Source: Anaerococcus sp. Marseille-P3625
GTDB taxonomy: Bacteria > Bacillota > Clostridia > Tissierellales > Peptoniphilaceae
NCBI RefSeq assembly: GCF_900232825.1
Contig: NZ_OCTP01000011.1
Coordinates: forward strand, 1,017,262 to 1,081,261
DNA length: 64,000 bases
Direction: 5' to 3'
Position numbers and translations under genes: made by a program. Below, one piece after another: positions 1-64,000 of the stretch (positions are counted from its first letter, which is position 1; every line of letters begins with the position of its first letter). Below the pieces are notes generated by a model that searched no databases, was not told where the DNA came from, and was given only the letters and a program-made list of their open reading frames with translations.

Positions 1-2
1 TA

Positions 3-725
3 TTTAGAACTTGCTTTACAGATCCTTTCCAAGGGGAAGTTTTAGCAAATCTTGCAAAAAACAATTTGAAGGCAACTAAAGTTGCTATCCTAAAAAATCA
101 ATCTTCGGATTATTCTATGGGAATTGCCGATGTGTTTAAGCAAAAAGCAGAAGAAGATGGTATGGAAATTGTAGCTGATGAAGCTTATGGAGATAACGAC
201 ACAGATTTCAAGGCTCAACTTACAAAAATAAAATCTTCTAACCCAGATGTTTTATTAATACCTGATTATTATGAAAAAGTAGCTCTAATAGCTTCACAAG
301 TTAGAGATGCAGGTATTGAATCAACTCTTATAGGTGCTGATGGTTGGGATGGAGTGCTTTCTGTAATGGATAAATCATCTTATAAAGACATAGAAGGATC
401 ATATTTTTCTAATCAATTTTCATTAGATGATCCATCTGAGAAAAACCAAAATTTCATCAAAGCTTACAAGAAAAAATACAAAGATGACCCTACAACTTTT
501 GCAGCTGAAGGTTATGACACTGTTTACTTGTATAAACAAGCCGTAGAAGAAGCCAAAACTAGCAAATGGGATGAACTTGTAAAAACCTTAAAAGCTATCA
601 AGTTTGAAGGAATCACTGGATCTTTTACTTTTGATGAAAACAACAACCCAATTAAGACAGCAAAAATTATAAAAATAGAAGATGGAAAATATAAATTCGA
701 CTCAGAAGTAGAAAGCAAAAAGTAA
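3..725 (+). CDS. Branched-chain amino acid ABC transporter substrate-binding protein (LivJ family), 5' end outside window
   Basis: C-terminal 240 residues of an extracellular leucine/isoleucine/valine-type binding protein. The reading frame is open from base 3 and begins with residues FRTCFTDPFQGEV, which align with the middle of the complete paralogue encoded just downstream (FRACFTNPYQGNL); the TTG at 66 is internal. The two proteins stay closely similar to the end (DYSMGIAD/DYSTGIAQ, YGDNDTDFKAQLT in both, GADGWDG/GGDGWDG). It delivers ligand to the LivHM permease. It lies upstream of a T-box and a new promoter, so it is probably the last gene of its own transcript. Only ligand class, not specificity, can be inferred. 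Confidence 0.93.
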   Translation, partial: FRTCFTDPFQGEVLANLAKNNLKATKVAILKNQSSDYSMGIADVFKQKAEEDGMEIVADEAYGDNDTDFKAQLTKIKSSNPDVLLIPDYYEKVALIASQVRDAGIESTLIGADGWDGVLSVMDKSSYKDIEGSYFSNQFSLDDPSEKNQNFIKAYKKKYKDDPTTFAAEGYDTVYLYKQAVEEAKTSKWDELVKTLKAIKFEGITGSFTFDENNNPIKTAKIIKIEDGKYKFDSEVESKK

Positions 726-785
726 GCAAATCTTGCTGATTCTAATAATAAAAATACAAATTTAGGTATTATTATAAAAAAATCA

Positions 786-814
786 TTGACAAAGCCTATT
801 TATGATACTATAAT
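786..814 (+). promoter_or_regulatory. Consensus sigma-A promoter of the liv operon
   Basis: TTGACA at 786-791 and TATAAT at 809-814 are both perfect matches with a 17-base spacer. Transcription should start near 821, just ahead of the T-box stem I. Confidence 0.88.
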
Positions 815-820
815 ACAAAC

Positions 821-1093
821 AAAGCAATGAAGTGGAGCAAGTATAAGAAATTTATTTTACAGAGAGGTATCGTAAGCTGGAAGATACTAAATAGACTCTT
901 AGAAACTAGCCACCAAGCCAAGCGTTGAAATAGTAGTAGGCGTTTTCGGGAACTCCCGTTACAGAGTTATTCATTAAATTGATTAGAGAGCATCAAATGA
1001 TGAAGAAGAGTGGTACCGCGGAGATGGTTTTAAATATGTATAATAATACCCTTCGTCTCTTCTACCTATGGTAGGAAAGACGGAGGGTTTTTT
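821..1093 (+). ncRNA. T-box leader (tRNA-sensing attenuator) upstream of liv genes
   Basis: The 390 bases between the two binding-protein genes hold a T-box riboswitch. Visible parts are an AGTA element at 840-843 in the 5' side of the specifier loop, the distal ACAGAGAGG motif near 860, the T-box core TGGTACCGCGG at 1011-1021, and a terminator at 1048-1093. Pairing GTGG (832-835) with CCAC (910-913) closes stem I and leaves CTA (906-908) followed by a purine as the likely specifier, i.e. leucine. Reading one register earlier would give ACT (threonine), so the amino acid is not certain; leucine fits the downstream transporter. Uncharged tRNA would favour readthrough. Confidence 0.9.
1048..1093 (+). 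terminator. T-box-controlled intrinsic terminator
   Basis: ACCCTTCGTC (1048-1057) pairs with GACGGAGGGT (1079-1088), one G-U pair included, and is followed by a T run. It overlaps the first codons of a longer possible reading frame starting at 1068, which argues for the downstream start at 1116. Confidence 0.88.
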
Positions 1094-1115
1094 CTACCAA
1101 ATTTGGAGGAAAAAA

Positions 1116-2270
1116 ATGAAAAACAAAATGAAACTTTTATCAATCGTACTTGCAGCATTTACAATTTTTACAGCTTGTGCCAATGGAGAGAATCAAAAAT
1201 CAGAAGACGATTCGACAATTAAAATCGGCTCAACATTTCCACTTACAGGCCAATACTCAAATTATGGGACTTCGACCCTTAATGGAATACAAATGGCAAT
1301 TGATGAAATTAATAAAAATGGTGGAATTGGGGGCAAAGAAATTAACCTCGAATCTATGGATGACAAGGGAGAAATTACCGATTCTGTAACAAGTTATAAC
1401 AAATTAGTTGAAGATGGAGTTAGCGCTGTTATTGGGACTAATACTTCAACTCCGTCAAATGCCATAGCAGAAGCTTCTCAAAAAGATGGAATTCCAGTTA
1501 TAACTCCAACGGGAACAGAAGAAAGCATAACAGCTGGAAAAGCAAATGTCTTTAGAGCTTGCTTTACCAATCCTTATCAAGGAAATTTATTGGCGATTTT
1601 TGCCAAAGATACCCTAAAAGCAAAAACTGCAGCAATTTTAGTTAATACTTCATCAGATTATTCAACAGGAATTGCCCAAGCTTTTGAAGATAAGGCCAAA
1701 GAACTTGGAATAGAAGTTTTGGCTAAGGAAAATTATGGGGATAATGACACAGATTTTAAAGCTCAATTGACATCAATTGCCAAAGTTAAGGCCGATGTTT
1801 TGCTTTTGCCAGAATATTATGAGAAATTAGCACTTATAACCCCTCAAGCAAGAGATGCCGGAATTACTTCTTACTTTTTGGGTGGCGATGGTTGGGATGG
1901 AATTATCAAAACAATGGATAAATCAAGTATGGATGTGATAGAAAAATCATATTTTACCAACCATTTCTCAATAGAAGATAAAGATAAAAAAGTATCTGAA
2001 TTTGTAAAAAATTATAAGGAATTCTATAAAGAAGATCCTACAGCTTTTTCTGCACTTGGCTATGACACAGTTTATATGATAAAAGAAGCTTTTGAAAAAG
2101 CATCTAGCGATTCTAATGAAGATAGGATAAAAGCACTAAAAGAACTAAATTTTGACGGTATAACTGGCAAATTTAGTTTTGATGAAAATAACAACCCTCA
2201 AAAAGCTGCCTCAATAATGAGGATAGAAAATGGAGAATATAGATTTGATTCTATTGTAAATCCAAGATAG
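1116..2270 (+). CDS. Branched-chain amino acid ABC transporter substrate-binding lipoprotein (LivJ family)
   Basis: 384-residue extracellular binding protein for a LivHMGF importer. The ATG at 1116 follows TTTGGAGGAAAAAA and is chosen over a start at 1068, which would lie inside the terminator. The signal peptide ends in a lipobox (FTAC, Cys about residue 22), so the mature protein is lipid-anchored. It has the periplasmic-binding-protein type I fold signatures (IKIGSTFPLTGQYSNYG, AVIGTNTSTPSNAIAE). It is the second of two tandem paralogues and the first gene of a T-box-controlled operon; livH begins 8 bases after its stop. The two binding proteins may widen ligand range for one permease, which is inference. 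Confidence 0.95.
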   Translation: MKNKMKLLSIVLAAFTIFTACANGENQKSEDDSTIKIGSTFPLTGQYSNYGTSTLNGIQMAIDEINKNGGIGGKEINLESMDDKGEITDSVTSYNKLVEDGVSAVIGTNTSTPSNAIAEASQKDGIPVITPTGTEESITAGKANVFRACFTNPYQGNLLAIFAKDTLKAKTAAILVNTSSDYSTGIAQAFEDKAKELGIEVLAKENYGDNDTDFKAQLTSIAKVKADVLLLPEYYEKLALITPQARDAGITSYFLGGDGWDGIIKTMDKSSMDVIEKSYFTNHFSIEDKDKKVSEFVKNYKEFYKEDPTAFSALGYDTVYMIKEAFEKASSDSNEDRIKALKELNFDGITGKFSFDENNNPQKAASIMRIENGEYRFDSIVNPR

Positions 2271-2278
2271 GAGAAAAT

Positions 2279-3166
2279 ATGGATTTTATAAGTCAATTGT
2301 TTAATGGCTTGCAGCTAGGTAGTATTTACGCCCTAGTTGCTCTAGGCTATACTATGGTTTATGGTATAGCCAAATTAGTTAATTTTGCACACGGAGATAT
2401 TATTATGGTTGGTTCCTATGTAATATCAATTTTTATACAAGCTATGGCTATAAGCCTTGGCCTACCTTTGTGGCTTAGCTTTATACCAGCTGTAATAGTT
2501 TGTACTCTGCTTGGAGTTACTATAGAAAGAGTTGCCTACAGACCTTTGAGAAATTCTTCTCCAGTTTCTTTGCTAATAACGACAATAGGAGTGAGTTTGT
2601 TTTTGCAAAATCTATTTGTAAAAATTTTCACATCTTCTGCAAGACCAATTCCAGCAATTTTTGATAATAAATCATTGGATTTTGGATCAGTTCACTTATC
2701 ATTTGCAACTATAATTACTATAGTTTCAACGATTGTTTTAACTTACATTTTGCATTTGTTTATAAATAATACCAAAGAAGGCAAGTCAATGATTGCTGTT
2801 AGTGAAGATTATGGAGCAAGCGAGCTTGTTGGAATTAATGTAAACAAAGTTATGTCTATGACTTTTGCCATTGGTTCTGCTCTTGCAGGAATTGCTTCAC
2901 TTCTTTATGTATCAAGTTATCCGCAAATTCAACCTTTTATGGGTTCCATGCTTGGAATTAAAGCCTTTACTGCAGCAGTTCTTGGCGGAATAGGTTCAAT
3001 TCCTGGAGCGGTTATTGGTGGACTTATTCTTGGAATGATAGAAGTTTTAACAAGGGCTTATTTATCAAGTGCCTATGCTGATGCAATTGTATTTATGGTT
3101 TTAATTTTGGTTTTATTGATCCAACCTAATGGCCTACTTGGTAAGATGGATAAGGAGAAAGTTTGA
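2279..3166 (+). CDS. livH: Branched-chain amino acid ABC transporter permease LivH
   Basis: 295-residue polytopic inner-membrane permease, of normal length for LivH. The N-terminus FNGLQLGSIYALVALGYTMVYG and the internal NFAHGDI segment are typical of the family, as is the C-terminal AVLGGIGSIPGAVIGG loop, which contacts the ATPase. It forms the heterodimeric channel with LivM. The ATG at 2279 is preceded by TAGGAGAAAAT. The next gene starts 2 bases after the stop, so translation is probably coupled. Confidence 0.95.
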   Translation: MDFISQLFNGLQLGSIYALVALGYTMVYGIAKLVNFAHGDIIMVGSYVISIFIQAMAISLGLPLWLSFIPAVIVCTLLGVTIERVAYRPLRNSSPVSLLITTIGVSLFLQNLFVKIFTSSARPIPAIFDNKSLDFGSVHLSFATIITIVSTIVLTYILHLFINNTKEGKSMIAVSEDYGASELVGINVNKVMSMTFAIGSALAGIASLLYVSSYPQIQPFMGSMLGIKAFTAAVLGGIGSIPGAVIGGLILGMIEVLTRAYLSSAYADAIVFMVLILVLLIQPNGLLGKMDKEKV

Positions 3167-3167
3167 T

Positions 3168-4142
3168 ATGTCAAGAGAAAAAAGACTTTCGTATATAATC
3201 TCAACTCTTCTAGTCTTAGCCTTATTTTTGATATTAGAAGTTTTGATAAGAGGAAAAATAATAAGCAGATATTGGGAAAGCATTCTTATTTTAATTTGCA
3301 TCAATATAATAATGGCAACAAGCCTTAACCTTACCGTTGGTGTTTTGGGGCAAGTTAACTTAGGACACGCAGGTTTTATGGCAATTGGAGCTTACACAGC
3401 TGGAATTTTTTTGAAAAGCACAAATATGAATGGATTTTTAGGATTTTTAATTAGCTTAGTTCTAGCAGCCCTTGCATCTGGAATTTTCGGGGTTTTGATT
3501 GGACTTCCAATTTTAAGATTAAGAGGAGATTATCTAGCAATTGTAACTTTGGCCTTTGGAGAAATTATTAGAGTTGTAATTGAAAATGTCGATATAACTG
3601 GTGGAGCTCAGGGTATGGCAGGAATACCAACAATAAAAAGCTTTGCTATATTTTTCTTTGTAACAGTTTTAACAATTGCAATGATTTTTACCTACGCTGA
3701 CAGTAGACATGGTAGAGCTGTTTTGTCAATTAGAGATAATGAATTGGCAGCTGAAGCTTGCGGAATAAACATAACAAAATATAAGACTTTTGCCTTTACC
3801 TTATCTGCAGTTTTTGCAGGCATTGCTGGAGCTTTGTATGCACAAAGTATAGGTGTTATAGCTGCAAATATTTTTAACTACAACAAAAGCTTTGATTATT
3901 TGGTAATGGTAGTTCTTGGTGGAATTGGCTCAATAACAGGAGCTATGATTTCATCAGTTGGACTTACGATTTTGCCGGAAATTCTAAGACCTTTGGCTGA
4001 ATGGAGAATGGTAATATATGCTGTAATCCTTATACTTGTAATGATTTTTAGGCCACAAGGTTTGCTTGGTAGAAAAGAATTTTCTATAAGAAAATTTTTA
4101 AAGATGGATAAGTACGAAAAAGGAGATGTGGAAAATGACTGA
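3168..4142 (+). CDS. livM: Branched-chain amino acid ABC transporter permease LivM
   Basis: 324-residue permease partner of LivH. The start ATG at 3168 follows TAAGGAGAAAGTTTGAT, two bases beyond the livH stop; an in-frame ATG at 3129 lies inside livH and lacks a binding site. Typical LivM features are NLTVGVLGQVNLGHAGFMAIGAY (given here only as a region near residue 55-75), GLPILRLRGDYLAIVTLAFGE and the VVLGGIGSITGA coupling loop. About nine to ten hydrophobic segments are visible. It overlaps livG by 8 bases. Confidence 0.95.
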   Translation: MSREKRLSYIISTLLVLALFLILEVLIRGKIISRYWESILILICINIIMATSLNLTVGVLGQVNLGHAGFMAIGAYTAGIFLKSTNMNGFLGFLISLVLAALASGIFGVLIGLPILRLRGDYLAIVTLAFGEIIRVVIENVDITGGAQGMAGIPTIKSFAIFFFVTVLTIAMIFTYADSRHGRAVLSIRDNELAAEACGINITKYKTFAFTLSAVFAGIAGALYAQSIGVIAANIFNYNKSFDYLVMVVLGGIGSITGAMISSVGLTILPEILRPLAEWRMVIYAVILILVMIFRPQGLLGRKEFSIRKFLKMDKYEKGDVEND

Positions 4143-4908
4143 AAATTTATTAACAGTAAAAAATGTGGGCATTTCCTTTGGAGGACTAAAGGCTGTAAAT
4201 GATATTAACTTTACCATGAAAAAAGGAGAGCTTCTTGGCTTAATAGGACCAAATGGAGCAGGAAAAACCACCTTATTTAATATGCTTTCAGGAGTTTATA
4301 CCCCAACTGAAGGAGAGATATTTCTTGAAGATAAAAAAATCAACGGTCTAAGACCTGATAAGCTTTCTAAGGAAGGAATTGCGAGAACTTTTCAAAATAT
4401 CAGACTTTTTGACAATCTTACAGTTCTTGATAATGTAAAACTTGCCATGAACCAATATATGGATTATGGAGTTTTAACTGGAATGTTTAGACTTCCTAAA
4501 TATTGGAGCGAGGAAAAATCAGCCAGTAAAAAAGCGAGAGAAATCCTTGAGATTTTTGATCTAGAAAAATATTTCAGGGCCTTTGCAGGATCTCTTCCTT
4601 ATGGAGCACAAAGAAAACTTGAAATAGCAAGAGCTATGGCAACTCGTCCTAAACTTTTGCTTTTAGATGAGCCGGCTGCAGGTATGAATGATACAGAAAC
4701 AAAAGATTTGATGGAATCAATTAAAATGATAAGAGATAAAACCAATATAGGAATTTTGTTGATAGAGCATGATATGAATTTAGTTCTTGGAATATCCGAA
4801 GAATTAATAGTCCTTAACCATGGAGAAATTTTAGCAAAGGGCAAACCTAGCGATGTTATAAACAATCAAGAAGTTATTAGAGCATATCTAGGTAGTGAAA
4901 GGAATTAG
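4135..4908 (+). CDS. livG: Branched-chain amino acid ABC transporter ATP-binding protein LivG
   Basis: 257-residue cytoplasmic ATPase. Walker A GPNGAGKTT starts at residue 38; the family-specific signature is LPYGAQRKLEIARAMA in place of LSGGQ, and Walker B is LLLLDEPAAGMN followed by the IEHDM switch histidine. The start at 4135 is preferred over the in-frame ATG at 4126 because AGGAG (4121-4125) abuts 4126 but sits 9 bases before 4135. It energises the LivHM channel together with LivF. Confidence 0.95.
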   Translation: MTENLLTVKNVGISFGGLKAVNDINFTMKKGELLGLIGPNGAGKTTLFNMLSGVYTPTEGEIFLEDKKINGLRPDKLSKEGIARTFQNIRLFDNLTVLDNVKLAMNQYMDYGVLTGMFRLPKYWSEEKSASKKAREILEIFDLEKYFRAFAGSLPYGAQRKLEIARAMATRPKLLLLDEPAAGMNDTETKDLMESIKMIRDKTNIGILLIEHDMNLVLGISEELIVLNHGEILAKGKPSDVINNQEVIRAYLGSERN

Positions 4909-4911
4909 TCT

Positions 4912-5625
4912 ATGAGTTTATTAAAAGTAGAAGATTTAAACGTTTATTATGGAAATATTCACGCTCTAAAGGGAATTTCTTTGGAAGTTGAAAAAGGCGA
5001 AGTCGTTTCTCTTATTGGAGCAAATGGAGCTGGAAAAACCACAACTTTGCAAGCAATTTCTGGACTATTGCCAATAAAAGCAGGCGATATCATTTTTAAA
5101 AATAATTCTATTCTAAAACAAAAAGCTTTCAAAAGAACGAGAATGGGCATAGCTCAAGTCCCAGAAGGCAGGAGAATTTTTCAAGGGATTTCGGTTGAAG
5201 ATAATTTAAAATTAGGGGCGATATCAGTAAATGCTAGTAGCGAAGATGACAAAATTGAAATGGATAAAATTTTCGAACTTTTTCCAGTATTAAAAGAAAG
5301 AAAAAAGCAAAAAGCAGGAACTCTTTCTGGTGGAGAACAGCAAATGTTAGCTATGGGCAGAGCCTTGATGCTAAGGCCTGAAGTGTTGCTATTAGATGAA
5401 CCTTCAATGGGACTATCTCCTATATTTGTTGATAAAATATTTAAAACTATTGAAATATTAAAAAAGCAAAAAAGAACAATACTTTTGGTAGAACAAAACG
5501 CCAACCTTGCCCTAGAAATAGCAGATAGAGGTTATGTTTTAGAAACAGGAAAAATTGTAAAAGAAGGATCTGCGAAAGATCTAAGAACTGATCCAGACGT
5601 AAAAGCAGCATATCTTGGAATATAA
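4912..5625 (+). CDS. livF: Branched-chain amino acid ABC transporter ATP-binding protein LivF
   Basis: 237-residue second ATPase of the importer. Walker A GANGAGKTT, signature LSGGEQQMLAMGRALM, Walker B VLLLDEPSMGLSP and the switch region LLVEQNA are all intact and match LivF rather than LivG. It begins 3 bases after livG and is the last gene of the operon; a strong terminator overlaps its stop codon. Confidence 0.95.
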   Translation: MSLLKVEDLNVYYGNIHALKGISLEVEKGEVVSLIGANGAGKTTTLQAISGLLPIKAGDIIFKNNSILKQKAFKRTRMGIAQVPEGRRIFQGISVEDNLKLGAISVNASSEDDKIEMDKIFELFPVLKERKKQKAGTLSGGEQQMLAMGRALMLRPEVLLLDEPSMGLSPIFVDKIFKTIEILKKQKRTILLVEQNANLALEIADRGYVLETGKIVKEGSAKDLRTDPDVKAAYLGI

Positions 5626-5657
5626 AAAAGCTAATCCTTAAATTGGATTAGCTTTTT
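5625..5657 (+). terminator. Intrinsic terminator of the liv operon, probably bidirectional
   Basis: Thirteen-base arms AAAAAGCTAATCC (5625-5637) and GGATTAGCTTTTT (5645-5657) with a 7-base loop. The A/T ends on both sides allow use by the convergent ABC gene that ends at 5663. Confidence 0.88.
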
Positions 5658-5662
5658 ATAAT

Positions 5663-7429
5663 TTATTGGTAATATTTTGCTTGAGCTTGATACAATCTTC
5701 GGTAGATATTATCATATTTCATAAGATTTTCATGGCTATCAAAGGCCATTATTTTTGCGTCGTCAACTACCAAAACTTTGTCGGTAAATCTTGAAGAACT
5801 CATTCTGTGAGAAATAAATATGGCAGTTTTCCCTTTTGTCATTTGGTTAAAATGCTCATAAATCTTAGCTTCTGAAAGTGGGTCTAAGCTTGCAGTTGGT
5901 TCATCAAGGATTATCAAATCTGGATTTTGGTAAAGACATCTGCCGATGGCAAGTTTTTGCTTTTGACCAAGAGAAAAATCTGTCGCATCCTCGAAAATAT
6001 CTTTGTCCAAATAAGTGTCAATTCCAGAATTTAAGCTTTGAATTCTTTCTTTTAAATCAAGATCTTCTAAAATCTTATCCATTTTTTCTTTTTGGTAATC
6101 TTTATTGGCGATTATATTTTCTTTTATTGTAAAAGGCATAATTGAAAAATCTTGAAGGACTGCTGAAATTTTATCATATAGAGAAGATTTTTTGTACTCT
6201 TTGATATTTTTGCCGTTATAGAGGATTTCTCCCTTGTTGATTTCAAAAAATCTTAGTATCAATTTTACCATGGTTGTTTTTCCAGCGTTATTCACACCTA
6301 CAATTGAAATTTTTTCTCCCTTATTTATTTTAAAAGAAATATCATCTAATATTAGTCTATCATTTCCCGGATAGGCAAAGGAAACATTTCTAAATTCCAA
6401 AGATTGGAAATCTTCTGCTATTTTTAGGCTTTTTTCATCTTCAATATCTAAGATCATAAATTCATATAGAGGTTCTAGATTTTTAAGACTTATTAGAAAA
6501 CCAGCTGTTTCAGAAAATATTTCCTGAAAAGATTTCATAAAATTTTCGTTAGCAGAAATTATCACTGAAAATTCTCCAAAAGTGATTTGGCTTCCATAAT
6601 TAGCTGATAGAGTTCTCATTGCCACATAAGCGTAGGAAACTAATCTTATTATGGATTCTAGGAAAATTTTTATGGCATTCATATTAGTTTCGTAGGAAAA
6701 TTTTTCATGATATCTTGCCATCATCTTGTCAAGATAAGATTGGGTCTTGTCGTAAATTAAGCCTCCTAAGTCAAAAACTCTTATATCTTTTTGCTGTGGC
6801 TTACCTGCCATTAGGGAGAAATAATATGAAAATCTTCTGTTTACAGCAACATTTCCTTGGTCAAATTCTTGAGTATATGATGACATTTTTTTGTCGACTA
6901 GGATTATTAGTATCGATATTATCATGGAAAAAGCTACCAAATAAGGAGAAAAGTTTATTATAATTATGGCTGTTGCAAGAATTGTAGTAAAGCCTTTGAT
7001 TATTTCTGATAGGCATGCTAATAATTGGTGCAAGGATCCAAAATTCAAGGCAGCATTGGCTCTTTCTTTTAGGTCAAGAACATTAGGGTTTTCAATATTT
7101 TGATAGGTTAAATCCATGGCTTTTTTGCCAATTTCAAAGGAAATTGAATTATTGATTGCCATGCGTCTTACAAATTCTTTCATAGAAAATATTCTACTAA
7201 GAGTTGTAAGGATAAATTTTGCCAAAACTATTATAAGAATTAATTTTACAAAATAAGAAAATTCCCTTGGATTGGTTAGTTGGTTAATAAATATCATAGG
7301 AACAAATACATTAACTATGGTGTTTATTGCTGGTATTATCGCATTTAATATGATAAGAACAATATATAAGGGATCGTTTTTTGCTATGAGCTTTAGTAAA
7401 AGCATCATGGATTTGTATTTATTTTTCAT
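5663..7429 (-). CDS. ABC exporter subunit (fused membrane and ATPase domains), second of a pair
   Basis: 588-residue half-transporter: six-helix exporter membrane domain (about residues 1-320) followed by a nucleotide-binding domain. The start ATG at 7429 has GGAGGAAAAAG directly before it; a longer in-frame start at 7486 lies inside the upstream gene. Walker A reads GVNNAGKTT, with Asn where the family has Gly; the signature is FSLGQKQKLAIGR and Walker B is LIILDEPTASLDP. It overlaps the upstream exporter gene by 11 bases, so the two very likely form a heterodimer. Substrate is unknown; peptide or drug export would be typical of the family. Confidence 0.9.
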   Translation of the reverse strand: MKNKYKSMMLLLKLIAKNDPLYIVLIILNAIIPAINTIVNVFVPMIFINQLTNPREFSYFVKLILIIVLAKFILTTLSRIFSMKEFVRRMAINNSISFEIGKKAMDLTYQNIENPNVLDLKERANAALNFGSLHQLLACLSEIIKGFTTILATAIIIINFSPYLVAFSMIISILIILVDKKMSSYTQEFDQGNVAVNRRFSYYFSLMAGKPQQKDIRVFDLGGLIYDKTQSYLDKMMARYHEKFSYETNMNAIKIFLESIIRLVSYAYVAMRTLSANYGSQITFGEFSVIISANENFMKSFQEIFSETAGFLISLKNLEPLYEFMILDIEDEKSLKIAEDFQSLEFRNVSFAYPGNDRLILDDISFKINKGEKISIVGVNNAGKTTMVKLILRFFEINKGEILYNGKNIKEYKKSSLYDKISAVLQDFSIMPFTIKENIIANKDYQKEKMDKILEDLDLKERIQSLNSGIDTYLDKDIFEDATDFSLGQKQKLAIGRCLYQNPDLIILDEPTASLDPLSEAKIYEHFNQMTKGKTAIFISHRMSSSRFTDKVLVVDDAKIMAFDSHENLMKYDNIYRRLYQAQAKYYQ

Positions 7430-9278
7430 CTTTTTCCTCCTTATAATATTTTTTCTGACTATCAAACATTTCTTTATATAGGCCATTTTTAGCTAGAAGT
7501 TCCTCGTGGCTGCCAAATTCTTTGATTTTTCCACCATCTAAGAGCAAAATTTGATCACAAAATCTTGTTGATGCGAGTCTGTGAGAGATAAAAACCAAAG
7601 TTTTGTCAGTAGAAATTTCTTCTATTTGCTTATAAATTTTCTCTTCTGCTAGAGCATCAAGGCTTGCTGTTGGCTCATCCATTATAAGAGCGCTGGAATT
7701 CTCCTTGTATAAGGCACGAGCTATGGCAAGTTTTTGATTTTCTCCGCCAGAAAAAAGCGTTCCAGAATCATCTATATTTTTTGTCATCGGCGTATCAATT
7801 CCTTTTGGAAGTTGGTCAAGTTTATAAGAAAGTCCTGCTTCATCTAAGGCTTTGATGACCCTATCTCTGTCGATATTTGTAGAACTTGCTGCCACATTTT
7901 CTGCAATTGTAACAGCTAGAGGCTCAACATCTTGCAAAACTGTAGCAAAAGCTGCAAATCTTTCTTTAAGATCAAGCTCTTCGCTATCGATTCCATTTAT
8001 ATAAATTTTTCCAAAGCTTGGCTTATAAAGACCAAGAATTAGTGAAACTATGGTAGATTTGCCAGCTCCATTTACTCCAACAATGGCAATTTTTTCGCCT
8101 GGTTTAATCTTAAAAGATAAATTTTCCAAAACTTTTTTATCTGATAGGGGATAGGAAAAAGACACATTATCAAATTCTATTGAAACTGGTCCAGATATTT
8201 TTTTATCGCCAGTGGTACTTTTTAGGTCGGCTCTAATCATGTCAAAGCCATCAGCCACATATAAGAGATTGGATTTAGTTTTGGCGATATTTACAACCAA
8301 TGAATTTAATACTCCAGCATAAACAGTAAGTGAAGTTATCATTAAGGTTAAGTTTTTAAGGCTTATGGTCTGATTAAAAATTCTTTGACCTAGAAAATAA
8401 AAAGTCAAAGCTTCAATTCCTACAAGCAAAATTGCAAGAACTGGAGAAAAATAAATTTCTGGCCTTACATATTTCCCACAAATCTCATAAATATCCCTAA
8501 TTAAAGGCTTAAAACCTTCTATAAAAGTATCTTTAAAAGAAAAAAGTCTTATATCTTTAGCAAAAGAAAAATCAGAAGCTTTGGAATAATATGAATCAAT
8601 TTTCCTAGAAACTTTGTTACGCTCGCCCTCACGGTCGTGTCTATAAGAAGTCGTGTAATTTCTAATTATTAGTTGTAAAACTATTGAAACAAGGGCAAAG
8701 GCTAAAATTAGAGGAGAAAGTTTTGCCATAATCGCAGAAATGATTATAAATGACAAAAGGCTTGATAAGAGCGGATACATATCGTGATATATGCCCTCAA
8801 GTCCTGTGACATTATTAGAAAAAGATTCAAAACCTCTGGTAAATTCAGCCATAAAAATCGAATTTTCTCCAAGAGAATAATCCATATCCATAATCTTAGA
8901 AGCTGCTTTTTCAAAAAATTCAAGCCTAACTCCCATATATTTGGCGTAAGTTTTATATTCTATTTGATTTGAAATCATAGATGAGATGAAAACTATAAGT
9001 CCATAGGCTAAAATCGTTAAAAGCATGGATTTAAGGCTGGTATTATTTTCTATCAAATCTACCAAATAATACATAATAAAAGCTTGCAAAACTGGTACAA
9101 TCCCATTAAAAATTGGATAAATTATTAGAGATAATTTTATTTTAAGGTCGTCTTTAAAGGGAGCATAGGCGTATTTTAAAAGTTCTATAATTGATAATTT
9201 GTCCTTACGAAGATAATTTTTTATCGTATCTTCATTTGTCAAATATTCTCCCAAATTGTACTTATTGGTCGTATTCAT
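7419..9278 (-). CDS. ABC exporter subunit (fused membrane and ATPase domains), first of a pair
   Basis: 619-residue half-transporter with an N-terminal six-helix domain and a C-terminal ATPase. Walker A GVNGAGKST, signature LFSGGENQKLAIARAL and Walker B ALIMDEPTASLD are canonical, unlike the partner encoded downstream. The start at 9278 lies 17 bases inside the end of the regulator gene, with AAGGAGGAAAATC before the ATG, so regulator and exporter are co-transcribed and translationally coupled. The substrate cannot be told from sequence. Confidence 0.9.
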   Translation of the reverse strand: MNTTNKYNLGEYLTNEDTIKNYLRKDKLSIIELLKYAYAPFKDDLKIKLSLIIYPIFNGIVPVLQAFIMYYLVDLIENNTSLKSMLLTILAYGLIVFISSMISNQIEYKTYAKYMGVRLEFFEKAASKIMDMDYSLGENSIFMAEFTRGFESFSNNVTGLEGIYHDMYPLLSSLLSFIIISAIMAKLSPLILAFALVSIVLQLIIRNYTTSYRHDREGERNKVSRKIDSYYSKASDFSFAKDIRLFSFKDTFIEGFKPLIRDIYEICGKYVRPEIYFSPVLAILLVGIEALTFYFLGQRIFNQTISLKNLTLMITSLTVYAGVLNSLVVNIAKTKSNLLYVADGFDMIRADLKSTTGDKKISGPVSIEFDNVSFSYPLSDKKVLENLSFKIKPGEKIAIVGVNGAGKSTIVSLILGLYKPSFGKIYINGIDSEELDLKERFAAFATVLQDVEPLAVTIAENVAASSTNIDRDRVIKALDEAGLSYKLDQLPKGIDTPMTKNIDDSGTLFSGGENQKLAIARALYKENSSALIMDEPTASLDALAEEKIYKQIEEISTDKTLVFISHRLASTRFCDQILLLDGGKIKEFGSHEELLAKNGLYKEMFDSQKKYYKEEKDEK

Positions 9279-10455
9279 GATTTTCCTCCTTGATATTTTT
9301 GGAAAATTCTCTTAAATTTTCTATTATTTTATCAAAACCTGATTTTTTAAGCTGGTAGTAATACCTGCGCCCTTTTTTATAAACTCTCAAAAGTCCTGCT
9401 GCGTGTAGTTGGTTTATATGGTAGGACAAAGTTGCAGGGGTTATATAAAGTTTATCTGAAAGTTCTTTAGCATAATAATCTGATTTATTAAGCAAATCTA
9501 AAATATCTATCCTCGTCTGATCTGAGATTATTTTTAGCTCATTGCTAATATTAGTAAGTTTGTTCTTCTCATCTTGGTTTTCATACATACTCATTAGAAT
9601 TCCAAATTTCATAAATGGCAGCATATCATCTGAATCCCAAAAGGTGAATGTACATGAAAATGGCAATAAAAGAAGAATTGAAATCTCAATTTCCTGTGAA
9701 ATATTCAAACAATCTTCAAAACCAACTTGCTTTGCAAATTCAAAAGCTCTTTTATAAGAAGTCTCCTCAAAATCTTTTAGATTTTGATCAAAAATTTCCT
9801 TGATTAGATAAAATTTACTTGCAATAATTTTTCCTAATTTATTTACAAGAGGCAAAAGTCTTTGATAAAGGTCAAAAGTATTTTTATAAGCTCTAATCAG
9901 CATCATCATGTCCTTATCGGAATATTTTGCCTTTGCTATATAGGCCATGATATCTAAATCTTTCACCTGATTTTTGATCTTTTCATAAGAATTTACATCC
10001 TTTTCGTTTAGGTCAAAAAAATCTATGTCTATGAGTTTATAAAAAAATAAATCATAGGCTTTCTTAAAAGAATCATAAGAAAATTCATCGTCTTTTTCCT
10101 CATCTAAATTCATAAAAACAATTGTGAGTAAAGCTAAGTTAGATTTATCATTTTTTTCATAAATTGAAAAAAGATCCATAATATCTTTGTTTTTATCGTC
10201 AAAAAATTCCTTGATTATTCCGACTGACTCGGTCCTAACTTCTCTTAGAAAATTCATATATTTGGGAAAATCAGATAATCTTTCCTCGATTCTTACAAGG
10301 ATATTTTCGTTTCCAGAAGTTTTAACCCAAGAATCTTGCCAGTTTATTGAAGAATTTTTGCTAGCGCTTAGAAAATTTATATAATTATAAATAAGAAAAC
10401 CAGCTTCGCTAATGAAACTTGCTTTATAATTCAAATAAAAAATATTTTTTTCCAT
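9262..10455 (-). CDS. Transcriptional regulator with C-terminal ArsR-type winged helix
   Basis: 397 residues. The last 80 or so form a winged helix-turn-helix (DQTRIDILDLLNKSDYYAKEL, then ITPATLSYHINQLHAAGLL and a basic wing KKGRRYYYQL). The first 300 residues are an acidic, mostly helical region that I do not recognise; it may bind the signal. Ordinary ArsR proteins are about 100 residues, so this is a long variant. It is the promoter-proximal gene of the exporter operon and faces an upstream region full of TTAGAT/ATCTAA repeats, so local autoregulation is the likely role. Confidence 0.85.
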   Translation of the reverse strand: MEKNIFYLNYKASFISEAGFLIYNYINFLSASKNSSINWQDSWVKTSGNENILVRIEERLSDFPKYMNFLREVRTESVGIIKEFFDDKNKDIMDLFSIYEKNDKSNLALLTIVFMNLDEEKDDEFSYDSFKKAYDLFFYKLIDIDFFDLNEKDVNSYEKIKNQVKDLDIMAYIAKAKYSDKDMMMLIRAYKNTFDLYQRLLPLVNKLGKIIASKFYLIKEIFDQNLKDFEETSYKRAFEFAKQVGFEDCLNISQEIEISILLLLPFSCTFTFWDSDDMLPFMKFGILMSMYENQDEKNKLTNISNELKIISDQTRIDILDLLNKSDYYAKELSDKLYITPATLSYHINQLHAAGLLRVYKKGRRYYYQLKKSGFDKIIENLREFSKNIKEENHEYDQ

Positions 10456-10469
10456 AAATCAATCCTTTC

Positions 10470-10579
10470 TTAGACAATCATCTAACCATATAAAATTTAA
10501 TTAGATATGTACTTTAGTAATTTCATTATATAATGATAGCCATCTAAATGCAATAGCAAACACTTAGATTTATATCTAA
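10470..10579 (-). promoter_or_regulatory. Operator cluster of TTAGAT/ATCTAA half-sites before the exporter operon
   Basis: Two inverted repeats with the same geometry, TTAGACAATCATCTAA (10470-10485, one mismatch) and TTAGATTTATATCTAA (10564-10579, perfect), have centres 94 bases apart, about nine helical turns. Extra half-sites lie at 10501-10506 (TTAGAT) and 10542-10547 (ATCTAA). They bracket the predicted minus-strand promoter and end 15 bases before the regulator start codon. Binding by the regulator encoded at 9262-10455 is inference. Confidence 0.7.
10525..10553 (-). promoter_or_regulatory. Predicted promoter of the regulator/exporter operon
   Basis: On the minus strand TTGCAT (10553-10548) and a perfect TATAAT (10530-10525) are spaced by 17 bases. 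One ATCTAA half-site sits within the spacer. Confidence 0.6.
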
Positions 10580-10616
10580 CTAATCTCAAATTCTAAAAGC
10601 AAGTGCCTTAAAGCTC

Positions 10617-10646
10617 TTGTAAATCTAATAATAAAAGATTTATAAT
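10617..10646 (+). promoter_or_regulatory. Predicted promoter of the lipoprotein gene
   Basis: TTGTAA at 10617-10622 and TATAAT at 10641-10646, 18-base spacer, 23 bases before the ATG at 10669. Confidence 0.6.
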
Positions 10647-10668
10647 AAGAAAAAAAGGAGAATTTGCC

Positions 10669-11319
10669 ATGTTTCTTAGTAAAAATTTATCAAATAAAAT
10701 AGAAAAAATATCAAAATTATTTTTTGTTTTAGTTTTTATCTTTTCCTTATCATCTTGTGATGATCAAGCTGTGAAATTTACAAAAATTGAAGAAAAAGAA
10801 GATTCTTTAGAAGATAACAACATCTGTAAGTTAAGAATGGGCGATGAAAATTTAGAAGATGAAGAAGTTGTTTTTTCCCAGACTCCAGTTACCTACAAGA
10901 TCAATAATCTACAAAAAGACAGCATATTAGAATTAAGTTTAAATGCTTTTAAGGATGGAAAAGTCGAAAATTTATTTATTATTAATCTAGATATTTCAAA
11001 TTCTGACATATTGAATTTTGATTTTACAAACAGGAAACTAGATATTTATAAGATAAAAACTGGAAGAGATATCAAAATTTGTGATTGCCTTTATACAAGC
11101 TCTGTAAATCCTAAAACAGCATCCACCATTAATTGGGCTGAAGATTTTTCTTTAGACTATGATAAGGAACAACTTTTATTTACTTATCTTACAACAGATA
11201 ATAAAAGTCTTTCTGGCATAAATCTTAAAGATGGAACTATGGAAGAATATTTAAAAGAAAATCCTGGTGTAGATGGAATTTATTTAAAAATTGCACTTAG
11301 AGAAGCAAATAAAAACTAA
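10669..11319 (+). CDS. Predicted lipoprotein of unknown function
   Basis: 216 residues. A basic N-terminus, a hydrophobic stretch (KLFFVLVFIFSLSSC) and a Cys at about residue 30 make a lipoprotein signal peptide, so the protein should be anchored outside the membrane. The mature part is acidic and lacks motifs I know; two Cys pairs occur (ICK near 47 and CDC near 140). The ATG follows AAAGGAGAATTTGCC. It is a single-gene unit with its own promoter, divergent from the exporter operon. I do not recognise the family. Confidence 0.75.
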   Translation: MFLSKNLSNKIEKISKLFFVLVFIFSLSSCDDQAVKFTKIEEKEDSLEDNNICKLRMGDENLEDEEVVFSQTPVTYKINNLQKDSILELSLNAFKDGKVENLFIINLDISNSDILNFDFTNRKLDIYKIKTGRDIKICDCLYTSSVNPKTASTINWAEDFSLDYDKEQLLFTYLTTDNKSLSGINLKDGTMEEYLKENPGVDGIYLKIALREANKN

Positions 11320-11392
11320 TTTTAATCTCTTTTGTAAAATTATTTTAAATATCAAAAAGATTAGTAAATTCGGGTGAAATATTTGAATTTAC

Positions 11393-11401
11393 TGTTATAA
11401 T
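11393..11401 (+). promoter_or_regulatory. Extended -10 promoter placing the transcript start at the ATG
   Basis: TGTTATAAT (TGn plus perfect TATAAT) ends 6 bases before the ATG at 11408. No Shine-Dalgarno sequence lies between, so the message is probably leaderless. A weak -35 candidate GTGAAA is at 11374-11379. Confidence 0.65.
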
Positions 11402-11407
11402 ATACTT

Positions 11408-12535
11408 ATGACTAAATTTATTATTACAACAAGTTTTGGCCTAGAATCTTTGGTTAAATGGCAACTAAAGGATATGGGCTATGATGATTTTATTGTTGAA
11501 GATGGAAAGATAATTCTTAATGCAGCTTTGGAGGATGTTTGCAAACTTAATTTGTATCTAAGGGAAGCTGATAGAGTTTTTTTGCAAATAAAATCTTTTA
11601 AGGCTTTAGATTTTGATGAGCTCTTTGAAAATGTAAAGGCAATAGATTTTGCTGATTTCTTAGATAAGGATGATAATTTTATAGTAAATGCGAGAAGCTA
11701 TAAATCCAAGCTTTTTTCCATAAGAACAATTCAATCTGTAACAGAAAAAGCCATTGTAGAATCCTTAAAAAGAAAATATAAGATTAATCTTTTCAAGAAA
11801 AGTGGACCTAGAGTTTTATTTGAAATTATGATAGATAAGGATATGGTAAGCCTTGCAATTGATACTTCTGGAGATGGTCTTCACAAAAGAGGCTACAGAG
11901 AAGGTACAGTAAAAGCTCCTCTTCGTGAGAACTTAGCGGCAGGGCTTGTTGATTTGTCTTTTTACAAGGCTGATAGATTTTTATTTGATGGATTTTGTGG
12001 ATCAGGAACTATACTTATAGAAGCTGCAAGAAAGGCTAGAAATATAGCAAGTGGCTTGGATAGGTCTTTTGATTTTGAAAATTTCAAATTTATCGATCCG
12101 AAATTTATGAAAGAAGCCAAAAAAGAAGCCTTAGAAGCTATTGATTATAAGGCAAAATTAAATATCTTGGGTTCTGATATTTCTGGAAAAGCCATAAGCC
12201 TAGCTAAGCAAAATGCTATTAATGCAGGTGTTGGCGAGGATATTTCTTTTATAACAAGAGACATAAAAAATGTAGCCCTAAAAGATGATTATGGAATTAT
12301 GATTTCAAATCCTCCCTATGGGGAAAGACTATCTTTGATGGATACAAAGGAAATTTATCAGAAAATCAACGATGAGTTTAGTAATTTAAAGACTTGGTCT
12401 TTATATTTCATAACTAGCGATGAAAAATTCGACAAAACATTTAAAAGAAAATTATCAAAAAAACGTAAATTGTACAATGGTGGACAAAAGGTTGATTTTT
12501 ACCAATATTTTGGTGAAAAACCTAAAGTAAAATAA
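11408..12535 (+). CDS. THUMP-domain class I SAM-dependent RNA methyltransferase (YpsC/RlmL-K family)
   Basis: 375 residues. The N-terminal ferredoxin-like/THUMP part (residues 1-155) is followed by a Rossmann methyltransferase domain with FDGFCGSGTILIEAA as SAM-binding motif and the N6/N2-methylating signature SNPPYGERL. The family methylates guanine N2 in 23S rRNA (G2445 in E. coli); the exact target here is inferred. The N-terminus TKFIITTSFGLESLVKWQL matches the usual family start, so the ATG at 11408 is right although no ribosome binding site precedes it. The next gene follows 13 bases later. Confidence 0.9.
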   Translation: MTKFIITTSFGLESLVKWQLKDMGYDDFIVEDGKIILNAALEDVCKLNLYLREADRVFLQIKSFKALDFDELFENVKAIDFADFLDKDDNFIVNARSYKSKLFSIRTIQSVTEKAIVESLKRKYKINLFKKSGPRVLFEIMIDKDMVSLAIDTSGDGLHKRGYREGTVKAPLRENLAAGLVDLSFYKADRFLFDGFCGSGTILIEAARKARNIASGLDRSFDFENFKFIDPKFMKEAKKEALEAIDYKAKLNILGSDISGKAISLAKQNAINAGVGEDISFITRDIKNVALKDDYGIMISNPPYGERLSLMDTKEIYQKINDEFSNLKTWSLYFITSDEKFDKTFKRKLSKKRKLYNGGQKVDFYQYFGEKPKVK

Positions 12536-12548
12536 TTTGGAGGCAAAC

Positions 12549-13973
12549 TTGACTTCTTCTAATGACAGTAAGAATAAAAACACAATAAGAATAGTTACAC
12601 TGATAATAGTTTTATTATTAGCTATATATTTAATAGGAGCAGCTATATTTACCAACATAGCTTTACCAAATACCTTTTTAAATGGTAGAGACATTTCCTA
12701 TGCATCTAAAGCTAGTGCCTTGGGAAATGTACCTAATGACTTTCACTTAAATATCAAAGGTAGAGATGATAGGTCTTTACAAATAAAACCAGAAGATATA
12801 GATTATAAGATTGAATTACCAAAAAATGCAAAATTAGATCAAAATCCATTTTATTGGCCAATGTCTTATATAATTGGCAGAAAAGAAGTATTTGATTTTG
12901 AAATTAAAAGTTTTTATAATAGTGAAAAACTTGATAAAATCATCAAAGATTCTTCTTTAATGAATGGAATCACAGAACCAGAAAATGCCAAGCTTGAAAT
13001 CAAAGATAAGACCTATGAAATAAAAAAAGAGGTAGAGGGTAATAAAATCTATAAGGATAAATTAGAAAAGGCCATTATTGACGGGATTAATACTGGCAAA
13101 AAAGATATTACTCTAGATGATAGCTTTTACTATGCCCCAAAAATTAGATCTAATTCCAAAAAAATAAAAGATATTTTAGCTGATATAGAAAAATTAGTAA
13201 ATATGACTATAAAATTTAATTTCAATGGCTTTGATTTGAAATTGGCAGGCAATTCATTAATTGATGTGATGGATTTTACCGATAATGGTTATGAACTTAA
13301 CTACGATAAAGTTTTAGAATATGTGAAATATTTAGCAGATCAAACTAATACCTATGGCAAAAATAGAACTTTTAATGCCACAGGAATTGGCCAAATTACC
13401 GTAGGACCTGGAGTTTATGGTTTTAAATTAAATATTGAAGCTATGATTGATAAAATTTACCAACAAGTAAATAAAAGAGAAAGTGGAGAAATTGAGCCTG
13501 TTTATAGTAAGGCTGGATTAACTCGTACATCTACCGGTGGAGATATAGGAGATACCTATATAGAAGTAGACTTATCTCGTCAATATTTGTGGTTTTACAA
13601 AAATGGTCAAGTTATCTTAGAATCTAACATTGTTTCAGGCATTCCTAAAGGAAATTGGGCTACAAACAAAGGCGTGGGTGCAATTTTGGAGAAAAACCAC
13701 AAAGTTACTCTAAAGGGAATAAATTTTGATAGAGAAAGCAAATACGAAACCCCAGTAAACTATTGGATGCCAATTGGTTGGGACGGAGAAGGCTTCCACG
13801 ATGCACCTTGGAGAGGAGCTTTTGGAGGAAATATTTATACCTACAGTGGTTCTCACGGATGTTTGAATCTTCCACCTAGTGTTGCGAAATTTATTTTTCA
13901 AAATGCAGATTTTATGACACCAGTTGTGGTATATGAATCATCAACAAATTATTCTCCAGCTATGCTTTATTAA
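12549..13973 (+). CDS. L,D-transpeptidase (YkuD family) with peptidoglycan-binding region
   Basis: 474 residues. A short cytoplasmic tail, one membrane anchor (about residues 14-42) and a large extracellular part. Residues 50-330 resemble the repeated Gly-containing binding domain found before YkuD domains; the C-terminal YkuD domain ends with the catalytic SHGCLNLP motif. It makes 3-3 crosslinks in peptidoglycan or attaches proteins. The start is taken as TTG at 12549 because GGAGG (12539-12543) is 5 bases before it; the TTG at 12537 overlaps that site. The gene follows the methyltransferase stop closely and may share its transcript. Confidence 0.9.
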   Translation: MTSSNDSKNKNTIRIVTLIIVLLLAIYLIGAAIFTNIALPNTFLNGRDISYASKASALGNVPNDFHLNIKGRDDRSLQIKPEDIDYKIELPKNAKLDQNPFYWPMSYIIGRKEVFDFEIKSFYNSEKLDKIIKDSSLMNGITEPENAKLEIKDKTYEIKKEVEGNKIYKDKLEKAIIDGINTGKKDITLDDSFYYAPKIRSNSKKIKDILADIEKLVNMTIKFNFNGFDLKLAGNSLIDVMDFTDNGYELNYDKVLEYVKYLADQTNTYGKNRTFNATGIGQITVGPGVYGFKLNIEAMIDKIYQQVNKRESGEIEPVYSKAGLTRTSTGGDIGDTYIEVDLSRQYLWFYKNGQVILESNIVSGIPKGNWATNKGVGAILEKNHKVTLKGINFDRESKYETPVNYWMPIGWDGEGFHDAPWRGAFGGNIYTYSGSHGCLNLPPSVAKFIFQNADFMTPVVVYESSTNYSPAMLY

Positions 13974-13981
13974 GGGAAAAA

Positions 13982-14803
13982 ATGATTAAGATAGAAAATT
14001 TAACTTATGCATATCCATCAAGTGATGAAGAAAATAAAAAATTTGCCCTTGATGGATTAAATATAGATATAAATAAGGGTGAATTTGTGGCAATCTTAGG
14101 CCACAATGGATCAGGAAAATCAACTTTGGGAAAATTAATCAACGCTCAAATTGTACCAACATCTGGAGATATTTACGTTGATGGGATTAATGCCAAAGAT
14201 CACGACAAGATATGGGATGTAAGAAAAAAATGTTCCATGGTTTTTCAAAATCCTGATAACCAGATGGTTGCGACAACTGTTGAAGAAGAAGTTGCTTTTG
14301 GAGTTGAAAATCTAAAAATTCCTAATCCAGAGCTTAGAAATCGTGTAGACAGTGCACTTAAACAAGTTGGAATGATAGATTATAAAAAAAGAAGTCCAGC
14401 CACACTTTCCGGCGGACAAAAACAAAGAGTTTCAATAGCTGGAGTAATAGCCATGCTATCTGACTATATAGTTTTTGACGAACCGACGGCAATGCTTGAC
14501 CCACAAGGTCGAAAAGATGTTATAAAATTAGTAGAAGATCTAAATAAGAATTATGGTAAAACAATAATTTATATAACTCATTATATGGAAGAAGCGATAA
14601 TCGCAGATAAGATAATAGTTTTAGATAAGGGCAAAAAAGCCTTAGAGGGAAGTGCCAAAGAAGTATTTAGTCAAGTAAAACGCATGAAAGATTTGGGTTT
14701 GTCAGTTCCTCAAGTTACAGAAGTTGCTTATGAATTAAGACTAAGAGGGGTAGATTTTAAACATCTACCTCTTAATATTGAGGAGTTTTTGCAAAGCATA
14801 TGA
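13982..14803 (+). CDS. ecfA1: Energy-coupling factor transporter ATPase EcfA1
   Basis: 273-residue ATPase of an ECF vitamin/metal importer. Walker A GHNGSGKST near residue 42, Q-loop FQNPDNQMVATTVEEEVAFG typical of EcfA1, signature LSGGQKQRVSIAGVIAM and Walker B IVFDEPTAMLDP. It overlaps ecfA2 by 4 bases (ATGA). It pairs with EcfA2 on the EcfT scaffold; no S component is encoded in the window, so substrate is set by genes elsewhere. Confidence 0.95.
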   Translation: MIKIENLTYAYPSSDEENKKFALDGLNIDINKGEFVAILGHNGSGKSTLGKLINAQIVPTSGDIYVDGINAKDHDKIWDVRKKCSMVFQNPDNQMVATTVEEEVAFGVENLKIPNPELRNRVDSALKQVGMIDYKKRSPATLSGGQKQRVSIAGVIAMLSDYIVFDEPTAMLDPQGRKDVIKLVEDLNKNYGKTIIYITHYMEEAIIADKIIVLDKGKKALEGSAKEVFSQVKRMKDLGLSVPQVTEVAYELRLRGVDFKHLPLNIEEFLQSI

Positions 14804-15657
14804 ATATAGAAATTAAAAATGTAGATTATATTTATAATCAAGGCTCTCCTGGAGAAGTTTACGCTCTAAAAAATATCAATCTAAATATAAAAAGCCATGA
14901 AATCATAGGCTTGATAGGTCAAACAGGATCTGGAAAATCAACCCTAGTCCAACTACTAAATGGACTATTAATTCCAACAAATGGCGAGGTTATTGTTGAT
15001 GGTATATCCACCAAAGATAAGGAAAAAAGACGCGATATAAGATTTAAGGTAGGCCTTGTATTTCAATATCCAGAACATCAACTATTTGAGGAAACAATAG
15101 AAAAAGACATAGGCTTTGGTCCTAAAAATATGAAACTTTCGGAAGATGAAATTCAAAAAAGAGTTGAACTTGCCATGAATAAAGTTGGTCTTAACTATGA
15201 GAAGTATAAGGATATTTCTCCATTTGAAATTTCTGGCGGTCAACAAAGAAGGGTAGCTCTTGCAGGAATTATTTCTATGAATCCAAAAGTTCTTGTCCTA
15301 GATGAACTAACAGCAGGTCTTGATCCGGTTGGACGTAAGGAAATATTTGCTGAAATTATGAATATTTACAACAATGACCCAGAACTTACCATAGTCTTGG
15401 TTAGCCACTCTATGGAAGATGTGGCAAATTACGTGGACAGGGTAATTGTTTTAAACAAGGGAGAACTTTATAGCGATAATTCAACCTACGATACCTTCAA
15501 TAAAGTAGATCTTGAAAAAATTGGCTTAGATATACCACAAATTGCAAAATTTATGAGAGCTTATAAAAAAAAGGGTCATGAAATAGCAGATGATATTTAC
15601 ACAATCGACGATGCAGTAGAAGAATTGTCCAGATATTTGGGAGTTAAAAATGAATAA
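14800..15657 (+). CDS. ecfA2: Energy-coupling factor transporter ATPase EcfA2
   Basis: 285-residue partner of EcfA1. Walker A GQTGSGKST, Q-loop FQYPEHQLFEETIEKDIGFGP typical of EcfA2, signature ISGGQQRRVALAGII and Walker B VLVLDELTAGLDP, where Leu follows the catalytic Glu. It starts in the ATGA overlap with ecfA1 and overlaps ecfT by 8 bases, so the three proteins are made in balance. Confidence 0.95.
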   Translation: MNIEIKNVDYIYNQGSPGEVYALKNINLNIKSHEIIGLIGQTGSGKSTLVQLLNGLLIPTNGEVIVDGISTKDKEKRRDIRFKVGLVFQYPEHQLFEETIEKDIGFGPKNMKLSEDEIQKRVELAMNKVGLNYEKYKDISPFEISGGQQRRVALAGIISMNPKVLVLDELTAGLDPVGRKEIFAEIMNIYNNDPELTIVLVSHSMEDVANYVDRVIVLNKGELYSDNSTYDTFNKVDLEKIGLDIPQIAKFMRAYKKKGHEIADDIYTIDDAVEELSRYLGVKNE

Positions 15658-16444
15658 AATTAGCATTGGTCAATATTTACCCTATGATACCTTTATTCAT
15701 AGATTAGATCCCAGGGTAAAAATTATAGGCGTATTCGCCTTTATTATAACAATATTTTTTGTAGATAATTTAATAAACTTCATTCCATTCGTAATACTTG
15801 TAGGCCTGATGGTTCACATTGGAAAAATTCCTATAAAAAGTGTAGTAAAATCTTTAAAACCTTTGATTTTTATTATAGTAATTACCGCTGTAATAAATTT
15901 ATTTACAACACCAGGAAATGTTTTATTAAAAGTTGGGCCATTAAATATCACAGATGAGGGGATATATAGAACTGCTTTTACTATGCTAAGACTTATTCTA
16001 ATTATAATTTCCACATCGATCTTAACCTATACGACAAGTCCAATGGAGTTAACTTATGGTTTGGAAAAATTATTTTCGCCTTTGAAACGCTTTGGCTTTC
16101 CAGCAGGAGAGCTAGCTATGATGATTTCTATATCTTTAAGATTTATACCAACTCTTTTTGATGAAGCTAACAAAATCAAAATGGCGCAAATGGCAAGAGG
16201 CGCTGATTTTGAATCTGGAAATATAATAAATAGGGCAGTATCTATGGTTCCTCTTTTGGTTCCTTTGTTTCTAAATTCTTTTAACAGATCTGATGAATTG
16301 GCAACTGCCATGGAAGCAAGACTTTATAGAATTGGTGAAGAAAGAACTAAGCTTAATGAAATATTTATGGAAAAAACTGATTATTTGACTTTATTCTTGT
16401 TTTTAGGATTTTGTCTTGTAATTATTATTTTAAGATATATATGA
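15650..16444 (+). CDS. ecfT: Energy-coupling factor transporter transmembrane protein EcfT
   Basis: 264-residue membrane scaffold linking S components with the two ATPases. The start SIGQYLPYDTFIHRLDPRVKI is typical. Both coupling motifs are present, AQMARGADF and AMEARLYRI, each containing the conserved A-R-G/L core. Five or more hydrophobic segments are visible. It overlaps truA by 4 bases. Confidence 0.94.
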   Translation: MNKISIGQYLPYDTFIHRLDPRVKIIGVFAFIITIFFVDNLINFIPFVILVGLMVHIGKIPIKSVVKSLKPLIFIIVITAVINLFTTPGNVLLKVGPLNITDEGIYRTAFTMLRLILIIISTSILTYTTSPMELTYGLEKLFSPLKRFGFPAGELAMMISISLRFIPTLFDEANKIKMAQMARGADFESGNIINRAVSMVPLLVPLFLNSFNRSDELATAMEARLYRIGEERTKLNEIFMEKTDYLTLFLFLGFCLVIIILRYI

Positions 16445-17184
16445 TAAAAAATATTTTGCTAGAAATAGCCTATGATGGGAGCAATTTTCACGGCTATCAA
16501 TCACAAAATGACCATAGAAATGTAGAAGACGAACTAAAAAAAGCAATCCATAAGGTAACAGGTGAAAACAATAGAATAATAGCAGCTGGAAGAACTGACA
16601 AAGGAGTTCACGCTTTTTGCCAATATGTAAATTTTCTAACTGCAAGTAAGATAAATCCATCTTCTTTTAATTTTCATTTAGATCCCTATCTACCAGATGA
16701 TATACTTGCAATTTCTGCTAAAGAAGTTGATTTAAATTTTCATGCAAGATTTTCTGCAAAAGATAAGACTTACAAGTATGTTATATGTAGGGATAAAATT
16801 ATGCACCCAGTATATAGAAATTATATGGAGCAAATAACCTACAAACTTGATTTAGAAAAAATTAAAGATGGTCTTGAAATTATAAAAGGAGAACACGATT
16901 TTAAGGCTTTTATGAGAGTTGATAAGGATTTAGAAATAAATACAATAAGAACTATCGATGATTGCTATTTAGAAGAAGAAGGATCGAAATTAATATTTTA
17001 TTTTAGGGCCAATAGTTTTTTACACAATCAAGTGAGGATAATGGCAGGAAGCCTAATAGAGCTTGGAAGATCAAGGATTAGCCTTGATGAATTTAAGGAA
17101 TATTTTCTGCCGACAAACAAAAAAAGAGCAAATCCTACTTTAAGTCCAAATGGACTTTATCTTTGGAGTATAAATTATGAGTGA
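16441..17184 (+). CDS. truA: tRNA pseudouridine(38-40) synthase TruA
   Basis: 247 residues, the usual size. The active-site Asp lies in AAGRTDKGVHA; FHARFSAKDKTYKYVI and FLHNQVRIMAGSLIELG are also conserved. It makes pseudouridine in the anticodon arm of many tRNAs. The start ATG at 16441 overlaps the ecfT stop (ATGA) and lacks its own Shine-Dalgarno, so it depends on coupling. The ecfA1-ecfA2-ecfT-truA order is common in Firmicutes. Confidence 0.95.
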   Translation: MIKNILLEIAYDGSNFHGYQSQNDHRNVEDELKKAIHKVTGENNRIIAAGRTDKGVHAFCQYVNFLTASKINPSSFNFHLDPYLPDDILAISAKEVDLNFHARFSAKDKTYKYVICRDKIMHPVYRNYMEQITYKLDLEKIKDGLEIIKGEHDFKAFMRVDKDLEINTIRTIDDCYLEEEGSKLIFYFRANSFLHNQVRIMAGSLIELGRSRISLDEFKEYFLPTNKKRANPTLSPNGLYLWSINYE

Positions 17185-17584
17185 GACCAGTGAAAATAAG
17201 GGCAATTTACTAAGCGAAATGAAGGCGATTTTGCTAATGTTTTCGGCGATTTCCTTATATTTTTTCTCTAAGGGGTCAAATATTCTTATTTTGACTGGTT
17301 TTGTAAGTCTTGTAATATTTCTTTTATCAATTTATATTAGAAAAGAAAAGTTAAAGCTTGCAAAAACTATATTTTATTTAGGACTTGCATTTTTTAATAT
17401 CGCATCAATAGGATTTTTATTAGAAAAATACATATTTAAGAGAAAAATAAGCCAAATTTATACTTATATATACAAAGTTTTTATCACAAATGATAAAATT
17501 AATGAAAGATATATAATTTGGATTTTTTCCCTAACAAGTTTTTTAATGATTATGGAATATCAAGCCAGAAAAGCCCAGAGGTAA
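17177..17584 (+). CDS. Small membrane protein of unknown function
   Basis: 135 residues with three or four hydrophobic segments (about residues 14-30, 32-50, 57-78, 112-127) and basic loops. The ATG lies inside the last codons of truA. I recognise no family. Position between truA and a membrane-anchored beta-repeat protein, with tight spacing on both sides, supports it being translated. Confidence 0.65.
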   Translation: MSETSENKGNLLSEMKAILLMFSAISLYFFSKGSNILILTGFVSLVIFLLSIYIRKEKLKLAKTIFYLGLAFFNIASIGFLLEKYIFKRKISQIYTYIYKVFITNDKINERYIIWIFSLTSFLMIMEYQARKAQR

Positions 17585-17587
17585 GTT

Positions 17588-18694
17588 ATGGAAGATAATA
17601 AAAATAAAGAAATAATAGATGAAAATTTAGAAAATAATGACGAAGAAAAAATAAGAGTTCAAGCAAAAAATTATAAAAAATTTTTTAGCGGAAGAAAAAA
17701 GAAAAATATTGCAATACTTGTGATTGTCGCAATTATCGCAATAGTTGGACTATTTTATTTTAATAAGCATGAAGCAGCAAAAAACAATAATCCTGCAACA
17801 AGCAAAATAATAGATGAAAATTCTTATAATGGTTCAAATATTATGAGAGTTGATTTAAGTCAGATTAAAAAAATTAATATCGATCTAAAAACTGCCGATT
17901 TAAGAATACAAAAATCAACAACAAATCCTTATGTGGAATACACTCACCTTTACAGAGGAGATGAAAACCAATACACTCTTGATGTTTCTTATGAAAAGGG
18001 AGAATTAAAACTTAAAAGCAATATCGTCGGCAAAGAACTTAATATGAAAAACAAAACTCAAATAGTTCGTATTTTCTTACCATCTGATAAGGCAATTGAT
18101 GAAATCAAAGCAAATATTGGAGCTGGAGATGTAAAAATAACCGATCTTGAAGTTAGAGATTTGGATTTGAATGTAAAAAGTGGCAATATTAGTTTTGAAA
18201 ATTCGTTTTTTGGCGGCAATGTATCTAACCAAGCAGGCGATATTAGCCTTGTTAAAACAGAATTGTTAAATACAAAACTTGCCACAAATGTTGGAGATAT
18301 AATTATAGAAGATGGAAAACTTGGGCCAAGATCCGATTTTTCCACTCAAACTGGCAATATTATAATAAAATCAACTGATAGCCTTGATAATTACAATGTA
18401 AAAGCAAGTTTGGATATAGGTAATTTTATCTTTGGCAATGTTTCTTATAGAAATATAAAAGATGGGTTTACTAAGGATAATAAAGTTGAAAAAGATATTG
18501 CTCTAAAAACCAAGGTGGGAAATATTGTCTTTAACAAAGGCGAGGGAGCAATCTTGGAAAAAGAAGAATATATTACCAACAAACCAAAGAAAAAAGAAGA
18601 ATCAAAATACGATTATATAAATGTCGAAGACGATGAAGAAAATCAAGATTCTAATGACTCTTTGACACCTTCAAATAATCAAGGCACAAATTAA
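17588..18694 (+). CDS. Membrane-anchored DUF4097-like beta-repeat protein
   Basis: 368 residues. A charged cytoplasmic head of about 40 residues, one transmembrane helix (NIAILVIVAIIAIVGLFYF), then short repeated beta strands (GAGDVKITDLEVRDLDLNV, SGNISFENSFFGG, AGDISLVKTEL, VGDIIIEDGKLG, TGNIIIKS, VGNIVFNKG). The repeating GNI/GDI pattern is that of DUF4097 proteins, probably an extracellular beta helix, with an acidic Lys-rich tail. Such proteins are often linked with envelope stress modules; function here is unknown. It ends the truA transcript before a terminator. Confidence 0.78.
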   Translation: MEDNKNKEIIDENLENNDEEKIRVQAKNYKKFFSGRKKKNIAILVIVAIIAIVGLFYFNKHEAAKNNNPATSKIIDENSYNGSNIMRVDLSQIKKINIDLKTADLRIQKSTTNPYVEYTHLYRGDENQYTLDVSYEKGELKLKSNIVGKELNMKNKTQIVRIFLPSDKAIDEIKANIGAGDVKITDLEVRDLDLNVKSGNISFENSFFGGNVSNQAGDISLVKTELLNTKLATNVGDIIIEDGKLGPRSDFSTQTGNIIIKSTDSLDNYNVKASLDIGNFIFGNVSYRNIKDGFTKDNKVEKDIALKTKVGNIVFNKGEGAILEKEEYITNKPKKKEESKYDYINVEDDEENQDSNDSLTPSNNQGTN

Positions 18695-18704
18695 AATGGA
18701 GAAG

Positions 18705-18742
18705 AAATAATTAGCTTCTAAGGAAGTTAATTATTTTTTTTA
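18705..18742 (+). terminator. Intrinsic terminator after the truA-distal genes
   Basis: AAATAATTAGCTTC (18705-18718) pairs with GAAGTTAATTATTT (18723-18736), with a T run to 18741. It ends only a few bases before the recQ ATG. Confidence 0.8.
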
Positions 18743-18747
18743 GCACT

Positions 18748-20541
18748 ATGGAAAAAAACTTATTAAAAGAAAATTTAAAAAAATACTTTGGCTTTGACTC
18801 TTTTAGGTCTGGTCAAGAGGAAATAATAGAAAATATTTTGGCAAAAAGAGATGTCTTGGGAGTTTTGCCAACTGGAGGAGGCAAATCTATTTGCTATCAA
18901 TTGCCGGCACTTATGATGAAAGGGACTGCACTTGTAATTTCACCCTTAATTTCGCTAATGAAAGATCAGGTTGACTCCCTTTGTCAAGATGGGATTAGGG
19001 CAAGCTATATAAATTCCAGCCAATCTTTTGACCAATATGTAAATAGCCTAAAAGAATTAGAAAATGGACAAATTAAAATTTTATATATTTCTCCAGAAAG
19101 ATTAGAAAATGAATTTTTCAGAGAATTTATCAAAAAAATAAAAATTTCCTTTTTGGCAGTAGATGAAGCTCATTGCATAAGCCAATGGGGTCATGATTTT
19201 AGGCCTTCTTATAAATTAATACCAGAAATTTACGAATATTTGCCAAATATTCCCAAAGCTGCCTTTACTGCAACTGCGACAAAAGAAGTTAGAGATGACA
19301 TTATCAACAATCTAAAATTAGCAGATCCTTTTGTAAAAGTTACAGGCTTTGATAGGGAAAATCTAAGATTTCTGGTAAAAAAACCCAAGGATAAATTAAG
19401 CTTTATCAAAGAATATTTAGAAAATCACAAAGATGATTCTGGGATAATTTATGCAGCAACAAGAAAAAAAGTAGATAGCCTTTATAAATTTATAAAAAAT
19501 TTGGGTTTTGATGTAAGCAAATACCATGCAGGTTTAAGTGAAAAAACCAGGAACAAAAGCCAAGATGACTTTATTTTTGAAAGAAAAAAGATAATTGTTG
19601 CAACCAACGCCTTTGGCATGGGCATTGATAAGAGTAATGTTAGATATGTAATCCATTTTAATATGCCAAAAGATATAGAATCCTACTACCAAGAAGCAGG
19701 TAGAGCAGGTAGAGATGGGGAAGCTAGCGATTGTATTTTGCTTTATAATTCTCAAGATATAATTTTAAATAAATTTCTCATAAATCAAACAAATAATGCA
19801 AAATTTAAAAAATATCAGCTGGAAAAATTGCAAATTATTATAAATTATGTCAATACAACTTCTTGTCTAAGATCTTTTATTTTGGAATATTTTGGCGAGA
19901 AAGCCCCTAAAACTTGTAATAATTGCTCAAATTGCTTGGGAGATGTCGAAAAAATCGATGCAAGTATCGATAGCCAAAAAATTTTATCCACTATATATAG
20001 ACTTGACCAAAGATATGGACAAAATACCATTATTGACTGTCTAAGAGGAAAAAATAACAAAAATTCAAGAGATAAAAATTTAAAAGCTATTTCTACTTTT
20101 GGACTTATGAAAGAAAGTTCTGACAAATATATCAAAGATCTAATAGGAGTTTTGGTAGCTGATGGATTTATAAAAGTTTCAGGGATGACTTATCCAATAC
20201 TAAAACTTACAGAAAAATCCAAGGATATTTTATTTGATGGGGCTAAGATTTATATAAATAACGTAAAAGAAGATAGGCAAAAAGAAGAAAAAGCAAAAAA
20301 TAATAATATGGATAAAATCTACGACGACAAACTTTTTATCCATCTAAAAAAAGTGAGGTTAGATCTTTCAAGAAAAAGAAATATCCCACCTTTTATCATT
20401 TTTTCTGACGCTTCACTAAAAGAAATGGCGACAATAAAGCCAAAAAATAAGGAAGAATTTCTAAGAGTAAAAGGAGTTGGAGATAAAAAATTAATCCAGT
20501 ATGGTGATATATTTATAGAAGAAATACAAAATTTTGAGTAA
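18748..20541 (+). CDS. recQ: ATP-dependent DNA helicase RecQ
   Basis: 597 residues. Superfamily 2 helicase core with LPTGGGKSICYQLPA (motif I), DEAHCISQWGHDFRPSY (motif II and aromatic loop), FTATAT (III) and YYQEAGRAGRDG (VI); zinc-binding Cys cluster (SCLRSFILEYFG then CNNCSNCLG); winged-helix region; C-terminal HRDC domain (about residues 525-595). It unwinds DNA 3'-5' in recombination and fork repair. The ATG comes straight after a terminator T run and no Shine-Dalgarno is visible, yet the N-terminus matches the usual RecQ start. Confidence 0.94.
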   Translation: MEKNLLKENLKKYFGFDSFRSGQEEIIENILAKRDVLGVLPTGGGKSICYQLPALMMKGTALVISPLISLMKDQVDSLCQDGIRASYINSSQSFDQYVNSLKELENGQIKILYISPERLENEFFREFIKKIKISFLAVDEAHCISQWGHDFRPSYKLIPEIYEYLPNIPKAAFTATATKEVRDDIINNLKLADPFVKVTGFDRENLRFLVKKPKDKLSFIKEYLENHKDDSGIIYAATRKKVDSLYKFIKNLGFDVSKYHAGLSEKTRNKSQDDFIFERKKIIVATNAFGMGIDKSNVRYVIHFNMPKDIESYYQEAGRAGRDGEASDCILLYNSQDIILNKFLINQTNNAKFKKYQLEKLQIIINYVNTTSCLRSFILEYFGEKAPKTCNNCSNCLGDVEKIDASIDSQKILSTIYRLDQRYGQNTIIDCLRGKNNKNSRDKNLKAISTFGLMKESSDKYIKDLIGVLVADGFIKVSGMTYPILKLTEKSKDILFDGAKIYINNVKEDRQKEEKAKNNNMDKIYDDKLFIHLKKVRLDLSRKRNIPPFIIFSDASLKEMATIKPKNKEEFLRVKGVGDKKLIQYGDIFIEEIQNFE

Positions 20542-20555
20542 ATAAAATTAATGTT

Positions 20556-20598
20556 AAAAATGGCCAAGCACTGATAATGAAATGCTCAGCCATTTTAT
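20556..20598. terminator. Bidirectional terminator between recQ and asnA
   Basis: AAAATGGC...AGCA (20557-20570) pairs with TGCT...GCCATTTT (20583-20596), with A/T tracts on both sides, between two convergent genes. Confidence 0.8.
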
Positions 20599-20599
20599 T

Positions 20600-21610
20600 T
20601 TACAACAAATATATACCCTTATTTGACAATAATTTCCTATCTTCATCTGGCCAATAGGAAACTTGAACTTCGCCTATATGAGCTTTTTGCAAGAAAAACA
20701 TACAAATTCTTGATTGACCAATTCCTCCACCAATTGTAAGTGGAAGTTCGCCGTCTAATAGCATTCTGTGGTAATCGTATTTTAATCTTTCCAAATTCCC
20801 AGAAAGTTTTAGCTGTTCATTTAGCCTACTAGGATTTACTCTAATGCCCATGGAGGATAATTCTAATTGGTCATCTAAAACTTCATCATAGACGATAATA
20901 TCTCCATTTAAAAGCCAATCGTCATAATCTGGAGCTCTATTATCGTGTTTTTCTCCGTTACTTAAAGTTGTTCCAATTTGCATAAGGAAGATTGCTCCAA
21001 ATTCCTTAACGGCAAGCCTTTCTCTTTCTTCTGGAGTTTTGTCTGGATATCTTTGTAAGAGTTCTTCGCTTGTAATAAAAGTAATTTGATCTTTTAATAG
21101 TTTTCTTCTAGTAGGAACTAGGGTCGATAAATACTCATCTAAAGATTTTAGCGTTCTATAAATAATATTAACTATTTTTTTTAGAAACTCCTCATTTCTA
21201 TCACTTTCGTCAATGATTAATTCCCAGTCCCATTGATCAACATAAAATGAGTGGGTATTATCGGGAATTTCACATCTTCTAATGGCGTTCATATCTGTAT
21301 ATAAACCTTCGTGCATCTTAAAATTGTAATTTTTAAGGGCATAGCGTTTCCATTTTGCAAGAGAATGGACTATTTCTAACTCTTGGTTATTGGCGTTTGG
21401 CAGATCAAAAATAACCGGACCTTCATAGCCATTTAAATTATCATTTAGTCCAGAATTGTGGGAAACAAACAAGGGAGCAGAAACTCTCTTTAAGTTTAAA
21501 TTGTTTGCTAAATTTATTTGAAAATAATCTTTTATTTCTTTTATCAATAATTGTGTAGTATATAAATCCTTATCAGATTCATATCCTTTTGGAATTTTAA
21601 TTCTTGTCAT
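20600..21610 (-). CDS. asnA: Aspartate--ammonia ligase AsnA
   Basis: 336 residues, the usual size. It makes asparagine from aspartate, ammonia and ATP. It has the class II synthetase-like core of AsnA: NDNLNGYEGPVIFD near the N-terminus, HSLAKWKRYAL, HEGLYTDMNAIRRCE, DQWDWE and the C-terminal GGGIGQSRICMFFL. The start at 21610 follows TTAAAGAGGTTAT. The 195 bases upstream hold no T-box, so asparagine control of that type is absent. It is monocistronic. Confidence 0.95.
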   Translation of the reverse strand: MTRIKIPKGYESDKDLYTTQLLIKEIKDYFQINLANNLNLKRVSAPLFVSHNSGLNDNLNGYEGPVIFDLPNANNQELEIVHSLAKWKRYALKNYNFKMHEGLYTDMNAIRRCEIPDNTHSFYVDQWDWELIIDESDRNEEFLKKIVNIIYRTLKSLDEYLSTLVPTRRKLLKDQITFITSEELLQRYPDKTPEERERLAVKEFGAIFLMQIGTTLSNGEKHDNRAPDYDDWLLNGDIIVYDEVLDDQLELSSMGIRVNPSRLNEQLKLSGNLERLKYDYHRMLLDGELPLTIGGGIGQSRICMFFLQKAHIGEVQVSYWPDEDRKLLSNKGIYLL

Positions 21611-21805
21611 ATAACCTCTTTAACTTTTATTTTACTAATAAATTATAATTTTATAATAGCTTATGTCAAGCTTTTGAAGAGAAAGCATAGAAAATAAGAA
21701 AATATTTTTTAAAATCCCAATAAAATTAAAAAATATTAATCCTACTTGTATTAAAATGATATCATAATTTCATTAAGAAATTAATATTTTATTTTAGGAG
21801 AGAAA

Positions 21806-23158
21806 ATGGAAAAGTCTTATTCGAATTTATTTACTTATGATAAAGATGTCAGCTTAAAACAATCTTTACCACTTGCTTTTGAGCATTTGATAGCTATGAT
21901 CGCAGGCTGTATTGCCCCAACTCTTATTTTTGCAGGAGCTGCAGGACTTGATAATAGCGATTCAATTTTGTTAGTTCAAATGTCTTTGATAGGATCAGCA
22001 CTTACAACCCTACTTATTTTGTATGGGCCAATTAAGCTTGTTGGCAGCAAACTTCCTATGATTTATGGAGTTAGTTTTTCTTATGTGCCGACAATGATAG
22101 CTCTATCAGGGCAATTTCAAACTTTAGGACCTATAAATATTGTAGCAATTGTTCTTGGAGCTCAGCTTATTGCTTCAATTGTTTCTTTAGTTTTTGGTTA
22201 TGCTCTAAAATATGTTTTGCCATATTTTCCACCACTTGTAGCTGGAACGGTCGTTTTATCAATTGGACTTTCTCTTTATCCAGTTGCCCTAAATTACATG
22301 GGCGGTGGTGGAGATCTAAGCATGGCTGGTTGGGGAGCTTGGCAATATTGGCTTATAGCTGCCGTTACTCTTTTGACTAATATTATTTTTACTCATTTTG
22401 GCAAAGGTATGATTTCTCTAGCATCTGTACTATTGTCAATGATAGTTGGTTATATTTTAGCGTTTTTTATGGGCTACGTAGATTTATCCCCTGTAGCAAA
22501 TGCAGGATGGTTTTCAATTGCCAGTCCTCTACATTTTGGCATTAGATTTGAAGGATCTGCCATAGCTGCCTTTATAATTATTTTTATAGTTACTTGTATA
22601 GAGGGAATTGGTGATATGAATTCAACAACTGTAGGTGGAATGAATAGACCTGCAACAAGCGATGAACTACGTGGCGGAATAATTGGATTTTCTGTTGCAA
22701 ATATTATTGGATCTTTCATAGGAACTTTGCCAACTGCAACTTTTTCACAAAATGCAGGAATTGTATCAATAAATAAAGTTATTAACAAAAAAGTCTTTAT
22801 ATCAGCATCAATAATGATTTTAATAGCAGGTCTTGTACCAAAATTTTCATCACTTTTACTTACAATTCCTTTCCCAGTTATAGGTGGAGCTACAATTTCT
22901 GTATTTGCAGCTATAACAATGAATGGAATTAGAATGATAACAAGCCAACCACTTTCTATGAGAAATACTTATATAGTAGGAGTTTCTGTTGCCATAGGCT
23001 TTGGTTTTACACAAGTAGTTACAGCAGCTCACAATGCAGGAGTAACTTTTATGCCACAATCCTTAGAAGTAGCAATAGGCTCATCACCAGTAGTTTTGAC
23101 AACTATATTTGCATTTTTCATGAATCTATTAATTCCAGAAAAGGAAGAAGATAAGTAA
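21806..23158 (+). CDS. NCS2-family nucleobase permease (xanthine/uracil type)
   Basis: 450 residues, 12-14 hydrophobic segments. It imports a purine or pyrimidine base by cation symport. Characteristic stretches are PLAFEHLIAMIAGCIAPTLI at the N-terminus, the GIGDMNSTTVGGMNRP region around residue 270, and TATFSQNAGIVSINKV near residue 315, matching the QNxGxxxxT-type signature of the family. Asn-Ala-Gly in that motif leans towards xanthine-type members, but substrate cannot be fixed. The ATG follows TTTAGGAGAGAAA. No purine riboswitch is visible upstream. Confidence 0.88.
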   Translation: MEKSYSNLFTYDKDVSLKQSLPLAFEHLIAMIAGCIAPTLIFAGAAGLDNSDSILLVQMSLIGSALTTLLILYGPIKLVGSKLPMIYGVSFSYVPTMIALSGQFQTLGPINIVAIVLGAQLIASIVSLVFGYALKYVLPYFPPLVAGTVVLSIGLSLYPVALNYMGGGGDLSMAGWGAWQYWLIAAVTLLTNIIFTHFGKGMISLASVLLSMIVGYILAFFMGYVDLSPVANAGWFSIASPLHFGIRFEGSAIAAFIIIFIVTCIEGIGDMNSTTVGGMNRPATSDELRGGIIGFSVANIIGSFIGTLPTATFSQNAGIVSINKVINKKVFISASIMILIAGLVPKFSSLLLTIPFPVIGGATISVFAAITMNGIRMITSQPLSMRNTYIVGVSVAIGFGFTQVVTAAHNAGVTFMPQSLEVAIGSSPVVLTTIFAFFMNLLIPEKEEDK

Positions 23159-23202
23159 TTTCTACATGCCTAAGTCTAGAATAAAAAAAGATTAGATAAT
23201 TA

Positions 23203-23255
23203 TGTAAATGTAAAATTTTACATAAACTTTACAAAAGCTTTAATCAATTTATATA
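23203..23255 (+). promoter_or_regulatory. Pho-box repeats and promoter of the pst-pho operon
   Basis: Direct repeats TTTACA (23217-23222), TTTACA (23228-23233) and TTTAAT (23239-23244) recur every 11 bases, the spacing of PhoP/PhoB boxes. Two copies in the opposite orientation (TGTAAA at 23203-23208 and 23209-23214... overlapping the centre) build a perfect 16-base palindrome ATGTAAAATTTTACAT at 23208-23223. A TATATA -10 candidate lies at 23250-23255. Activation by the PhoP encoded downstream is the expected mechanism. Confidence 0.78.
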
Positions 23256-23313
23256 TATGAATTGTAAACTACAATAAGAAAGAAAAAAATAAATCAAACT
23301 ATAAGGAGATTTT

Positions 23314-24297
23314 ATGAAAATCAAAAACTCAAAAATTATTGTAGCAGCACTTTCATTAGGATTGATTCTTAGTGCTTGTGGTAACAACGATGCTAAAACA
23401 GAAAATAAAGAAGAAAAACCAGCAACAGAATCAACAGATACTAAAGCTGAAGATGCAAAAACAGAAGATACAAAAACAGAAGATGCAAAAACAGAAGATA
23501 CAGCTAACGCAGAAGATTATGATTTTGCAGTAGTATCAAGAGAAGAAGGCTCAGGAACAAGAGGAGCTTTCATCGAATTAGTTGGTCTTGAAGAAAAGAA
23601 AGATGATGGAAGCAAAGAAGATCATACAACAGTTGATGCTATAGTACAAAATTCAACAAATGGTGTTATGACAGCAGTAGCTCAAGACCCAAAAGCAATA
23701 GGTTATATTTCTTTAGGTTCACTAAATGATACAATTAAAGCTGTTAAAGTTGAAGGCGTTGAAGCAACAGAAGAAAACATTGTAAAAGGTGATTACAAAA
23801 TTTCTAGACCATTTAACCTTGCTTACAAAGAAGATAAGATTGATGATTTGGCAAAAGATTTCTTAGCATATTGCATGTCTACTGAAGCTCAAAAAATCGT
23901 AACAGATGAAGGATATATAGCAATTAAGGATGCTAAAGAATATAGCAAAACTGAAGGACTAAAAGGAACACTAACAGTAGCTGGTTCTACATCAGTAACT
24001 CCTTTAATGGAAAAATTCAAAGAAGCTTATGAAGCACTAAATCCAGATGTAACAATAGAAATTCAATCTAACGGTTCTTCTGCAGGTATTGAAGCTTGTA
24101 TAGATGATGTAGCTCAAATTGCTATGGCAAGTAGAGAATTAAAAGATGAAGAAAAAGAACAACTTAAAGCAGAAGTAATTGCTACAGATGGTATAGCAGT
24201 TGTTGTTAACAAAGAAAGCAAAGTCGAGGATCTAACAATGGATCAATTAAAACAAATCTTTGCTGGAGAAATTAAAAATACTGGAGAATTAAAATAA
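23314..24297 (+). CDS. pstS: Phosphate ABC transporter substrate-binding lipoprotein PstS, circularly permuted
   Basis: 327 residues. The lipobox (ILSAC, Cys 22) is followed by an acidic Thr/Glu/Lys-rich linker with repeated TEDAK/TEDTK units (to about residue 70). Residues 73-217 match what is normally the second half of PstS (VVSREEGSGTRGAF, AIGYISLGS, ISRPFNLAYK, FLAYCMSTEAQKIV). Residues 218-327 match the normal first half (GTLTVAGSTSVTPLMEKF, QSNGSSAGIEACIDD, IAMASRELKDEE, TDGIAVVVN, LTMDQLKQIFAGEIKN). So the order of halves is swapped with the new ends in the hinge. Phosphate-contacting residues of both halves are retained, so a working lipoprotein is likely. pstC starts 3 bases later. 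Confidence 0.93.
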   Translation: MKIKNSKIIVAALSLGLILSACGNNDAKTENKEEKPATESTDTKAEDAKTEDTKTEDAKTEDTANAEDYDFAVVSREEGSGTRGAFIELVGLEEKKDDGSKEDHTTVDAIVQNSTNGVMTAVAQDPKAIGYISLGSLNDTIKAVKVEGVEATEENIVKGDYKISRPFNLAYKEDKIDDLAKDFLAYCMSTEAQKIVTDEGYIAIKDAKEYSKTEGLKGTLTVAGSTSVTPLMEKFKEAYEALNPDVTIEIQSNGSSAGIEACIDDVAQIAMASRELKDEEKEQLKAEVIATDGIAVVVNKESKVEDLTMDQLKQIFAGEIKNTGELK

Positions 24298-24300
24298 AAA

Positions 24301-25164
24301 ATGAAAAGTTTTAAGGAAAGATTTGGAGAAATCTTATTCCTTATATCAGCAGCAATGTCCGTAGTACTTATTGCCTTGATCATATTCTTCATCTTTAGAG
24401 CAGGATTTGGTTTTATAAGTAAATACGGACTTGTTCCGTTTATAACAGGAGATAAATGGGCTCCTATAGCAAAGCCTGCAAGTTTTGGAATTTTGCCAAT
24501 GATTGTAGGATCAATTATTGTAACAGTAGTATCAACCATCATAGCATTGCCTTTTGGCTTGGCTGTTTCAATATTTATGGCTTATTATGCTGATAAAAGT
24601 TATAAGTTTCTCAAAGCATTAGTAAATTTATTAGCGGCAATACCATCAGTAGTTTATGGATTTTTTGCTATGGTAGTATTAGCACCAATCGTTAGTAATG
24701 GTTTGCATATTAAAGATCAATACAATATGTTTACAGCTTCATTATTACTTAGCATAATGATCTTACCTACTATGGTAAATATATCAGAAAACTCTCTTCG
24801 TCAAGTACCAAAATCTTTTTATCATGGATCATTGGCCTTGGGAGCAACAAAAGAAGAAACCATCCATCACGTTATGGTACCTTATGCAAAAAGTGGAATT
24901 TTCTCATCAATAATTCTTGCCATAGGACGAGCTATAGGTGAAACAATGGCAGTATATTTAGTAGTTGGTAACCAACCAAGAATGCCTCTTTCAATCTTTC
25001 AAGGAGCTAGAACACTTACAACAAATATAGTCCTTGAAATGGGCTACGCATCAGGAATGCACAGACAATCCCTAATAGCAACTGGTATGGTTCTATTCTT
25101 CTTTATATTATTGATTAATATTATCTTTAATATCATAAGAGATAGAAGCAATAAAAAATTATAA
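24301..25164 (+). CDS. pstC: Phosphate ABC transporter permease PstC
   Basis: 287-residue inner-membrane permease with six hydrophobic segments. AIPSVVYGFFAMVVLAP is the PstC signature, followed by the coupling region [23 protein letters not shown] and AIGRAIGETMAVYLVVGN. It forms the phosphate channel with PstA. The start ATG is 3 bases after pstS; no strong binding site, so translation is probably coupled. Confidence 0.95.
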   Translation: MKSFKERFGEILFLISAAMSVVLIALIIFFIFRAGFGFISKYGLVPFITGDKWAPIAKPASFGILPMIVGSIIVTVVSTIIALPFGLAVSIFMAYYADKSYKFLKALVNLLAAIPSVVYGFFAMVVLAPIVSNGLHIKDQYNMFTASLLLSIMILPTMVNISENSLRQVPKSFYHGSLALGATKEETIHHVMVPYAKSGIFSSIILAIGRAIGETMAVYLVVGNQPRMPLSIFQGARTLTTNIVLEMGYASGMHRQSLIATGMVLFFFILLINIIFNIIRDRSNKKL

Positions 25165-25181
25165 TTAGACTAGGAGTATTT

Positions 25182-25982
25182 ATGACAAAAGCTTATAAAT
25201 TTTTTGTGTGGATTTTCACAATATTGGCATATACTTTTGCTGGGATAATTATAATTTATATCTTATTTGAAGGTATACCGAATATTTCACCTTCTATTTT
25301 TGAATGGAAATATACATCTACCAATGTTTCGGTAATGCCAGCATTAATATCAACCTTGTTTACAATTATATTAACTTTGCTAATAACTTTGCCTATAGGT
25401 ATTTTTACAGCAATTTATCTATCTAACTATGCAAAAAATAAAATTTTTATAAAGGCAATTAGATTTGCAACCGAGATCTTATCTTCTATACCATCTATTG
25501 TATATGGACTATTTGGTTATTTATTCTTTGTAAAAACTCTTAGTTTAAATTATTCACTAATAGCTGGTTGTTTAACTTTGGCGATAATGATTTTGCCTAC
25601 TATTATTAGAACGACAGAAGAAGCAATATTAACAGTTAATCCTTTGCAAGCACACGCCTCCCTAGCTTTAGGAGCAACTAAGATTCAAACAATATTTAAA
25701 GTTGTAATACCAGAAGCAATGGATGGAATTTTAGGTGGTATATTTCTATCTACCGGTAGAATTGTTGGAGAATCTGCAGCCCTAATTTATACCATGGGCA
25801 GCGAACCTTCCATACCAAAGACAATAGGAAACTCTGCAAGAACACTAGCTGTACACATGTTTATGCTTTCTTCAGAAGGATTTCATGTAAATGAAGCTTA
25901 TGCTACAGCGGTATTACTATTGGTATTTGTTATTCTAATTAACTGGATATCTAGTAAAATAACCAAGTCTTTAGTAAAATAG
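25182..25982 (+). CDS. pstA: Phosphate ABC transporter permease PstA
   Basis: 266-residue permease partner of PstC. Visible are [21 protein letters not shown], the EAA-like loop [25 protein letters not shown], and [17 protein letters not shown]. The ATG follows ACTAGGAGTATTT. It lies between pstC and pstB in the standard order. Confidence 0.95.
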
Positions 25983-26002
25983 AAAATGATATAGGAGATA
26001 AA

Positions 26003-26866
26003 ATGGAAAATAAAACTTTGAATACATCGACAGCAAACGTTGTTGATCAAACAAGTGAAAACAATAAAAAATCAGTCCATACTTTAGATAGGAAAAATGA
26101 GTTTTCAGATCTTGAAACTTCAATATTAGTAAAAGATTTAGATTTATACTATGGTAATTTCCAAGCACTAAAGAAAGTAAATATGGATATAAAAAAAGGT
26201 CAAGTAACAGCCTTTATAGGACCATCAGGATGTGGTAAATCAACAACTTTAAAATGTTTTAATAGGATGAATGATCTTGTTGATGATTGCAAAATTGAAG
26301 GTCTTATAGAAATTAACGGCAATGATATATACAAAAAAGATGTCAATGTAGTTAAACTTCGTAGAAATGTGGGAATGGTTTTTCAATCTCCAAACCCTTT
26401 TTCAAAATCAGTCTATGATAACTTAACTTATGGACCAAAGCTTGATGGGATAAAGGATAAAGATACTTTAGATGAAATTGTTGAAACTTCCCTAAAGCAA
26501 GCATCTATTTGGGATGAAGTAAAAGATAAGTTAGATCAAAATGCCCTATCTTTTTCAGGTGGTCAACAACAAAGAATTTGCATAGCAAGAACTCTTTCTG
26601 TAAAACCACAAATCATACTAATGGATGAGCCAACTTCCGCCCTAGATCCTATATCTACAGCTGCAATTGAAGATTTGATGGATAGTCTAAAAAGCAATTA
26701 TACCATAGTTATAGTAACCCATAATATGCAACAAGCAGCTCGTATTTCTGATCAAACTGCATTTTTCTTAACTGGAGAAGTTATTGAAATGGATGCAACA
26801 AAAAAGATTTTTGAAGATCCAAGAGATAAAAGAACTGAAGATTACATTACAGGAAGGTTTGGTTGA
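26003..26866 (+). CDS. pstB: Phosphate ABC transporter ATP-binding protein PstB
   Basis: 287-residue ATPase. Walker [10 protein letters not shown], the PstB-specific [15 protein letters not shown] and FQSPNPF segments, signature [15 protein letters not shown], Walker [13 protein letters not shown] and VTHNMQQA. The first 44 residues (Asn/Ser/Thr/Lys-rich) are an extension beyond the usual start; AGGAGATAAA directly before ATG 26003 supports it being translated. It drives phosphate import. Confidence 0.95.
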
Positions 26867-26870
26867 TACT

Positions 26871-27488
26871 ATGAGAAATAGATATAATAACGATTTAAAT
26901 TCATTAAAAGATATGGATAAGGAGCTAATGGAGCTAATTATCCTATGCTATGACAAAATTGATCTATATTTGGAAAATAATAATAATAGAAATCTTAAAG
27001 AAGTTGTCGATCTGGATAATGATATAACCATGAATGCTTCCGAAATAGAAAGATTTTGCTTTGAATTACTAGCCTTACAACAACCAGTTGCAAGTGATTT
27101 AAGATTTTTACAAATGAGTATAAAACTTGCCAGCACCTACAAGAGAATGGCAAGTCACCTTTCCCAAGCTTCCAATATTATGTTAGAATATAAACTTGAT
27201 GACAAAGAAGAAGATTTTATTAAAAGATTCTTAGCCAATCAAAAGAAAATGGCAAAAGATTCAATAACAAGTTTTGTTACTATAGACAATGATTTGGCCT
27301 TAAAATCCATGGAAGATGATGAAATTAACAATCATTTGTTTGTAGAAGCTATAAATTATATAGCACAATTAAATAAGCAAAACTCAATTGATGCGATTGA
27401 ATTATCTGAGAAAGTCTTATTGTATAAATATTTTGAAAGACTAGGAGATCGCTTGGCAAGAGTTGGAGATTTGGCAACGAGGTTATAA
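26871..27488 (+). CDS. phoU: Phosphate uptake regulator PhoU
   Basis: 205-residue all-helical protein with two PhoU repeats (ERFCFELLALQQPVASDLRF in the first; EKVLLYKYFERLGDRLARVGD in the second with the E-R-x-x-D metal motif). It links Pst activity to PhoR signalling. The ATG at 26871 is 4 bases after the pstB stop; an in-frame upstream ATG at 26784 lies within pstB and is not used. phoP follows with no gap. Confidence 0.93.
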   Translation: MRNRYNNDLNSLKDMDKELMELIILCYDKIDLYLENNNNRNLKEVVDLDNDITMNASEIERFCFELLALQQPVASDLRFLQMSIKLASTYKRMASHLSQASNIMLEYKLDDKEEDFIKRFLANQKKMAKDSITSFVTIDNDLALKSMEDDEINNHLFVEAINYIAQLNKQNSIDAIELSEKVLLYKYFERLGDRLARVGDLATRL

Positions 27489-28148
27489 ATGATATATGTA
27501 GTAGAGGATGATAAGTCAATTAGAAATCTTATAGAATACGCATTAAGCGAAAAATCTTACCAGGTAAAAACTTTTGCTGATGGTCTAGATATAGTTGATG
27601 TTGTAAGAGAAAATGCTGGTGAGCTTATTATTCTTGATATAATGCTTCCTGGTAAAGATGGAATTGAAATTCTAAATGAAATTAGAGAATTTTCTGATAT
27701 TCCAATAATTCTATTAACTGCAAGAACCGATGAATTTGATAAGGTAATGGGCTTAGAATCTGGTGCTGATGATTATATAACCAAGCCATTTTCAATTCTT
27801 GAACTCTTATCAAGGGTAAAGGCAATTTTAAGACGTTCAAGTAAAAAAGATACTGACCATATTAGGTACAACAATATAAGTCTAAATACCAAAAAAAGAA
27901 CCGTAAAAGTTGACGGCGAATTGATAGATTTAACATACAAAGAATTTGAAATGCTCTTGTTTTTAATGAATAATATCGGTAATGTAATAACAAGAGAAGA
28001 TTTTTTATTAAAAATCTGGGGTTATGATTACGAAGGTGAGACAAGAACAGTCGATGTTCATATAGCATCTTTAAGAAGCAAATTATTAGATGCTGGAAAA
28101 TTAATCAAGACGATTAGAAATTTAGGCTACAAATTTGGAGAAATATGA
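27489..28148 (+). CDS. phoP: Response regulator of the phosphate regulon (OmpR family)
   Basis: 219 residues. Receiver domain with phospho-acceptor Asp 50 (LIILDIMLPGKDG), conserved Thr (LLTART) and Lys (ITKPFS), then a winged-helix DNA-binding domain (LTYKEFEMLLFLM, GETRTVDVHIASLRSKL). The gene directly abuts phoU and overlaps phoR by 4 bases. With Pho-box repeats before pstS, positive autoregulation of the operon is likely. The name phoB would serve equally. Confidence 0.92.
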   Translation: MIYVVEDDKSIRNLIEYALSEKSYQVKTFADGLDIVDVVRENAGELIILDIMLPGKDGIEILNEIREFSDIPIILLTARTDEFDKVMGLESGADDYITKPFSILELLSRVKAILRRSSKKDTDHIRYNNISLNTKKRTVKVDGELIDLTYKEFEMLLFLMNNIGNVITREDFLLKIWGYDYEGETRTVDVHIASLRSKLLDAGKLIKTIRNLGYKFGEI

Positions 28149-29794
28149 AAAATCTAGCAAGTAAAAAAATGAAAACTCTTTTGATAGTAACACTCTTGTT
28201 TTCATTTTTAATTAGCAGTTTTTTTCAAGTAAAAAATAAAAAAGATGCTCAAAGTAATTTTTGTGAAAATACTTTGAGTTTTCTTTTACCTAGAGAAACT
28301 AGTGCTGATTTTATATCAACTTTAGAACAATTTAATAATACGTCAAAGATCTATAAATTAGTTTATGTAAACGAAAACAAAGATATTTACTATAATCCTG
28401 AGAAATTAAATATGGGGAGGATTGTAAATAATTTTGAGGCAAAAAAAGAAGAATCTCCATACCAAAAACTAAAAACAAATCAAGGTTTTTTGACATATAG
28501 GCTTACTTATACAGGTAAAAACGAGGGCATATTAGCAATTACAAGAGTTTATAATTTAAGCTTTTATTTTTCTTTACCAATATTTTTATGTTTTCTATTC
28601 CTTGGATTTGTAATGTTTATTTATATCGACGATACGATTGATAGCGATATAGATAATTATTTTGATGGTCTTAAAATCTATAATATTAGGGAAAATATTG
28701 ATGATAAAAAATATATGGATCTTGTAGATATATTTAACCCTTACATTCAAAGAATTGATGATTTGAAAGAAGAAAAATCAAGTCTTTACGAAAGACTAAC
28801 TGGTTTTATAAGTATCACTAGCAATATGAAAGAGGGTTTTATTCTTTTTGATGATTTGGGGAATATTGAACTAATAAATGATTCTGCAAAAAAATATTTG
28901 TCTGTTGATAAAAATGTAAAACTTTATGATCTTATAGATGATAGAGAATATGTCTTAGCCTTAAAAGAGTCACTAATACTAAAAAGAAGTAAATATCTTG
29001 ATATAAAAATAAATGGATATTATTTGCGTATTTATATAGATCCATTAATAAGTGCTAGAAAAAAATCTATATCTATGATAATTGTTGACAATAGCAAGGA
29101 TAAGATAGCAGAACAAATGCGTAGAGAATTTTCGGCAAATGTTAGTCATGAGCTAAAAAGTCCTTTAACATCTATAAATGGTTATGCAGAGCTTATAGGA
29201 AATGGCTTGGCAAAAGATGAAGATATAAGTAAATTTGCCAATATCATTTATGATGAGGGGAACAGGCTTTTACAAATAATAGATGATATATTAAAAATTT
29301 CAAAGCTTGATGAAGAAGATTTTGATAAAGATTATAAAGAAGTTGATATTTCAAAAGTTGTAACAGCAACAATAGAAAAATTTAAGAGCATAAGCAACAA
29401 AAAAAATATAGAAATAACAAATAATATAGATTCTTTTAGAATATTAACCTCAAAATATTTATTTTATGACCTAGTTTCAAATATTTATGAAAATGCCATA
29501 AAATATAACAAATTTGCAGGAAAAATAATAGTCGATTACAAACTAGAAGAAAATCACTATGATCTCATAATAGAAGATACGGGAATTGGAATTGAAGAAG
29601 CAGATACAGAAAGGATTTTTGAAAGATTCTTTGTCGTGGATAAATCCAGAAAAAGAAATCAAAAATCAACTGGTCTTGGCCTATCTATTGTAAAGCATAT
29701 TTGCTTGCATTTAGGTTACCAAATAAGAATAAAATCTCAAATAAATAAGGGAAGTAAATTTATAATAGAGATTCCACTAAAAAAAGACAAGTAA
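28145..29794 (+). CDS. phoR: Phosphate-regulon sensor histidine kinase PhoR
   Basis: 549 residues. Two membrane segments (about 10-27 and 139-161) enclose an extracytoplasmic loop of some 110 residues. Then a PAS-like region (SNMKEGFILFDDLGNIELIND), HisKA with His 335 (ANVSHELKSPLTS), and an ATPase domain (NIYENAIKYN, DTGIGIEEADTERIFERFF, STGLGLSIVKHI). It phosphorylates the response regulator encoded just upstream. Last gene of the phosphate operon. Confidence 0.93.
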   Translation: MKNLASKKMKTLLIVTLLFSFLISSFFQVKNKKDAQSNFCENTLSFLLPRETSADFISTLEQFNNTSKIYKLVYVNENKDIYYNPEKLNMGRIVNNFEAKKEESPYQKLKTNQGFLTYRLTYTGKNEGILAITRVYNLSFYFSLPIFLCFLFLGFVMFIYIDDTIDSDIDNYFDGLKIYNIRENIDDKKYMDLVDIFNPYIQRIDDLKEEKSSLYERLTGFISITSNMKEGFILFDDLGNIELINDSAKKYLSVDKNVKLYDLIDDREYVLALKESLILKRSKYLDIKINGYYLRIYIDPLISARKKSISMIIVDNSKDKIAEQMRREFSANVSHELKSPLTSINGYAELIGNGLAKDEDISKFANIIYDEGNRLLQIIDDILKISKLDEEDFDKDYKEVDISKVVTATIEKFKSISNKKNIEITNNIDSFRILTSKYLFYDLVSNIYENAIKYNKFAGKIIVDYKLEENHYDLIIEDTGIGIEEADTERIFERFFVVDKSRKRNQKSTGLGLSIVKHICLHLGYQIRIKSQINKGSKFIIEIPLKKDK

Positions 29795-29799
29795 TATTT

Positions 29800-29848
29800 A
29801 GCCTATTAGCAAAAAATTATTTAATTGCTAGTGGGCTTTTTTTTTGAT
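29800..29848 (+). terminator. Intrinsic terminator of the pst-pho operon
   Basis: AGCCTATTAGCAA (29800-29812) pairs with TTGCTAGTGGGCT (29825-29837), followed by nine T residues. Confidence 0.87.
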
Positions 29849-29875
29849 ACAATTTAAGGAGAGAAGGAGGCGAAA

Positions 29876-30166
29876 ATGAAAGTTACAATTTGTTCGTGTG
29901 CCAGATGCACTGCAGCAGGGAATGAATTTTTATACGATTCAGTTAATTTGGTAAAAGAAGATTTGAAAATTGCTTTTGAAATGGAAAATTTGGGGAATCC
30001 ACCAGAAATTGACATAGAATACAAAAACATAATGAAAGAGTGTGAGAATCCAGAAAGATCTGCACCTTTTGCAAAAATCGACGATACATATTACAAAAAA
30101 GCAAAGCCTGAAGTTTTGATGGAACATATTTTTAACGAATGTAAGCCTAATGATGGGGAAAACTAA
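29876..30166 (+). CDS. Small Cys-containing protein associated with [FeFe]-hydrogenase
   Basis: 96 residues. The N-terminus VTICSCARCTAAG resembles the first strand and Cys loop of thioredoxin-like [2Fe-2S] proteins (NuoE-like), with further Cys at about 55 and 89. The ATG is preceded by GAGAAGGAGGCGAAA. It sits 11 bases before the hydrogenase gene after a terminator, so the two form a unit. A role as electron-transfer partner is inference; without a full set of four clearly spaced cluster ligands it may not bind iron. Confidence 0.75.
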   Translation: MKVTICSCARCTAAGNEFLYDSVNLVKEDLKIAFEMENLGNPPEIDIEYKNIMKECENPERSAPFAKIDDTYYKKAKPEVLMEHIFNECKPNDGEN

Positions 30167-30177
30167 AGAGGTTAAAG

Positions 30178-31707
30178 ATGAAAGAATCCTATATAGACAT
30201 ACTAAATATTAGAAGAATGGCTTTCGAGCATATAGCAAAAATTGCTTATGAAAATAGGCCTATAACAGATATTGCCCTAGAAGTTTATAATATCTTGCCA
30301 GGAGAATCTGCAACATATAGGGAAAATATTTTTAGAGAAAGAGCAGTAATGGGCGAAAGACTTAGAATGGGAATAGGTCTTGATGCAAGAACTGCTGATA
30401 AAACAGACGCTGTAACAGATGGACTTGATCAAATGGATGTAAATCAAAGAATTTATCATCCTCCTTTGGTAAGCGTAATAAAAATAGCTTGCGAAGCTTG
30501 TCCAGAAAACAGGGTGACAGTTACTGATCAATGTAAGGCATGTATAGGACATCCTTGCGTAAATGTTTGTCCAAAAAATGCTGTGACTTTCACCGCTAAA
30601 GGTTCAATTATAAATCAAGAAAAATGTATCAAGTGTGGCAAATGCGTAGATGCTTGTCCATATAATGCTATAAATCATCAAAAAAGACCTTGTGCTGAAA
30701 GCTGCGGAGTAAAAGCTATAAAATCTGATACACTTGGCAGAGCAGATATAGATGAAGAAAAATGTGTTGCTTGTGGTAGATGCATAAGCACTTGTCCTTT
30801 TGGTGCAATTTCAGATAAATCAGAAATATATCAACTAATAAAGGCAATTCAAGCAGATAAACACCTTTATGCAATTTTGGCGCCTTCTTTTGTAGGCCAA
30901 TTTGGCGTAAATGTTAGCCCAGAACAAATAAAAGAAGCAATAAAACTTTTAGGTTTTAGAGATGTTATAGAAGTTGGTCTTGGAGCTGATTTAACAACAA
31001 TGAACGAAGCTCATGAATATCTTGAAAAAGTACCAACTGGTCAATTTCCTTTTATGGGAACTAGCTGTTGTTTTTCATGGAAAATGATGGTTAGAAATCA
31101 ATTCCCTGAAATAAATGAATATATATCAGAATCCTCAACTCCAATGATTTATACAGGTTTACAGCTAAAAAAACGCGATCCAGAATCAAAAGTAGTATTC
31201 ATAGGTCCTTGTATTTCTAAAAAACTTGAAGCTTTAGAAAAAGAAGTGGCTGAAGTAATTGACTTTGTAATAACTTATGAAGAACTTTTAGGAATGTTTT
31301 TGGCAAAAGGCATAGAACCATCAGAAATAGAAATTTCTGATAAGATGATGGATGCATCAGAAACTGGAAGAGCTTATGCAGTAAGCGGTGGAGTTGCCGA
31401 TGCTGTAGAAAAAAGAGCCAAAGAAATAAATCCAGATATCAAATTGGATATAGAAAAAGCTGAAGGCCTACATGAGTGTTTTAAGCTTGCACAAATGGCA
31501 AAATTTGGCAAAATGAACGGAAAATTAATAGAAGGAATGGCTTGTAGTGGTGGTTGTGTTGGTGGACCTGGAGTGGTTAGATCAGAAACAAAAACTGCCA
31601 AAGAAGTAAGAGCCTTTGCCAAAAAATCTGATTTCAAATCTCCTGCTGATAATATAAATATTCCAGAAGCTGATAGACCAGATGATAAAAAATTTCAAAA
31701 AAAATAA
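30178..31707 (+). CDS. Monomeric [FeFe]-hydrogenase (group B-like) with N-terminal ferredoxin clusters
   Basis: 509 residues. N-terminal half carries three [4Fe-4S] motifs (CKACIGHPCVNVCP, CIKCGKCVDACP, CVACGRCISTCP) plus extra Cys in CEAC and CAESC. The catalytic domain has H-cluster motifs TSCCFSWK (Phe-Ser where most enzymes have Pro-Ala/Gly), FIGPCISKKLEA and MACSGGCVGGPG. It reduces protons to H2 with ferredoxin-level electrons, or acts as a sensor or uptake form; group B physiology is not well settled. Cytoplasmic; no twin-arginine signal. Maturases HydEFG are not in the window. AAAGAGGTTAAAG precedes the ATG. Confidence 0.92.
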   Translation: MKESYIDILNIRRMAFEHIAKIAYENRPITDIALEVYNILPGESATYRENIFRERAVMGERLRMGIGLDARTADKTDAVTDGLDQMDVNQRIYHPPLVSVIKIACEACPENRVTVTDQCKACIGHPCVNVCPKNAVTFTAKGSIINQEKCIKCGKCVDACPYNAINHQKRPCAESCGVKAIKSDTLGRADIDEEKCVACGRCISTCPFGAISDKSEIYQLIKAIQADKHLYAILAPSFVGQFGVNVSPEQIKEAIKLLGFRDVIEVGLGADLTTMNEAHEYLEKVPTGQFPFMGTSCCFSWKMMVRNQFPEINEYISESSTPMIYTGLQLKKRDPESKVVFIGPCISKKLEALEKEVAEVIDFVITYEELLGMFLAKGIEPSEIEISDKMMDASETGRAYAVSGGVADAVEKRAKEINPDIKLDIEKAEGLHECFKLAQMAKFGKMNGKLIEGMACSGGCVGGPGVVRSETKTAKEVRAFAKKSDFKSPADNINIPEADRPDDKKFQKK

Positions 31708-31738
31708 AAAAATAAGATAATTAAAGAAGGAGCCAAAA

Positions 31739-32827
31739 ATGAAATTTAAAAATAAATCATTAATAATATTGCTATCCCTAGCTTTGATAGGATGTGCTAA
31801 TCAAAATTCAAATAAAGCTGACCAAAGCAATAATGAAGTTAAACAAGAAGAAAGTAAAGAAGAAGAAAAAGTAGAGCAAAAAGAAACTGCCGATACTACT
31901 GAAGATAAAAAAGAAGAAAAGCCTGATAAACAAGCTAAGCAATATGATGTAAACCTTGCCATGCTTGCTGGTCCAACAAGTGCTGGTGCCATAAATATGG
32001 TAGAAGAATCCAAAAATGGTGAAGGGACTTTTAGCTTTAACGAATCAGTAGATGGAGCACCAGATGCAGTAATTCCAAAAATAGTTTCTGGAGAAGTTGA
32101 CAGTGCAATAATTCCTCCAAATTTAGCAGCAGCTCTTTATAACAAAACCCAAGGCAAAATCAAAGTTTTAGCTATCAATAATCTTGGTGTTTTGTATATT
32201 GTAGAAAGTCCTGATATGAACATAAATAGCCTTGATGATTTAGTAAAAAGTGGCGAAACTTTATATGCATCAGCAAAAGGTGCAACTCCAGATATAGCAA
32301 TACAGGAAGTTTTAAAAGCAAATGGCTATGGTGAAGATGATCTTAAGATAGAATTTTTATCTGAAGCTAGTGAAGTTGCCCAAAAAATGATAGCAAAAGA
32401 AGCTAAAGTGGCTTTGCTTCCAGAACCAATGGTTACAAAGGTATTGATGAAATTAGAAGGATCAAAAGTAGCAATTGATATAAATGATTTATATGAAAAA
32501 GCAACCGGTTCACCACTTATTTCTGCTGTATTAGTAGCAAGAAGTGAATATTTAGAAAATATAGATGCTGATAAATTCCTAGAAACCTACAAGGCTTCAA
32601 TTGAAAAAGCAAATTCTGATGTGGAAGGCACAGCAAAATTACTAGGCAAATACGAGATAATGCCAGAAGAAGTTGCAAAAAATGCTTTGCCAAAGCTTGC
32701 TTTAAAATATATAGCAGGCGAAGAAATGAAAACTATGATGGAAAAACACTTAAAAGATTTATATGATTTTAATCCTAAATTAGTGGGTGGATCTTTACCA
32801 GAAGATGACTTCTATTACACAAAATAA
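31739..32827 (+). CDS. ABC transporter substrate-binding lipoprotein, nitrate/sulfonate/taurine (NMT1-like) type
   Basis: 362 residues. Lipobox LIGCA (Cys 19) and a Lys/Glu-rich linker to about residue 68, then a type II binding fold (VNLAMLAGPTSAGAINMV, VSGEVDSAIIPPNLAAAL, ASAKGATPDIAIQEVL, ALLPEPMVTKVLM). The phrase pattern matches SsuA/ThiY/TauA-like proteins, but ligand is unknown. AAGAAGGAGCCAAAA precedes the ATG. Start of a three-gene importer, 31 bases after the hydrogenase. Confidence 0.88.
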   Translation: MKFKNKSLIILLSLALIGCANQNSNKADQSNNEVKQEESKEEEKVEQKETADTTEDKKEEKPDKQAKQYDVNLAMLAGPTSAGAINMVEESKNGEGTFSFNESVDGAPDAVIPKIVSGEVDSAIIPPNLAAALYNKTQGKIKVLAINNLGVLYIVESPDMNINSLDDLVKSGETLYASAKGATPDIAIQEVLKANGYGEDDLKIEFLSEASEVAQKMIAKEAKVALLPEPMVTKVLMKLEGSKVAIDINDLYEKATGSPLISAVLVARSEYLENIDADKFLETYKASIEKANSDVEGTAKLLGKYEIMPEEVAKNALPKLALKYIAGEEMKTMMEKHLKDLYDFNPKLVGGSLPEDDFYYTK

Positions 32828-33548
32828 GTTAAAAAAATTTATAATTCCAATTATTTGGATAATAATTTGGCAAATACTTGCTAGTTTGATCAACGAGGAG
32901 ATACTCTTACCATCTCCTCTTCTTGTATTTAATAGATTTTTACAATTATTAAGAGAAAAAGAATTTTATATAAGTCTATTTAATTCGACAAGTAAAATCT
33001 TATTTGGATTTGTAATTTCAATAATAGGAGGAATTTTTCTAGCTTATTTTTCCTACAAAGTTAATTTTTTTTACGATTTTATAAATCCAATAATTAGAAT
33101 TCTTAGGTCAACGCCGATAGCAAGTATAGTTTTGTTTCTACTTTTTTGGATAAACAAAAAATACTTATCAATTTATATTGGCTTTATAATGGCTATGCCA
33201 ATTATTTTTCAAAATATCTATACTGGATTAAAAAGCATAGACAAAAGACTTTTGCAAATGGCTGATATATATCAAATAGGAGAGCTTAAAAGAATCAAAT
33301 ATATCTATAAAGTTAAAATAAAACCATTTTTATCATCAAGTCTAATAACCATATCGGGCTTAATATTTAAGGCTGGAGTTTCAGCTGAACTAATAGCCCT
33401 AACCGATAACTCCATAGGTAAAAATCTTTACAATTCAAAAATTTATTTGGATATGCCATCTTTATTTGCTTGGACAATTTCAATTATTCTTATAGCAATT
33501 TTTGTAGAAAAATTATTAAGACACTTTTTGGAGGCAAAAGATGATTGA
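32805..33548 (+). CDS. ABC transporter permease (SsuC/TauC-like)
   Basis: 247 residues with five or six hydrophobic segments and the family signature VSRRPLAR-like region seen here as INEEILLPSPLLVFNRFLQ near the N-terminus, IIRILRSTPIASIVLF, and ISGLIFKAGVSAELIAL. The ATG at 32805 overlaps the end of the binding-protein gene by 23 bases; an in-frame ATG at 32787 is also possible. Works with the flanking binding protein and ATPase. Confidence 0.85.
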   Translation: MTSITQNKLKKFIIPIIWIIIWQILASLINEEILLPSPLLVFNRFLQLLREKEFYISLFNSTSKILFGFVISIIGGIFLAYFSYKVNFFYDFINPIIRILRSTPIASIVLFLLFWINKKYLSIYIGFIMAMPIIFQNIYTGLKSIDKRLLQMADIYQIGELKRIKYIYKVKIKPFLSSSLITISGLIFKAGVSAELIALTDNSIGKNLYNSKIYLDMPSLFAWTISIILIAIFVEKLLRHFLEAKDD

Positions 33549-34101
33549 ATTTGTAAATATTAGCAAAAGTTACGATAAAAAAATCATCGAAAATCTTTCT
33601 TTTAAAATAAAGCAGGGCGAAAATTTTGGATTTTTTGGCAAATCTGGCATAGGAAAAACTACCATAATAAATATGATATTAGGAATTGTAAAACCAGATT
33701 CTGGGGAAATTTATAATGATTATAAAAGAATATCCGTAGTTTTTCAGGAAAATAGATTAGTAGATGAAATTTCTGCTATTGATAATCTAAAAATGCTTAC
33801 AAATGATAAAAATTTGGCTATTGATGTTTTAGAAAAATTTGCTATAAAAGATTATGGACAAGTTGTCAAAAAATTAAGCGGAGGAACCCAAAGAAGGCTT
33901 AGCTTAGCAAGAGCCTTTCTTTACAAAGGAGAGATTTTGATCTTAGATGAGCCTTTTACAGGAATTGATGATACTAACAAAGCTAAAATCATTAAACTTT
34001 TTAAAGAAGACTTTAAGGGAAAATCTATAATTTTAGTTTCCCACAATAAAGATGATTTTAAAACCTTTGAAATTTTTGATAAAAATATAATTTTTTTGTA
34101 A
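33541..34101 (+). CDS. Compact ABC transporter ATP-binding protein
   Basis: 186 residues, about 60 shorter than SsuB/TauB. Core motifs are complete: Walker A GKSGIGKTT, Q-loop VFQENRL, signature LSGGTQRRLSLARAF, Walker B ILILDEPFTGID and LVSHNKDD. It stops soon after the switch histidine, so the missing part is the C-terminal extension, not the catalytic core. It overlaps the permease gene by 8 bases. Confidence 0.88.
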   Translation: MIEFVNISKSYDKKIIENLSFKIKQGENFGFFGKSGIGKTTIINMILGIVKPDSGEIYNDYKRISVVFQENRLVDEISAIDNLKMLTNDKNLAIDVLEKFAIKDYGQVVKKLSGGTQRRLSLARAFLYKGEILILDEPFTGIDDTNKAKIIKLFKEDFKGKSIILVSHNKDDFKTFEIFDKNIIFL

Positions 34102-34105
34102 AATG

Positions 34106-34133
34106 TTGTAAATGAGAAATTAATAGATATAAT
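34106..34133 (+). promoter_or_regulatory. Predicted murJ promoter
   Basis: TTGTAA (34106-34111), 16-base spacer, TATAAT (34128-34133), 29 bases before the ATG. Confidence 0.6.
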
Positions 34134-34162
34134 AAAAAGACAAAACAAAAAGTGAGGTTTTT

Positions 34163-35755
34163 ATGGGTCAAACGACGTTTATGTTGATGTTTATAACAAT
34201 TATTTCCAAAATATTTGGTTTTGTTAGAGAAGCTGTTATGGCATCATATATTGGGGCAGGAGATCTAAAATCAATATATACAACAGCCAATACCCTACCA
34301 GTAGTTGTGGCAAATTTCATAGCTGTCGGCATAATTTCAGGATTTATTCCCATTTACAATAGAGCAAAAAACGAAGCTGGTATAAAAGAAGCTGAGGAAT
34401 TTACTTCAAATATTTTTAATATTTTGATGTTATTTGGCACGATTGCTGTGATAATTGGTATTATTTTCGCCAGACCTTTTGCAAAAATTCTTTCTCTTGA
34501 TCTTAGCGGTCAATGGCTAGATCTTGCAACAGATTATACTAGAATAATGATGCTTGCAGTTTATGCTTATCTTTATTCCGCAGTTTTTAGGGGATACTTA
34601 AACATTAAGGGTGATTTCTTTAATCCAGCCATAACCGGTATTATAATGAACATCATAATAATTATTTTTACAGTCCTAACGGGGATTACTGGTGATTATT
34701 ATTTGTTAATTATCGGTGGTTTATTGGGAAATGTTCTTCAATATATTTTCTTTCCAAGAGCAGCAAGAAAGAGTGGTTACAAGCACAAAAAGATAATCGA
34801 TTTTTCAAATAAATATGTAAGATATTTGATGATTATTGCAATTCCTGTAATAATTTCATCAGCTGCTGGAGAAATTTCTATTATTGTAGATAATTCTATG
34901 GCGTCAGCTTTTTTTGGCAAAGCTTCTATAGCAAAAATATTTTATGCCAAAACCATGCTAACATTAATTACTGGAGTTATTACAGTTTCAATAACAACAG
35001 CTCTATTTCCAAAAATTGCCGAACTTGGTCAAGCTGGAAAAATTGAATCGATGAAAAAAACAATTTCATCAGCTGTTGTAACAACTATGCTTTTGGTAAT
35101 TCCTGCAACTATTGGCATGATGGTTTTAGCAAATCCTATAATAGAATTGGTTTATCAAAGAAAAGCTTTTAGCGCAGAAGATACGATAGCAGTTGCAAGT
35201 CTTATGTTTTCTTACGCACCATTTGTAATTTTCCAATCTTTGACAGATGTTGTGGATAGGGGATTTTACTCAGTAGGAGATTCCAAAACTCCAGTAATAA
35301 TAGTAGTAATTCAACAAGTTATAAATATAGCCTTAAACGTAATTTTGATACAATTTTTCGCTATTAACGGCTTAGCTTACGCAACAGTTATTTCAACCAT
35401 AATTGGTTCAGCACTTATGATCTATAAATTTAGGGATAATTTTGGAAGTTTTAAATTTAAAACCACAGTAATTTCTATTTTTAAGATTAGTCTTGCAACT
35501 TTTGCCATGGCCTTTGTCGCAAATATAATGTATAACCTGCTTTCTCCGATTATGGTCCACGTTCTTGCAATCCTAATATCCATAGCTCTTGCAGCCTTGG
35601 TTTATGCAATAATAATTCTCCTTGCAAGAATTAACGAAGTTATGGATTTGATAAATGTAATTTACCATAAATATTTTAGAAAAAGAAAAGCTACTAAACA
35701 TTTATATTCCAACAACAAATCTGCAAAAGCTCGAGAAAATAATAAAGAAAAATAA
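34163..35755 (+). CDS. murJ: Lipid II flippase MurJ (MviN family)
   Basis: 530 residues with about 14 membrane segments. The N-terminus ISKIFGFVREAVMASYIGAG, then TANTLPVVVANFIAVGIISGFIPIY (cited as a region) and DVVDRGFYSVGDSKTPV are typical of MurJ in the MOP superfamily. It flips the peptidoglycan precursor across the membrane. The C-terminal 30 residues are basic and cytoplasmic. It is monocistronic with its own promoter and terminator; GTGAGGTTTTT precedes the ATG. Confidence 0.93.
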   Translation: MGQTTFMLMFITIISKIFGFVREAVMASYIGAGDLKSIYTTANTLPVVVANFIAVGIISGFIPIYNRAKNEAGIKEAEEFTSNIFNILMLFGTIAVIIGIIFARPFAKILSLDLSGQWLDLATDYTRIMMLAVYAYLYSAVFRGYLNIKGDFFNPAITGIIMNIIIIIFTVLTGITGDYYLLIIGGLLGNVLQYIFFPRAARKSGYKHKKIIDFSNKYVRYLMIIAIPVIISSAAGEISIIVDNSMASAFFGKASIAKIFYAKTMLTLITGVITVSITTALFPKIAELGQAGKIESMKKTISSAVVTTMLLVIPATIGMMVLANPIIELVYQRKAFSAEDTIAVASLMFSYAPFVIFQSLTDVVDRGFYSVGDSKTPVIIVVIQQVINIALNVILIQFFAINGLAYATVISTIIGSALMIYKFRDNFGSFKFKTTVISIFKISLATFAMAFVANIMYNLLSPIMVHVLAILISIALAALVYAIIILLARINEVMDLINVIYHKYFRKRKATKHLYSNNKSAKARENNKEK

Positions 35756-35756
35756 A

Positions 35757-35818
35757 AAGATGCTAGAAAATGAATTGACTTTTTCAAATTAGAGGTCAGT
35801 TCATTTTTTTGCATCTTT
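35757..35818. terminator. Bidirectional terminator between murJ and the VWA gene
   Basis: Outer arms AAAGATGC and GCATCTTT enclose an inner stem AATGAATTGAC / GTCAGTTCATT. A/T tracts on both sides and convergent genes suggest use in both directions. Confidence 0.82.
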
Positions 35819-37535
35819 AATTATTGAGTATCTCATTTTTTATAAAAATTGAAACTATTTTTGAAAAGTTTTCTAATTTTGTTATTCTCACAAAATCTTT
35901 GTTGTAGATGAGCTTTGCATTTTTGACATCTTCATCTTCGCCAGTAAAGACTGCAAGTATCGAAATCCCGTCATTTTTTAGATTTCTTATCTCAAAAGCA
36001 GTATCATCTACGGCGATTTTGCCCTGATATTGGTCTTTTTCCTTTAGTTTTTTGGTATTGATATTAGATCTCTTGTCGTTGGGTTTGCCATCTGAAAGAA
36101 TTATTAGAATATTTTTTGTATCGCTTTCTTTTTTGATCAATTCATGGATAGTTTTAAAAGCAAATCCATCTCTGTTGGATCCTGCAGCGTAGAAATTATA
36201 AATTTCTAAATTTTTATTTTTTTCCTGATAATCCCTATACAAATTAAAAATAGTATGATCTCTAAGACTTGAAAAGCCCATGATTCTAATTGGTATTCCA
36301 ACTTTATCCATTGATTTTCCTATGATGTAGGCTTGATTTGCAAGAATTTCCTGTCTTTTTATTTGGCTGGCTGATGAATCTATTAATAAATCGATTTTAA
36401 ATTTATTTACATTGTCTAATTCTTGATTTTTAAATACATCGTAGTCGTTAAGAATTGGGGCTTTCCAAACTTTACTAGAATCAATTTCTCCATAATTTTT
36501 CCTAACATCGACAAAATCTTCATAAGTTAAAAGAGAATTTTTGATGGCAAGGCTAAGTTCGTTGATATTTCTGTTGTTGATTGCAAAATTATTTTCTATA
36601 TAGTTTTTGTTTTTATCATATTGCTTTTGACGATTTTTTTTGTAAAATTTGGCGTTAGCTTTGTCAGAGTATTCTCCCTTGGTAAAATATAATTTTTTGC
36701 CAGAATGTATGCCTTTTGCAACAGTTTTTTCAATGGCGTGAAGCTTTTCTTTGGCTAATATAGATTTACCAAAAAAATCTTCTATAAATTGATCTGAGGA
36801 ATGGTAATTATCATCAGAAGAATTTAAAAACAAGAGATTTTTATCTAAATCTTTTTTCTTTTCAGCAAGATAAATATTTCCGGTAAATTCTGCTGAGCCG
36901 ATGGCAAATTGCTCTCTTATCAAATCTTCAGAAAATTCCTTAGATTTTTCACTATCCTTAAAATCTTTAGCCTTATTTTCCTTTACCATTTCTTCAAAAA
37001 GACCTTGGTCTTTTTTGCCTCTTTCAAATTTGAAATGACTTTTAAAAACCTTATTTAGCTTATCTATTAGGATATTTGTGTCGGTGGTATTTATTGCAAA
37101 AATTTCTCTATAAATTTCTCTAAACAAAGCTCCTTCAATAATCGGCTTTCCAAAAACTTTGTCATAATAAGCTTTTTCAATTTGTTCTTTTAGATTATTT
37201 GGCTGGTGGTAGCTATATTTTCTAAGTTTTTTTCTTGCATAATCTTTTTTAAAATCTTCAATTACCAAATTTTCTTTGGCTAATTCTTTATAGGAAATTT
37301 CTTCTATTAGCAAATTTGTTATAAAGACAAAGTCCTCATAAAAGGGATTATCTTTTTTTAGATATGCGAAAAAGGAATCCAGCATTTTGAGATCGAAAGT
37401 CTTTATAATAAAGCCTTGTACCATATTTTTGTAGACTTCGTCCATAGGATAAGTTTTTTTGGGAGTAAATTTATAATTGTGCGAAAAATCCCAAATTATA
37501 TTAAATTCTCTTATTTTTTCCCTTTGGTCAGTCAT
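35817..37535 (-). CDS. VWA-domain protein partner of MoxR ATPase (CobT/NorD-like)
   Basis: 572 residues. The C-terminal third (about 380-572) is a von Willebrand A domain with MIDAS motif DSSAS and the later SDGKPND Thr/Asp-type loop. The N-terminal 370 residues are Lys/Glu-rich and have no motif I know. Such proteins act with MoxR ATPases to insert metals or remodel protein complexes. It starts 8 bases inside the MoxR gene, so the two are coupled. Target unknown. Confidence 0.82.
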   Translation of the reverse strand: MTDQREKIREFNIIWDFSHNYKFTPKKTYPMDEVYKNMVQGFIIKTFDLKMLDSFFAYLKKDNPFYEDFVFITNLLIEEISYKELAKENLVIEDFKKDYARKKLRKYSYHQPNNLKEQIEKAYYDKVFGKPIIEGALFREIYREIFAINTTDTNILIDKLNKVFKSHFKFERGKKDQGLFEEMVKENKAKDFKDSEKSKEFSEDLIREQFAIGSAEFTGNIYLAEKKKDLDKNLLFLNSSDDNYHSSDQFIEDFFGKSILAKEKLHAIEKTVAKGIHSGKKLYFTKGEYSDKANAKFYKKNRQKQYDKNKNYIENNFAINNRNINELSLAIKNSLLTYEDFVDVRKNYGEIDSSKVWKAPILNDYDVFKNQELDNVNKFKIDLLIDSSASQIKRQEILANQAYIIGKSMDKVGIPIRIMGFSSLRDHTIFNLYRDYQEKNKNLEIYNFYAAGSNRDGFAFKTIHELIKKESDTKNILIILSDGKPNDKRSNINTKKLKEKDQYQGKIAVDDTAFEIRNLKNDGISILAVFTGEDEDVKNAKLIYNKDFVRITKLENFSKIVSIFIKNEILNN

Positions 37536-38433
37536 TGAAAATGCTCTCTTTTATTTGACTTGGAATTTTTGTTTTTATGGTATCAATTACAATTTCTCTT
37601 TCAAATTCATCAAAAGATTTGTTGGCAATGCCCATAAGGATTGCATCATAAGGATTTAATCCTATTTGCATAGTTTCTATAGCAGAAATTAGTCCGCGAA
37701 GATCGACAGATTTTGTTGAGATTTCGTTATTTTCACTCTTAAATTGAAGAGAAATAAACATATCTATAAAGGCTTTTCTGTATTCTTCTTTTAGTTTTGT
37801 AAAAGTATCAGCCAAAAGTTTGTCGAGATTTTCTTTTGTTATATTTGGCATATGAATAATCATAAATCTTGATGCCAAAGCTTCGTTTACTTCGCGAGTT
37901 CCTACATAACCATAGTTCATAGTTGCAATAAATCGAGTATTTGGATCTAATTTTATTTTTTCATAGCCTGGCAAATCTATAATTCTTCTGTGGTCAAGAC
38001 TTGCGTGAAGAACAGAAATCGCCTCATTTTTTGCCATATTTATCTCATCTAAAACTGCAAAACCACCACGCGTGCTTGCTTCATAAATTGGGCCTTTTCT
38101 AAAAGTAACTTGATTATCTTTGAAAGTATCAGCTCCTATAAGTGATGAAAAATCTGTATTTACATGAAAAGATACATTCCATGATGGTCTAGCAAAAAGA
38201 TAGGATAAATTTTCTGCCAAAACATTTTTTCCAGTAGCCTTTGCACCTGTTAGCAAAATATTTTTGCCGGCAAGCAAGGCTGAAATAGATTCTTCCAAAA
38301 CTTCTTTGCCATAATACTTAAACTCAGGTTTTATAACTCTAGGATCATCAAAAAGTCCATTTTCTTTTCTATATTTTTCTAATTTTTCAATTAATTTATT
38401 ATCGACATTTTGTTTTTGTAAATATTCAATCAT
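37528..38433 (-). CDS. MoxR-family AAA+ ATPase
   Basis: 301 residues. Walker A GAKATGKNV (Asn at the usual Thr/Ser position), Walker B FAVLDEINMA, sensor 1 FIATMNYGYVGTREVNEAL and arginine-finger region NEALASRFMIIHM. This is the NorQ/CbbQ-like class that works with VWA proteins; the partner is encoded immediately downstream. It is transcribed divergently from the marR operon, and the two promoters lie back to back. Confidence 0.86.
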   Translation of the reverse strand: MIEYLQKQNVDNKLIEKLEKYRKENGLFDDPRVIKPEFKYYGKEVLEESISALLAGKNILLTGAKATGKNVLAENLSYLFARPSWNVSFHVNTDFSSLIGADTFKDNQVTFRKGPIYEASTRGGFAVLDEINMAKNEAISVLHASLDHRRIIDLPGYEKIKLDPNTRFIATMNYGYVGTREVNEALASRFMIIHMPNITKENLDKLLADTFTKLKEEYRKAFIDMFISLQFKSENNEISTKSVDLRGLISAIETMQIGLNPYDAILMGIANKSFDEFEREIVIDTIKTKIPSQIKESIFND

Positions 38434-38455
38434 CAGTACTCCTTTAAGCTTATAT

Positions 38456-38461
38456 ATTATA
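38456..38461 (-). promoter_or_regulatory. Predicted -10 of the MoxR/VWA operon
   Basis: Minus-strand TGTATAAT with perfect TATAAT at 38461-38456, about 23 bases before the ATG at 38433. Its -35 region would overlap the TTGACA of the divergent marR promoter. Confidence 0.5.
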
Positions 38462-38484
38462 CAATTTATAAAAGATTTTTCGAC

Positions 38485-38520
38485 TTGACAAAGTCCGTAA
38501 ATAGACTATATTATTATAGT
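38485..38520 (+). promoter_or_regulatory. marR operon promoter with overlapping palindromic operator
   Basis: TTGACA (38485-38490), 16-base spacer, TATATT (38507-38512). The inverted repeat ACTATATTATTATAGT (38505-38520, 6-base arms, 4-base centre) covers the -10 and the likely start site, an ideal place for repression by the MarR protein encoded next. Confidence 0.7.
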
Positions 38521-38541
38521 TATTATTTTGGAGGACCATTA

Positions 38542-38985
38542 ATGAATGATAAATCATGTCAAATTTTTAATATATTTGCTCTTTTAAAAAAATTAGGAGC
38601 TTTAAATAAAGAAAGAGTCGGTCAATTTGGCTTAAACCATTATGAGGTTTTTATTTTATACGATATTTACGAAAATAGACTCATTAGTCAAAAAGATTTG
38701 GTAGAAAAACTAAAGGCTCCCAAGCAAACTATAAATTCGATAGTTATGAGCCTAAAAGAAAGAGATCTTTTGACTATGGTTTCAGACGAAAATGACAAAA
38801 GACAAAAAAATATGACTCTGACTGATAAGGGTAAGGAAGAAATCAATAAAATTTCCTCATATTTATCAAAATCTGATAGAGAAATTTATAATTATTTGGG
38901 CAAAGATAAAATAAGAGAAATTGAAAATAACCTAAATGAACTTATAAAAGCATTAGAAACGAATATTAAGAAGGAGGTAATATGA
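38542..38985 (+). CDS. MarR-family transcriptional regulator
   Basis: 147 residues. Central winged helix: LISQKDLVEKLKAPKQTINSIVMSLKERDLL (seen as one block around residues 50-80), then the wing SDENDKRQKNMTLTDKG. The ATG at 38542 follows TTGGAGGACCATTA; a longer reading frame upstream begins inside the promoter. It overlaps the first exporter gene by 4 bases and probably represses the three-gene operon until an exported compound binds. Confidence 0.92.
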   Translation: MNDKSCQIFNIFALLKKLGALNKERVGQFGLNHYEVFILYDIYENRLISQKDLVEKLKAPKQTINSIVMSLKERDLLTMVSDENDKRQKNMTLTDKGKEEINKISSYLSKSDREIYNYLGKDKIREIENNLNELIKALETNIKKEVI

Positions 38986-40742
38986 ACAGATTAATAGAAT
39001 TTAACAAGGCTTTTTCCTATATTAATAATTATCTGGGCAAATATAGGAAAAATAGAAATATTTCTATGCTGATGACTGTCTTAGAAACAGTTTTTGAATT
39101 GCTAATACCAGCAGTCATGGGAATTATTTTAAATAAAGTAATTTATCAAAAAGATCCAAAAGAAGCCATAAAATATGGACTTATAATAATTATCTTGTCA
39201 GCTCTTGCTATGTTTACCGGTATGAAAGCTTCAAAAAATGCTGGTTTGACTTCAACTGGACTTACAGATAATGTAAGAAAAGCAGAATTTAGAAAAATTC
39301 AAGAATTTTCTTTTGAAGATTTTGAATTTTTTGGCGTACATTCGCTCATCACAAGAATTACTAACGACATGCAACAAATAGCTCAATCATCTTTTATGAC
39401 CACTCGTTTTGTTATAAAAACTCTAGTTATGGCGATAGTTTCTTTTAGTCTTGCCTTTAAGACTAGCAGAAAATTATCCATGATTTTCTTATTTATAATG
39501 CCAATTTTAGTTATTATCGTTATAACAATTGCATCAAAAGCTATTCCAAAATTTAGGAAATTCAGAAAGCAATACGACAAGTTAAACCAAGTTGTAGAAG
39601 AAAATCTAAATAATATGCGTGTTGTTAAAGCTTTTGTAAGAAAAAAATATGAGATAGAAAAATTTGGCATAGCCAACGAAGAAATGTTTAGATTGTCAGA
39701 TTCTTCTCAAGGATTAATGAGTTTTATATTTCCATCGGCCAATGCTATTTTGTACCTAACTTTTATAGGCCTAACATATTTTGGTGGAATAGAAATCATC
39801 AAAGGCAATCTTGGCGTGGGAGATCTTGTAAGCTTTAATATGTATGCGATGATGCTTTTAGGCTCCTTAATCGGACTTTCTATGGTATTGACTATGCTTA
39901 TGAGTGCATCTCCATCTGTAATACGAGTAAAGGAAGTTTTAACTCGTGAAATTTCTATGGATAATGATGATAAAATCGAAGGTCTTAGACTTGCTGATGG
40001 TTCTGTTGAATTTACAAATGTAAGTTTTAAATATGAAAAAGAAAGTGAAACTTATCAGCTAAAAGATATTAATCTTCATATCAAATCGGGCGAAGTAATA
40101 GGAATTTTAGGGCCAACTGGTTCATCAAAATCTACCCTTGTCCAACTAATCCCAAGACTTTATGATATAACAGAAGGAAATCTTAAAGTTGGAGGCAATG
40201 ATATTAAGGATTATGACCTAAAAGTTTTGAGAGATGAAGTTTCGATAGTTTTACAAAAAAACACGCTTTTTAGCGGAACAATTGAAGATAATATTAGATG
40301 GGGGGATTCTGATGCTGATTTTGATGAGATTTTAGCAATGGCAAAAATTGCCCAAGCAGATGAATTTATTAAAGAGAGAGCCGATGGCTATCAATCAGTT
40401 TTGGGACAAAAGGGAACGGGAGTTTCTGGTGGACAAAAACAAAGACTTACAATAGCAAGGTCTCTACTAAAAAAACCAAAAATTCTAATACTTGATAACT
40501 CAACTTCAGCTGTCGATACCAAAACTGAAGCAAAATTGTTGGAAGGCTTTAAGAATTTAGACCATAACATGACACAAATTATAATCTCCCAAAGATTATC
40601 TTCTTTTGAAAATGCAGATAGAATTGTGGTTATGGATGATGGAAGAATTTCTGATATAGGTAGTCACGATGAACTTTACCAAAGATCAGAAATTTACAAG
40701 ATGACTTACGATATTCAACACAAAGGAGGGGAAGATGAGTAA
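38982..40742 (+). CDS. ABC multidrug-type exporter subunit with degenerate ATP site
   Basis: 586 residues: six-helix exporter domain then ATPase. Walker A is GPTGSSKST, with Ser at the last Gly of GxxGxGKS, and Walker B is ILILDNSTSAVDT, with Asn in place of the catalytic Glu. The signature VSGGQKQRLTIARS is canonical. This is the pattern of the non-hydrolysing half of heterodimeric exporters. It follows marR with an ATGA overlap and overlaps the partner gene by 8 bases. Confidence 0.9.
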   Translation: MNRLIEFNKAFSYINNYLGKYRKNRNISMLMTVLETVFELLIPAVMGIILNKVIYQKDPKEAIKYGLIIIILSALAMFTGMKASKNAGLTSTGLTDNVRKAEFRKIQEFSFEDFEFFGVHSLITRITNDMQQIAQSSFMTTRFVIKTLVMAIVSFSLAFKTSRKLSMIFLFIMPILVIIVITIASKAIPKFRKFRKQYDKLNQVVEENLNNMRVVKAFVRKKYEIEKFGIANEEMFRLSDSSQGLMSFIFPSANAILYLTFIGLTYFGGIEIIKGNLGVGDLVSFNMYAMMLLGSLIGLSMVLTMLMSASPSVIRVKEVLTREISMDNDDKIEGLRLADGSVEFTNVSFKYEKESETYQLKDINLHIKSGEVIGILGPTGSSKSTLVQLIPRLYDITEGNLKVGGNDIKDYDLKVLRDEVSIVLQKNTLFSGTIEDNIRWGDSDADFDEILAMAKIAQADEFIKERADGYQSVLGQKGTGVSGGQKQRLTIARSLLKKPKILILDNSTSAVDTKTEAKLLEGFKNLDHNMTQIIISQRLSSFENADRIVVMDDGRISDIGSHDELYQRSEIYKMTYDIQHKGGEDE

Positions 40743-42624
40743 AAAAATCGACGATGTTAAAGTAGATGAAATTCAAATTAGCAAAGATAAACATCAAAAA
40801 AATTTGGATATAAATGCTCTAAAAAAACTTTTTTCTTATCTTTTTGTTCATAAATGGCAATTAGCTCTTGTCTTTGTTTGTGTAATTGTATCTGCTATTA
40901 CGCAAGTTATTGGAATTTCGATGATGCAGCCAATAATAGATAACTATATCTTAAAATCTGATATTAGTGGACTTAAAACTGCTGTAATAAATATGGCCTT
41001 GGTGTATCTAATTTCAACCATAACAACCTTCATCTACACAAGACTTATGATAAGAATTGGCGAAAGATCAATTAGAAATTTGAGAAATGATCTTTTTATA
41101 AAAATTCAAAAAATGCCAATAAACTTTTTTGATACTAACCAGCACGGGCAAATAATGAGTAGATTTACCAACGATACGGATATTTTATCCCAATCCTTAT
41201 CCTCAACTTTGCCAACTCTTATAAGATCGCTTTTGATGTTTATAGGAACTATAATTGTTATGATTAAATTATCTTTAATCCTTACAATTGTAATGTTTGC
41301 TGGTCTTGTGATAATGATTTTTGTCTTAAAAAACATTGTAGGAAGAACTGGCAAATTATTTAAGGAAGCTCAAAAAAATGTATCAATCCTAAACGGCTTT
41401 GACGAAGAAATGCTTTCAGGACAAAAAGTCATCAAAGTTTTTAACAAAGAAGAAGATTCTATAAAAGAATTTGATGAAAAAAGCGAAAATTTAAGATCTA
41501 CAATGGCAGAGGCTATGATAAATGCTGGAAAACTTATGCCTTTTTTGGTAAATTCCATAAATATTATGTATGCAATAATAGCAATAGTTGGCGTAATTAT
41601 GGCCATAAATGACAATCTTACAATAGGAGTTTTGGCAACATTTCTAACTAACGCTCGCCAATTGCAAAATCCTATAGCTAACGTTTCTCAACAAGCAAAT
41701 GCTGTATTTTCTGCAATGGCAGGAGCAAGTCGTATCTTTGAAATTATCGATATGCCAATTGAAAAAGATAGTGGATATATAGAACTTGACCATGTAAAAG
41801 TAGATGCTAATGGCAATGCAAGTCCTTGCTCTGCTGATAGATGCTATGCTTGGAAATGGGAAGAAGATGGAAAAACAATTTATAAAGAGCTAAAAGGAAG
41901 AATAGATTTTGAACACGTAGATTTTTCCTACAATGGCAAGGATAAGATCCTAAAAGATGTAACATTTTATGCAAATCCGGGCGAAAAAATTGCCTTTGTT
42001 GGATCTACTGGAGCTGGTAAAACCACAATTACAAATGTAATTACAAGATTTTATGAAATTGATAGTGGTTCTATAAAAATTGACGGAATTGATATAAGAA
42101 ATATCAAAAAAGATCATCTAAGGAAAGCTTTTGGCATGGTACTTCAAGATGTAAATTTATTTACAGAAACCATTAGTGAAAATATTAGATATGGAAAACT
42201 AAGTGCAAGTGAAAAAGAAATTTTTGATGCTGCAAAACTAGCTGGAGCAGATTCCTTTATCCATAGACTACCAGAAACTTATCAAACAGAAATTTATGGA
42301 GATGGTTCGTCATTATCAGATGGACAAAATCAATTAATTTCAATATCAAGAGCTGCCATAGCAAATCCTCCAATGCTAATTTTGGATGAAGCCACTAGCT
42401 CAATTGACACCTCAACAGAAATCAAAGTAACCAAGGCCATGGATAATTTGATGGAAGGATCAACATCAATTGTAATAGCCCATAGACTCTCAACTATACA
42501 AAATGCCGATGTGATAATGGTTATGGAAGATGGAAGGATTATCGAAAGAGGAAGTCACGACCAACTTATAAAAGAAAAAGGAACTTACTACGGTCTATAT
42601 ACGGGTGCCTTAGAATTGGACTAA
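40735..42624 (+). CDS. ABC multidrug-type exporter subunit with canonical ATP site
   Basis: 629 residues. Six-helix domain preceded by a 35-residue charged tail, then an ATPase with Walker A GSTGAGKTT, Walker B LILDEATSSIDT and switch IAHRLST, all canonical; the signature is LSDGQNQLISISRA. Between the two domains is an insert with two Cys (SPCSADRCYAWKWEEDG) seen in some Firmicutes exporters. It pairs with the preceding subunit; substrate unknown. Confidence 0.91.
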   Translation: MSKKIDDVKVDEIQISKDKHQKNLDINALKKLFSYLFVHKWQLALVFVCVIVSAITQVIGISMMQPIIDNYILKSDISGLKTAVINMALVYLISTITTFIYTRLMIRIGERSIRNLRNDLFIKIQKMPINFFDTNQHGQIMSRFTNDTDILSQSLSSTLPTLIRSLLMFIGTIIVMIKLSLILTIVMFAGLVIMIFVLKNIVGRTGKLFKEAQKNVSILNGFDEEMLSGQKVIKVFNKEEDSIKEFDEKSENLRSTMAEAMINAGKLMPFLVNSINIMYAIIAIVGVIMAINDNLTIGVLATFLTNARQLQNPIANVSQQANAVFSAMAGASRIFEIIDMPIEKDSGYIELDHVKVDANGNASPCSADRCYAWKWEEDGKTIYKELKGRIDFEHVDFSYNGKDKILKDVTFYANPGEKIAFVGSTGAGKTTITNVITRFYEIDSGSIKIDGIDIRNIKKDHLRKAFGMVLQDVNLFTETISENIRYGKLSASEKEIFDAAKLAGADSFIHRLPETYQTEIYGDGSSLSDGQNQLISISRAAIANPPMLILDEATSSIDTSTEIKVTKAMDNLMEGSTSIVIAHRLSTIQNADVIMVMEDGRIIERGSHDQLIKEKGTYYGLYTGALELD

Positions 42625-42633
42625 AATTGAATT

Positions 42634-42681
42634 TAAAAAAAATAATGTATTATCGATTAAAAGATATTACATTATTTTTTT
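42634..42681 (+). terminator. Intrinsic terminator of the marR-ABC operon
   Basis: AAAATAATGTA (42639-42649) pairs with TACATTATTTT (42667-42677), followed by a T run; the inner TATC/GATA extends the stem. Confidence 0.83.
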
Positions 42682-42741
42682 GTAAATAATAGTAAATAGT
42701 TTATTTTCTAAAGAGTAGAAAAATGGAAAAGTATCTAAAAA

Positions 42742-42785
42742 ATATACATAGATATATTGAAATATTTCTATGTATATGATATAGT
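42742..42785 (+). promoter_or_regulatory. arsR promoter with ArsR-type operator
   Basis: TTGAAA (42757-42762), 17-base spacer, TATAGT (42780-42785). Perfect 11-base arms ATATACATAGA (42742-42752) and TCTATGTATAT (42767-42777), 14 bases apart, enclose the -35 box. Repression by ArsR until As/Sb binds is the family mechanism. Confidence 0.78.
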
Positions 42786-42801
42786 AATAAAGAGGTAATT
42801 T

Positions 42802-43137
42802 ATGATGGCGAAAAATTATAATATTTATATAGATATTTCAAAAAAATTAAAAGTTTTATCAGATCCAAAACGTCTACAAATAGTAGATATGCTTTCTTGT
42901 GGAGAACTTTGTGCTTGTCAGATTCTAGAAAAATTTGATATTACACAGCCGACTTTATCAGCGGATATGAAAAAATTAGAAGCTTGTCAAATTGTAATTA
43001 GTAGAAGAGAAGGGAAAAATGTATTTTACTCTCTAAACCTTGACACTTTAAATGAAATCGAAAACTCTATTGAAGATATATTTAAAGATAGCCCTGATTG
43101 CATTTGCCATAAGAAGGGAAAAATTTGTCTTAAATAA
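42802..43137 (+). CDS. arsR: Arsenic-responsive repressor ArsR
   Basis: 111 residues, ArsR/SmtB fold. The metalloid-sensing motif is GELCACQILEKF, with Cys at both positions used by classical ArsR, followed by recognition helix ITQPTLSADMKKLEACQIV and wing SRREGKNVFYSL. Extra Cys lie at the C-terminus (CICHKKGKICLK). The start is 42802 (ATGATG; the second ATG is also possible) after AAGAGGTAATTT. It is followed by arsD and arsA. Confidence 0.93.
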   Translation: MMAKNYNIYIDISKKLKVLSDPKRLQIVDMLSCGELCACQILEKFDITQPTLSADMKKLEACQIVISRREGKNVFYSLNLDTLNEIENSIEDIFKDSPDCICHKKGKICLK

Positions 43138-43142
43138 TTTTT

Positions 43143-43177
43143 TTGTCATACATATAGAAACATTTATATATATCTAT
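43143..43177 (+). promoter_or_regulatory. Second ArsR-type operator and promoter before arsDA
   Basis: ATAGA (43154-43158) and TCTAT (43173-43177) are 14 bases apart, the same core geometry as the operator before arsR. TTGTCA (43143-43148) and TATATA (43165-43170) form a -35/-10 pair with a 16-base spacer. The arms are shorter than in the first site, so binding may be weaker. Confidence 0.6.
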
Positions 43178-43218
43178 TTAAGTTTTTGCCGGTAAAAGTT
43201 AAATTTTAGGAGGATTTT

Positions 43219-43641
43219 ATGAAAAAAATAAGACTTTATGAAAAAGCTATGTGTTGTCCAACGGGACTTTGTGGGCCTGTACTTGATCCAGAATTAATAA
43301 GAATTTCTGTAGCTATAGATAATATGACTAAAAACAAGGTCGATATCGATAGATACAATTTATCAAGCTTTCCAGATAAATTTGCAAAAAATGAAAAAAT
43401 TAAAGAGCAATTAAAGGAAAAAGGCAAATATGCACTTCCAATTACAACTGTTGACGATGAAATTATTATGACTGGCAGATATTTGACAAATGAAGAATTT
43501 GCTGAAATTTCAGGGATTTCTGTAGATTTAATTTCCAAAAAAGATGAAGAAGATGCTTGTAAATGTGAAGATGGAGAAACTTGTGACTGCGAGAATGAAG
43601 AAAGTAAAAATAACTCTGATAGCAAGTCATCTTGTTGTTAA
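43219..43641 (+). CDS. arsD: Arsenite metallochaperone ArsD
   Basis: 140 residues. Cys 12, Cys 13 and Cys 18 (AMCCPTGLCGP) are the three essential As(III)-binding residues. Thioredoxin-like body follows, and the acidic tail has further Cys (CKCEDGETCDCENEE and a final SSCC), as in many ArsD proteins. It passes As(III) to ArsA, encoded next, with the stop only 20 bases before the arsA start. Confidence 0.94.
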   Translation: MKKIRLYEKAMCCPTGLCGPVLDPELIRISVAIDNMTKNKVDIDRYNLSSFPDKFAKNEKIKEQLKEKGKYALPITTVDDEIIMTGRYLTNEEFAEISGISVDLISKKDEEDACKCEDGETCDCENEESKNNSDSKSSCC

Positions 43642-43661
43642 GTATTAGAAAGAGTAAGGTA

Positions 43662-45404
43662 ATGAATAATTTTAATCCTAGCGATATCAAACTAACTAAG
43701 TATTTATTTTTTACAGGAAAAGGAGGAGTTGGCAAAACTTCCATAGCATCAGCTACTGCAGCTAATCTTGCTGATAATGGTAAAAAAGTTCTTTTGATAA
43801 GTACTGACCCGGCTTCAAACTTAGAAGATATATTCAAAGTAAAATTAACTAGCAAAGCTAAAGAAATTGAAGAAATAAAGGGACTTTTTGTAGCAAATCT
43901 TGATCCAATAGAATCAGCAGCAGAATATAGGGACAGTGTTATAGCTCCTTATCGTGGAGTATTGCCCGATTTTGCTATAGAAAATATGTATGAGCAGTTA
44001 TCTGGATCTTGTACTGTTGAAATTGCAGCCTTTAATGAGTTTTCAAAATTTATAACAGATCTTGATATGCAAAAAGAATTTGATCATATAATTTTCGATA
44101 CTGCACCAACAGGACATACTTTAAGAATGCTACAATTACCTTCTGCTTGGACTAACTTTATTAGCGAAAGCACCCATGGTGCATCTTGCCTTGGTCAACT
44201 TGCAGGTTTGGAAGATAAAAAAGAGATGTATAAAACCGCTGTAGATACTTTAGCTAATGGAGAAATGACAAGGCTAGTTCTAGTTACAAGACCTGAAATA
44301 GGCCCAATAAATGAGGCGGAAAGAGCATCAAAAGAGCTAAAAAATATTGGTATTAACAATCAAATTTTAATAATTAATGGAATATTAACATCCTTTGATG
44401 ATGAAATTTCTAATTCACTTTACCAAAAGCAAAAGCAAGCTATGGAAAATATGTCTGATTACCTAAAAAGCATAGAAACATATAGCCTTGCCCTAAGATC
44501 ATACAATATAAGTGGTATAGAAAAAATTAGAAATTTATTTACCAGGGATGATTACCAAGAAGACGAGCAAAAATTAGATGCAAAGTCTATCAAAAAATTA
44601 AAAGATGTTATCTCTGACCTATATTCGACCGATAAAAAGATAATATTTACTATGGGCAAGGGTGGCGTTGGAAAAACCACCGTTGCTGCAGCAATTGCTC
44701 TTGGTTTATCAGAAAAAGGGAAAAAAGTTCATTTAAGCACAACGGATCCTGCTGATCATCTAAGATATGTAATTAAAGAAAATGAAAATATTTCCATGAG
44801 CCATATAGATGAACAGTTAGAACTTAAAAAATATCAAGAAGAAGTCCTCTCTAAGGCTAGAGAAACTATGTCCAAAGAAGATCTAGAATACTTAATGGAA
44901 GATTTAAGATCCCCGTGTACTCAAGAAATAGCTGTTTTTAGAGCGTTTGCAGAAATTGTCGAAAAATCTGAAGATGAAATTGTAATCATTGATACAGCTC
45001 CAACTGGTCATACTCTTTTATTATTAGATTCAACAGAAAGCTATAACAAAGAAATTGAAAGATCCAATGGAGAAGTTCCAGAAGCAACTAAGAAATTATT
45101 GCCAAAATTAAGAGATAAGAACTTAACTGAAGTAATAATTGTTACACTTGCAGAACCAACCCCATATTATGAAGCTTATAGGCTTGAAGAAGATCTAAAA
45201 AGAGCAAATATAAATAGCAAATGGTGGGTAATTAACTCATCCTTGTATCTAACAAATTCGACAAATAAAGTATTATCATCAAAAGCCAACGAAGAAATCA
45301 AGTGGATAAACAAAATTGACCAACACACCAAGGGCAATTTTGCTGTTATTTCATGGCTAAAAGAAGAGATAAAAGATGATAATTTAAAAAAACTTATAGA
45401 TTAA
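43662..45404 (+). CDS. arsA: Arsenite-stimulated ATPase ArsA (two-domain)
   Basis: 580 residues made of two homologous halves. P-loops GKGGVGKTS (19-27) and GKGGVGKTT (332-340); switch motifs DTAPTGHT in both halves. The three As-binding Cys of E. coli ArsA have matches in SGSCTVEIAAF, HGASCLGQLAG and RSPCTQEIAVF. It normally drives the ArsB permease. Start ATG 43662 is 20 bases after arsD; an earlier in-frame TTG at 43632 lies inside arsD. No arsB or acr3 follows. Confidence 0.94.
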   Translation: MNNFNPSDIKLTKYLFFTGKGGVGKTSIASATAANLADNGKKVLLISTDPASNLEDIFKVKLTSKAKEIEEIKGLFVANLDPIESAAEYRDSVIAPYRGVLPDFAIENMYEQLSGSCTVEIAAFNEFSKFITDLDMQKEFDHIIFDTAPTGHTLRMLQLPSAWTNFISESTHGASCLGQLAGLEDKKEMYKTAVDTLANGEMTRLVLVTRPEIGPINEAERASKELKNIGINNQILIINGILTSFDDEISNSLYQKQKQAMENMSDYLKSIETYSLALRSYNISGIEKIRNLFTRDDYQEDEQKLDAKSIKKLKDVISDLYSTDKKIIFTMGKGGVGKTTVAAAIALGLSEKGKKVHLSTTDPADHLRYVIKENENISMSHIDEQLELKKYQEEVLSKARETMSKEDLEYLMEDLRSPCTQEIAVFRAFAEIVEKSEDEIVIIDTAPTGHTLLLLDSTESYNKEIERSNGEVPEATKKLLPKLRDKNLTEVIIVTLAEPTPYYEAYRLEEDLKRANINSKWWVINSSLYLTNSTNKVLSSKANEEIKWINKIDQHTKGNFAVISWLKEEIKDDNLKKLID

Positions 45405-45412
45405 AAAACACA

Positions 45413-45460
45413 AAAAAGTGGTTGAAGTAAAATTATTATTTTACTCTAGCCACTTTTTTA
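45413..45460. terminator. Bidirectional terminator between arsA and the FetB-like gene
   Basis: AAAAAAGTGG (45413-45422) pairs with CCACTTTTTT (45451-45460), extended inside by AGTAAAA/TTTTACT. It separates convergent operons. Confidence 0.86.
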
Positions 45461-45466
45461 ACAAAG

Positions 45467-46246
45467 TCAAATAAGTTGCTCTTGCTTATTAAAGAAATTT
45501 TTATAACCTAAATGCAAGAAAACAAAGTCGCAAATACTAACAGAACTCAATATTGCTGTCATTATTGCTATTTGATATCTAATTGCAATTAGAGGTGAAA
45601 CTCCACCTAAAATCTGCCCTGTCATCATTCCTGGCAAAGAAATTATGCCAATATTTTTGATGGAATTTAAGGTTGGAGTAATGGCGGTGTCAAAAGATTT
45701 TTGTATAAATTTATCCATGGCCATACGAGGACTTGCTCCGAGCATTAAAGATCCCTCAATTTTGGATCTATTATTTTCACTTGCATCTAAAAGACCGTTT
45801 AATGCCAAATTTATTCCTGTCATTGAATTTCCAATAATCATTCCACCAAGAGGAATTAGATATTGAGGATTATAAATTGGTTTTGGCCTAATAACAACTA
45901 ATAGAAAAAATATTAGGGTAAAAACTGTTCCAGAAATTTGCGCAATTGCTATAGTTTTTTTAAGTTTACTATTTAACCTATCTTTCTTAGGTGAAATTAT
46001 ATTAAAAACAGCAAAACTTTCCATGAGTAAAATCAACAAAGTTGACAAAACTATAGAAGAACTGTCAAAGACATAAACAAGGATAAAACCTGCTATAAAA
46101 AGCTGAATGGTCATTCTTATTGTTCCATTAATGATATCCTTATTCCTATTGATGCCATTTAAGGAAGTCAATAAAAGTGCTATGGCAGTAAATATATAAG
46201 TTAAAATTAATTGCTGGTTACTTAAATTTATTACAGAATTATTCAT
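45467..46246 (-). CDS. FetB-like (UPF0014/YbbM) ABC permease
   Basis: 259 residues with about seven hydrophobic segments. Family traits are the PLGGMIIGNSMTGINLALNGL region, LMLGASPRMAMDKFIQKSF and GIISLPGMMTGQILGGVSPL. In E. coli FetAB exports iron and protects from peroxide. The ATG at 46246 has GGAG 9 bases upstream and overlaps the ATPase gene by 8 bases; an in-frame ATG at 46261 is less well placed. Metal specificity is inferred from the family only. Confidence 0.87.
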   Translation of the reverse strand: MNNSVINLSNQQLILTYIFTAIALLLTSLNGINRNKDIINGTIRMTIQLFIAGFILVYVFDSSSIVLSTLLILLMESFAVFNIISPKKDRLNSKLKKTIAIAQISGTVFTLIFFLLVVIRPKPIYNPQYLIPLGGMIIGNSMTGINLALNGLLDASENNRSKIEGSLMLGASPRMAMDKFIQKSFDTAITPTLNSIKNIGIISLPGMMTGQILGGVSPLIAIRYQIAIMTAILSSVSICDFVFLHLGYKNFFNKQEQLI

Positions 46247-46868
46247 GGCTAATTTCTCCATCTACAATTTTTATTATCCTATCGGAATATTTTTTTGAAA
46301 TTTCGCTAGAATGGGTTACATAAATGATAGTTTTATCTTCTCTTTTTGCCATATCAACCATGGTACCAATTACAAAATCTTCAGTAATATCATCAAGAGC
46401 TGAAGATGGTTCATCAAGTAAATAAATTTGAGAATCTAAAAGCATAAGCCTTGCAATTGAGACCCTCTGACATTCGCCACCAGAAAGATTTTCCATATCG
46501 GTAGATAAACTTTTATCTAATTTTACAGAAGCCAAAGCCTTATTTAGAATTTCATCGCTTACTGGATCTTTATCTTGAAATTTTCTACCAATTAATAAAT
46601 TATCTCTTATACTTCCCTTAAAAGTAAGAGGATTTTGGGCGAGCATTGGAACCCTGCGCCTGTAAGAAACAGGATCGATATTTGCAATATCTTTTCCATT
46701 ATAAGTTATATAACCTGAACTTGGGGATATGAGTTTATCTATAAGCTTTAGCATGGTAGACTTCCCAGAGCCACTAGGACCAATAATGCAAGTAACTTCA
46801 TTATGATTAATTTGTAATTCATCTATTTTAATGATGTCCTTAAAAGTGACATCATGAAATTGAAACAT
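46239..46868 (-). CDS. FetA-like (YbbL) ABC ATP-binding protein
   Basis: 209-residue ATPase of normal FetA size. Walker A GPSGSGKST, Q-loop MLAQNPLTFKGSIRDNLLIG, signature LSGGECQRVSIARLM, Walker B IYLLDEPSSALD and VTHSSE. It is first in a two-gene minus-strand operon with the FetB-like permease. CCTCC on the plus strand (a GGAGG site) is 8 bases before the ATG. Confidence 0.88.
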   Translation of the reverse strand: MFQFHDVTFKDIIKIDELQINHNEVTCIIGPSGSGKSTMLKLIDKLISPSSGYITYNGKDIANIDPVSYRRRVPMLAQNPLTFKGSIRDNLLIGRKFQDKDPVSDEILNKALASVKLDKSLSTDMENLSGGECQRVSIARLMLLDSQIYLLDEPSSALDDITEDFVIGTMVDMAKREDKTIIYVTHSSEISKKYSDRIIKIVDGEISHE

Positions 46869-46903
46869 AAAAAACCTCCAAAAAATTATTTCACAATAAA
46901 AAT

Positions 46904-46912
46904 ATTATACCA
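46904..46912 (-). promoter_or_regulatory. Extended -10 promoter of the fetA-fetB operon
   Basis: Minus strand TGGTATAAT (46912-46904), TGn plus perfect TATAAT, 36 bases before the ATG. No good -35 is seen, as is usual for extended -10 promoters. Confidence 0.6.
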
Positions 46913-46947
46913 TATAATAAATTGTAGAATCTTAAAGAAAAGAATAT

Positions 46948-46976
46948 TTGACAAAAAAGAAATATAGATTTAAAAT
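46948..46976 (+). promoter_or_regulatory. Strong promoter-like sequence without obvious gene
   Basis: TTGACA (46948-46953), 17-base spacer, TAAAAT (46971-46976). It lies 90 bases before tRNA-Gly and upstream of a second promoter, so it is either an extra tRNA promoter or starts a short untranslated RNA. Confidence 0.5.
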
Positions 46977-47020
46977 ATTAAAGTAATCGAAAAAAAACAA
47001 AGAATAAATTATAAAAAAAC

Positions 47021-47049
47021 TTTACAAAACTATTTTTCTAATGTATAAT
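47021..47049 (+). promoter_or_regulatory. Promoter of the tRNA-Gly transcript
   Basis: TTTACA (47021-47026), 17-base spacer, TATAAT (47044-47049), 13 bases before the mature tRNA 5' end. Confidence 0.78.
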
Positions 47050-47062
47050 AACAAATGTATTT

Positions 47063-47137
47063 GCGGATGTGGCTCAGTGGTAGAGCATCGCCTTGCCAAG
47101 GCGAGGGTCGCGAGTTCGAATCTCGTCATCCGCTCCA
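47063..47137 (+). tRNA. tRNA-Gly (anticodon GCC)
   Basis: 75 bases including encoded CCA. Acceptor stem GCGGATG (47063-47069) pairs with CATCCGC (47127-47133). The anticodon arm CGCCTTGCCAAGGCG shows GCC in the loop, and the T arm contains GTTCGAATC. Reads GGC and GGU codons. Confidence 0.97.
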
Positions 47138-47151
47138 AGTCACATGTAGTG

Positions 47152-47231
47152 TTTTAAATGCGAAGCATTTAAAATCTTCGAGATGAGCGAAGCGAATCCG
47201 AAGAATTAAGCGAAAGAAGCACGAGCTTCTT
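47152..47231 (+). repeat. Cluster of three hairpins with GCGAAGC units between two tRNAs
   Basis: Three stems in a row. First: TTTTAAATGC (47152-47161), loop GAA, GCATTTAAAA (47165-47174). Second: TCTTCG (47175-47180) with CGAAGA (47199-47204), enclosing GAT/ATC around a central GCGAAGC. Third: AAGAAGC (47214-47220), loop ACGA, GCTTCTT (47225-47231). The block is richer in G+C than its surroundings and has no reading frame. It looks like a small palindromic intergenic repeat or a structured RNA; the window holds one copy only. Confidence 0.6.
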
Positions 47232-47268
47232 GAGCGCATATTTTGCTATTAATTATTTAATGCGATAC

Positions 47269-47310
47269 TAATCGCCAGATCCATGTATTGGTACTTGGTG
47301 ATTTTTTTAA
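47269..47310 (+). terminator. Probable terminator after tRNA-Gly
   Basis: ATCGCCA (47270-47276) pairs with TGGTGAT (47297-47303), one G-U, followed by seven T residues. It ends just before tRNA-Cys. Confidence 0.6.
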
Positions 47311-47315
47311 TATCC

Positions 47316-47389
47316 GGCGCCATAGCCAAGTGGTAAGGCAGAGGTCTGCAACACCTTTACCCCCAGTTCAAATCTGGGTGGCGCCTCCA
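47316..47389 (+). tRNA. tRNA-Cys (anticodon GCA)
   Basis: 74 bases including encoded CCA. Acceptor GGCGCCA (47316-47322) pairs with TGGCGCC (47379-47385). The anticodon loop in AGGTCTGCAACACCT is TCTGCAAC, giving GCA; the T arm has GTTCAAATC. Confidence 0.97.
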
Positions 47390-47394
47390 ACCCT

Positions 47395-47418
47395 GCTCTC
47401 CTTTGGAGAGCTTTTTTT
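47395..47418 (+). terminator. Intrinsic terminator after tRNA-Cys
   Basis: GCTCTCC (47395-47401), loop TTT, GGAGAGC (47405-47411), seven T residues. The ribosome binding site of the next gene follows at once, so some readthrough may feed it. Confidence 0.88.
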
Positions 47419-47430
47419 ATAGGAGTTTTT

Positions 47431-48108
47431 ATGCTTATTATCAGTCATAAATCAAGAGTTGAATTTGTGAAATTTTTAGAAGAAAACAATTTAACTTATA
47501 TAAAGACAATAGATAATCCAAATTTAGATAAGAGGATAGCAGATCATCCAGATTTATCCATTTTTATTTTGAATAAAGATACAATTTTTATCGATAATAG
47601 TGTAAAATATGAATATAGAAAACGTTTGTTAGATAAAAATATCATTCCAGGGGAGTCCGTTTGCAAATCTTATCCAGAAGATGCTATTTACAACATTTAT
47701 ATGGCTGATAGCTATTATATTCACAATGATTTTACTGAAAAGAATATATCTTTGTATATGAAAGCTCATAATATCAAGCATTTATATGTCAAACAAGGCT
47801 ACAGCAGATGTTCTATTATTCCTTTGGGTGAAAAAATTTTAACAAGTGATTTTGGAATTTATAAATCTTTGAAAGATAAAATAGAAGTTATTTTGCTTGA
47901 AAAAGAAAAAATTGAACTTGATGGTTTTGATTATGGATTTATCGGTGGATGCTGCGGATTTTTTGATAATACCTTAATTTTTAATGGGAATATTGAAAAG
48001 CTAAATAGTTTTGAAATTATTAAAAATGAGGCAGATAAATCAAAAATTAAGTTACTTTATCCAAAATCATGCGATTTGTTGGATACTGGATCTATATTAT
48101 GGTGCTAA
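47431..48108 (+). CDS. Conserved protein resembling DUF6873 (GME-fold) family
   Basis: 225 residues, soluble, no signal peptide. The stretches HNIKHLYVKQGYSRCSIIPLG, ILTSDFGIYKSL and DYGFIGGCCGFFDNTLIFNG resemble a Clostridia protein family I recall as DUF6873; the Cys and Gly clusters and the distant resemblance to amidinotransferase-fold proteins are suggestive but catalytic residues cannot be assigned. ATAGGAGTTTTT precedes the ATG. Activity unknown. Confidence 0.72.
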   Translation: MLIISHKSRVEFVKFLEENNLTYIKTIDNPNLDKRIADHPDLSIFILNKDTIFIDNSVKYEYRKRLLDKNIIPGESVCKSYPEDAIYNIYMADSYYIHNDFTEKNISLYMKAHNIKHLYVKQGYSRCSIIPLGEKILTSDFGIYKSLKDKIEVILLEKEKIELDGFDYGFIGGCCGFFDNTLIFNGNIEKLNSFEIIKNEADKSKIKLLYPKSCDLLDTGSILWC

Positions 48109-48144
48109 GCGTTATCTTAGCTATTCTATTAAGGAGTTTAAATT

Positions 48145-49431
48145 ATGGAAGTTGTTGTTGTTGGCTTTGCTCTTTTCTCTTTATTTTTTGGCGCTGGAAA
48201 TTTGATATTTCCTCCATTTTTGGGAAAAATTTACGGTTCAAATTGGTTAATTGCAAGCCTTGGTTTTATTTTAACTGGAGTTGGACTTGCGTCAATTGCT
48301 ATTTTTTCCATGGCTAAAAAATCTGGAGATATAAAAGTTTTTACTGAAGTTGCCGGCAAAAAATTAGGATATACAATAACCTTAATTATTGCTTTGACAA
48401 TCGGACCATTGGGAGCAATACCAAGAACTGGCGCTACTAGTGGCGAGGTTATTATTGCAAGTGGCATTGATATTTCCTATGCTTTGTTTATACTTTTGTT
48501 CTTTGGATTAGCTTTAACTTTAATTTTAACTGATAGTAAAATTATCGATATCATCGGCAAATACTTAACTCCTAGTCTTTTAATAGTTCTTATGATTATG
48601 ATTGTTGCAGGCATTATAAATCCTATAGGTTCTTTTATAAAATCTGATATAAGTAAGGCTAATACCTTTACAAATTCTGCTATAGAAGGTTACAACACCA
48701 TGGATGCTCTTGCTTCTATTGCTTTTGCTCCAATTATAATAAAATCTTTAATTGATAAGGGCTGTAAGGAAAATATTGTAAAAAAGACTGTGGAAGCTAC
48801 GCTAATAGCTGCTGGCAGTTTGATCTTGGTTTATATATCACTTACATATTTGGGAGCAAGCTCTTCTTTGCTTTATCAAGATATTAATTCTAGAGTTGAA
48901 CTTTTAATAAAAATTTCTAATTCGACCTTGGGTTCTTTTGGCAAATACGTCCTATCTGCTATAATCGTTTTGGCTTGTTTTACAACAGCTGTTGGACTAA
49001 TAAGCTCCATTGCAGAAATATTACATAAGGATTTTTTAAAGATAAGTTATAAAACTTTTGCCATTACAATAACTTTAATATCCATAATTTTATCCTTGGT
49101 TGGAGTTGATAAGATAGTTAATTACACATCACCATTTTTGACTTTTATCTATCCAATTGTAATACTTATGATAATATTTAACTTAAGTAATCCAAAGATG
49201 ACTGAGAAATACAGACATATGAATTTTGCTATTGTAGGAATTATATCATTTATCCAATCCTTGATATCCTACATAGCTATGGCAAACGAAAATCTTGCTA
49301 AAAATTTTTCTAAGATTATTTCATTTTTACCTTTTTATGATTATGGATTTCCATGGATTGTGCCATTTTTGATAATCTTTGTAATTGGTCTATTTATGTC
49401 GTCAAATCAAAAGAAATGTGAATCTTTATAA
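48145..49431 (+). CDS. brnQ: Branched-chain amino acid carrier BrnQ
   Basis: 428 residues with about 12 membrane helices; Na+-coupled uptake of Leu/Ile/Val (LIVCS family). The N-terminus VVVGFALFSLFFGAGNLIFPP is diagnostic, followed by GPLGAIPRTGATSGEV and SIAEILHKDF. AAGGAGTTTAAATT precedes the ATG. It provides a second route for branched-chain amino acids beside the ABC importer at the start of the window. Confidence 0.93.
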   Translation: MEVVVVGFALFSLFFGAGNLIFPPFLGKIYGSNWLIASLGFILTGVGLASIAIFSMAKKSGDIKVFTEVAGKKLGYTITLIIALTIGPLGAIPRTGATSGEVIIASGIDISYALFILLFFGLALTLILTDSKIIDIIGKYLTPSLLIVLMIMIVAGIINPIGSFIKSDISKANTFTNSAIEGYNTMDALASIAFAPIIIKSLIDKGCKENIVKKTVEATLIAAGSLILVYISLTYLGASSSLLYQDINSRVELLIKISNSTLGSFGKYVLSAIIVLACFTTAVGLISSIAEILHKDFLKISYKTFAITITLISIILSLVGVDKIVNYTSPFLTFIYPIVILMIIFNLSNPKMTEKYRHMNFAIVGIISFIQSLISYIAMANENLAKNFSKIISFLPFYDYGFPWIVPFLIIFVIGLFMSSNQKKCESL

Positions 49432-49447
49432 TGTTAGAAAAATTTTG

Positions 49448-49456
49448 TGTTATAAT
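49448..49456 (+). promoter_or_regulatory. Extended -10 promoter of hisS
   Basis: TGTTATAAT (TGn plus perfect TATAAT), 22 bases before the ATG at 49479. No T-box or other leader fits in this short space. Confidence 0.55.
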
Positions 49457-49478
49457 AAATTAAAGTATGGAGGATTAG

Positions 49479-50786
49479 ATGGAAATTATAAAACCTACTA
49501 CTATAGCTGGAATTATGGAACTTTTACCAGAAGAGCAAGTAGTCTTTGATCAAATAAAAAATACGATAGAAAACACCTTTGCGGAATTTGGATTTGCAAA
49601 CATTGACACACCGCTTATAGAAAAAAACGAAATTCTTTTTGCTAAAGGCGGTGGCGAAACACAAAAACAAATATTTGAAATTGCAAGCGAATCAAAAGAT
49701 ATGAGCCTAAGATTTGACCTAACAGTTCCCTTAGCTCGTTATGTATCTGAACATTTTTCAAATCTTAATTTTCCATTTAAGCGCTATCAAATTGGAAAAG
49801 TCTATCGTGGAGAGCGCAACCAAAAGGGAAGATACAAGGAATTTTATCAGGCAGATATTGATATAATTGGCAACAACGACCTATCAATCTACAACGATGC
49901 TATGCTTGCAAAAGTAATATTTGAAGCCTTTAGCAGGCTAAACTTACCAGAAGTTACCTTTCACATAAACAACAGAAAATTATTAAATGGATTTTTTGAA
50001 TCTTTAGAAATAGTAGATACAACTGAAATTTTACGAACAATAGATAAAAAAGATAAAATTGGACTAGAAAAAACTAAATCTTATCTTGAAGAAATAGTTG
50101 GAGAAGAAAAATCCACACAAATTTTAGAATTTCTAGAAAATAAATTAGAAGGTCTAGAATTGTTGGAAGATCTTGAAAAATTCGAAGCAAATGAAAAATA
50201 TAAATTAGGTCTATCTGAGATAAAAACAGTTTACCAATATATGCTCTACCTAGATATTCCAAAAGAAAATATAAAAATCGACTTAAGCATCACTCGTGGC
50301 CTAGATTACTATACATCGACAGTTTATGAAACATTTATAAATGGCTATGAATCAATAGGTTCAGTTTGCTCTGGCGGAAGATATGAAAATTTGGCAAGCA
50401 ATTTTTCAAAACAAAATCTGCCGGGAGTTGGAATGTCAATTGGACTAACTAGACTCTTTTACCAACTTCAAGAACTAGGAATTGTCGATAAAAAAGCGAA
50501 AACTACTGAAAAAATAATCATCCTTCCAATGGATGAAAAATACAATTTTTACGCAATAGATCTTTTAAAAAAATTAAAAGCAGCAGGTAAAAACGCAGAT
50601 ATTTACTTTGAAAGTGGAAAATTTAAAAAGAAAATTGCTTACGCCGATAAAATAAATGCCAAATATGCTCTTATAATCGGAGAAGAAGAAGCAAATAATA
50701 AGGAAATCACAATAAAGGATTTGTCAAAATCAGATCAAGAAACAATAAAATTCGACCAAGTAGAAGATTACTTCACCAATAACTAA
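49479..50786 (+). CDS. hisS: Histidine--tRNA ligase HisS
   Basis: 435 residues, class II synthetase. Motif 2 region FKRYQIGKVYRGERNQKGRYKEF (spanning about residues 100-122), histidine-binding motif ITRGLDYYTSTVYE, motif 3 LPGVGMSIGLTRLF, and a C-terminal anticodon-binding domain (last 95 residues). TATGGAGGATTAG precedes the ATG. It charges tRNA-His. Monocistronic with a terminator close behind. Confidence 0.93.
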   Translation: MEIIKPTTIAGIMELLPEEQVVFDQIKNTIENTFAEFGFANIDTPLIEKNEILFAKGGGETQKQIFEIASESKDMSLRFDLTVPLARYVSEHFSNLNFPFKRYQIGKVYRGERNQKGRYKEFYQADIDIIGNNDLSIYNDAMLAKVIFEAFSRLNLPEVTFHINNRKLLNGFFESLEIVDTTEILRTIDKKDKIGLEKTKSYLEEIVGEEKSTQILEFLENKLEGLELLEDLEKFEANEKYKLGLSEIKTVYQYMLYLDIPKENIKIDLSITRGLDYYTSTVYETFINGYESIGSVCSGGRYENLASNFSKQNLPGVGMSIGLTRLFYQLQELGIVDKKAKTTEKIIILPMDEKYNFYAIDLLKKLKAAGKNADIYFESGKFKKKIAYADKINAKYALIIGEEEANNKEITIKDLSKSDQETIKFDQVEDYFTNN

Positions 50787-50790
50787 AAAT

Positions 50791-50839
50791 AAGGGCTTTT
50801 TGCTAAACATTATTAATGCTTAACAAGAAGCCTTTTTTA
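50791..50839 (+). terminator. Intrinsic terminator of hisS
   Basis: AAGGGCTTTTTG (50791-50802) pairs imperfectly with CAAGAAGCCTT (50824-50834), followed by a T run. The remaining sequence up to 51080 holds the control region of the butyrate operon. Confidence 0.8.
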
Positions 50840-50928
50840 TTTATAATTTTTGTTTTCAAATTTTCAAAATTTATATTATTTAAGCATTTAGAAACTCTCG
50901 CGAAATGGATTTAATAAAATAAATTAAA

Positions 50929-50957
50929 TTGACAATAATTACTAATAATTATCTATT
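50929..50957 (+). promoter_or_regulatory. Possible upstream promoter of the butyrate operon
   Basis: Perfect TTGACA at 50929-50934, with TCTATT at a 17-base spacing (50952-50957) or TATTAT at 19 (50954-50959). The Rex-like box would cover its start site. Confidence 0.45.
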
Positions 50958-50958
50958 A

Positions 50959-50976
50959 TTGTAAATATATTAACAA
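50959..50976 (+). promoter_or_regulatory. Rex-type (NADH-sensing) operator
   Basis: TTGTAAATATATTAACAA is an 18-base inverted repeat differing by one base from the clostridial Rex consensus TTGTTAA-N4-TTAACAA. It lies 28 bases upstream of the main -35 box of a butyrate operon, a known class of Rex targets. Rex itself is not in the window. Confidence 0.68.
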
Positions 50977-51004
50977 TATAGAACTAAAAAAGATAAATAA
51001 ATTT

Positions 51005-51033
51005 TTGACAAAGTCGCGATTTTGCAATATAAT
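51005..51033 (+). promoter_or_regulatory. Consensus promoter of the butyrate operon
   Basis: TTGACA (51005-51010) and TATAAT (51028-51033), both perfect, 17-base spacer. AAAGTCG occurs twice around it (51010-51016 and 51041-51047), 31 bases apart. Confidence 0.88.
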
Positions 51034-51080
51034 AGATGTGAAAGTCGTAAAGATGAAAAGATTTTATGTAAGGAGATAGT

Positions 51081-52226
51081 ATGGATTTTAGTGTAGACAA
51101 TACTCACAAAATGCTAAGAGATATGTATAGAGACTTTGCAACTCGTGAAGTTGAACCTCTTGCAGCAACTATTGATGAAGAAGAAAGACCGCCATTTGAA
51201 AATATTCCAAAAATGCGCGATGCAGGCTTATTTGGAATTCCAATTTCTAAAGAAAATGGTGGAGAAGGCGGAGATTATTTAGGATATGTAATGGCAGTTG
51301 AAGAAATTTCAAAGGCTTGCGCATCTTCTGGTGTAATAATTTCAGCTCACACATCTCTTTGTGCTTGGCCGATCGAAACTTATGGAACAGAAGAACAAAA
51401 AGAAAAATATCTTAAGAAATTAGCTTCAGGAGAACACATTGGAGCTTTTGCTTTGACTGAACCAATGGCTGGTACCGATGCTTCAATGCAACAAACCACA
51501 GCTCACTTAACAGAAGATGGAAAAAATTATATACTTAATGGTTCAAAGATATTTATAACTAACGCTACATTGGCTGATACTTTTATAATCATAGCAATGA
51601 CCGATAAATCAAAAGGAACTCACGGAATTTCAGCATTTATAGTTGAAAAAGATACTCCAGGATTTACAGTTGGTTTACCTGAGAAAAAAATGGGAATCCA
51701 CGGTTCACTAACTTGCGAACTTATATTTGAAGATTGTAAAATTCCTGCAGAAAACTTACTTGGTAAAGAAGGTAAGGGCTTTAAAATTGCCATGACAACA
51801 CTTGATGGTGGACGTATAGGAGTTGCTGCACAAGCTCTTGGTATAGCTCAAGGTGCATTAGATAAGACAATCGAATATGTTAAGGAAAGAGAACAATTCG
51901 GTAGACCTTTGGCAAAATTCCAAAATACACAATTCCAACTTGCTAACCTAGCAAACCAAATTGAAGCAGCAAGACTATTAGTTTACAAAGCAGCAAATGA
52001 CAAAGATTGTGGCAGACCTTACTCAGTAAGCGCAGCTCATGCTAAATTATTTGCAGCAGAAACTGCTATGAATGTAACAACAAAATGCGTACAACTTTAT
52101 GGTGGATATGGTTATACTAGAGATTACCCAGTAGAACGTATGATGCGTGATGCAAAGATCACAGAAATTTACGAAGGAACATCAGAAGTTCAAAGAATGG
52201 TAATAAGTGGAAGCTTATTTAGATAA
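51081..52226 (+). CDS. bcd: Butyryl-CoA dehydrogenase (short-chain acyl-CoA dehydrogenase)
   Basis: 381 residues, normal for the family. FAD-binding acyl-CoA dehydrogenase with ALTEPMAGTDASMQQTTA, FITNATLADTFIIIA and the C-terminal YGGYGYTRDYPVERMMRDAK; the catalytic base is the Glu of IYEGTSEVQ. It reduces crotonyl-CoA to butyryl-CoA. With EtfAB encoded immediately after, it probably couples this step to ferredoxin reduction by electron bifurcation. GTAAGGAGATAGT precedes the ATG. Confidence 0.95.
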   Translation: MDFSVDNTHKMLRDMYRDFATREVEPLAATIDEEERPPFENIPKMRDAGLFGIPISKENGGEGGDYLGYVMAVEEISKACASSGVIISAHTSLCAWPIETYGTEEQKEKYLKKLASGEHIGAFALTEPMAGTDASMQQTTAHLTEDGKNYILNGSKIFITNATLADTFIIIAMTDKSKGTHGISAFIVEKDTPGFTVGLPEKKMGIHGSLTCELIFEDCKIPAENLLGKEGKGFKIAMTTLDGGRIGVAAQALGIAQGALDKTIEYVKEREQFGRPLAKFQNTQFQLANLANQIEAARLLVYKAANDKDCGRPYSVSAAHAKLFAAETAMNVTTKCVQLYGGYGYTRDYPVERMMRDAKITEIYEGTSEVQRMVISGSLFR

Positions 52227-52238
52227 TAGGAGTTTAAA

Positions 52239-53024
52239 GTGAATATTATAGTTTTAATTAAACAAGTACCAGATACCAATGAAGTAAAAATTGATCAAGA
52301 AACAGGAAGAATTATGAGAGAAGGTCTTCCTTCAATCATAAATCCTGATGACAAAGCTGGTATTGAAGAGGCATTAAAGATAAAAGAAGAAAACGGAGCA
52401 CACATAACCGTTTTATCAATGGGACCTCCACAAGCTGCAGAAGCTCTAAAAGAAGCTTACGCTATGGGTGCAGATGATGTAATATTGTTAACTGATAGAG
52501 CTTTTGGTGGAGCTGATACATGGGCAACATCAACAGCACTTGCAGCAGCAATAAACTCTTTAGATTACGATTTGATAATAGCAGGTCGTCAAGCAATCGA
52601 TGGAGATACAGCTCAAGTAGGACCACAAACAGCAGAACACCTTGGAATTCCATCTATTTCTTATGTAGAAGATGTAAAAGAAATAACAGAAGATAGCATA
52701 ACAGTTCAAAGACAATTTGAAGATAGATATCAAATCATAAAAGCAAAATTCCCAGTACTAATCACAACTTTAGGCGAAATGAACAGCCCAAGATATATGA
52801 GAGTATCAAGAATTTATGATGTTAACAGAGAAGATTTAGTAAAAACTTGGACTGTTGATGATATAGAAGTTGACAGAACTAATATAGGTTTACAAGGTTC
52901 TCCAACAAGAGTTAAAAAATCATTTACCAAGGGAGCTAAACAAGCTGGTAAAGTATTTGATGTAAATGCACAAGATGGCGCTACTATCATAGTTGATAAG
53001 TTAGCCGAAGAATTTTTGATTTAA
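52239..53024 (+). CDS. etfB: Electron transfer flavoprotein beta subunit
   Basis: 261 residues. GTG start at 52239 after ATAGGAGTTTAAA. Signatures are NIIVLIKQVPDTNEVKID at the N-terminus, AGRQAIDGDTAQVGPQTAEHL and FPVLITTLGEMNSPRYM. With EtfA it carries two flavins and passes electrons from NADH to Bcd and, in the bifurcating type, to ferredoxin. The order bcd-etfB-etfA is standard in butyrate producers. Confidence 0.95.
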   Translation: MNIIVLIKQVPDTNEVKIDQETGRIMREGLPSIINPDDKAGIEEALKIKEENGAHITVLSMGPPQAAEALKEAYAMGADDVILLTDRAFGGADTWATSTALAAAINSLDYDLIIAGRQAIDGDTAQVGPQTAEHLGIPSISYVEDVKEITEDSITVQRQFEDRYQIIKAKFPVLITTLGEMNSPRYMRVSRIYDVNREDLVKTWTVDDIEVDRTNIGLQGSPTRVKKSFTKGAKQAGKVFDVNAQDGATIIVDKLAEEFLI

Positions 53025-53034
53025 GGAGTTTTTA

Positions 53035-54042
53035 ATGAGCGAATATAAAAATGTATTGGTAGTTTGCGAACAAAGAGATGGCAACCTACAAAGCGTGTCA
53101 TTAGAACTAATCGGTAAAGCGCGCGAATTAGCAGATAAATTAAATGAAGAAGTAATAGCAGTAATAGCAGGCAGCAAGGTAGAAGGATTAACAAGAGATT
53201 TAATTGAACACGGTGCTGACAAGGTTTATTATGTAGAAGATAAAATTCTTGAAAAATATATAACAGAGCCATATGTAAAAACAATGAGCACAATAATCAA
53301 AGATTTAAAACCTCAAATCGTTTTATTTGGTGCATCATCAATAGGCCGTGACCTAGCTCCAAGAGTTTCAGCAAGAATTGGTTGTGGACTAACAGCAGAC
53401 TGTACAAAACTAGAAATAGACGAAGAAACTGGTCTACTAAACATGACTCGTCCAACCTTTGGTGGTAATCTACTAGCTACAATTCAATCTCCAGAAGCTC
53501 GTCCTCAAATGTCAACAGTAAGACCAGGCGTTATGCCAAAACAAGAAGATGACAAAACTAGAACTGGTGAAGTTAAAAAATATGATATAACATTTGAAGA
53601 TAAAGATATCAATGTCGATATAATCGAAGAAAAAGTTGCTGATAAGAAAAAAATCAAAATTGAAGATGCAGATGTACTAATCTCAGTAGGCCGCGGTATC
53701 GGTTCAGCAGAAAATATGAAACTTGCTTATGACCTAGCAGAAGTTTTAGAAGGTGAAGTTTCTTCATCAAGAGCTGTAGTTGATTCAGGATGGCTTGAAA
53801 AAGACCGTCAAGTAGGTCAAACTGGTAAAACTGTAAGACCAAATTTATATATTGCCTTGGGAATTTCTGGAGCTATCCAACACTTAGCTGGTATGGAAGA
53901 ATCAGATCTAATAGTAGCAATTAACAAAAACCCAGATGCAAACATCTTTAACGTAGCAGATGTTGGAATAATTGGCGATATCAACGAAGTTGTTCCAGAA
54001 TTAATCAAAAAAATAAAAGCTGCAAAAGCTAAAAAATATTAA
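53035..54042 (+). CDS. etfA: Electron transfer flavoprotein alpha subunit
   Basis: 335 residues. The C-terminal FAD domain is typical: SVGRGIGSAENMKLAYDLAE, SSRAVVDSGWL, VGQTGKTVRPNLYIALGISG and AINKNPDANIFNVADVGIIGD. The ATG follows TTAAGGAGTTTTTA, 10 bases after etfB. A long hairpin follows its stop codon. Confidence 0.95.
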   Translation: MSEYKNVLVVCEQRDGNLQSVSLELIGKARELADKLNEEVIAVIAGSKVEGLTRDLIEHGADKVYYVEDKILEKYITEPYVKTMSTIIKDLKPQIVLFGASSIGRDLAPRVSARIGCGLTADCTKLEIDEETGLLNMTRPTFGGNLLATIQSPEARPQMSTVRPGVMPKQEDDKTRTGEVKKYDITFEDKDINVDIIEEKVADKKKIKIEDADVLISVGRGIGSAENMKLAYDLAEVLEGEVSSSRAVVDSGWLEKDRQVGQTGKTVRPNLYIALGISGAIQHLAGMEESDLIVAINKNPDANIFNVADVGIIGDINEVVPELIKKIKAAKAKKY

Positions 54043-54045
54043 TAA

Positions 54046-54085
54046 ACAAGGAGAGCATTATAAATAATTTTATAATGCTCCTTGT
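54046..54085 (+). other. Strong intercistronic hairpin between etfA and crt
   Basis: ACAAGGA (54046-54052) pairs with TCCTTGT (54079-54085), and GCATTATAA with TTATAATGC inside, leaving a small loop. No T run follows, so it looks like an RNA-processing or stability element and not a terminator. It masks an AAGGAG sequence that has no start codon behind it. Confidence 0.65.
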
Positions 54086-54141
54086 CTAAAAACATTTTCA
54101 TAATTTTTGATAAATTGGGTATTAGATTAATGGAGGAAAAT

Positions 54142-54921
54142 ATGAGCTATAAAACTATAAGCTATGAAGTTAACGAAAACATTGGTAAACTAACCATTAA
54201 CAGACCAGAAGCTTTAAATGCACTAAATTCTGAAGTTTTAGATGAATTAGACCTTCTTTTAGAAGAAATCAAAAAAGATAAGGATCTAAGATGCTTAATA
54301 ATTACAGGTGCAGGCAGAAGCTTTGTAGCAGGCGCTGACATTAAAGAAATGAGCGAGTTAAGTCCAATAGAAGCTAACAAATTTGGCAAAAAGGGCATAG
54401 GAGTATTTAGAAAAATCGAAAAACTTCCAATGCCTGTAATAGCAGCAGTAAATGGCTTTGCTCTAGGTGGTGGCTGTGAACTTGCAATGGCTTGTGATAT
54501 AAGAATCGCATCCAAAAAAGCTTTATTTGGTCAACCAGAAGTTGGTCTTGGAATTATGCCAGGCTTTGGTGGAAGCCAAAGACTTCAAAGACTAGTAGGT
54601 CAAGGATGGGCAAAATATCTAATACTATCAGCAGAAAATATAAAAGCTGATAAGGCTTTAGAAATTGGTTTAGTACAAGATGTTGTAGAAGTAGAAGAAT
54701 TAGAAGAAAGAGTAAATAGCTTAGCCAAAGCTATAGCTAGCAAAGCTCCAATAGCTGTAAAACTTGCAAAAGAAGCAATCAATACAGGAGCTCAAGTTGA
54801 TATAGATTCTGCTTTAAGAATCGAAGAATTGGCTTTTGGATTAACATTTTCAACAGAAGATATGAAAAATGGAACAAAAGCTTTTATCAACAAAGAAAAA
54901 TGCGAATTTGAAAATAAATAA
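54142..54921 (+). CDS. crt: Enoyl-CoA hydratase / crotonase
   Basis: 259 residues, the usual crotonase length. Oxyanion-hole segments AGADIKEMSEL and NGFALGGGCELAMACD, and catalytic Glu region FGQPEVGLGIMPGFGGSQRL. It interconverts 3-hydroxybutyryl-CoA and crotonyl-CoA. The ATG at 54142 follows TAATGGAGGAAAAT; a longer frame from 54082 starts in the hairpin and is not supported. hbd starts 10 bases after. Confidence 0.95.
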   Translation: MSYKTISYEVNENIGKLTINRPEALNALNSEVLDELDLLLEEIKKDKDLRCLIITGAGRSFVAGADIKEMSELSPIEANKFGKKGIGVFRKIEKLPMPVIAAVNGFALGGGCELAMACDIRIASKKALFGQPEVGLGIMPGFGGSQRLQRLVGQGWAKYLILSAENIKADKALEIGLVQDVVEVEELEERVNSLAKAIASKAPIAVKLAKEAINTGAQVDIDSALRIEELAFGLTFSTEDMKNGTKAFINKEKCEFENK

Positions 54922-54931
54922 GGAGATATTC

Positions 54932-55774
54932 ATGAAAATTGGTGTAATCGGTGCAGGTACAATGGGTGCTGGAATTGCTGAAATAATGAGCAAAAAATAT
55001 GAAGTAGTAGTAAGAGATATTTCTGATGAATTTATCGAAAAAGGCAAAAAAACTATAACAAAATCTTTAGACAAATCAGTTGCAAAAGAAAGAATAACAG
55101 CTGAACAAAAAGATGAATACCTTGGAAGAATCAAATTTACAACAGATGTAAAAGATGTAGCAGATTGTGATTTAGTAGTTGAAGCAGCAAGCGAAAATCC
55201 AAAAATCAAAAAATCTATCTTTGAAGAATTATGTCAAATTTGTAAAGAAGATACAATTCTTGCTTCAAACACATCTTCAATTTCTATCACAGAAATAGCA
55301 GCAGCAACACATAGACCTGATAAAGTAATAGGAATGCATTTCTTTAACCCAGCTACAGTTATGAAACTTGTAGAAGTTATCAAAGGAATCACAACAAGCG
55401 AAGAAACAGTTAAAAAAGTTATAGAAATCACAGAAGAAATAGGCAAAACACCAGTAGAAGTAAATGAAGCTCCTGGATTCGTAGTAAATAGAATTCTAAT
55501 TCCAATGATATCTGAAGGTATCTATTGTCTACAAGAAGGACTTGCAAGCCCTGAAGGTATTGATACAGCAATGAAACTTGGTGCAAACCACCCAATGGGA
55601 CCTCTTGCCCTTGCAGATTTAATAGGTCTAGATATAGTTTTAAACATCATGGACTATCTAAAAGATACAATAGGTTCAGATAAATACGCAGCTCCAGTTT
55701 TATTAAGACAAAAAGTAGCAGCAGGCGAACTTGGAAGAAAAACTGGTAAAGGTTTCTACGATTATAGTAAATAA
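54932..55774 (+). CDS. hbd: 3-hydroxybutyryl-CoA dehydrogenase
   Basis: 280 residues. NAD(P)-binding GVIGAGTMGAGIAE at the N-terminus, catalytic region SNTSSISITEIAAATHRPDK and GMHFFNPATVMKLVE, and C-terminal domain NRILIPMISEGIYCLQEGLA. It reduces acetoacetyl-CoA to 3-hydroxybutyryl-CoA. The ATG at 54932 is preceded by TAAGGAGATATTC. Confidence 0.95.
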   Translation: MKIGVIGAGTMGAGIAEIMSKKYEVVVRDISDEFIEKGKKTITKSLDKSVAKERITAEQKDEYLGRIKFTTDVKDVADCDLVVEAASENPKIKKSIFEELCQICKEDTILASNTSSISITEIAAATHRPDKVIGMHFFNPATVMKLVEVIKGITTSEETVKKVIEITEEIGKTPVEVNEAPGFVVNRILIPMISEGIYCLQEGLASPEGIDTAMKLGANHPMGPLALADLIGLDIVLNIMDYLKDTIGSDKYAAPVLLRQKVAAGELGRKTGKGFYDYSK

Positions 55775-55799
55775 AAATAAATAAAAGAAAGGATATCAA

Positions 55800-56987
55800 A
55801 TGACAAGAAAAGTAGTAATAGCAAGTGCAGTAAGAACTCCAGTAGGATCTTATGGAGGATCATTAAAATCATTATCTGCCAAAGATTTAGGCGTTATAAC
55901 TGTTAAAGAAGCTATCAAAAGAGCAGGAATCAAAGCTGAAGATGTAGACGAAACAGTATTTGGTTGTGTACTTCAAGCTGGCTTAGGACAAAACGTTGCT
56001 AGACAAATTTCTATGGGAGCTGGCATCCCTAAAGAAAAACCAGCAATGACAGTAAATATAGTTTGCGGTTCTGGACTTAGAACAGTTTCACTTGCAGCTC
56101 AAATGATTAAAGCTGGTGATGCTGATGTAGTAGTAGCAGGCGGTACAGAATCAATGTCTAATGCTCCATACTTATTACAAAATGAAAGATGGGGAGCAAG
56201 AATGGGAGATAAAAAGGCTGTTGATGAAATGATCAAAGATGGTCTTTGGGATGCATTTAACGATTACCACATGGGAATTACTGCAGAAAATATTGCAGAA
56301 AAATTCAACCTTTCTAGACAAGAACAAGATGAACTTGCAGCTATGAGCCAAAATAGAGCAGAAAAAGCAAGAGCTGAGGGCAAATTCAAAGATGAAATCG
56401 TAGCGGTAGAAATCAAAGATAGAAAAGGCAATGTAACTGTAGTAGATACTGATGAACACATCAGAGAAGGCGTTACAGCTGAAGGAATATCAAAACTTAA
56501 ACCAGCATTTAAAAAAGATGGTGGTACAGTAACAGCAGCAAACGCATCTGGACTTAATGATGGTTCAGCAGCTATAGTAGTAATGAGCGAAGAAAAAGCA
56601 AAAGAATTAGGCGTAAAACCTCTAGCAACAATCATCTCTTACGCAACAGAAGGTGTTGATCCTGCAATCATGGGAACAGGCCCAATACCAACAGTAAGAA
56701 AAGCCTTAGAAAAAGCTGAATTAAAACTAGAAGATATAGATCTAATAGAAGCAAACGAAGCATTTGCAGCACAAGCTCTTTCAGTAATCAAAGAACTAGG
56801 ACTTAACACAGATATAGTAAACGTAAACGGTGGAGCAATAGCACTTGGTCACCCAGTTGGAGCATCTGGTGCAAGAATACTAACCACATTATTATATGAA
56901 ATGCAAAAAAGAGATTCCAAAAAAGGAATTGCAACACTTTGCATAGGCGGCGGTATGGGAACTGCTGTAGTAGTAGAAAGAGAATAA
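55800..56987 (+). CDS. thl: Acetyl-CoA acetyltransferase (thiolase)
   Basis: 395 residues. Active-site Cys in [16 protein letters not shown], His in [19 protein letters not shown] and second Cys in TLCIGGGMG. It condenses two acetyl-CoA to acetoacetyl-CoA, the entry step of the butyrate pathway encoded in this operon. GAAAGGATATCAA precedes the ATG. Last gene before a strong terminator. Confidence 0.96.
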
Positions 56988-57000
56988 TAAAATACACAAA

Positions 57001-57044
57001 AAATTAACCCTTAAGTTAAAATTTAGCTTAAGGGTTAAATTTTG
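57001..57044. terminator. Terminator after thl, shared with the convergent gene
   Basis: TTAACCCTTAAG (57004-57015) pairs perfectly with CTTAAGGGTTAA (57027-57038), with A and T tracts outside. The stop codon of the minus-strand gene lies within the stem. Confidence 0.86.
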
Positions 57045-57645
57045 TAGATGAAATTCTTGGAGTTTTTAAATTATTTGCTAGAAATTCGATTGTTTTTAAA
57101 TCTTCATATGCCTTTGGATTATTTTCTTTGATAAAATTAATAATGTCGATCATCCAAACCACTACATATTTTGAAAGATAAAATCCTTGTATTCCGTTGG
57201 CAAGAATTGATCTTCGGCCATTTATAACGATATCATTTCTTATTTCTTTAAAATAATCCGTATAGTAGTAATTTGCCTTTGGATCAATAATTACATTTTC
57301 TATTATACTCACCAAGGCATCTAAATATTGATTTTCCATAGGATTAATTAAAAATTCTATATTATTTTCCTTATTTAAAAAAATATCCTCAACTGGATTG
57401 TATTTATCATAAGATTTTCTGTATTCATCAATGGAAAGACCCTGGAAAAAATTTGGATAAAGTCCATAGGGATATTTTGACTTTTCAATTGAATTTTTTA
57501 GAAATTCAAGCTCATAGCAACCATTATCAAAAGAAGCTATTAGTATGGGAGAAAAAGTAACTAGAAGCCTTAATCTCTTATTTTCCAAATCATTAGGAAA
57601 AATTATTTTTACATAGTCTTTATTTTTTTCTATTTTTAAAGTCAT
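57028..57645 (-). CDS. Unknown soluble protein co-encoded with YbaK-type deacylase
   Basis: 205 residues, no signal peptide or membrane helix. Noticeable are FFQGLSIDEYRKSYDKYNPVED, an AlaAsnGly-containing GRRSILANGIQGFYLSKYVV region and many aromatic residues. I do not recognise it. It overlaps the upstream deacylase gene by 4 bases, so both are expressed together, and it ends in the shared terminator. Confidence 0.65.
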   Translation of the reverse strand: MTLKIEKNKDYVKIIFPNDLENKRLRLLVTFSPILIASFDNGCYELEFLKNSIEKSKYPYGLYPNFFQGLSIDEYRKSYDKYNPVEDIFLNKENNIEFLINPMENQYLDALVSIIENVIIDPKANYYYTDYFKEIRNDIVINGRRSILANGIQGFYLSKYVVVWMIDIINFIKENNPKAYEDLKTIEFLANNLKTPRISSTKFNP

Positions 57646-58118
57646 TGTATAACATCAAAAAATTTTGCACCATTAGCCTTGGCTAAGTCTTGGGCTTTAA
57701 TTTTTAGACTGTGGCCAACTTTGCCAGCAGATACTTTAATAAAATCCATTTTTAAAGCAGAATCATCAATTACAACTGGATAATCTTTTTTCATAGCAAG
57801 AGAAGTTGTTGCTCCTCTTTCATAACCGACTTTTGATTTTAAATCTTTAAGCGGTAGCATTTCAAGACTTTTCACTCCAACAGCAACACTTGCTTTTTTA
57901 AAATCTATACTTTCAGCCCCTGGTATTACAAAAATATAAATCTCGCCATTATTTGCAACGGTCGCTAAAGTTTTAAAAATTGTTGAAATATCAGTGTGTG
58001 TTTTTTCGGATAAATCGACTGATGAAACGAAATCTCCTTGAAATTCATAGTCAATATGCTCATAGTTTATTTTTAATTTGTCTAAGGCTCTCATAGCATT
58101 AGTTTTTAATTTTTTCAT
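57642..58118 (-). CDS. ybaK: YbaK/EbsC-type Cys-tRNA(Pro) deacylase
   Basis: 158 residues. VFKTLATVAN-like segment seen as ISTIFKTLATVANNGEIYIF, then KKASVAVGVKSLEMLPLKDL, GYERGATTSLAMKKDYPVVID; the conserved Lys and Gly-x-x-Pro-type loops fit YbaK. It removes Cys mis-attached to tRNA-Pro. TAGGAAGTGATTAT precedes the ATG. In the same window a tRNA-Cys is present, though far away. Confidence 0.87.
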   Translation of the reverse strand: MKKLKTNAMRALDKLKINYEHIDYEFQGDFVSSVDLSEKTHTDISTIFKTLATVANNGEIYIFVIPGAESIDFKKASVAVGVKSLEMLPLKDLKSKVGYERGATTSLAMKKDYPVVIDDSALKMDFIKVSAGKVGHSLKIKAQDLAKANGAKFFDVIQ

Positions 58119-58306
58119 ATAATCACTTCCTATTTTGTAATTATACTACTATTTTATAATTTCCTAATCAAAGTAAAATAAAAGAGAAAAAATTTTTAGA
58201 CATAATAAGCTAATAAATCTATTAAATATAAATAAATTTTGTAAATTTTTTATGATTTTATGGTATAATATTATAACTAATGGGTCTGTTCCGAGAGGGG
58301 GGTTTT

Positions 58307-59161
58307 ATGGAAAAAATTGCGATACTTGTAGATAGTGCAAGTGATATAAGTAATGAAATAGCAAAAAGACTTAATATATACACCCTATCCTTATACGTAA
58401 ATTTGGATGGAGAATACCTAAAAGATAGAGTTGACATATCTTCAGATGAATTCTATAAATGGGTAAGAGAAAATAATTCTTTACCAAAAACATCAGCAGC
58501 ATCTCCAGGAGACGTAACGAATTTATATGAAAAAATCAAAGCAGATGGTTATGAAAAAGTCCTTGCAATTTCAATAGGTTCGAAATTTTCCAGTACCTAC
58601 AGCTTGTTAAATACAAATAAGATTGAGGGCTTAGAAACTTATGTTTTTGATAGTGGAAATCTTACTATGGCAGAAGGATTTTTTGCCGTATATGCTGATA
58701 ATTTAATAAAAAAAGGATTTTCTTTTGAGGAAATAATTGATAAATTAAATGAGAAAAAAGATAGTTCTTTTGTATATTTTACAATAGATTCTTTTAAATA
58801 CATTGTTGAAGGTGGAAGAGTTCCAAAAACTTTTGGAAAGATTGGAGATGCACTTTCAGTTAAACCAATAATAAGTGTAAATCCTCTAGAATCAGCCTTT
58901 AAACTAGTAAAGATAGCTCGTGGTGAAAAAAAGGTTCTTAATGAGCTTAGAAAATTTGCAGAAAATGAAATTGAAAATGTTAAAGATTATTATATGTTTT
59001 TAGGTCATGGTGGCTATCAGGAAGGAATCGGGAAATTAGAAGAAAAATTATCAGATATTATTGCTGGTGCTAAGGAATGTTTTAAAGTTCAAATTTCTCC
59101 AACACTTGGAGCAAATACTGGTCCTGGTTTATATGGATTTGGTATATTTAAGCTTGATTAG
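58307..59161 (+). CDS. DegV family fatty-acid-binding protein
   Basis: 284 residues. KIAILVDSASDISNE at the N-terminus, SAASPGDVTNLYEKIKADGY, ISIGSKFSSTYS and YFTIDSFKYIVEGGRVPKTFG are typical of DegV. Such proteins bind fatty acids and supply fatty-acid kinase (FakB role). The ATG at 58307 follows GAGAGGGGGGTTTT; an upstream in-frame ATG at 58280 has no binding site. Confidence 0.92.
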   Translation: MEKIAILVDSASDISNEIAKRLNIYTLSLYVNLDGEYLKDRVDISSDEFYKWVRENNSLPKTSAASPGDVTNLYEKIKADGYEKVLAISIGSKFSSTYSLLNTNKIEGLETYVFDSGNLTMAEGFFAVYADNLIKKGFSFEEIIDKLNEKKDSSFVYFTIDSFKYIVEGGRVPKTFGKIGDALSVKPIISVNPLESAFKLVKIARGEKKVLNELRKFAENEIENVKDYYMFLGHGGYQEGIGKLEEKLSDIIAGAKECFKVQISPTLGANTGPGLYGFGIFKLD

Positions 59162-59220
59162 AGATTTTAAATAAAAATAAGCTTAAAAATCTTATAATTC
59201 AAATTTCAACAAGATTTTAC

Positions 59221-59249
59221 TTGACAAGTTAAAGCTATAATAGTAATAT
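59221..59249 (+). promoter_or_regulatory. Predicted promoter of the infC operon
   Basis: TTGACA (59221-59226), 17-base spacer, TAATAT (59244-59249). A perfect TATAAT at 59236 is only 9 bases from this -35 and would need another partner. Confidence 0.6.
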
Positions 59250-59257
59250 ATATGACG

Positions 59258-59359
59258 TAGACAACAAAGAAGTACCCAATACTCACCTGCCGATTAAGAT
59301 TTGTAGGTTAATAAATTTTTATTTAAAATTTGAACGGGTACTTTGTGCCCGCTTTTTTT
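59258..59359 (+). ncRNA. L20-type autoregulatory leader of infC-rpmI-rplT
   Basis: AAGTACCC (59270-59277) can pair with GGGTACTT (59336-59343), competing with the terminator CGGGTAC/GTGCCCG (59335-59341 with 59345-59351) and its seven T residues (59353-59359). A further stem joins ACCTGC (59285-59290) and GTAGGT (59313-59318). Position and antiterminator logic match the Firmicutes L20 leader, where ribosomal protein L20 promotes termination. Confidence 0.82.
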
Positions 59360-59385
59360 ATGAAATTATACATGGAGGTATAACT

Positions 59386-59901
59386 ATAAAAGATTTAAGA
59401 ATAAATGATGAAATTAGAGCTGACCAAGTTAGGTTAATAGATGAAAATGGTAACCAGATTGGCATCACTTCTTTAAATGATGCTTTAGATAGAGCTGATG
59501 AAAAACGCTTAGATTTAGTTTTGATGAGCCCTAATGCAAAACCACCTGTTACCAGGATTATGGACTATGGTAAGTTTAAATATGATCAAGAGAAAAAAGA
59601 AAAAGAAAATAAGAAAAAACAAAAAAACGCTCAACTAAAAGAGACGAGATTTTCTTTAAATATTGAAGATAATGATTTGCAAACTAAAGCAAACCAATCA
59701 ATAAAATTCTTAAACAACGGGGATAAAGTAAAAGTTTCTATTAGATTTAGAGGTCGTGAGCTTGGACGTAAAGAACCAGGTTATGAATTGATGGATAAAT
59801 TTACCCAAATTATAGGTGATGTAGGTGTAGTTGCACAAAAACCTAAAATGGAAGGTAGATCTCTAGTAATGTTTTTAGAACCAAATGAAAATAAGGAGTA
59901 A
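59386..59901 (+). CDS. infC: Translation initiation factor IF-3, AUA start codon
   Basis: 171 residues. The N-terminus KDLRINDEIRADQVRLID and the linker/C-domain (IMDYGKFKYDQEKKEKENKK, GDKVKVSIRFRGRELG) are those of IF-3. No ATG, GTG or TTG lies in frame near the expected start; GGAGGT at 59374-59379 is 6 bases before ATA at 59386, giving a protein of normal length. IF-3 itself rejects non-standard starts, so an AUA start gives negative feedback, as known for AUU in E. coli. First gene of the infC-rpmI-rplT operon. Confidence 0.9.
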   Translation: MKDLRINDEIRADQVRLIDENGNQIGITSLNDALDRADEKRLDLVLMSPNAKPPVTRIMDYGKFKYDQEKKEKENKKKQKNAQLKETRFSLNIEDNDLQTKANQSIKFLNNGDKVKVSIRFRGRELGRKEPGYELMDKFTQIIGDVGVVAQKPKMEGRSLVMFLEPNENKE

Positions 59902-59904
59902 AAA

Positions 59905-60102
59905 ATGGCTAACAAAAATAAAACAAGAAGAGCAGCTGCTAAAAGATTTAAAGTTACTGGAAGTGGAAAAATAATGAGAATGAAAGCTTACAAAAGCCAC
60001 AAGACAGCTCAAAAATCACCAGCTAGAAAAAGAAGATTAAGAAAAGCTACTACAGTATCTAGTGCTAATTTATCAAATGTTAAAAAATTACTTGGAATGT
60101 AA
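59905..60102 (+). CDS. rpmI: 50S ribosomal protein L35
   Basis: 65 residues, very basic. NKTRRAAAKRFKVTGSGKI and SHKTAQKSPARKRRLRK are typical of L35. It begins 3 bases after infC, with ATAAGGAGTAAAA as binding site. Confidence 0.97.
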   Translation: MANKNKTRRAAAKRFKVTGSGKIMRMKAYKSHKTAQKSPARKRRLRKATTVSSANLSNVKKLLGM

Positions 60103-60119
60103 TAGGAGGTTAAGAAAAA

Positions 60120-60473
60120 ATGGCAAGAGTAAAAAGAGGAATAAACGCTAAAAAAAGACATAAGAAAGTATTAAAACAAGCTAAAGGATATTACGGATCC
60201 AAGAGCCTTCTATTCAAAACAGCTAACCAAGCTGTAATGAAATCACTAAGCTATGCTTACATCGGTCGTAAACATAGAAAGAGAGATTTTAGAAAACTTT
60301 GGATTGCAAGAATCAATGCTGCTGCTAGAATAAACGGAACAAGCTATTCTAAACTTATGGGCAACCTTAAAAAAGCAAACATCGACATCAATAGAAAAAT
60401 GCTTGCAGAAATTGCAGTTGAAAATCCAGCAGAATTTAGCAAATTAGTAGAATTAGCTAACAAAAACGCTTAA
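60120..60473 (+). CDS. rplT: 50S ribosomal protein L20
   Basis: 117 residues. [20 protein letters not shown] and [20 protein letters not shown] are diagnostic. Besides its structural role L20 is the expected ligand of the leader upstream of infC. AATAGGAGGTTAAGAAAA precedes the ATG. Confidence 0.97.
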
Positions 60474-60482
60474 TAAATCTAG

Positions 60483-61202
60483 ATGATTATAACTTCAAGT
60501 GATAATCAAAAATATAAGTATATATCAAAGCTAAAAAGCAAAAAGTTTAGGGATAAGGAAAATTCCTTTATCATAGAATCAAAAAAATTAGTAGAAGAGG
60601 CAATCTCTTCTGCTGATGTTGATTTTATTTTTTTAAGCGAAGACAATAAGGGTTACGAAAGTAATTTAGAAAAAATAGTTTTTTCAAACAATCTTTTTAA
60701 TAAATTAACAAATCTTGTAAATCCTGATGGTTTTGCAGCAGTAGTCAAAAAACCAAGGCAAAAAGATATAAAAGGTAAAAAAGTCCTAATGTTAGATCAA
60801 ATTAACGATCCTGGAAATATGGGAACCATAATAAGATCGGCAGAAGCTTTTGGATTTTCTGATATAATTTTACTTGCTAATACTTGTGATATATACAATG
60901 AAAAAACTTTAAGAGCCTCAATGGGCTCTATATTTAGATTAAATTTCGTCTACAAAAATATAGACGATATCAAAAATTTAAAAGAAAAATATAAGATTGT
61001 ATCTGCTGATATGAGTGGGTATGATATTAATGAATTTAAAAGTGATGAAGATTTGATTTTAGCTATTGGAAATGAAGCAAATGGCTTATCTGATGAAGTA
61101 AGAAATCTTACCGATATTTTTGTAAAGATTCCTATGCAAGGGAAAATTGAATCTTTAAATGCGGCAATAGCTGCAAGCATAATAATGAATAAGTTAAGCT
61201 AA
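60483..61202 (+). CDS. SpoU/TrmH-family RNA 2'-O-methyltransferase
   Basis: 239 residues. N-terminal substrate-binding segment (about 1-90), then the knotted SPOUT domain with motifs QINDPGNMGTIIRSAEAFG, ILAIGNEANGLSDEV and IPMQGKIESLNAAIAASI. It methylates ribose in rRNA or tRNA; the site is unknown. The ATG is 9 bases after rplT, with only a weak binding site. It lies between the ribosomal operon and the T-box of pheST. Confidence 0.9.
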   Translation: MIITSSDNQKYKYISKLKSKKFRDKENSFIIESKKLVEEAISSADVDFIFLSEDNKGYESNLEKIVFSNNLFNKLTNLVNPDGFAAVVKKPRQKDIKGKKVLMLDQINDPGNMGTIIRSAEAFGFSDIILLANTCDIYNEKTLRASMGSIFRLNFVYKNIDDIKNLKEKYKIVSADMSGYDINEFKSDEDLILAIGNEANGLSDEVRNLTDIFVKIPMQGKIESLNAAIAASIIMNKLS

Positions 61203-61204
61203 TG

Positions 61205-61428
61205 ATTCGAAAAAAAGTTTGGCTATCCTTATACAGAAAGAAGGGTTGATGAGAGCCTTTTAAGTAACGGTCAAATAATTCATCGATGAAGCAAGATGTG
61301 AAATTAAGTAGCTGAAACGTCTAGTCTGCGTTAAAAGACCAATGAGCGGATTTTATTTAAAATCAATTAAGGTGGTACCGCAGATTAAATGTTACTATAT
61401 TCTGTCCTTTTAGGATGGAATTTTTTTA
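61205..61428 (+). ncRNA. T-box leader (tRNA-Phe sensing) upstream of pheST
   Basis: The 248 bases between the methyltransferase and pheS contain the T-box core AAGGTGGTACCGCAG (61369-61383), a GGGTTGATGAGAGCC distal stem I region, and a terminator. TTC at 61279-61281, followed by A, is a fitting Phe specifier. No promoter was recognised here, so the leader may be read from the upstream operon as well. Confidence 0.88.
61399..61427 (+). terminator. T-box-controlled terminator before pheS
   Basis: ATTCTGTCC (61399-61407) pairs with GGATGGAAT (61413-61421) with two G-U pairs, followed by seven T residues. Confidence 0.85.
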
Positions 61429-61450
61429 TACAAAATTTTAGGAGGAAATT

Positions 61451-62473
61451 ATGGAAGAAAACTTAAAAGAACTCATTGCTAAGGCAATCCATGAAATAGA
61501 TTTAAGTCTTAGTCTTGAAGAGCTGGAAAAACTTAGAGTAAAATACCTTGGAAAAAAAGGATTAATAACAGATCTAAAGAAAAATATAGCAAAATTGCCA
61601 AAAGAAGAAAAGCCACAAGCAGGAAAATTAATCAACCAAACTAGCGTAAAAATAGAAGAAGCTTTGGAAGAAAAGACAAAGGCCATAAGAGAAAAACTTC
61701 TTGAAGAAAAAATAGAAGAAGAAAAAATTGATGTCACAGCACATTTTGATAGAAAAACTAGTGGGCATCTTGCTCTTATCAATCAAACCTTAGAAGACTT
61801 GGAAGCAATTTTTCAAAATATGGGCTTTGATGTAGTTGAAGGACCAGAAATTGATACAGTAAAAAACGTCTTTGATGACTTAAATTCACCTGCAGATCAT
61901 CCTGCAAGATCAACTTCAGATACATTTTATATTACAGATGATGTTCTCCTAAGACCACATACTTCTTCAATGCAAATTAGAGTAATGAATGAGGGCAAAC
62001 TTCCAATAAAAATGGTATCAGCAGGAAGAGTTTTTAGAAACGACGAAGTTGATGCAACACATTCACCAATGTTTCACCAATTGGAATGTCTAGTTGTAGA
62101 TGAAAATGTTTCAATGGCAAATCTTAAAGCTACTCTTGAAACTTTTATCAAAGAAATGTTTGGAGATGACATAAAATTAAGATATCGTCCTCATCATTTT
62201 CCATTTACAGAACCATCCTTGGAAGTAGATGCAACTTGTCCTATTTGTAAAGGCAAGGGCTGTCCTGCTTGTGGAAACACTGGTTGGTCAATGGAACTTT
62301 TAGGTGGAGGAATGGTTCATCCAAACGTTTTGGAAGCTTGTGGTATCGATAGCGAAAAATACACTGGCTTTGCCTTTGGACTTGGGGTAGATAGGATAGC
62401 CATGGTTAAATATGGACTTGATGATATCAGATTACTCTATGATAATGACAAGAGATTTTTAGAACAATTTTAG
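61451..62473 (+). CDS. pheS: Phenylalanine--tRNA ligase alpha subunit
   Basis: 340 residues. N-terminal coiled coil (about 1-90) that binds tRNA, then class II catalytic core: HPARSTSDTFYI, LLRPHTSSMQIRVM, SAGRVFRNDEVDATHSPMFHQLE (motif 2, about residues 195-217) and GFAFGLGVDRIAMVKYG (motif 3). A four-Cys cluster CPICKGKGCPAC is present. TTTTAGGAGGAAATT precedes the ATG. It forms the alpha2-beta2 enzyme with PheT. Confidence 0.96.
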   Translation: MEENLKELIAKAIHEIDLSLSLEELEKLRVKYLGKKGLITDLKKNIAKLPKEEKPQAGKLINQTSVKIEEALEEKTKAIREKLLEEKIEEEKIDVTAHFDRKTSGHLALINQTLEDLEAIFQNMGFDVVEGPEIDTVKNVFDDLNSPADHPARSTSDTFYITDDVLLRPHTSSMQIRVMNEGKLPIKMVSAGRVFRNDEVDATHSPMFHQLECLVVDENVSMANLKATLETFIKEMFGDDIKLRYRPHHFPFTEPSLEVDATCPICKGKGCPACGNTGWSMELLGGGMVHPNVLEACGIDSEKYTGFAFGLGVDRIAMVKYGLDDIRLLYDNDKRFLEQF

Positions 62474-62481
62474 GAGAAATT

Positions 62482-64000
62482 ATGTTAGTACCTTTAATTT
62501 GGCAAAATGAATATGTAAAAATTAACGAAGATATAAAGACAATTACAGATAGACTTTCTGAAACTGGAAGTCACGTTGAAGAAGTTACAAGAAAAACTAG
62601 CGATTTAAAAGGCGTTGTTTTAGGAAAAATTATTAAACAAGAAAAACATCCAAATGCAGACAGGCTAAAAGTTTTAACCATTGATATAGGGGAAGAAAAT
62701 CCGACAACAATAATAACTGCAGCAAAAAACACAAATGAAGGCGATAAAGTTTTTGTAATAAAAAGCGGAACGACTCTAGATAATGGAAATCATATTGGCG
62801 ATCATGATTTTTTTGGAATAAATTCATCTGGCATGCTAACAAGTTATGGGGAACTTGGCTATGACGATAGCGTAATTCCTAAAGAATTTAGAGATGGGGT
62901 AATTATAATTGATGATGATTACAAATTGGGAAGTTCTGTTAGTGAAGTTTTATCTTCAAATTCTCCAGTTATAGAATATGAAATAACTCCAAATAGACCA
63001 GATTGTCTTTCAATTATAGGCATGGCAAGAGAAAGTGCGGCAAGTTTTGGAGAAAAAATAAGCCTTCCAGAAATTAATTACCAAAATAATGATGAAGATA
63101 TAAAAGAATTTGCCAATGGTGTAGAAATATTAAGCAAATCATGCAATAGATTTACAGGAAGAGTCGTAAAAGATGTGAAAATTGGCAAATCTCCACAGTG
63201 GTTACAAAATTATCTAATCTTAGCAGGCATGCGCCCAATAAATAACATCGTAGATATTACAAATTTTGTAATGCTTGAAACTGGTCAACCACTTCACGCT
63301 TACGATTTGGACAAGCTTGCTGGCAAAAAAATCATCGTAAGAGATGCAAAAGATGGTGAAATCTTAAAAACCTTAGATGGAGAAGAAAGAAAACTTGATT
63401 CTTCGATGCTAGTTATTGCTGATGAAGACAAGGTAATTGGCTTAGCTGGAATCATGGGTGGATTTGATACAGAAGTAACTAATGAAAGTAAAAATATTTT
63501 ATTAGAAGCTGCAAATTTCAACTCCACAAATATCAGAGAAAGTTCAAAGAAATTAGGACTTCGTAGTGAAGCATCAAGCAGATTTGAAAAAGGCATTGCC
63601 ATAGAAATGGCAGATTTTGCGTCAAGGCGAGCTATGAAACTAATTGAAGATCTTAAAATCGGCGAAATTATCGGTGGATCTTTTGATGAGGGTGATAAGA
63701 AAAGCAAAGAAAAAGAAGTAGAACTTAGAATATCAAGACTTAACGCCCTAACTGGTGTAGACTTTACAATGGATCAAGCAATTAAAAATCTAGAACTTTT
63801 GGAATTTGAGGTAGAAAAAATCGATGAAGATAAAATTTTGGCAAAAGTTCCATATTTTAGATTGGATATTGATATAGAAGCAGACCTAATAGAAGAAGTT
63901 GTAAGACTTTATGGCATGGGAAAAATTGAATCAAAACCATTAAAATCAACCCTACAAAGAGGAATTCGCTGCAAGGCTCGTTTATTGCGCGATGATCTTA
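62482..64000 (+). CDS. pheT: Phenylalanine--tRNA ligase beta subunit, 3' end outside window
   Basis: The first 506 residues are open to the window end; the full protein is usually about 790-800. The start ATG at 62482 follows TTTTAGGAGAAATT, 8 bases after pheS. The N-terminal tRNA-binding OB domain (GKIIKQEKHPNADRLKVLTI, then INSSGMLTSYGELGY) is followed by the B3/B4 editing region (NRPDCLSIIGMARESA; MRPINNIVDITNFVMLETGQPLHAYD, about residues 252-277) and B5. The catalytic-like and anticodon-binding domains would follow. Confidence 0.95.
   Translation, partial: MLVPLIWQNEYVKINEDIKTITDRLSETGSHVEEVTRKTSDLKGVVLGKIIKQEKHPNADRLKVLTIDIGEENPTTIITAAKNTNEGDKVFVIKSGTTLDNGNHIGDHDFFGINSSGMLTSYGELGYDDSVIPKEFRDGVIIIDDDYKLGSSVSEVLSSNSPVIEYEITPNRPDCLSIIGMARESAASFGEKISLPEINYQNNDEDIKEFANGVEILSKSCNRFTGRVVKDVKIGKSPQWLQNYLILAGMRPINNIVDITNFVMLETGQPLHAYDLDKLAGKKIIVRDAKDGEILKTLDGEERKLDSSMLVIADEDKVIGLAGIMGGFDTEVTNESKNILLEAANFNSTNIRESSKKLGLRSEASSRFEKGIAIEMADFASRRAMKLIEDLKIGEIIGGSFDEGDKKSKEKEVELRISRLNALTGVDFTMDQAIKNLELLEFEVEKIDEDKILAKVPYFRLDIDIEADLIEEVVRLYGMGKIESKPLKSTLQRGIRCKARLLRDDL

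Follow-up and report, generated by a model that had tools for sequence, protein, structure and literature searches.

A circularly permuted PstS, predicted to bind phosphate, in a pst operon of Anaerococcus sp. Marseille-P3625

The pst operon and the order of the PstS halves

The window, meaning the whole stretch of 64,000 nucleotides analysed from Anaerococcus sp. Marseille-P3625, carries a pst operon on the forward strand. Its first gene, pstS (23314..24297), has an ATG start codon and a single uninterrupted frame of 327 amino acids. Profile, PDB and model matches predict that it encodes a circularly permuted phosphate-binding lipoprotein. The permease gene pstC (24301..25164; TIGR02138, 281.9 bits) starts 3 bases past the pstS stop, as the initial annotation had stated. 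It is followed by a second permease gene, pstA (25182..25982; TIGR00974, 242 bits), and the ATPase gene pstB (26003..26866; TIGR00972, 407.6 bits), all three scoring above the cut-offs of their models. The next three genes, also on the forward strand, matched below cut-off. They encode a phoU-like regulator (26871..27488; TIGR02135, E 4e-26, 91.8 of 130.25; start codon chosen in this analysis), a PhoB/PnpR-like response regulator (27489..28148; TIGR02154, E 1e-64, with NF040689 slightly higher in score and also below cut-off) and a PnpS/PhoR-like histidine kinase (28145..29794; best model NF046044 PnpS, 266.7 of 400).

As in an ABC lipoprotein, a signal peptide (23314..23379) leads to a lipobox, LSAC, with predicted lipidation at Cys22. 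An acidic linker rich in T, E, D and K (residues 23-66, 23380..23511) forms the tether to the new N-terminus. One lipobox and an acidic linker had both been described before. We call the canonical first half of PstS A and the second half B, so that the window PstS reads B-A. Half B, canonically C-terminal, covers residues 67-208 (23512..23937) and contains the phosphate loop SREEGSGTR (75-83). At the junction (residues 209-216, 23938..23961) the former C- and N-termini are joined. Half A, canonically N-terminal, covers residues 217-325 (23962..24288) and contains GSTSV (224-228) and NGSSAG (253-258). These limits are approximate, B starting at residue 67 or 70, and the earlier estimates of 73-217 and 218-327 were close to them.

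The swapped order proposed in the initial annotation was confirmed by several comparisons. TIGR02136 matched the protein in two stretches of reversed order, the best of which aligned residues 208-324 with profile positions 30-153 of 295. On the genome, PF12849 placed B (C1:1040776-1041147, profile 130-267) upstream of A (C1:1041223-1041540, profile 9-122). In the PDB chains 4q8r, 4gd5 and 1twy, the piece corresponding to residues 66/67-205/209 of the window PstS sits C-terminally, and the piece corresponding to residues 218/219-323/326 N-terminally. A colinear PDB match was obtained only with 4h1x_A (residues 71-322 on 11-260, E 3e-66). Half A was 49% and half B 50% identical to the canonical relative L053, which excludes a chance resemblance.

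The TIGR02136 score of the window PstS, 192.5 bits, lies below the curated cut-off of 206.6. All four permuted PstS scanned, including this one, shared this result (186.7-198.6 bits), and the canonical relatives L053 and L056 exceeded the cut-off (226.3 and 242.2 bits). Judged from these sequences, TIGR02136 appears to under-call permuted PstS because of the permutation, which is the practical side of the finding for users of NCBIfam. The window PstS is a homologue of the TIGR02136 family in permuted form, predicted to work like the other members.

We also considered an annotation or assembly artefact, with neighbouring fragments misread as one permuted gene. No evidence for it was found. The reading frame in the window is uninterrupted, the same order recurred in 156 different proteins from many assemblies and in all 80 loci with organism titles (the best of at least 521), and it is present in the solved crystal structure 4h1x. 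An artefact is thus refuted, with a probability close to nil.

A PF12849 search of the genome (99.89% complete) for a separate, normal pstS found no second PstS and only one other matching protein. The latter reads as a tungstate-type binding protein beside permease and ATPase genes, which leaves the permuted protein as the sole PstS found in this genome. This context, with pstC, pstA and pstB following, supports the earlier view that a full pst operon works with this protein as its binding component, phosphate binding being predicted. The genome has one Na/Pi cotransporter gene and gave no Pit match. Judged by eye, the binding protein, permease and ATPase genes clustered in L001 (G000:C1:767303-770983) look like those of a tungstate-type importer. 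The protein encoded beside them, also by eye, looks molybdopterin-type and has an end that resembles a binding protein.

Predicted fold, site of the cut and phosphate pocket

The predicted structure of the window PstS was of high confidence (pLDDT 97.3, pTM 0.90). Foldseek aligned it with 4h1x over the full domain (TM 0.95/0.97 over 260 columns, 45% identity), and with six canonical chains (4gd5, 4q8r and four of 1twy; 30-41% identity) over about half of it (TM 0.40-0.47 over 134-148 columns). An order-dependent structure aligner recovers only half of the PstS family resemblance for the permuted form. Together, the sequence, the model and the relatives support the reading as a circular permutation.

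The A-B connection of canonical PstS measures 7-9 residues (median 7). In permuted PstS, the gap from the B to the A profile match spans 6-15 residues (median 7), the exceptions being L227 and L228 with inserts of 90 and 48 residues. Of 156 different permuted proteins, 137 had a chain that ended 3-4 residues beyond A. Since the canonical A-B loop is short and the permuted chain ends just past A, the cut lies in one single loop. In the canonical chain, this loop connects the '..GEI.NW.' helix to the strand that precedes SREEGSGTR.

The initial annotation had placed the new termini in the hinge region. This was not supported, as the termini sit in one loop of lobe II. We assigned loops and lobes from motif positions, from the order of the predicted strands and from domain limits published for canonical proteins. 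By eye, and going by motif, we take R76, G81 and T82 of the window PstS to form the loop that matches Arg159, Gly164 and Thr165 of X. citri PhoX. According to the excerpted text on PhoX, these three phosphate-binding residues belong to domain II (residues 101-251), the hinge strand spans residues 93-108, and phosphate-binding PhoX is assigned to the type II binding proteins (PMC5439949). In the window PstS, B starts 6-9 residues ahead of R76, so near to a domain II loop residue that the cut should lie inside domain II, ~40 residues past the hinge strand. In the model, a 14-residue predicted strand at residues 285-298 is likely the hinge strand.

The canonical chain runs through A, comprising lobe I, a hinge strand and the start of lobe II, and then through B, with the rest of lobe II, the second hinge strand and the end of lobe I. 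In the window PstS, a short linker connects the old C- and N-termini, and the chain is opened between the '..GEI.NW.' helix and the SREEGSGTR strand. With the opening inside lobe II, lobe I would be continuous and lobe II split, and the lipid anchor would have moved from lobe I to lobe II, going by canonical domain limits and the strand order of the model. Canonical PstS (4q8r of Clostridium perfringens, 4gd5, L053 and L056) shares both halves, the pocket and the operon, but has the order AB and presumably the anchor on lobe I. Sequence and model show that the fold and the phosphate pocket were kept in the permuted protein. Phosphate would be bound in the cleft and passed to PstC-PstA in the ordinary way.

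The phosphate-contact positions of the window PstS were mapped from the numbering of E. coli PstS, presumed to apply here. Contact residues were also taken from the excerpted text of the PhoX paper and mapped by motif (PMC5439949). By this mapping, phosphate loops are present in both lobes of the window PstS. The residues R76, S80, G81, T82, S225, S227 and S255 were 100% conserved in permuted rows (n = 130-131) and 90-100% conserved in 42 canonical rows.

The position equivalent to residue 254, beside the pocket Ser255, was Asp in 69% of permuted rows, and Gly in all 42 canonical rows, in the window PstS and in the pneumococcal protein. An Asp at this position might influence protonation or the affinity for phosphate.

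Some PstS-like proteins bind other oxyanions, and the window protein might be such a paralogue, holding the operon slot. The frequent Asp at position 254 would fit this idea, although the window protein itself has Gly. We consider a ligand other than phosphate highly improbable, because permuted PstS retain the phosphate-loop residues, the window pstS adjoins pstC-pstA-pstB and a phoU-like gene and is the sole pstS found in the genome, and pneumococcal Pst2 transports Pi (excerpted text of PMC4913102). The preferred reading, i.e. that the window encodes a permuted, working PstS with predicted phosphate binding, was given a probability of about 0.93.

Phylogeny and route to the permuted order

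Half-specific profiles, applied to the open reading frames of 226 loci and the window stretch, gave 177 BA, 52 AB and 6 ABAB proteins; as many loci overlap, these correspond to 156, 42 and 2 different proteins. Neither other half orders nor separate half genes were found in this set. Removal of near-copies reduced 202 rows to 176, with ABAB repeats counted singly, and 4h1x was added as row 177. In FastTree analyses of these rows, the 131 BA rows were separated from all other rows, whether the tree was built on A+B (support 1.0), on A only (0.80) or on B only (0.31, weak). A more careful tree was calculated from 88 rows (42 BA, 42 AB and 4 ABAB repeats), with canonical rows picked by similarity to the window PstS and canonical diversity therefore undersampled. 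A single branch separated all BA rows from the others (100/99, recovered in 100% of 200 bootstrap trees), and L053 and L056 were the nearest canonical rows. The permuted clade of this tree included 4h1x and five rows of the window's genus in place of the window row; the latter fell inside the permuted clade in the quick PstS tree.

Trees of PstC, of PstA and of the two jointly, built from 123 operons (92 BA, 29 AB and 2 ABAB), were split by PstS topology without exception, with supports of 0.87, 0.94 and 0.98. Operons are inherited as blocks, so this split shows that parts were not exchanged, and not that PstS and its permease pair require each other.

The permuted PstS of Streptococcus hillyeri (L142) grouped with Anaerostipes and Parvibacter in the 88-row tree, and not with rows of its own order. 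Horizontal transfer is suggested by this grouping. Canonical PstS pieces occur in this genome as well.

Tandem proteins bear on the route. In two genomes of one genus (G412 and G432), the open frames of L051 and L052, 544 and 531 residues long, each encode a single A-B-A-B chain. Here the profile match of the first B runs directly into that of the second A, and the repeats share 73-74% identity. pstC-pstA follow the tandem pstS, and pnpR-pnpS-like genes lie ahead of it. These chains thus have the same B-A succession mid-chain as the window PstS, but hold two complete PstS each. In the 88-row tree, the first copies paired together (100/41), as did the second copies (100/98), and all four repeats fell among canonical PstS and were not sister to the permuted clade. 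The ABAB proteins are therefore an independent duplication, an analogue of the intermediate and not the ancestor. They prove that the supposed type of intermediate exists in nature. Each of their half pairs was seen to carry the pocket motifs.

Side-by-side pstS genes exist as well. In the window's genus, 8 of 31 genomes had two neighbouring permuted pstS copies, one second copy containing a stop, and the fetched loci showed adjacent permuted pairs ahead of pstC. Such pairs were seen in L024, L025, L029, L230 and others of this genus and in L106; the second copy in the genus was 46-49% identical to the window PstS.

The initial annotation had suggested tandem duplication followed by loss of the outer halves. 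The ABAB proteins and the neighbouring genes make the first part plausible, and duplication, fusion and trimming are the best-supported route, with the trimming step deduced. We regard the duplication route as the probable origin of the permuted order. Fission and re-fusion of half genes, or another rearrangement, would give an identical product. They are unlikely, because both side-by-side pstS genes and tandem ABAB proteins were observed, whereas architectures were restricted to AB, BA and ABAB, with no separate half genes seen. The two halves found in G639, a genome of the Streptococcus hillyeri order, were divided between two contigs, with one half at the start of its contig, and were left unclassified.

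The permutation quite probably arose once. A reason to consider several origins is genome G055 of the window's family. It has a full pst-phoU-regulator operon with a very divergent permuted PstS (L229) and divergent PstC-PstA (L229/L240). In the free quick PstS tree, L229 grouped with the canonical L053 and L234. The PstC-PstA of G055 fell into a 100*-supported set of 36 rows that are otherwise canonical or tandem. The separate origin of the ABAB proteins also shows that the first step recurs. However, L229 and L240 form very long branches (2.3 and 4.5), and holding the permuted rows together raised the log-likelihood by 11.5 (PstS) and 12.5 (PstC-PstA), with AU p values for the constrained set of 0.777 and 0.737. 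One origin is thus not rejected, and the long G055 branch leaves some room for a second, independent one, which we hold to be rather unlikely. L229/L240 may possibly represent a second permutation or a fast-evolving early branch. No relatives of L229 were found at E <= 1e-28 in 398 genomes, a search run without positive control.

Under the single-origin reading, the simplest history would be one permutation, in which an in-frame duplication probably produced a tandem ABAB that was then cut down to BA. From then on, the trees suggest, the permuted pstS and its own pstC-pstA were passed on together.

Distribution and known systems

Each genome sample included the genome on which it was centred. 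Within the window's family, 118 of 130 genomes gave a match at E <= 1e-8. The match was full-length and colinear in 102 of the 130, and 16 had weak partial matches only; the seven of these that were read (G060, G066, G091, G099, G122, G128 and G129) were all canonical AB. A phylum sample (>= 90% complete) had matches in 249 of 398 genomes. Of these, 18 were full-length and colinear, and two were tandem ABAB proteins. The remaining 229 were partial matches that were not individually classified, so that divergent permuted forms could be missed among them. Among 198 genomes from the order of Streptococcus hillyeri, 172 matched, and 50 were permuted, 48 with a full-length colinear match and two (G733 and G678) with B, an insert and then A. 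In the phylum of Gordonibacter, 7 of 246 genomes had a full-length colinear match (E <= 1e-40).

Loci with organism titles were the best 80 of at least 521 confirmed stretches, and all 80 were B-A, two with two copies. They comprised 30 Lachnospiraceae, 10 Oscillospiraceae, three Eggerthellaceae, one Coriobacteriaceae, two Acidaminococcaceae, others, and 23 without a family name; one was titled Streptococcus and one Bacteroides (a MAG). As they were drawn with a permuted query, they show spread and not frequency. In the 14 genomes searched from these loci, permuted PstS was found in 14/14 and canonical pieces as well (E <= 1e-8) in 2/14, S. hillyeri and Thermoclostridium caenicola. The earlier impression that some clostridial PstS share the order was thus right and understated. 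The permuted form is neither rare nor structurally unseen.

The structure in question is that of PstS2 (SP_2084) of Streptococcus pneumoniae (4h1x, released 2012), which has the same B-A order as the window PstS (TM 0.95, 45% identity). Another entry, 4exl ('pstS 1'), matched the window PstS in two reversed pieces. If it is PstS1 of pneumococcus, that protein would be canonical. PstS2 is the binding protein of Pst2, a Pst transporter that has a PhoU of its own (Zheng et al. 2016, PMC4913102). According to the excerpted text of this paper, either Pst1 or Pst2 is sufficient by itself at 1 mM phosphate, a pst1 pst2 double mutant loses about half of its phosphate uptake, and Pst1 weighs more at low phosphate. 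Pst2 takes up phosphate in vivo and is reported to be expressed constitutively, with PhoU2 controlling uptake and the response regulator. Pneumococcus differs in having a second system, Pst1, whereas no canonical PstS was found in the window genome. Its two-component genes lie upstream of pst1, and those of the window operon after phoU. The permutation is unmentioned in the PDB title of 4h1x and in the excerpted text of PMC4913102.

None of the open-licence literature matches listed describes PstS as permuted; subscription papers were outside the scope. The nearest printed precedent that we found, going by excerpted text, is TpMglB-2 (Tp0684) of Treponema pallidum, another binding lipoprotein of an ABC importer that is circularly permuted in nature. 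It has relatives in Gram-positive gut bacteria, the term 'Type Ic' was coined for it, and its authors raised tethering as a possible reason for the permutation (Brautigam et al. 2016, PMC4990184). Unlike the window PstS, TpMglB-2 binds sugar, has another fold type with an added fourth hinge crossing, and its last 100 residues are 13% identical to the canonical N-terminus, compared with near 50% for the halves of the window PstS (PMC4990184). We rejected the window PstS as a TpMglB-2-like 'Type Ic' protein, which would have a permuted Type I / Cluster B sugar-binding fold. The best sequence and fold matches of the window PstS were PstS proteins, and phosphate-binding PhoX belongs to type II (PMC5439949). 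No MglB-type protein was among the Foldseek matches listed (best 50 of 1456).

This is a real and widespread permutation in a textbook binding protein, with a structure already deposited. It appears old and probably single, reaching from many Clostridia-type gut genomes to the Streptococcus order and Eggerthellaceae within one PstC-PstA lineage. Together with the tandem forms elsewhere that illustrate the route, it offers a natural system for how proteins survive the re-wiring of their chain, and a test case for whether the position of the membrane tether matters to an ABC importer. The initial annotation had suggested that permutation may affect the opening of the lobes and the docking on PstCA. 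A broader proposal is that permuted Pst is a distinct, long-lived class, derived from one permutation, anchored on lobe II and co-inherited with an unexchanged permease pair, in which the changed tether alters docking or signalling and makes Pst2-type systems functionally unlike canonical Pst. We regard this as speculative and rather doubtful. If true, Pst2-type systems would be functionally distinct, as in the constitutive expression and PhoU2 control reported for pneumococcal Pst2 (excerpted text of PMC4913102).

Some permuted PstS deviated in anchor or operon position. L227 (G733) and L228 (G678) lacked a lipobox, and their acidic, Glu/Thr/Ala-rich inserts lay exactly at the former termini. 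In the corresponding operons (L241 and L242), pstS comes after pstB and a phoU-like gene, with pnpR-pnpS-pstC-pstA-pstB ahead of it in L242. The lipobox cysteine was absent in 12 of 155 permuted PstS with a readable N-terminus (L089, L090, L118, L120, L126, L128, L132, L133, L138, L207, L215 and L224), most of which had an ordinary-looking signal peptide. These 12 proteins may be unanchored or held otherwise. L224 had, in addition, a long acidic C-terminal tail.
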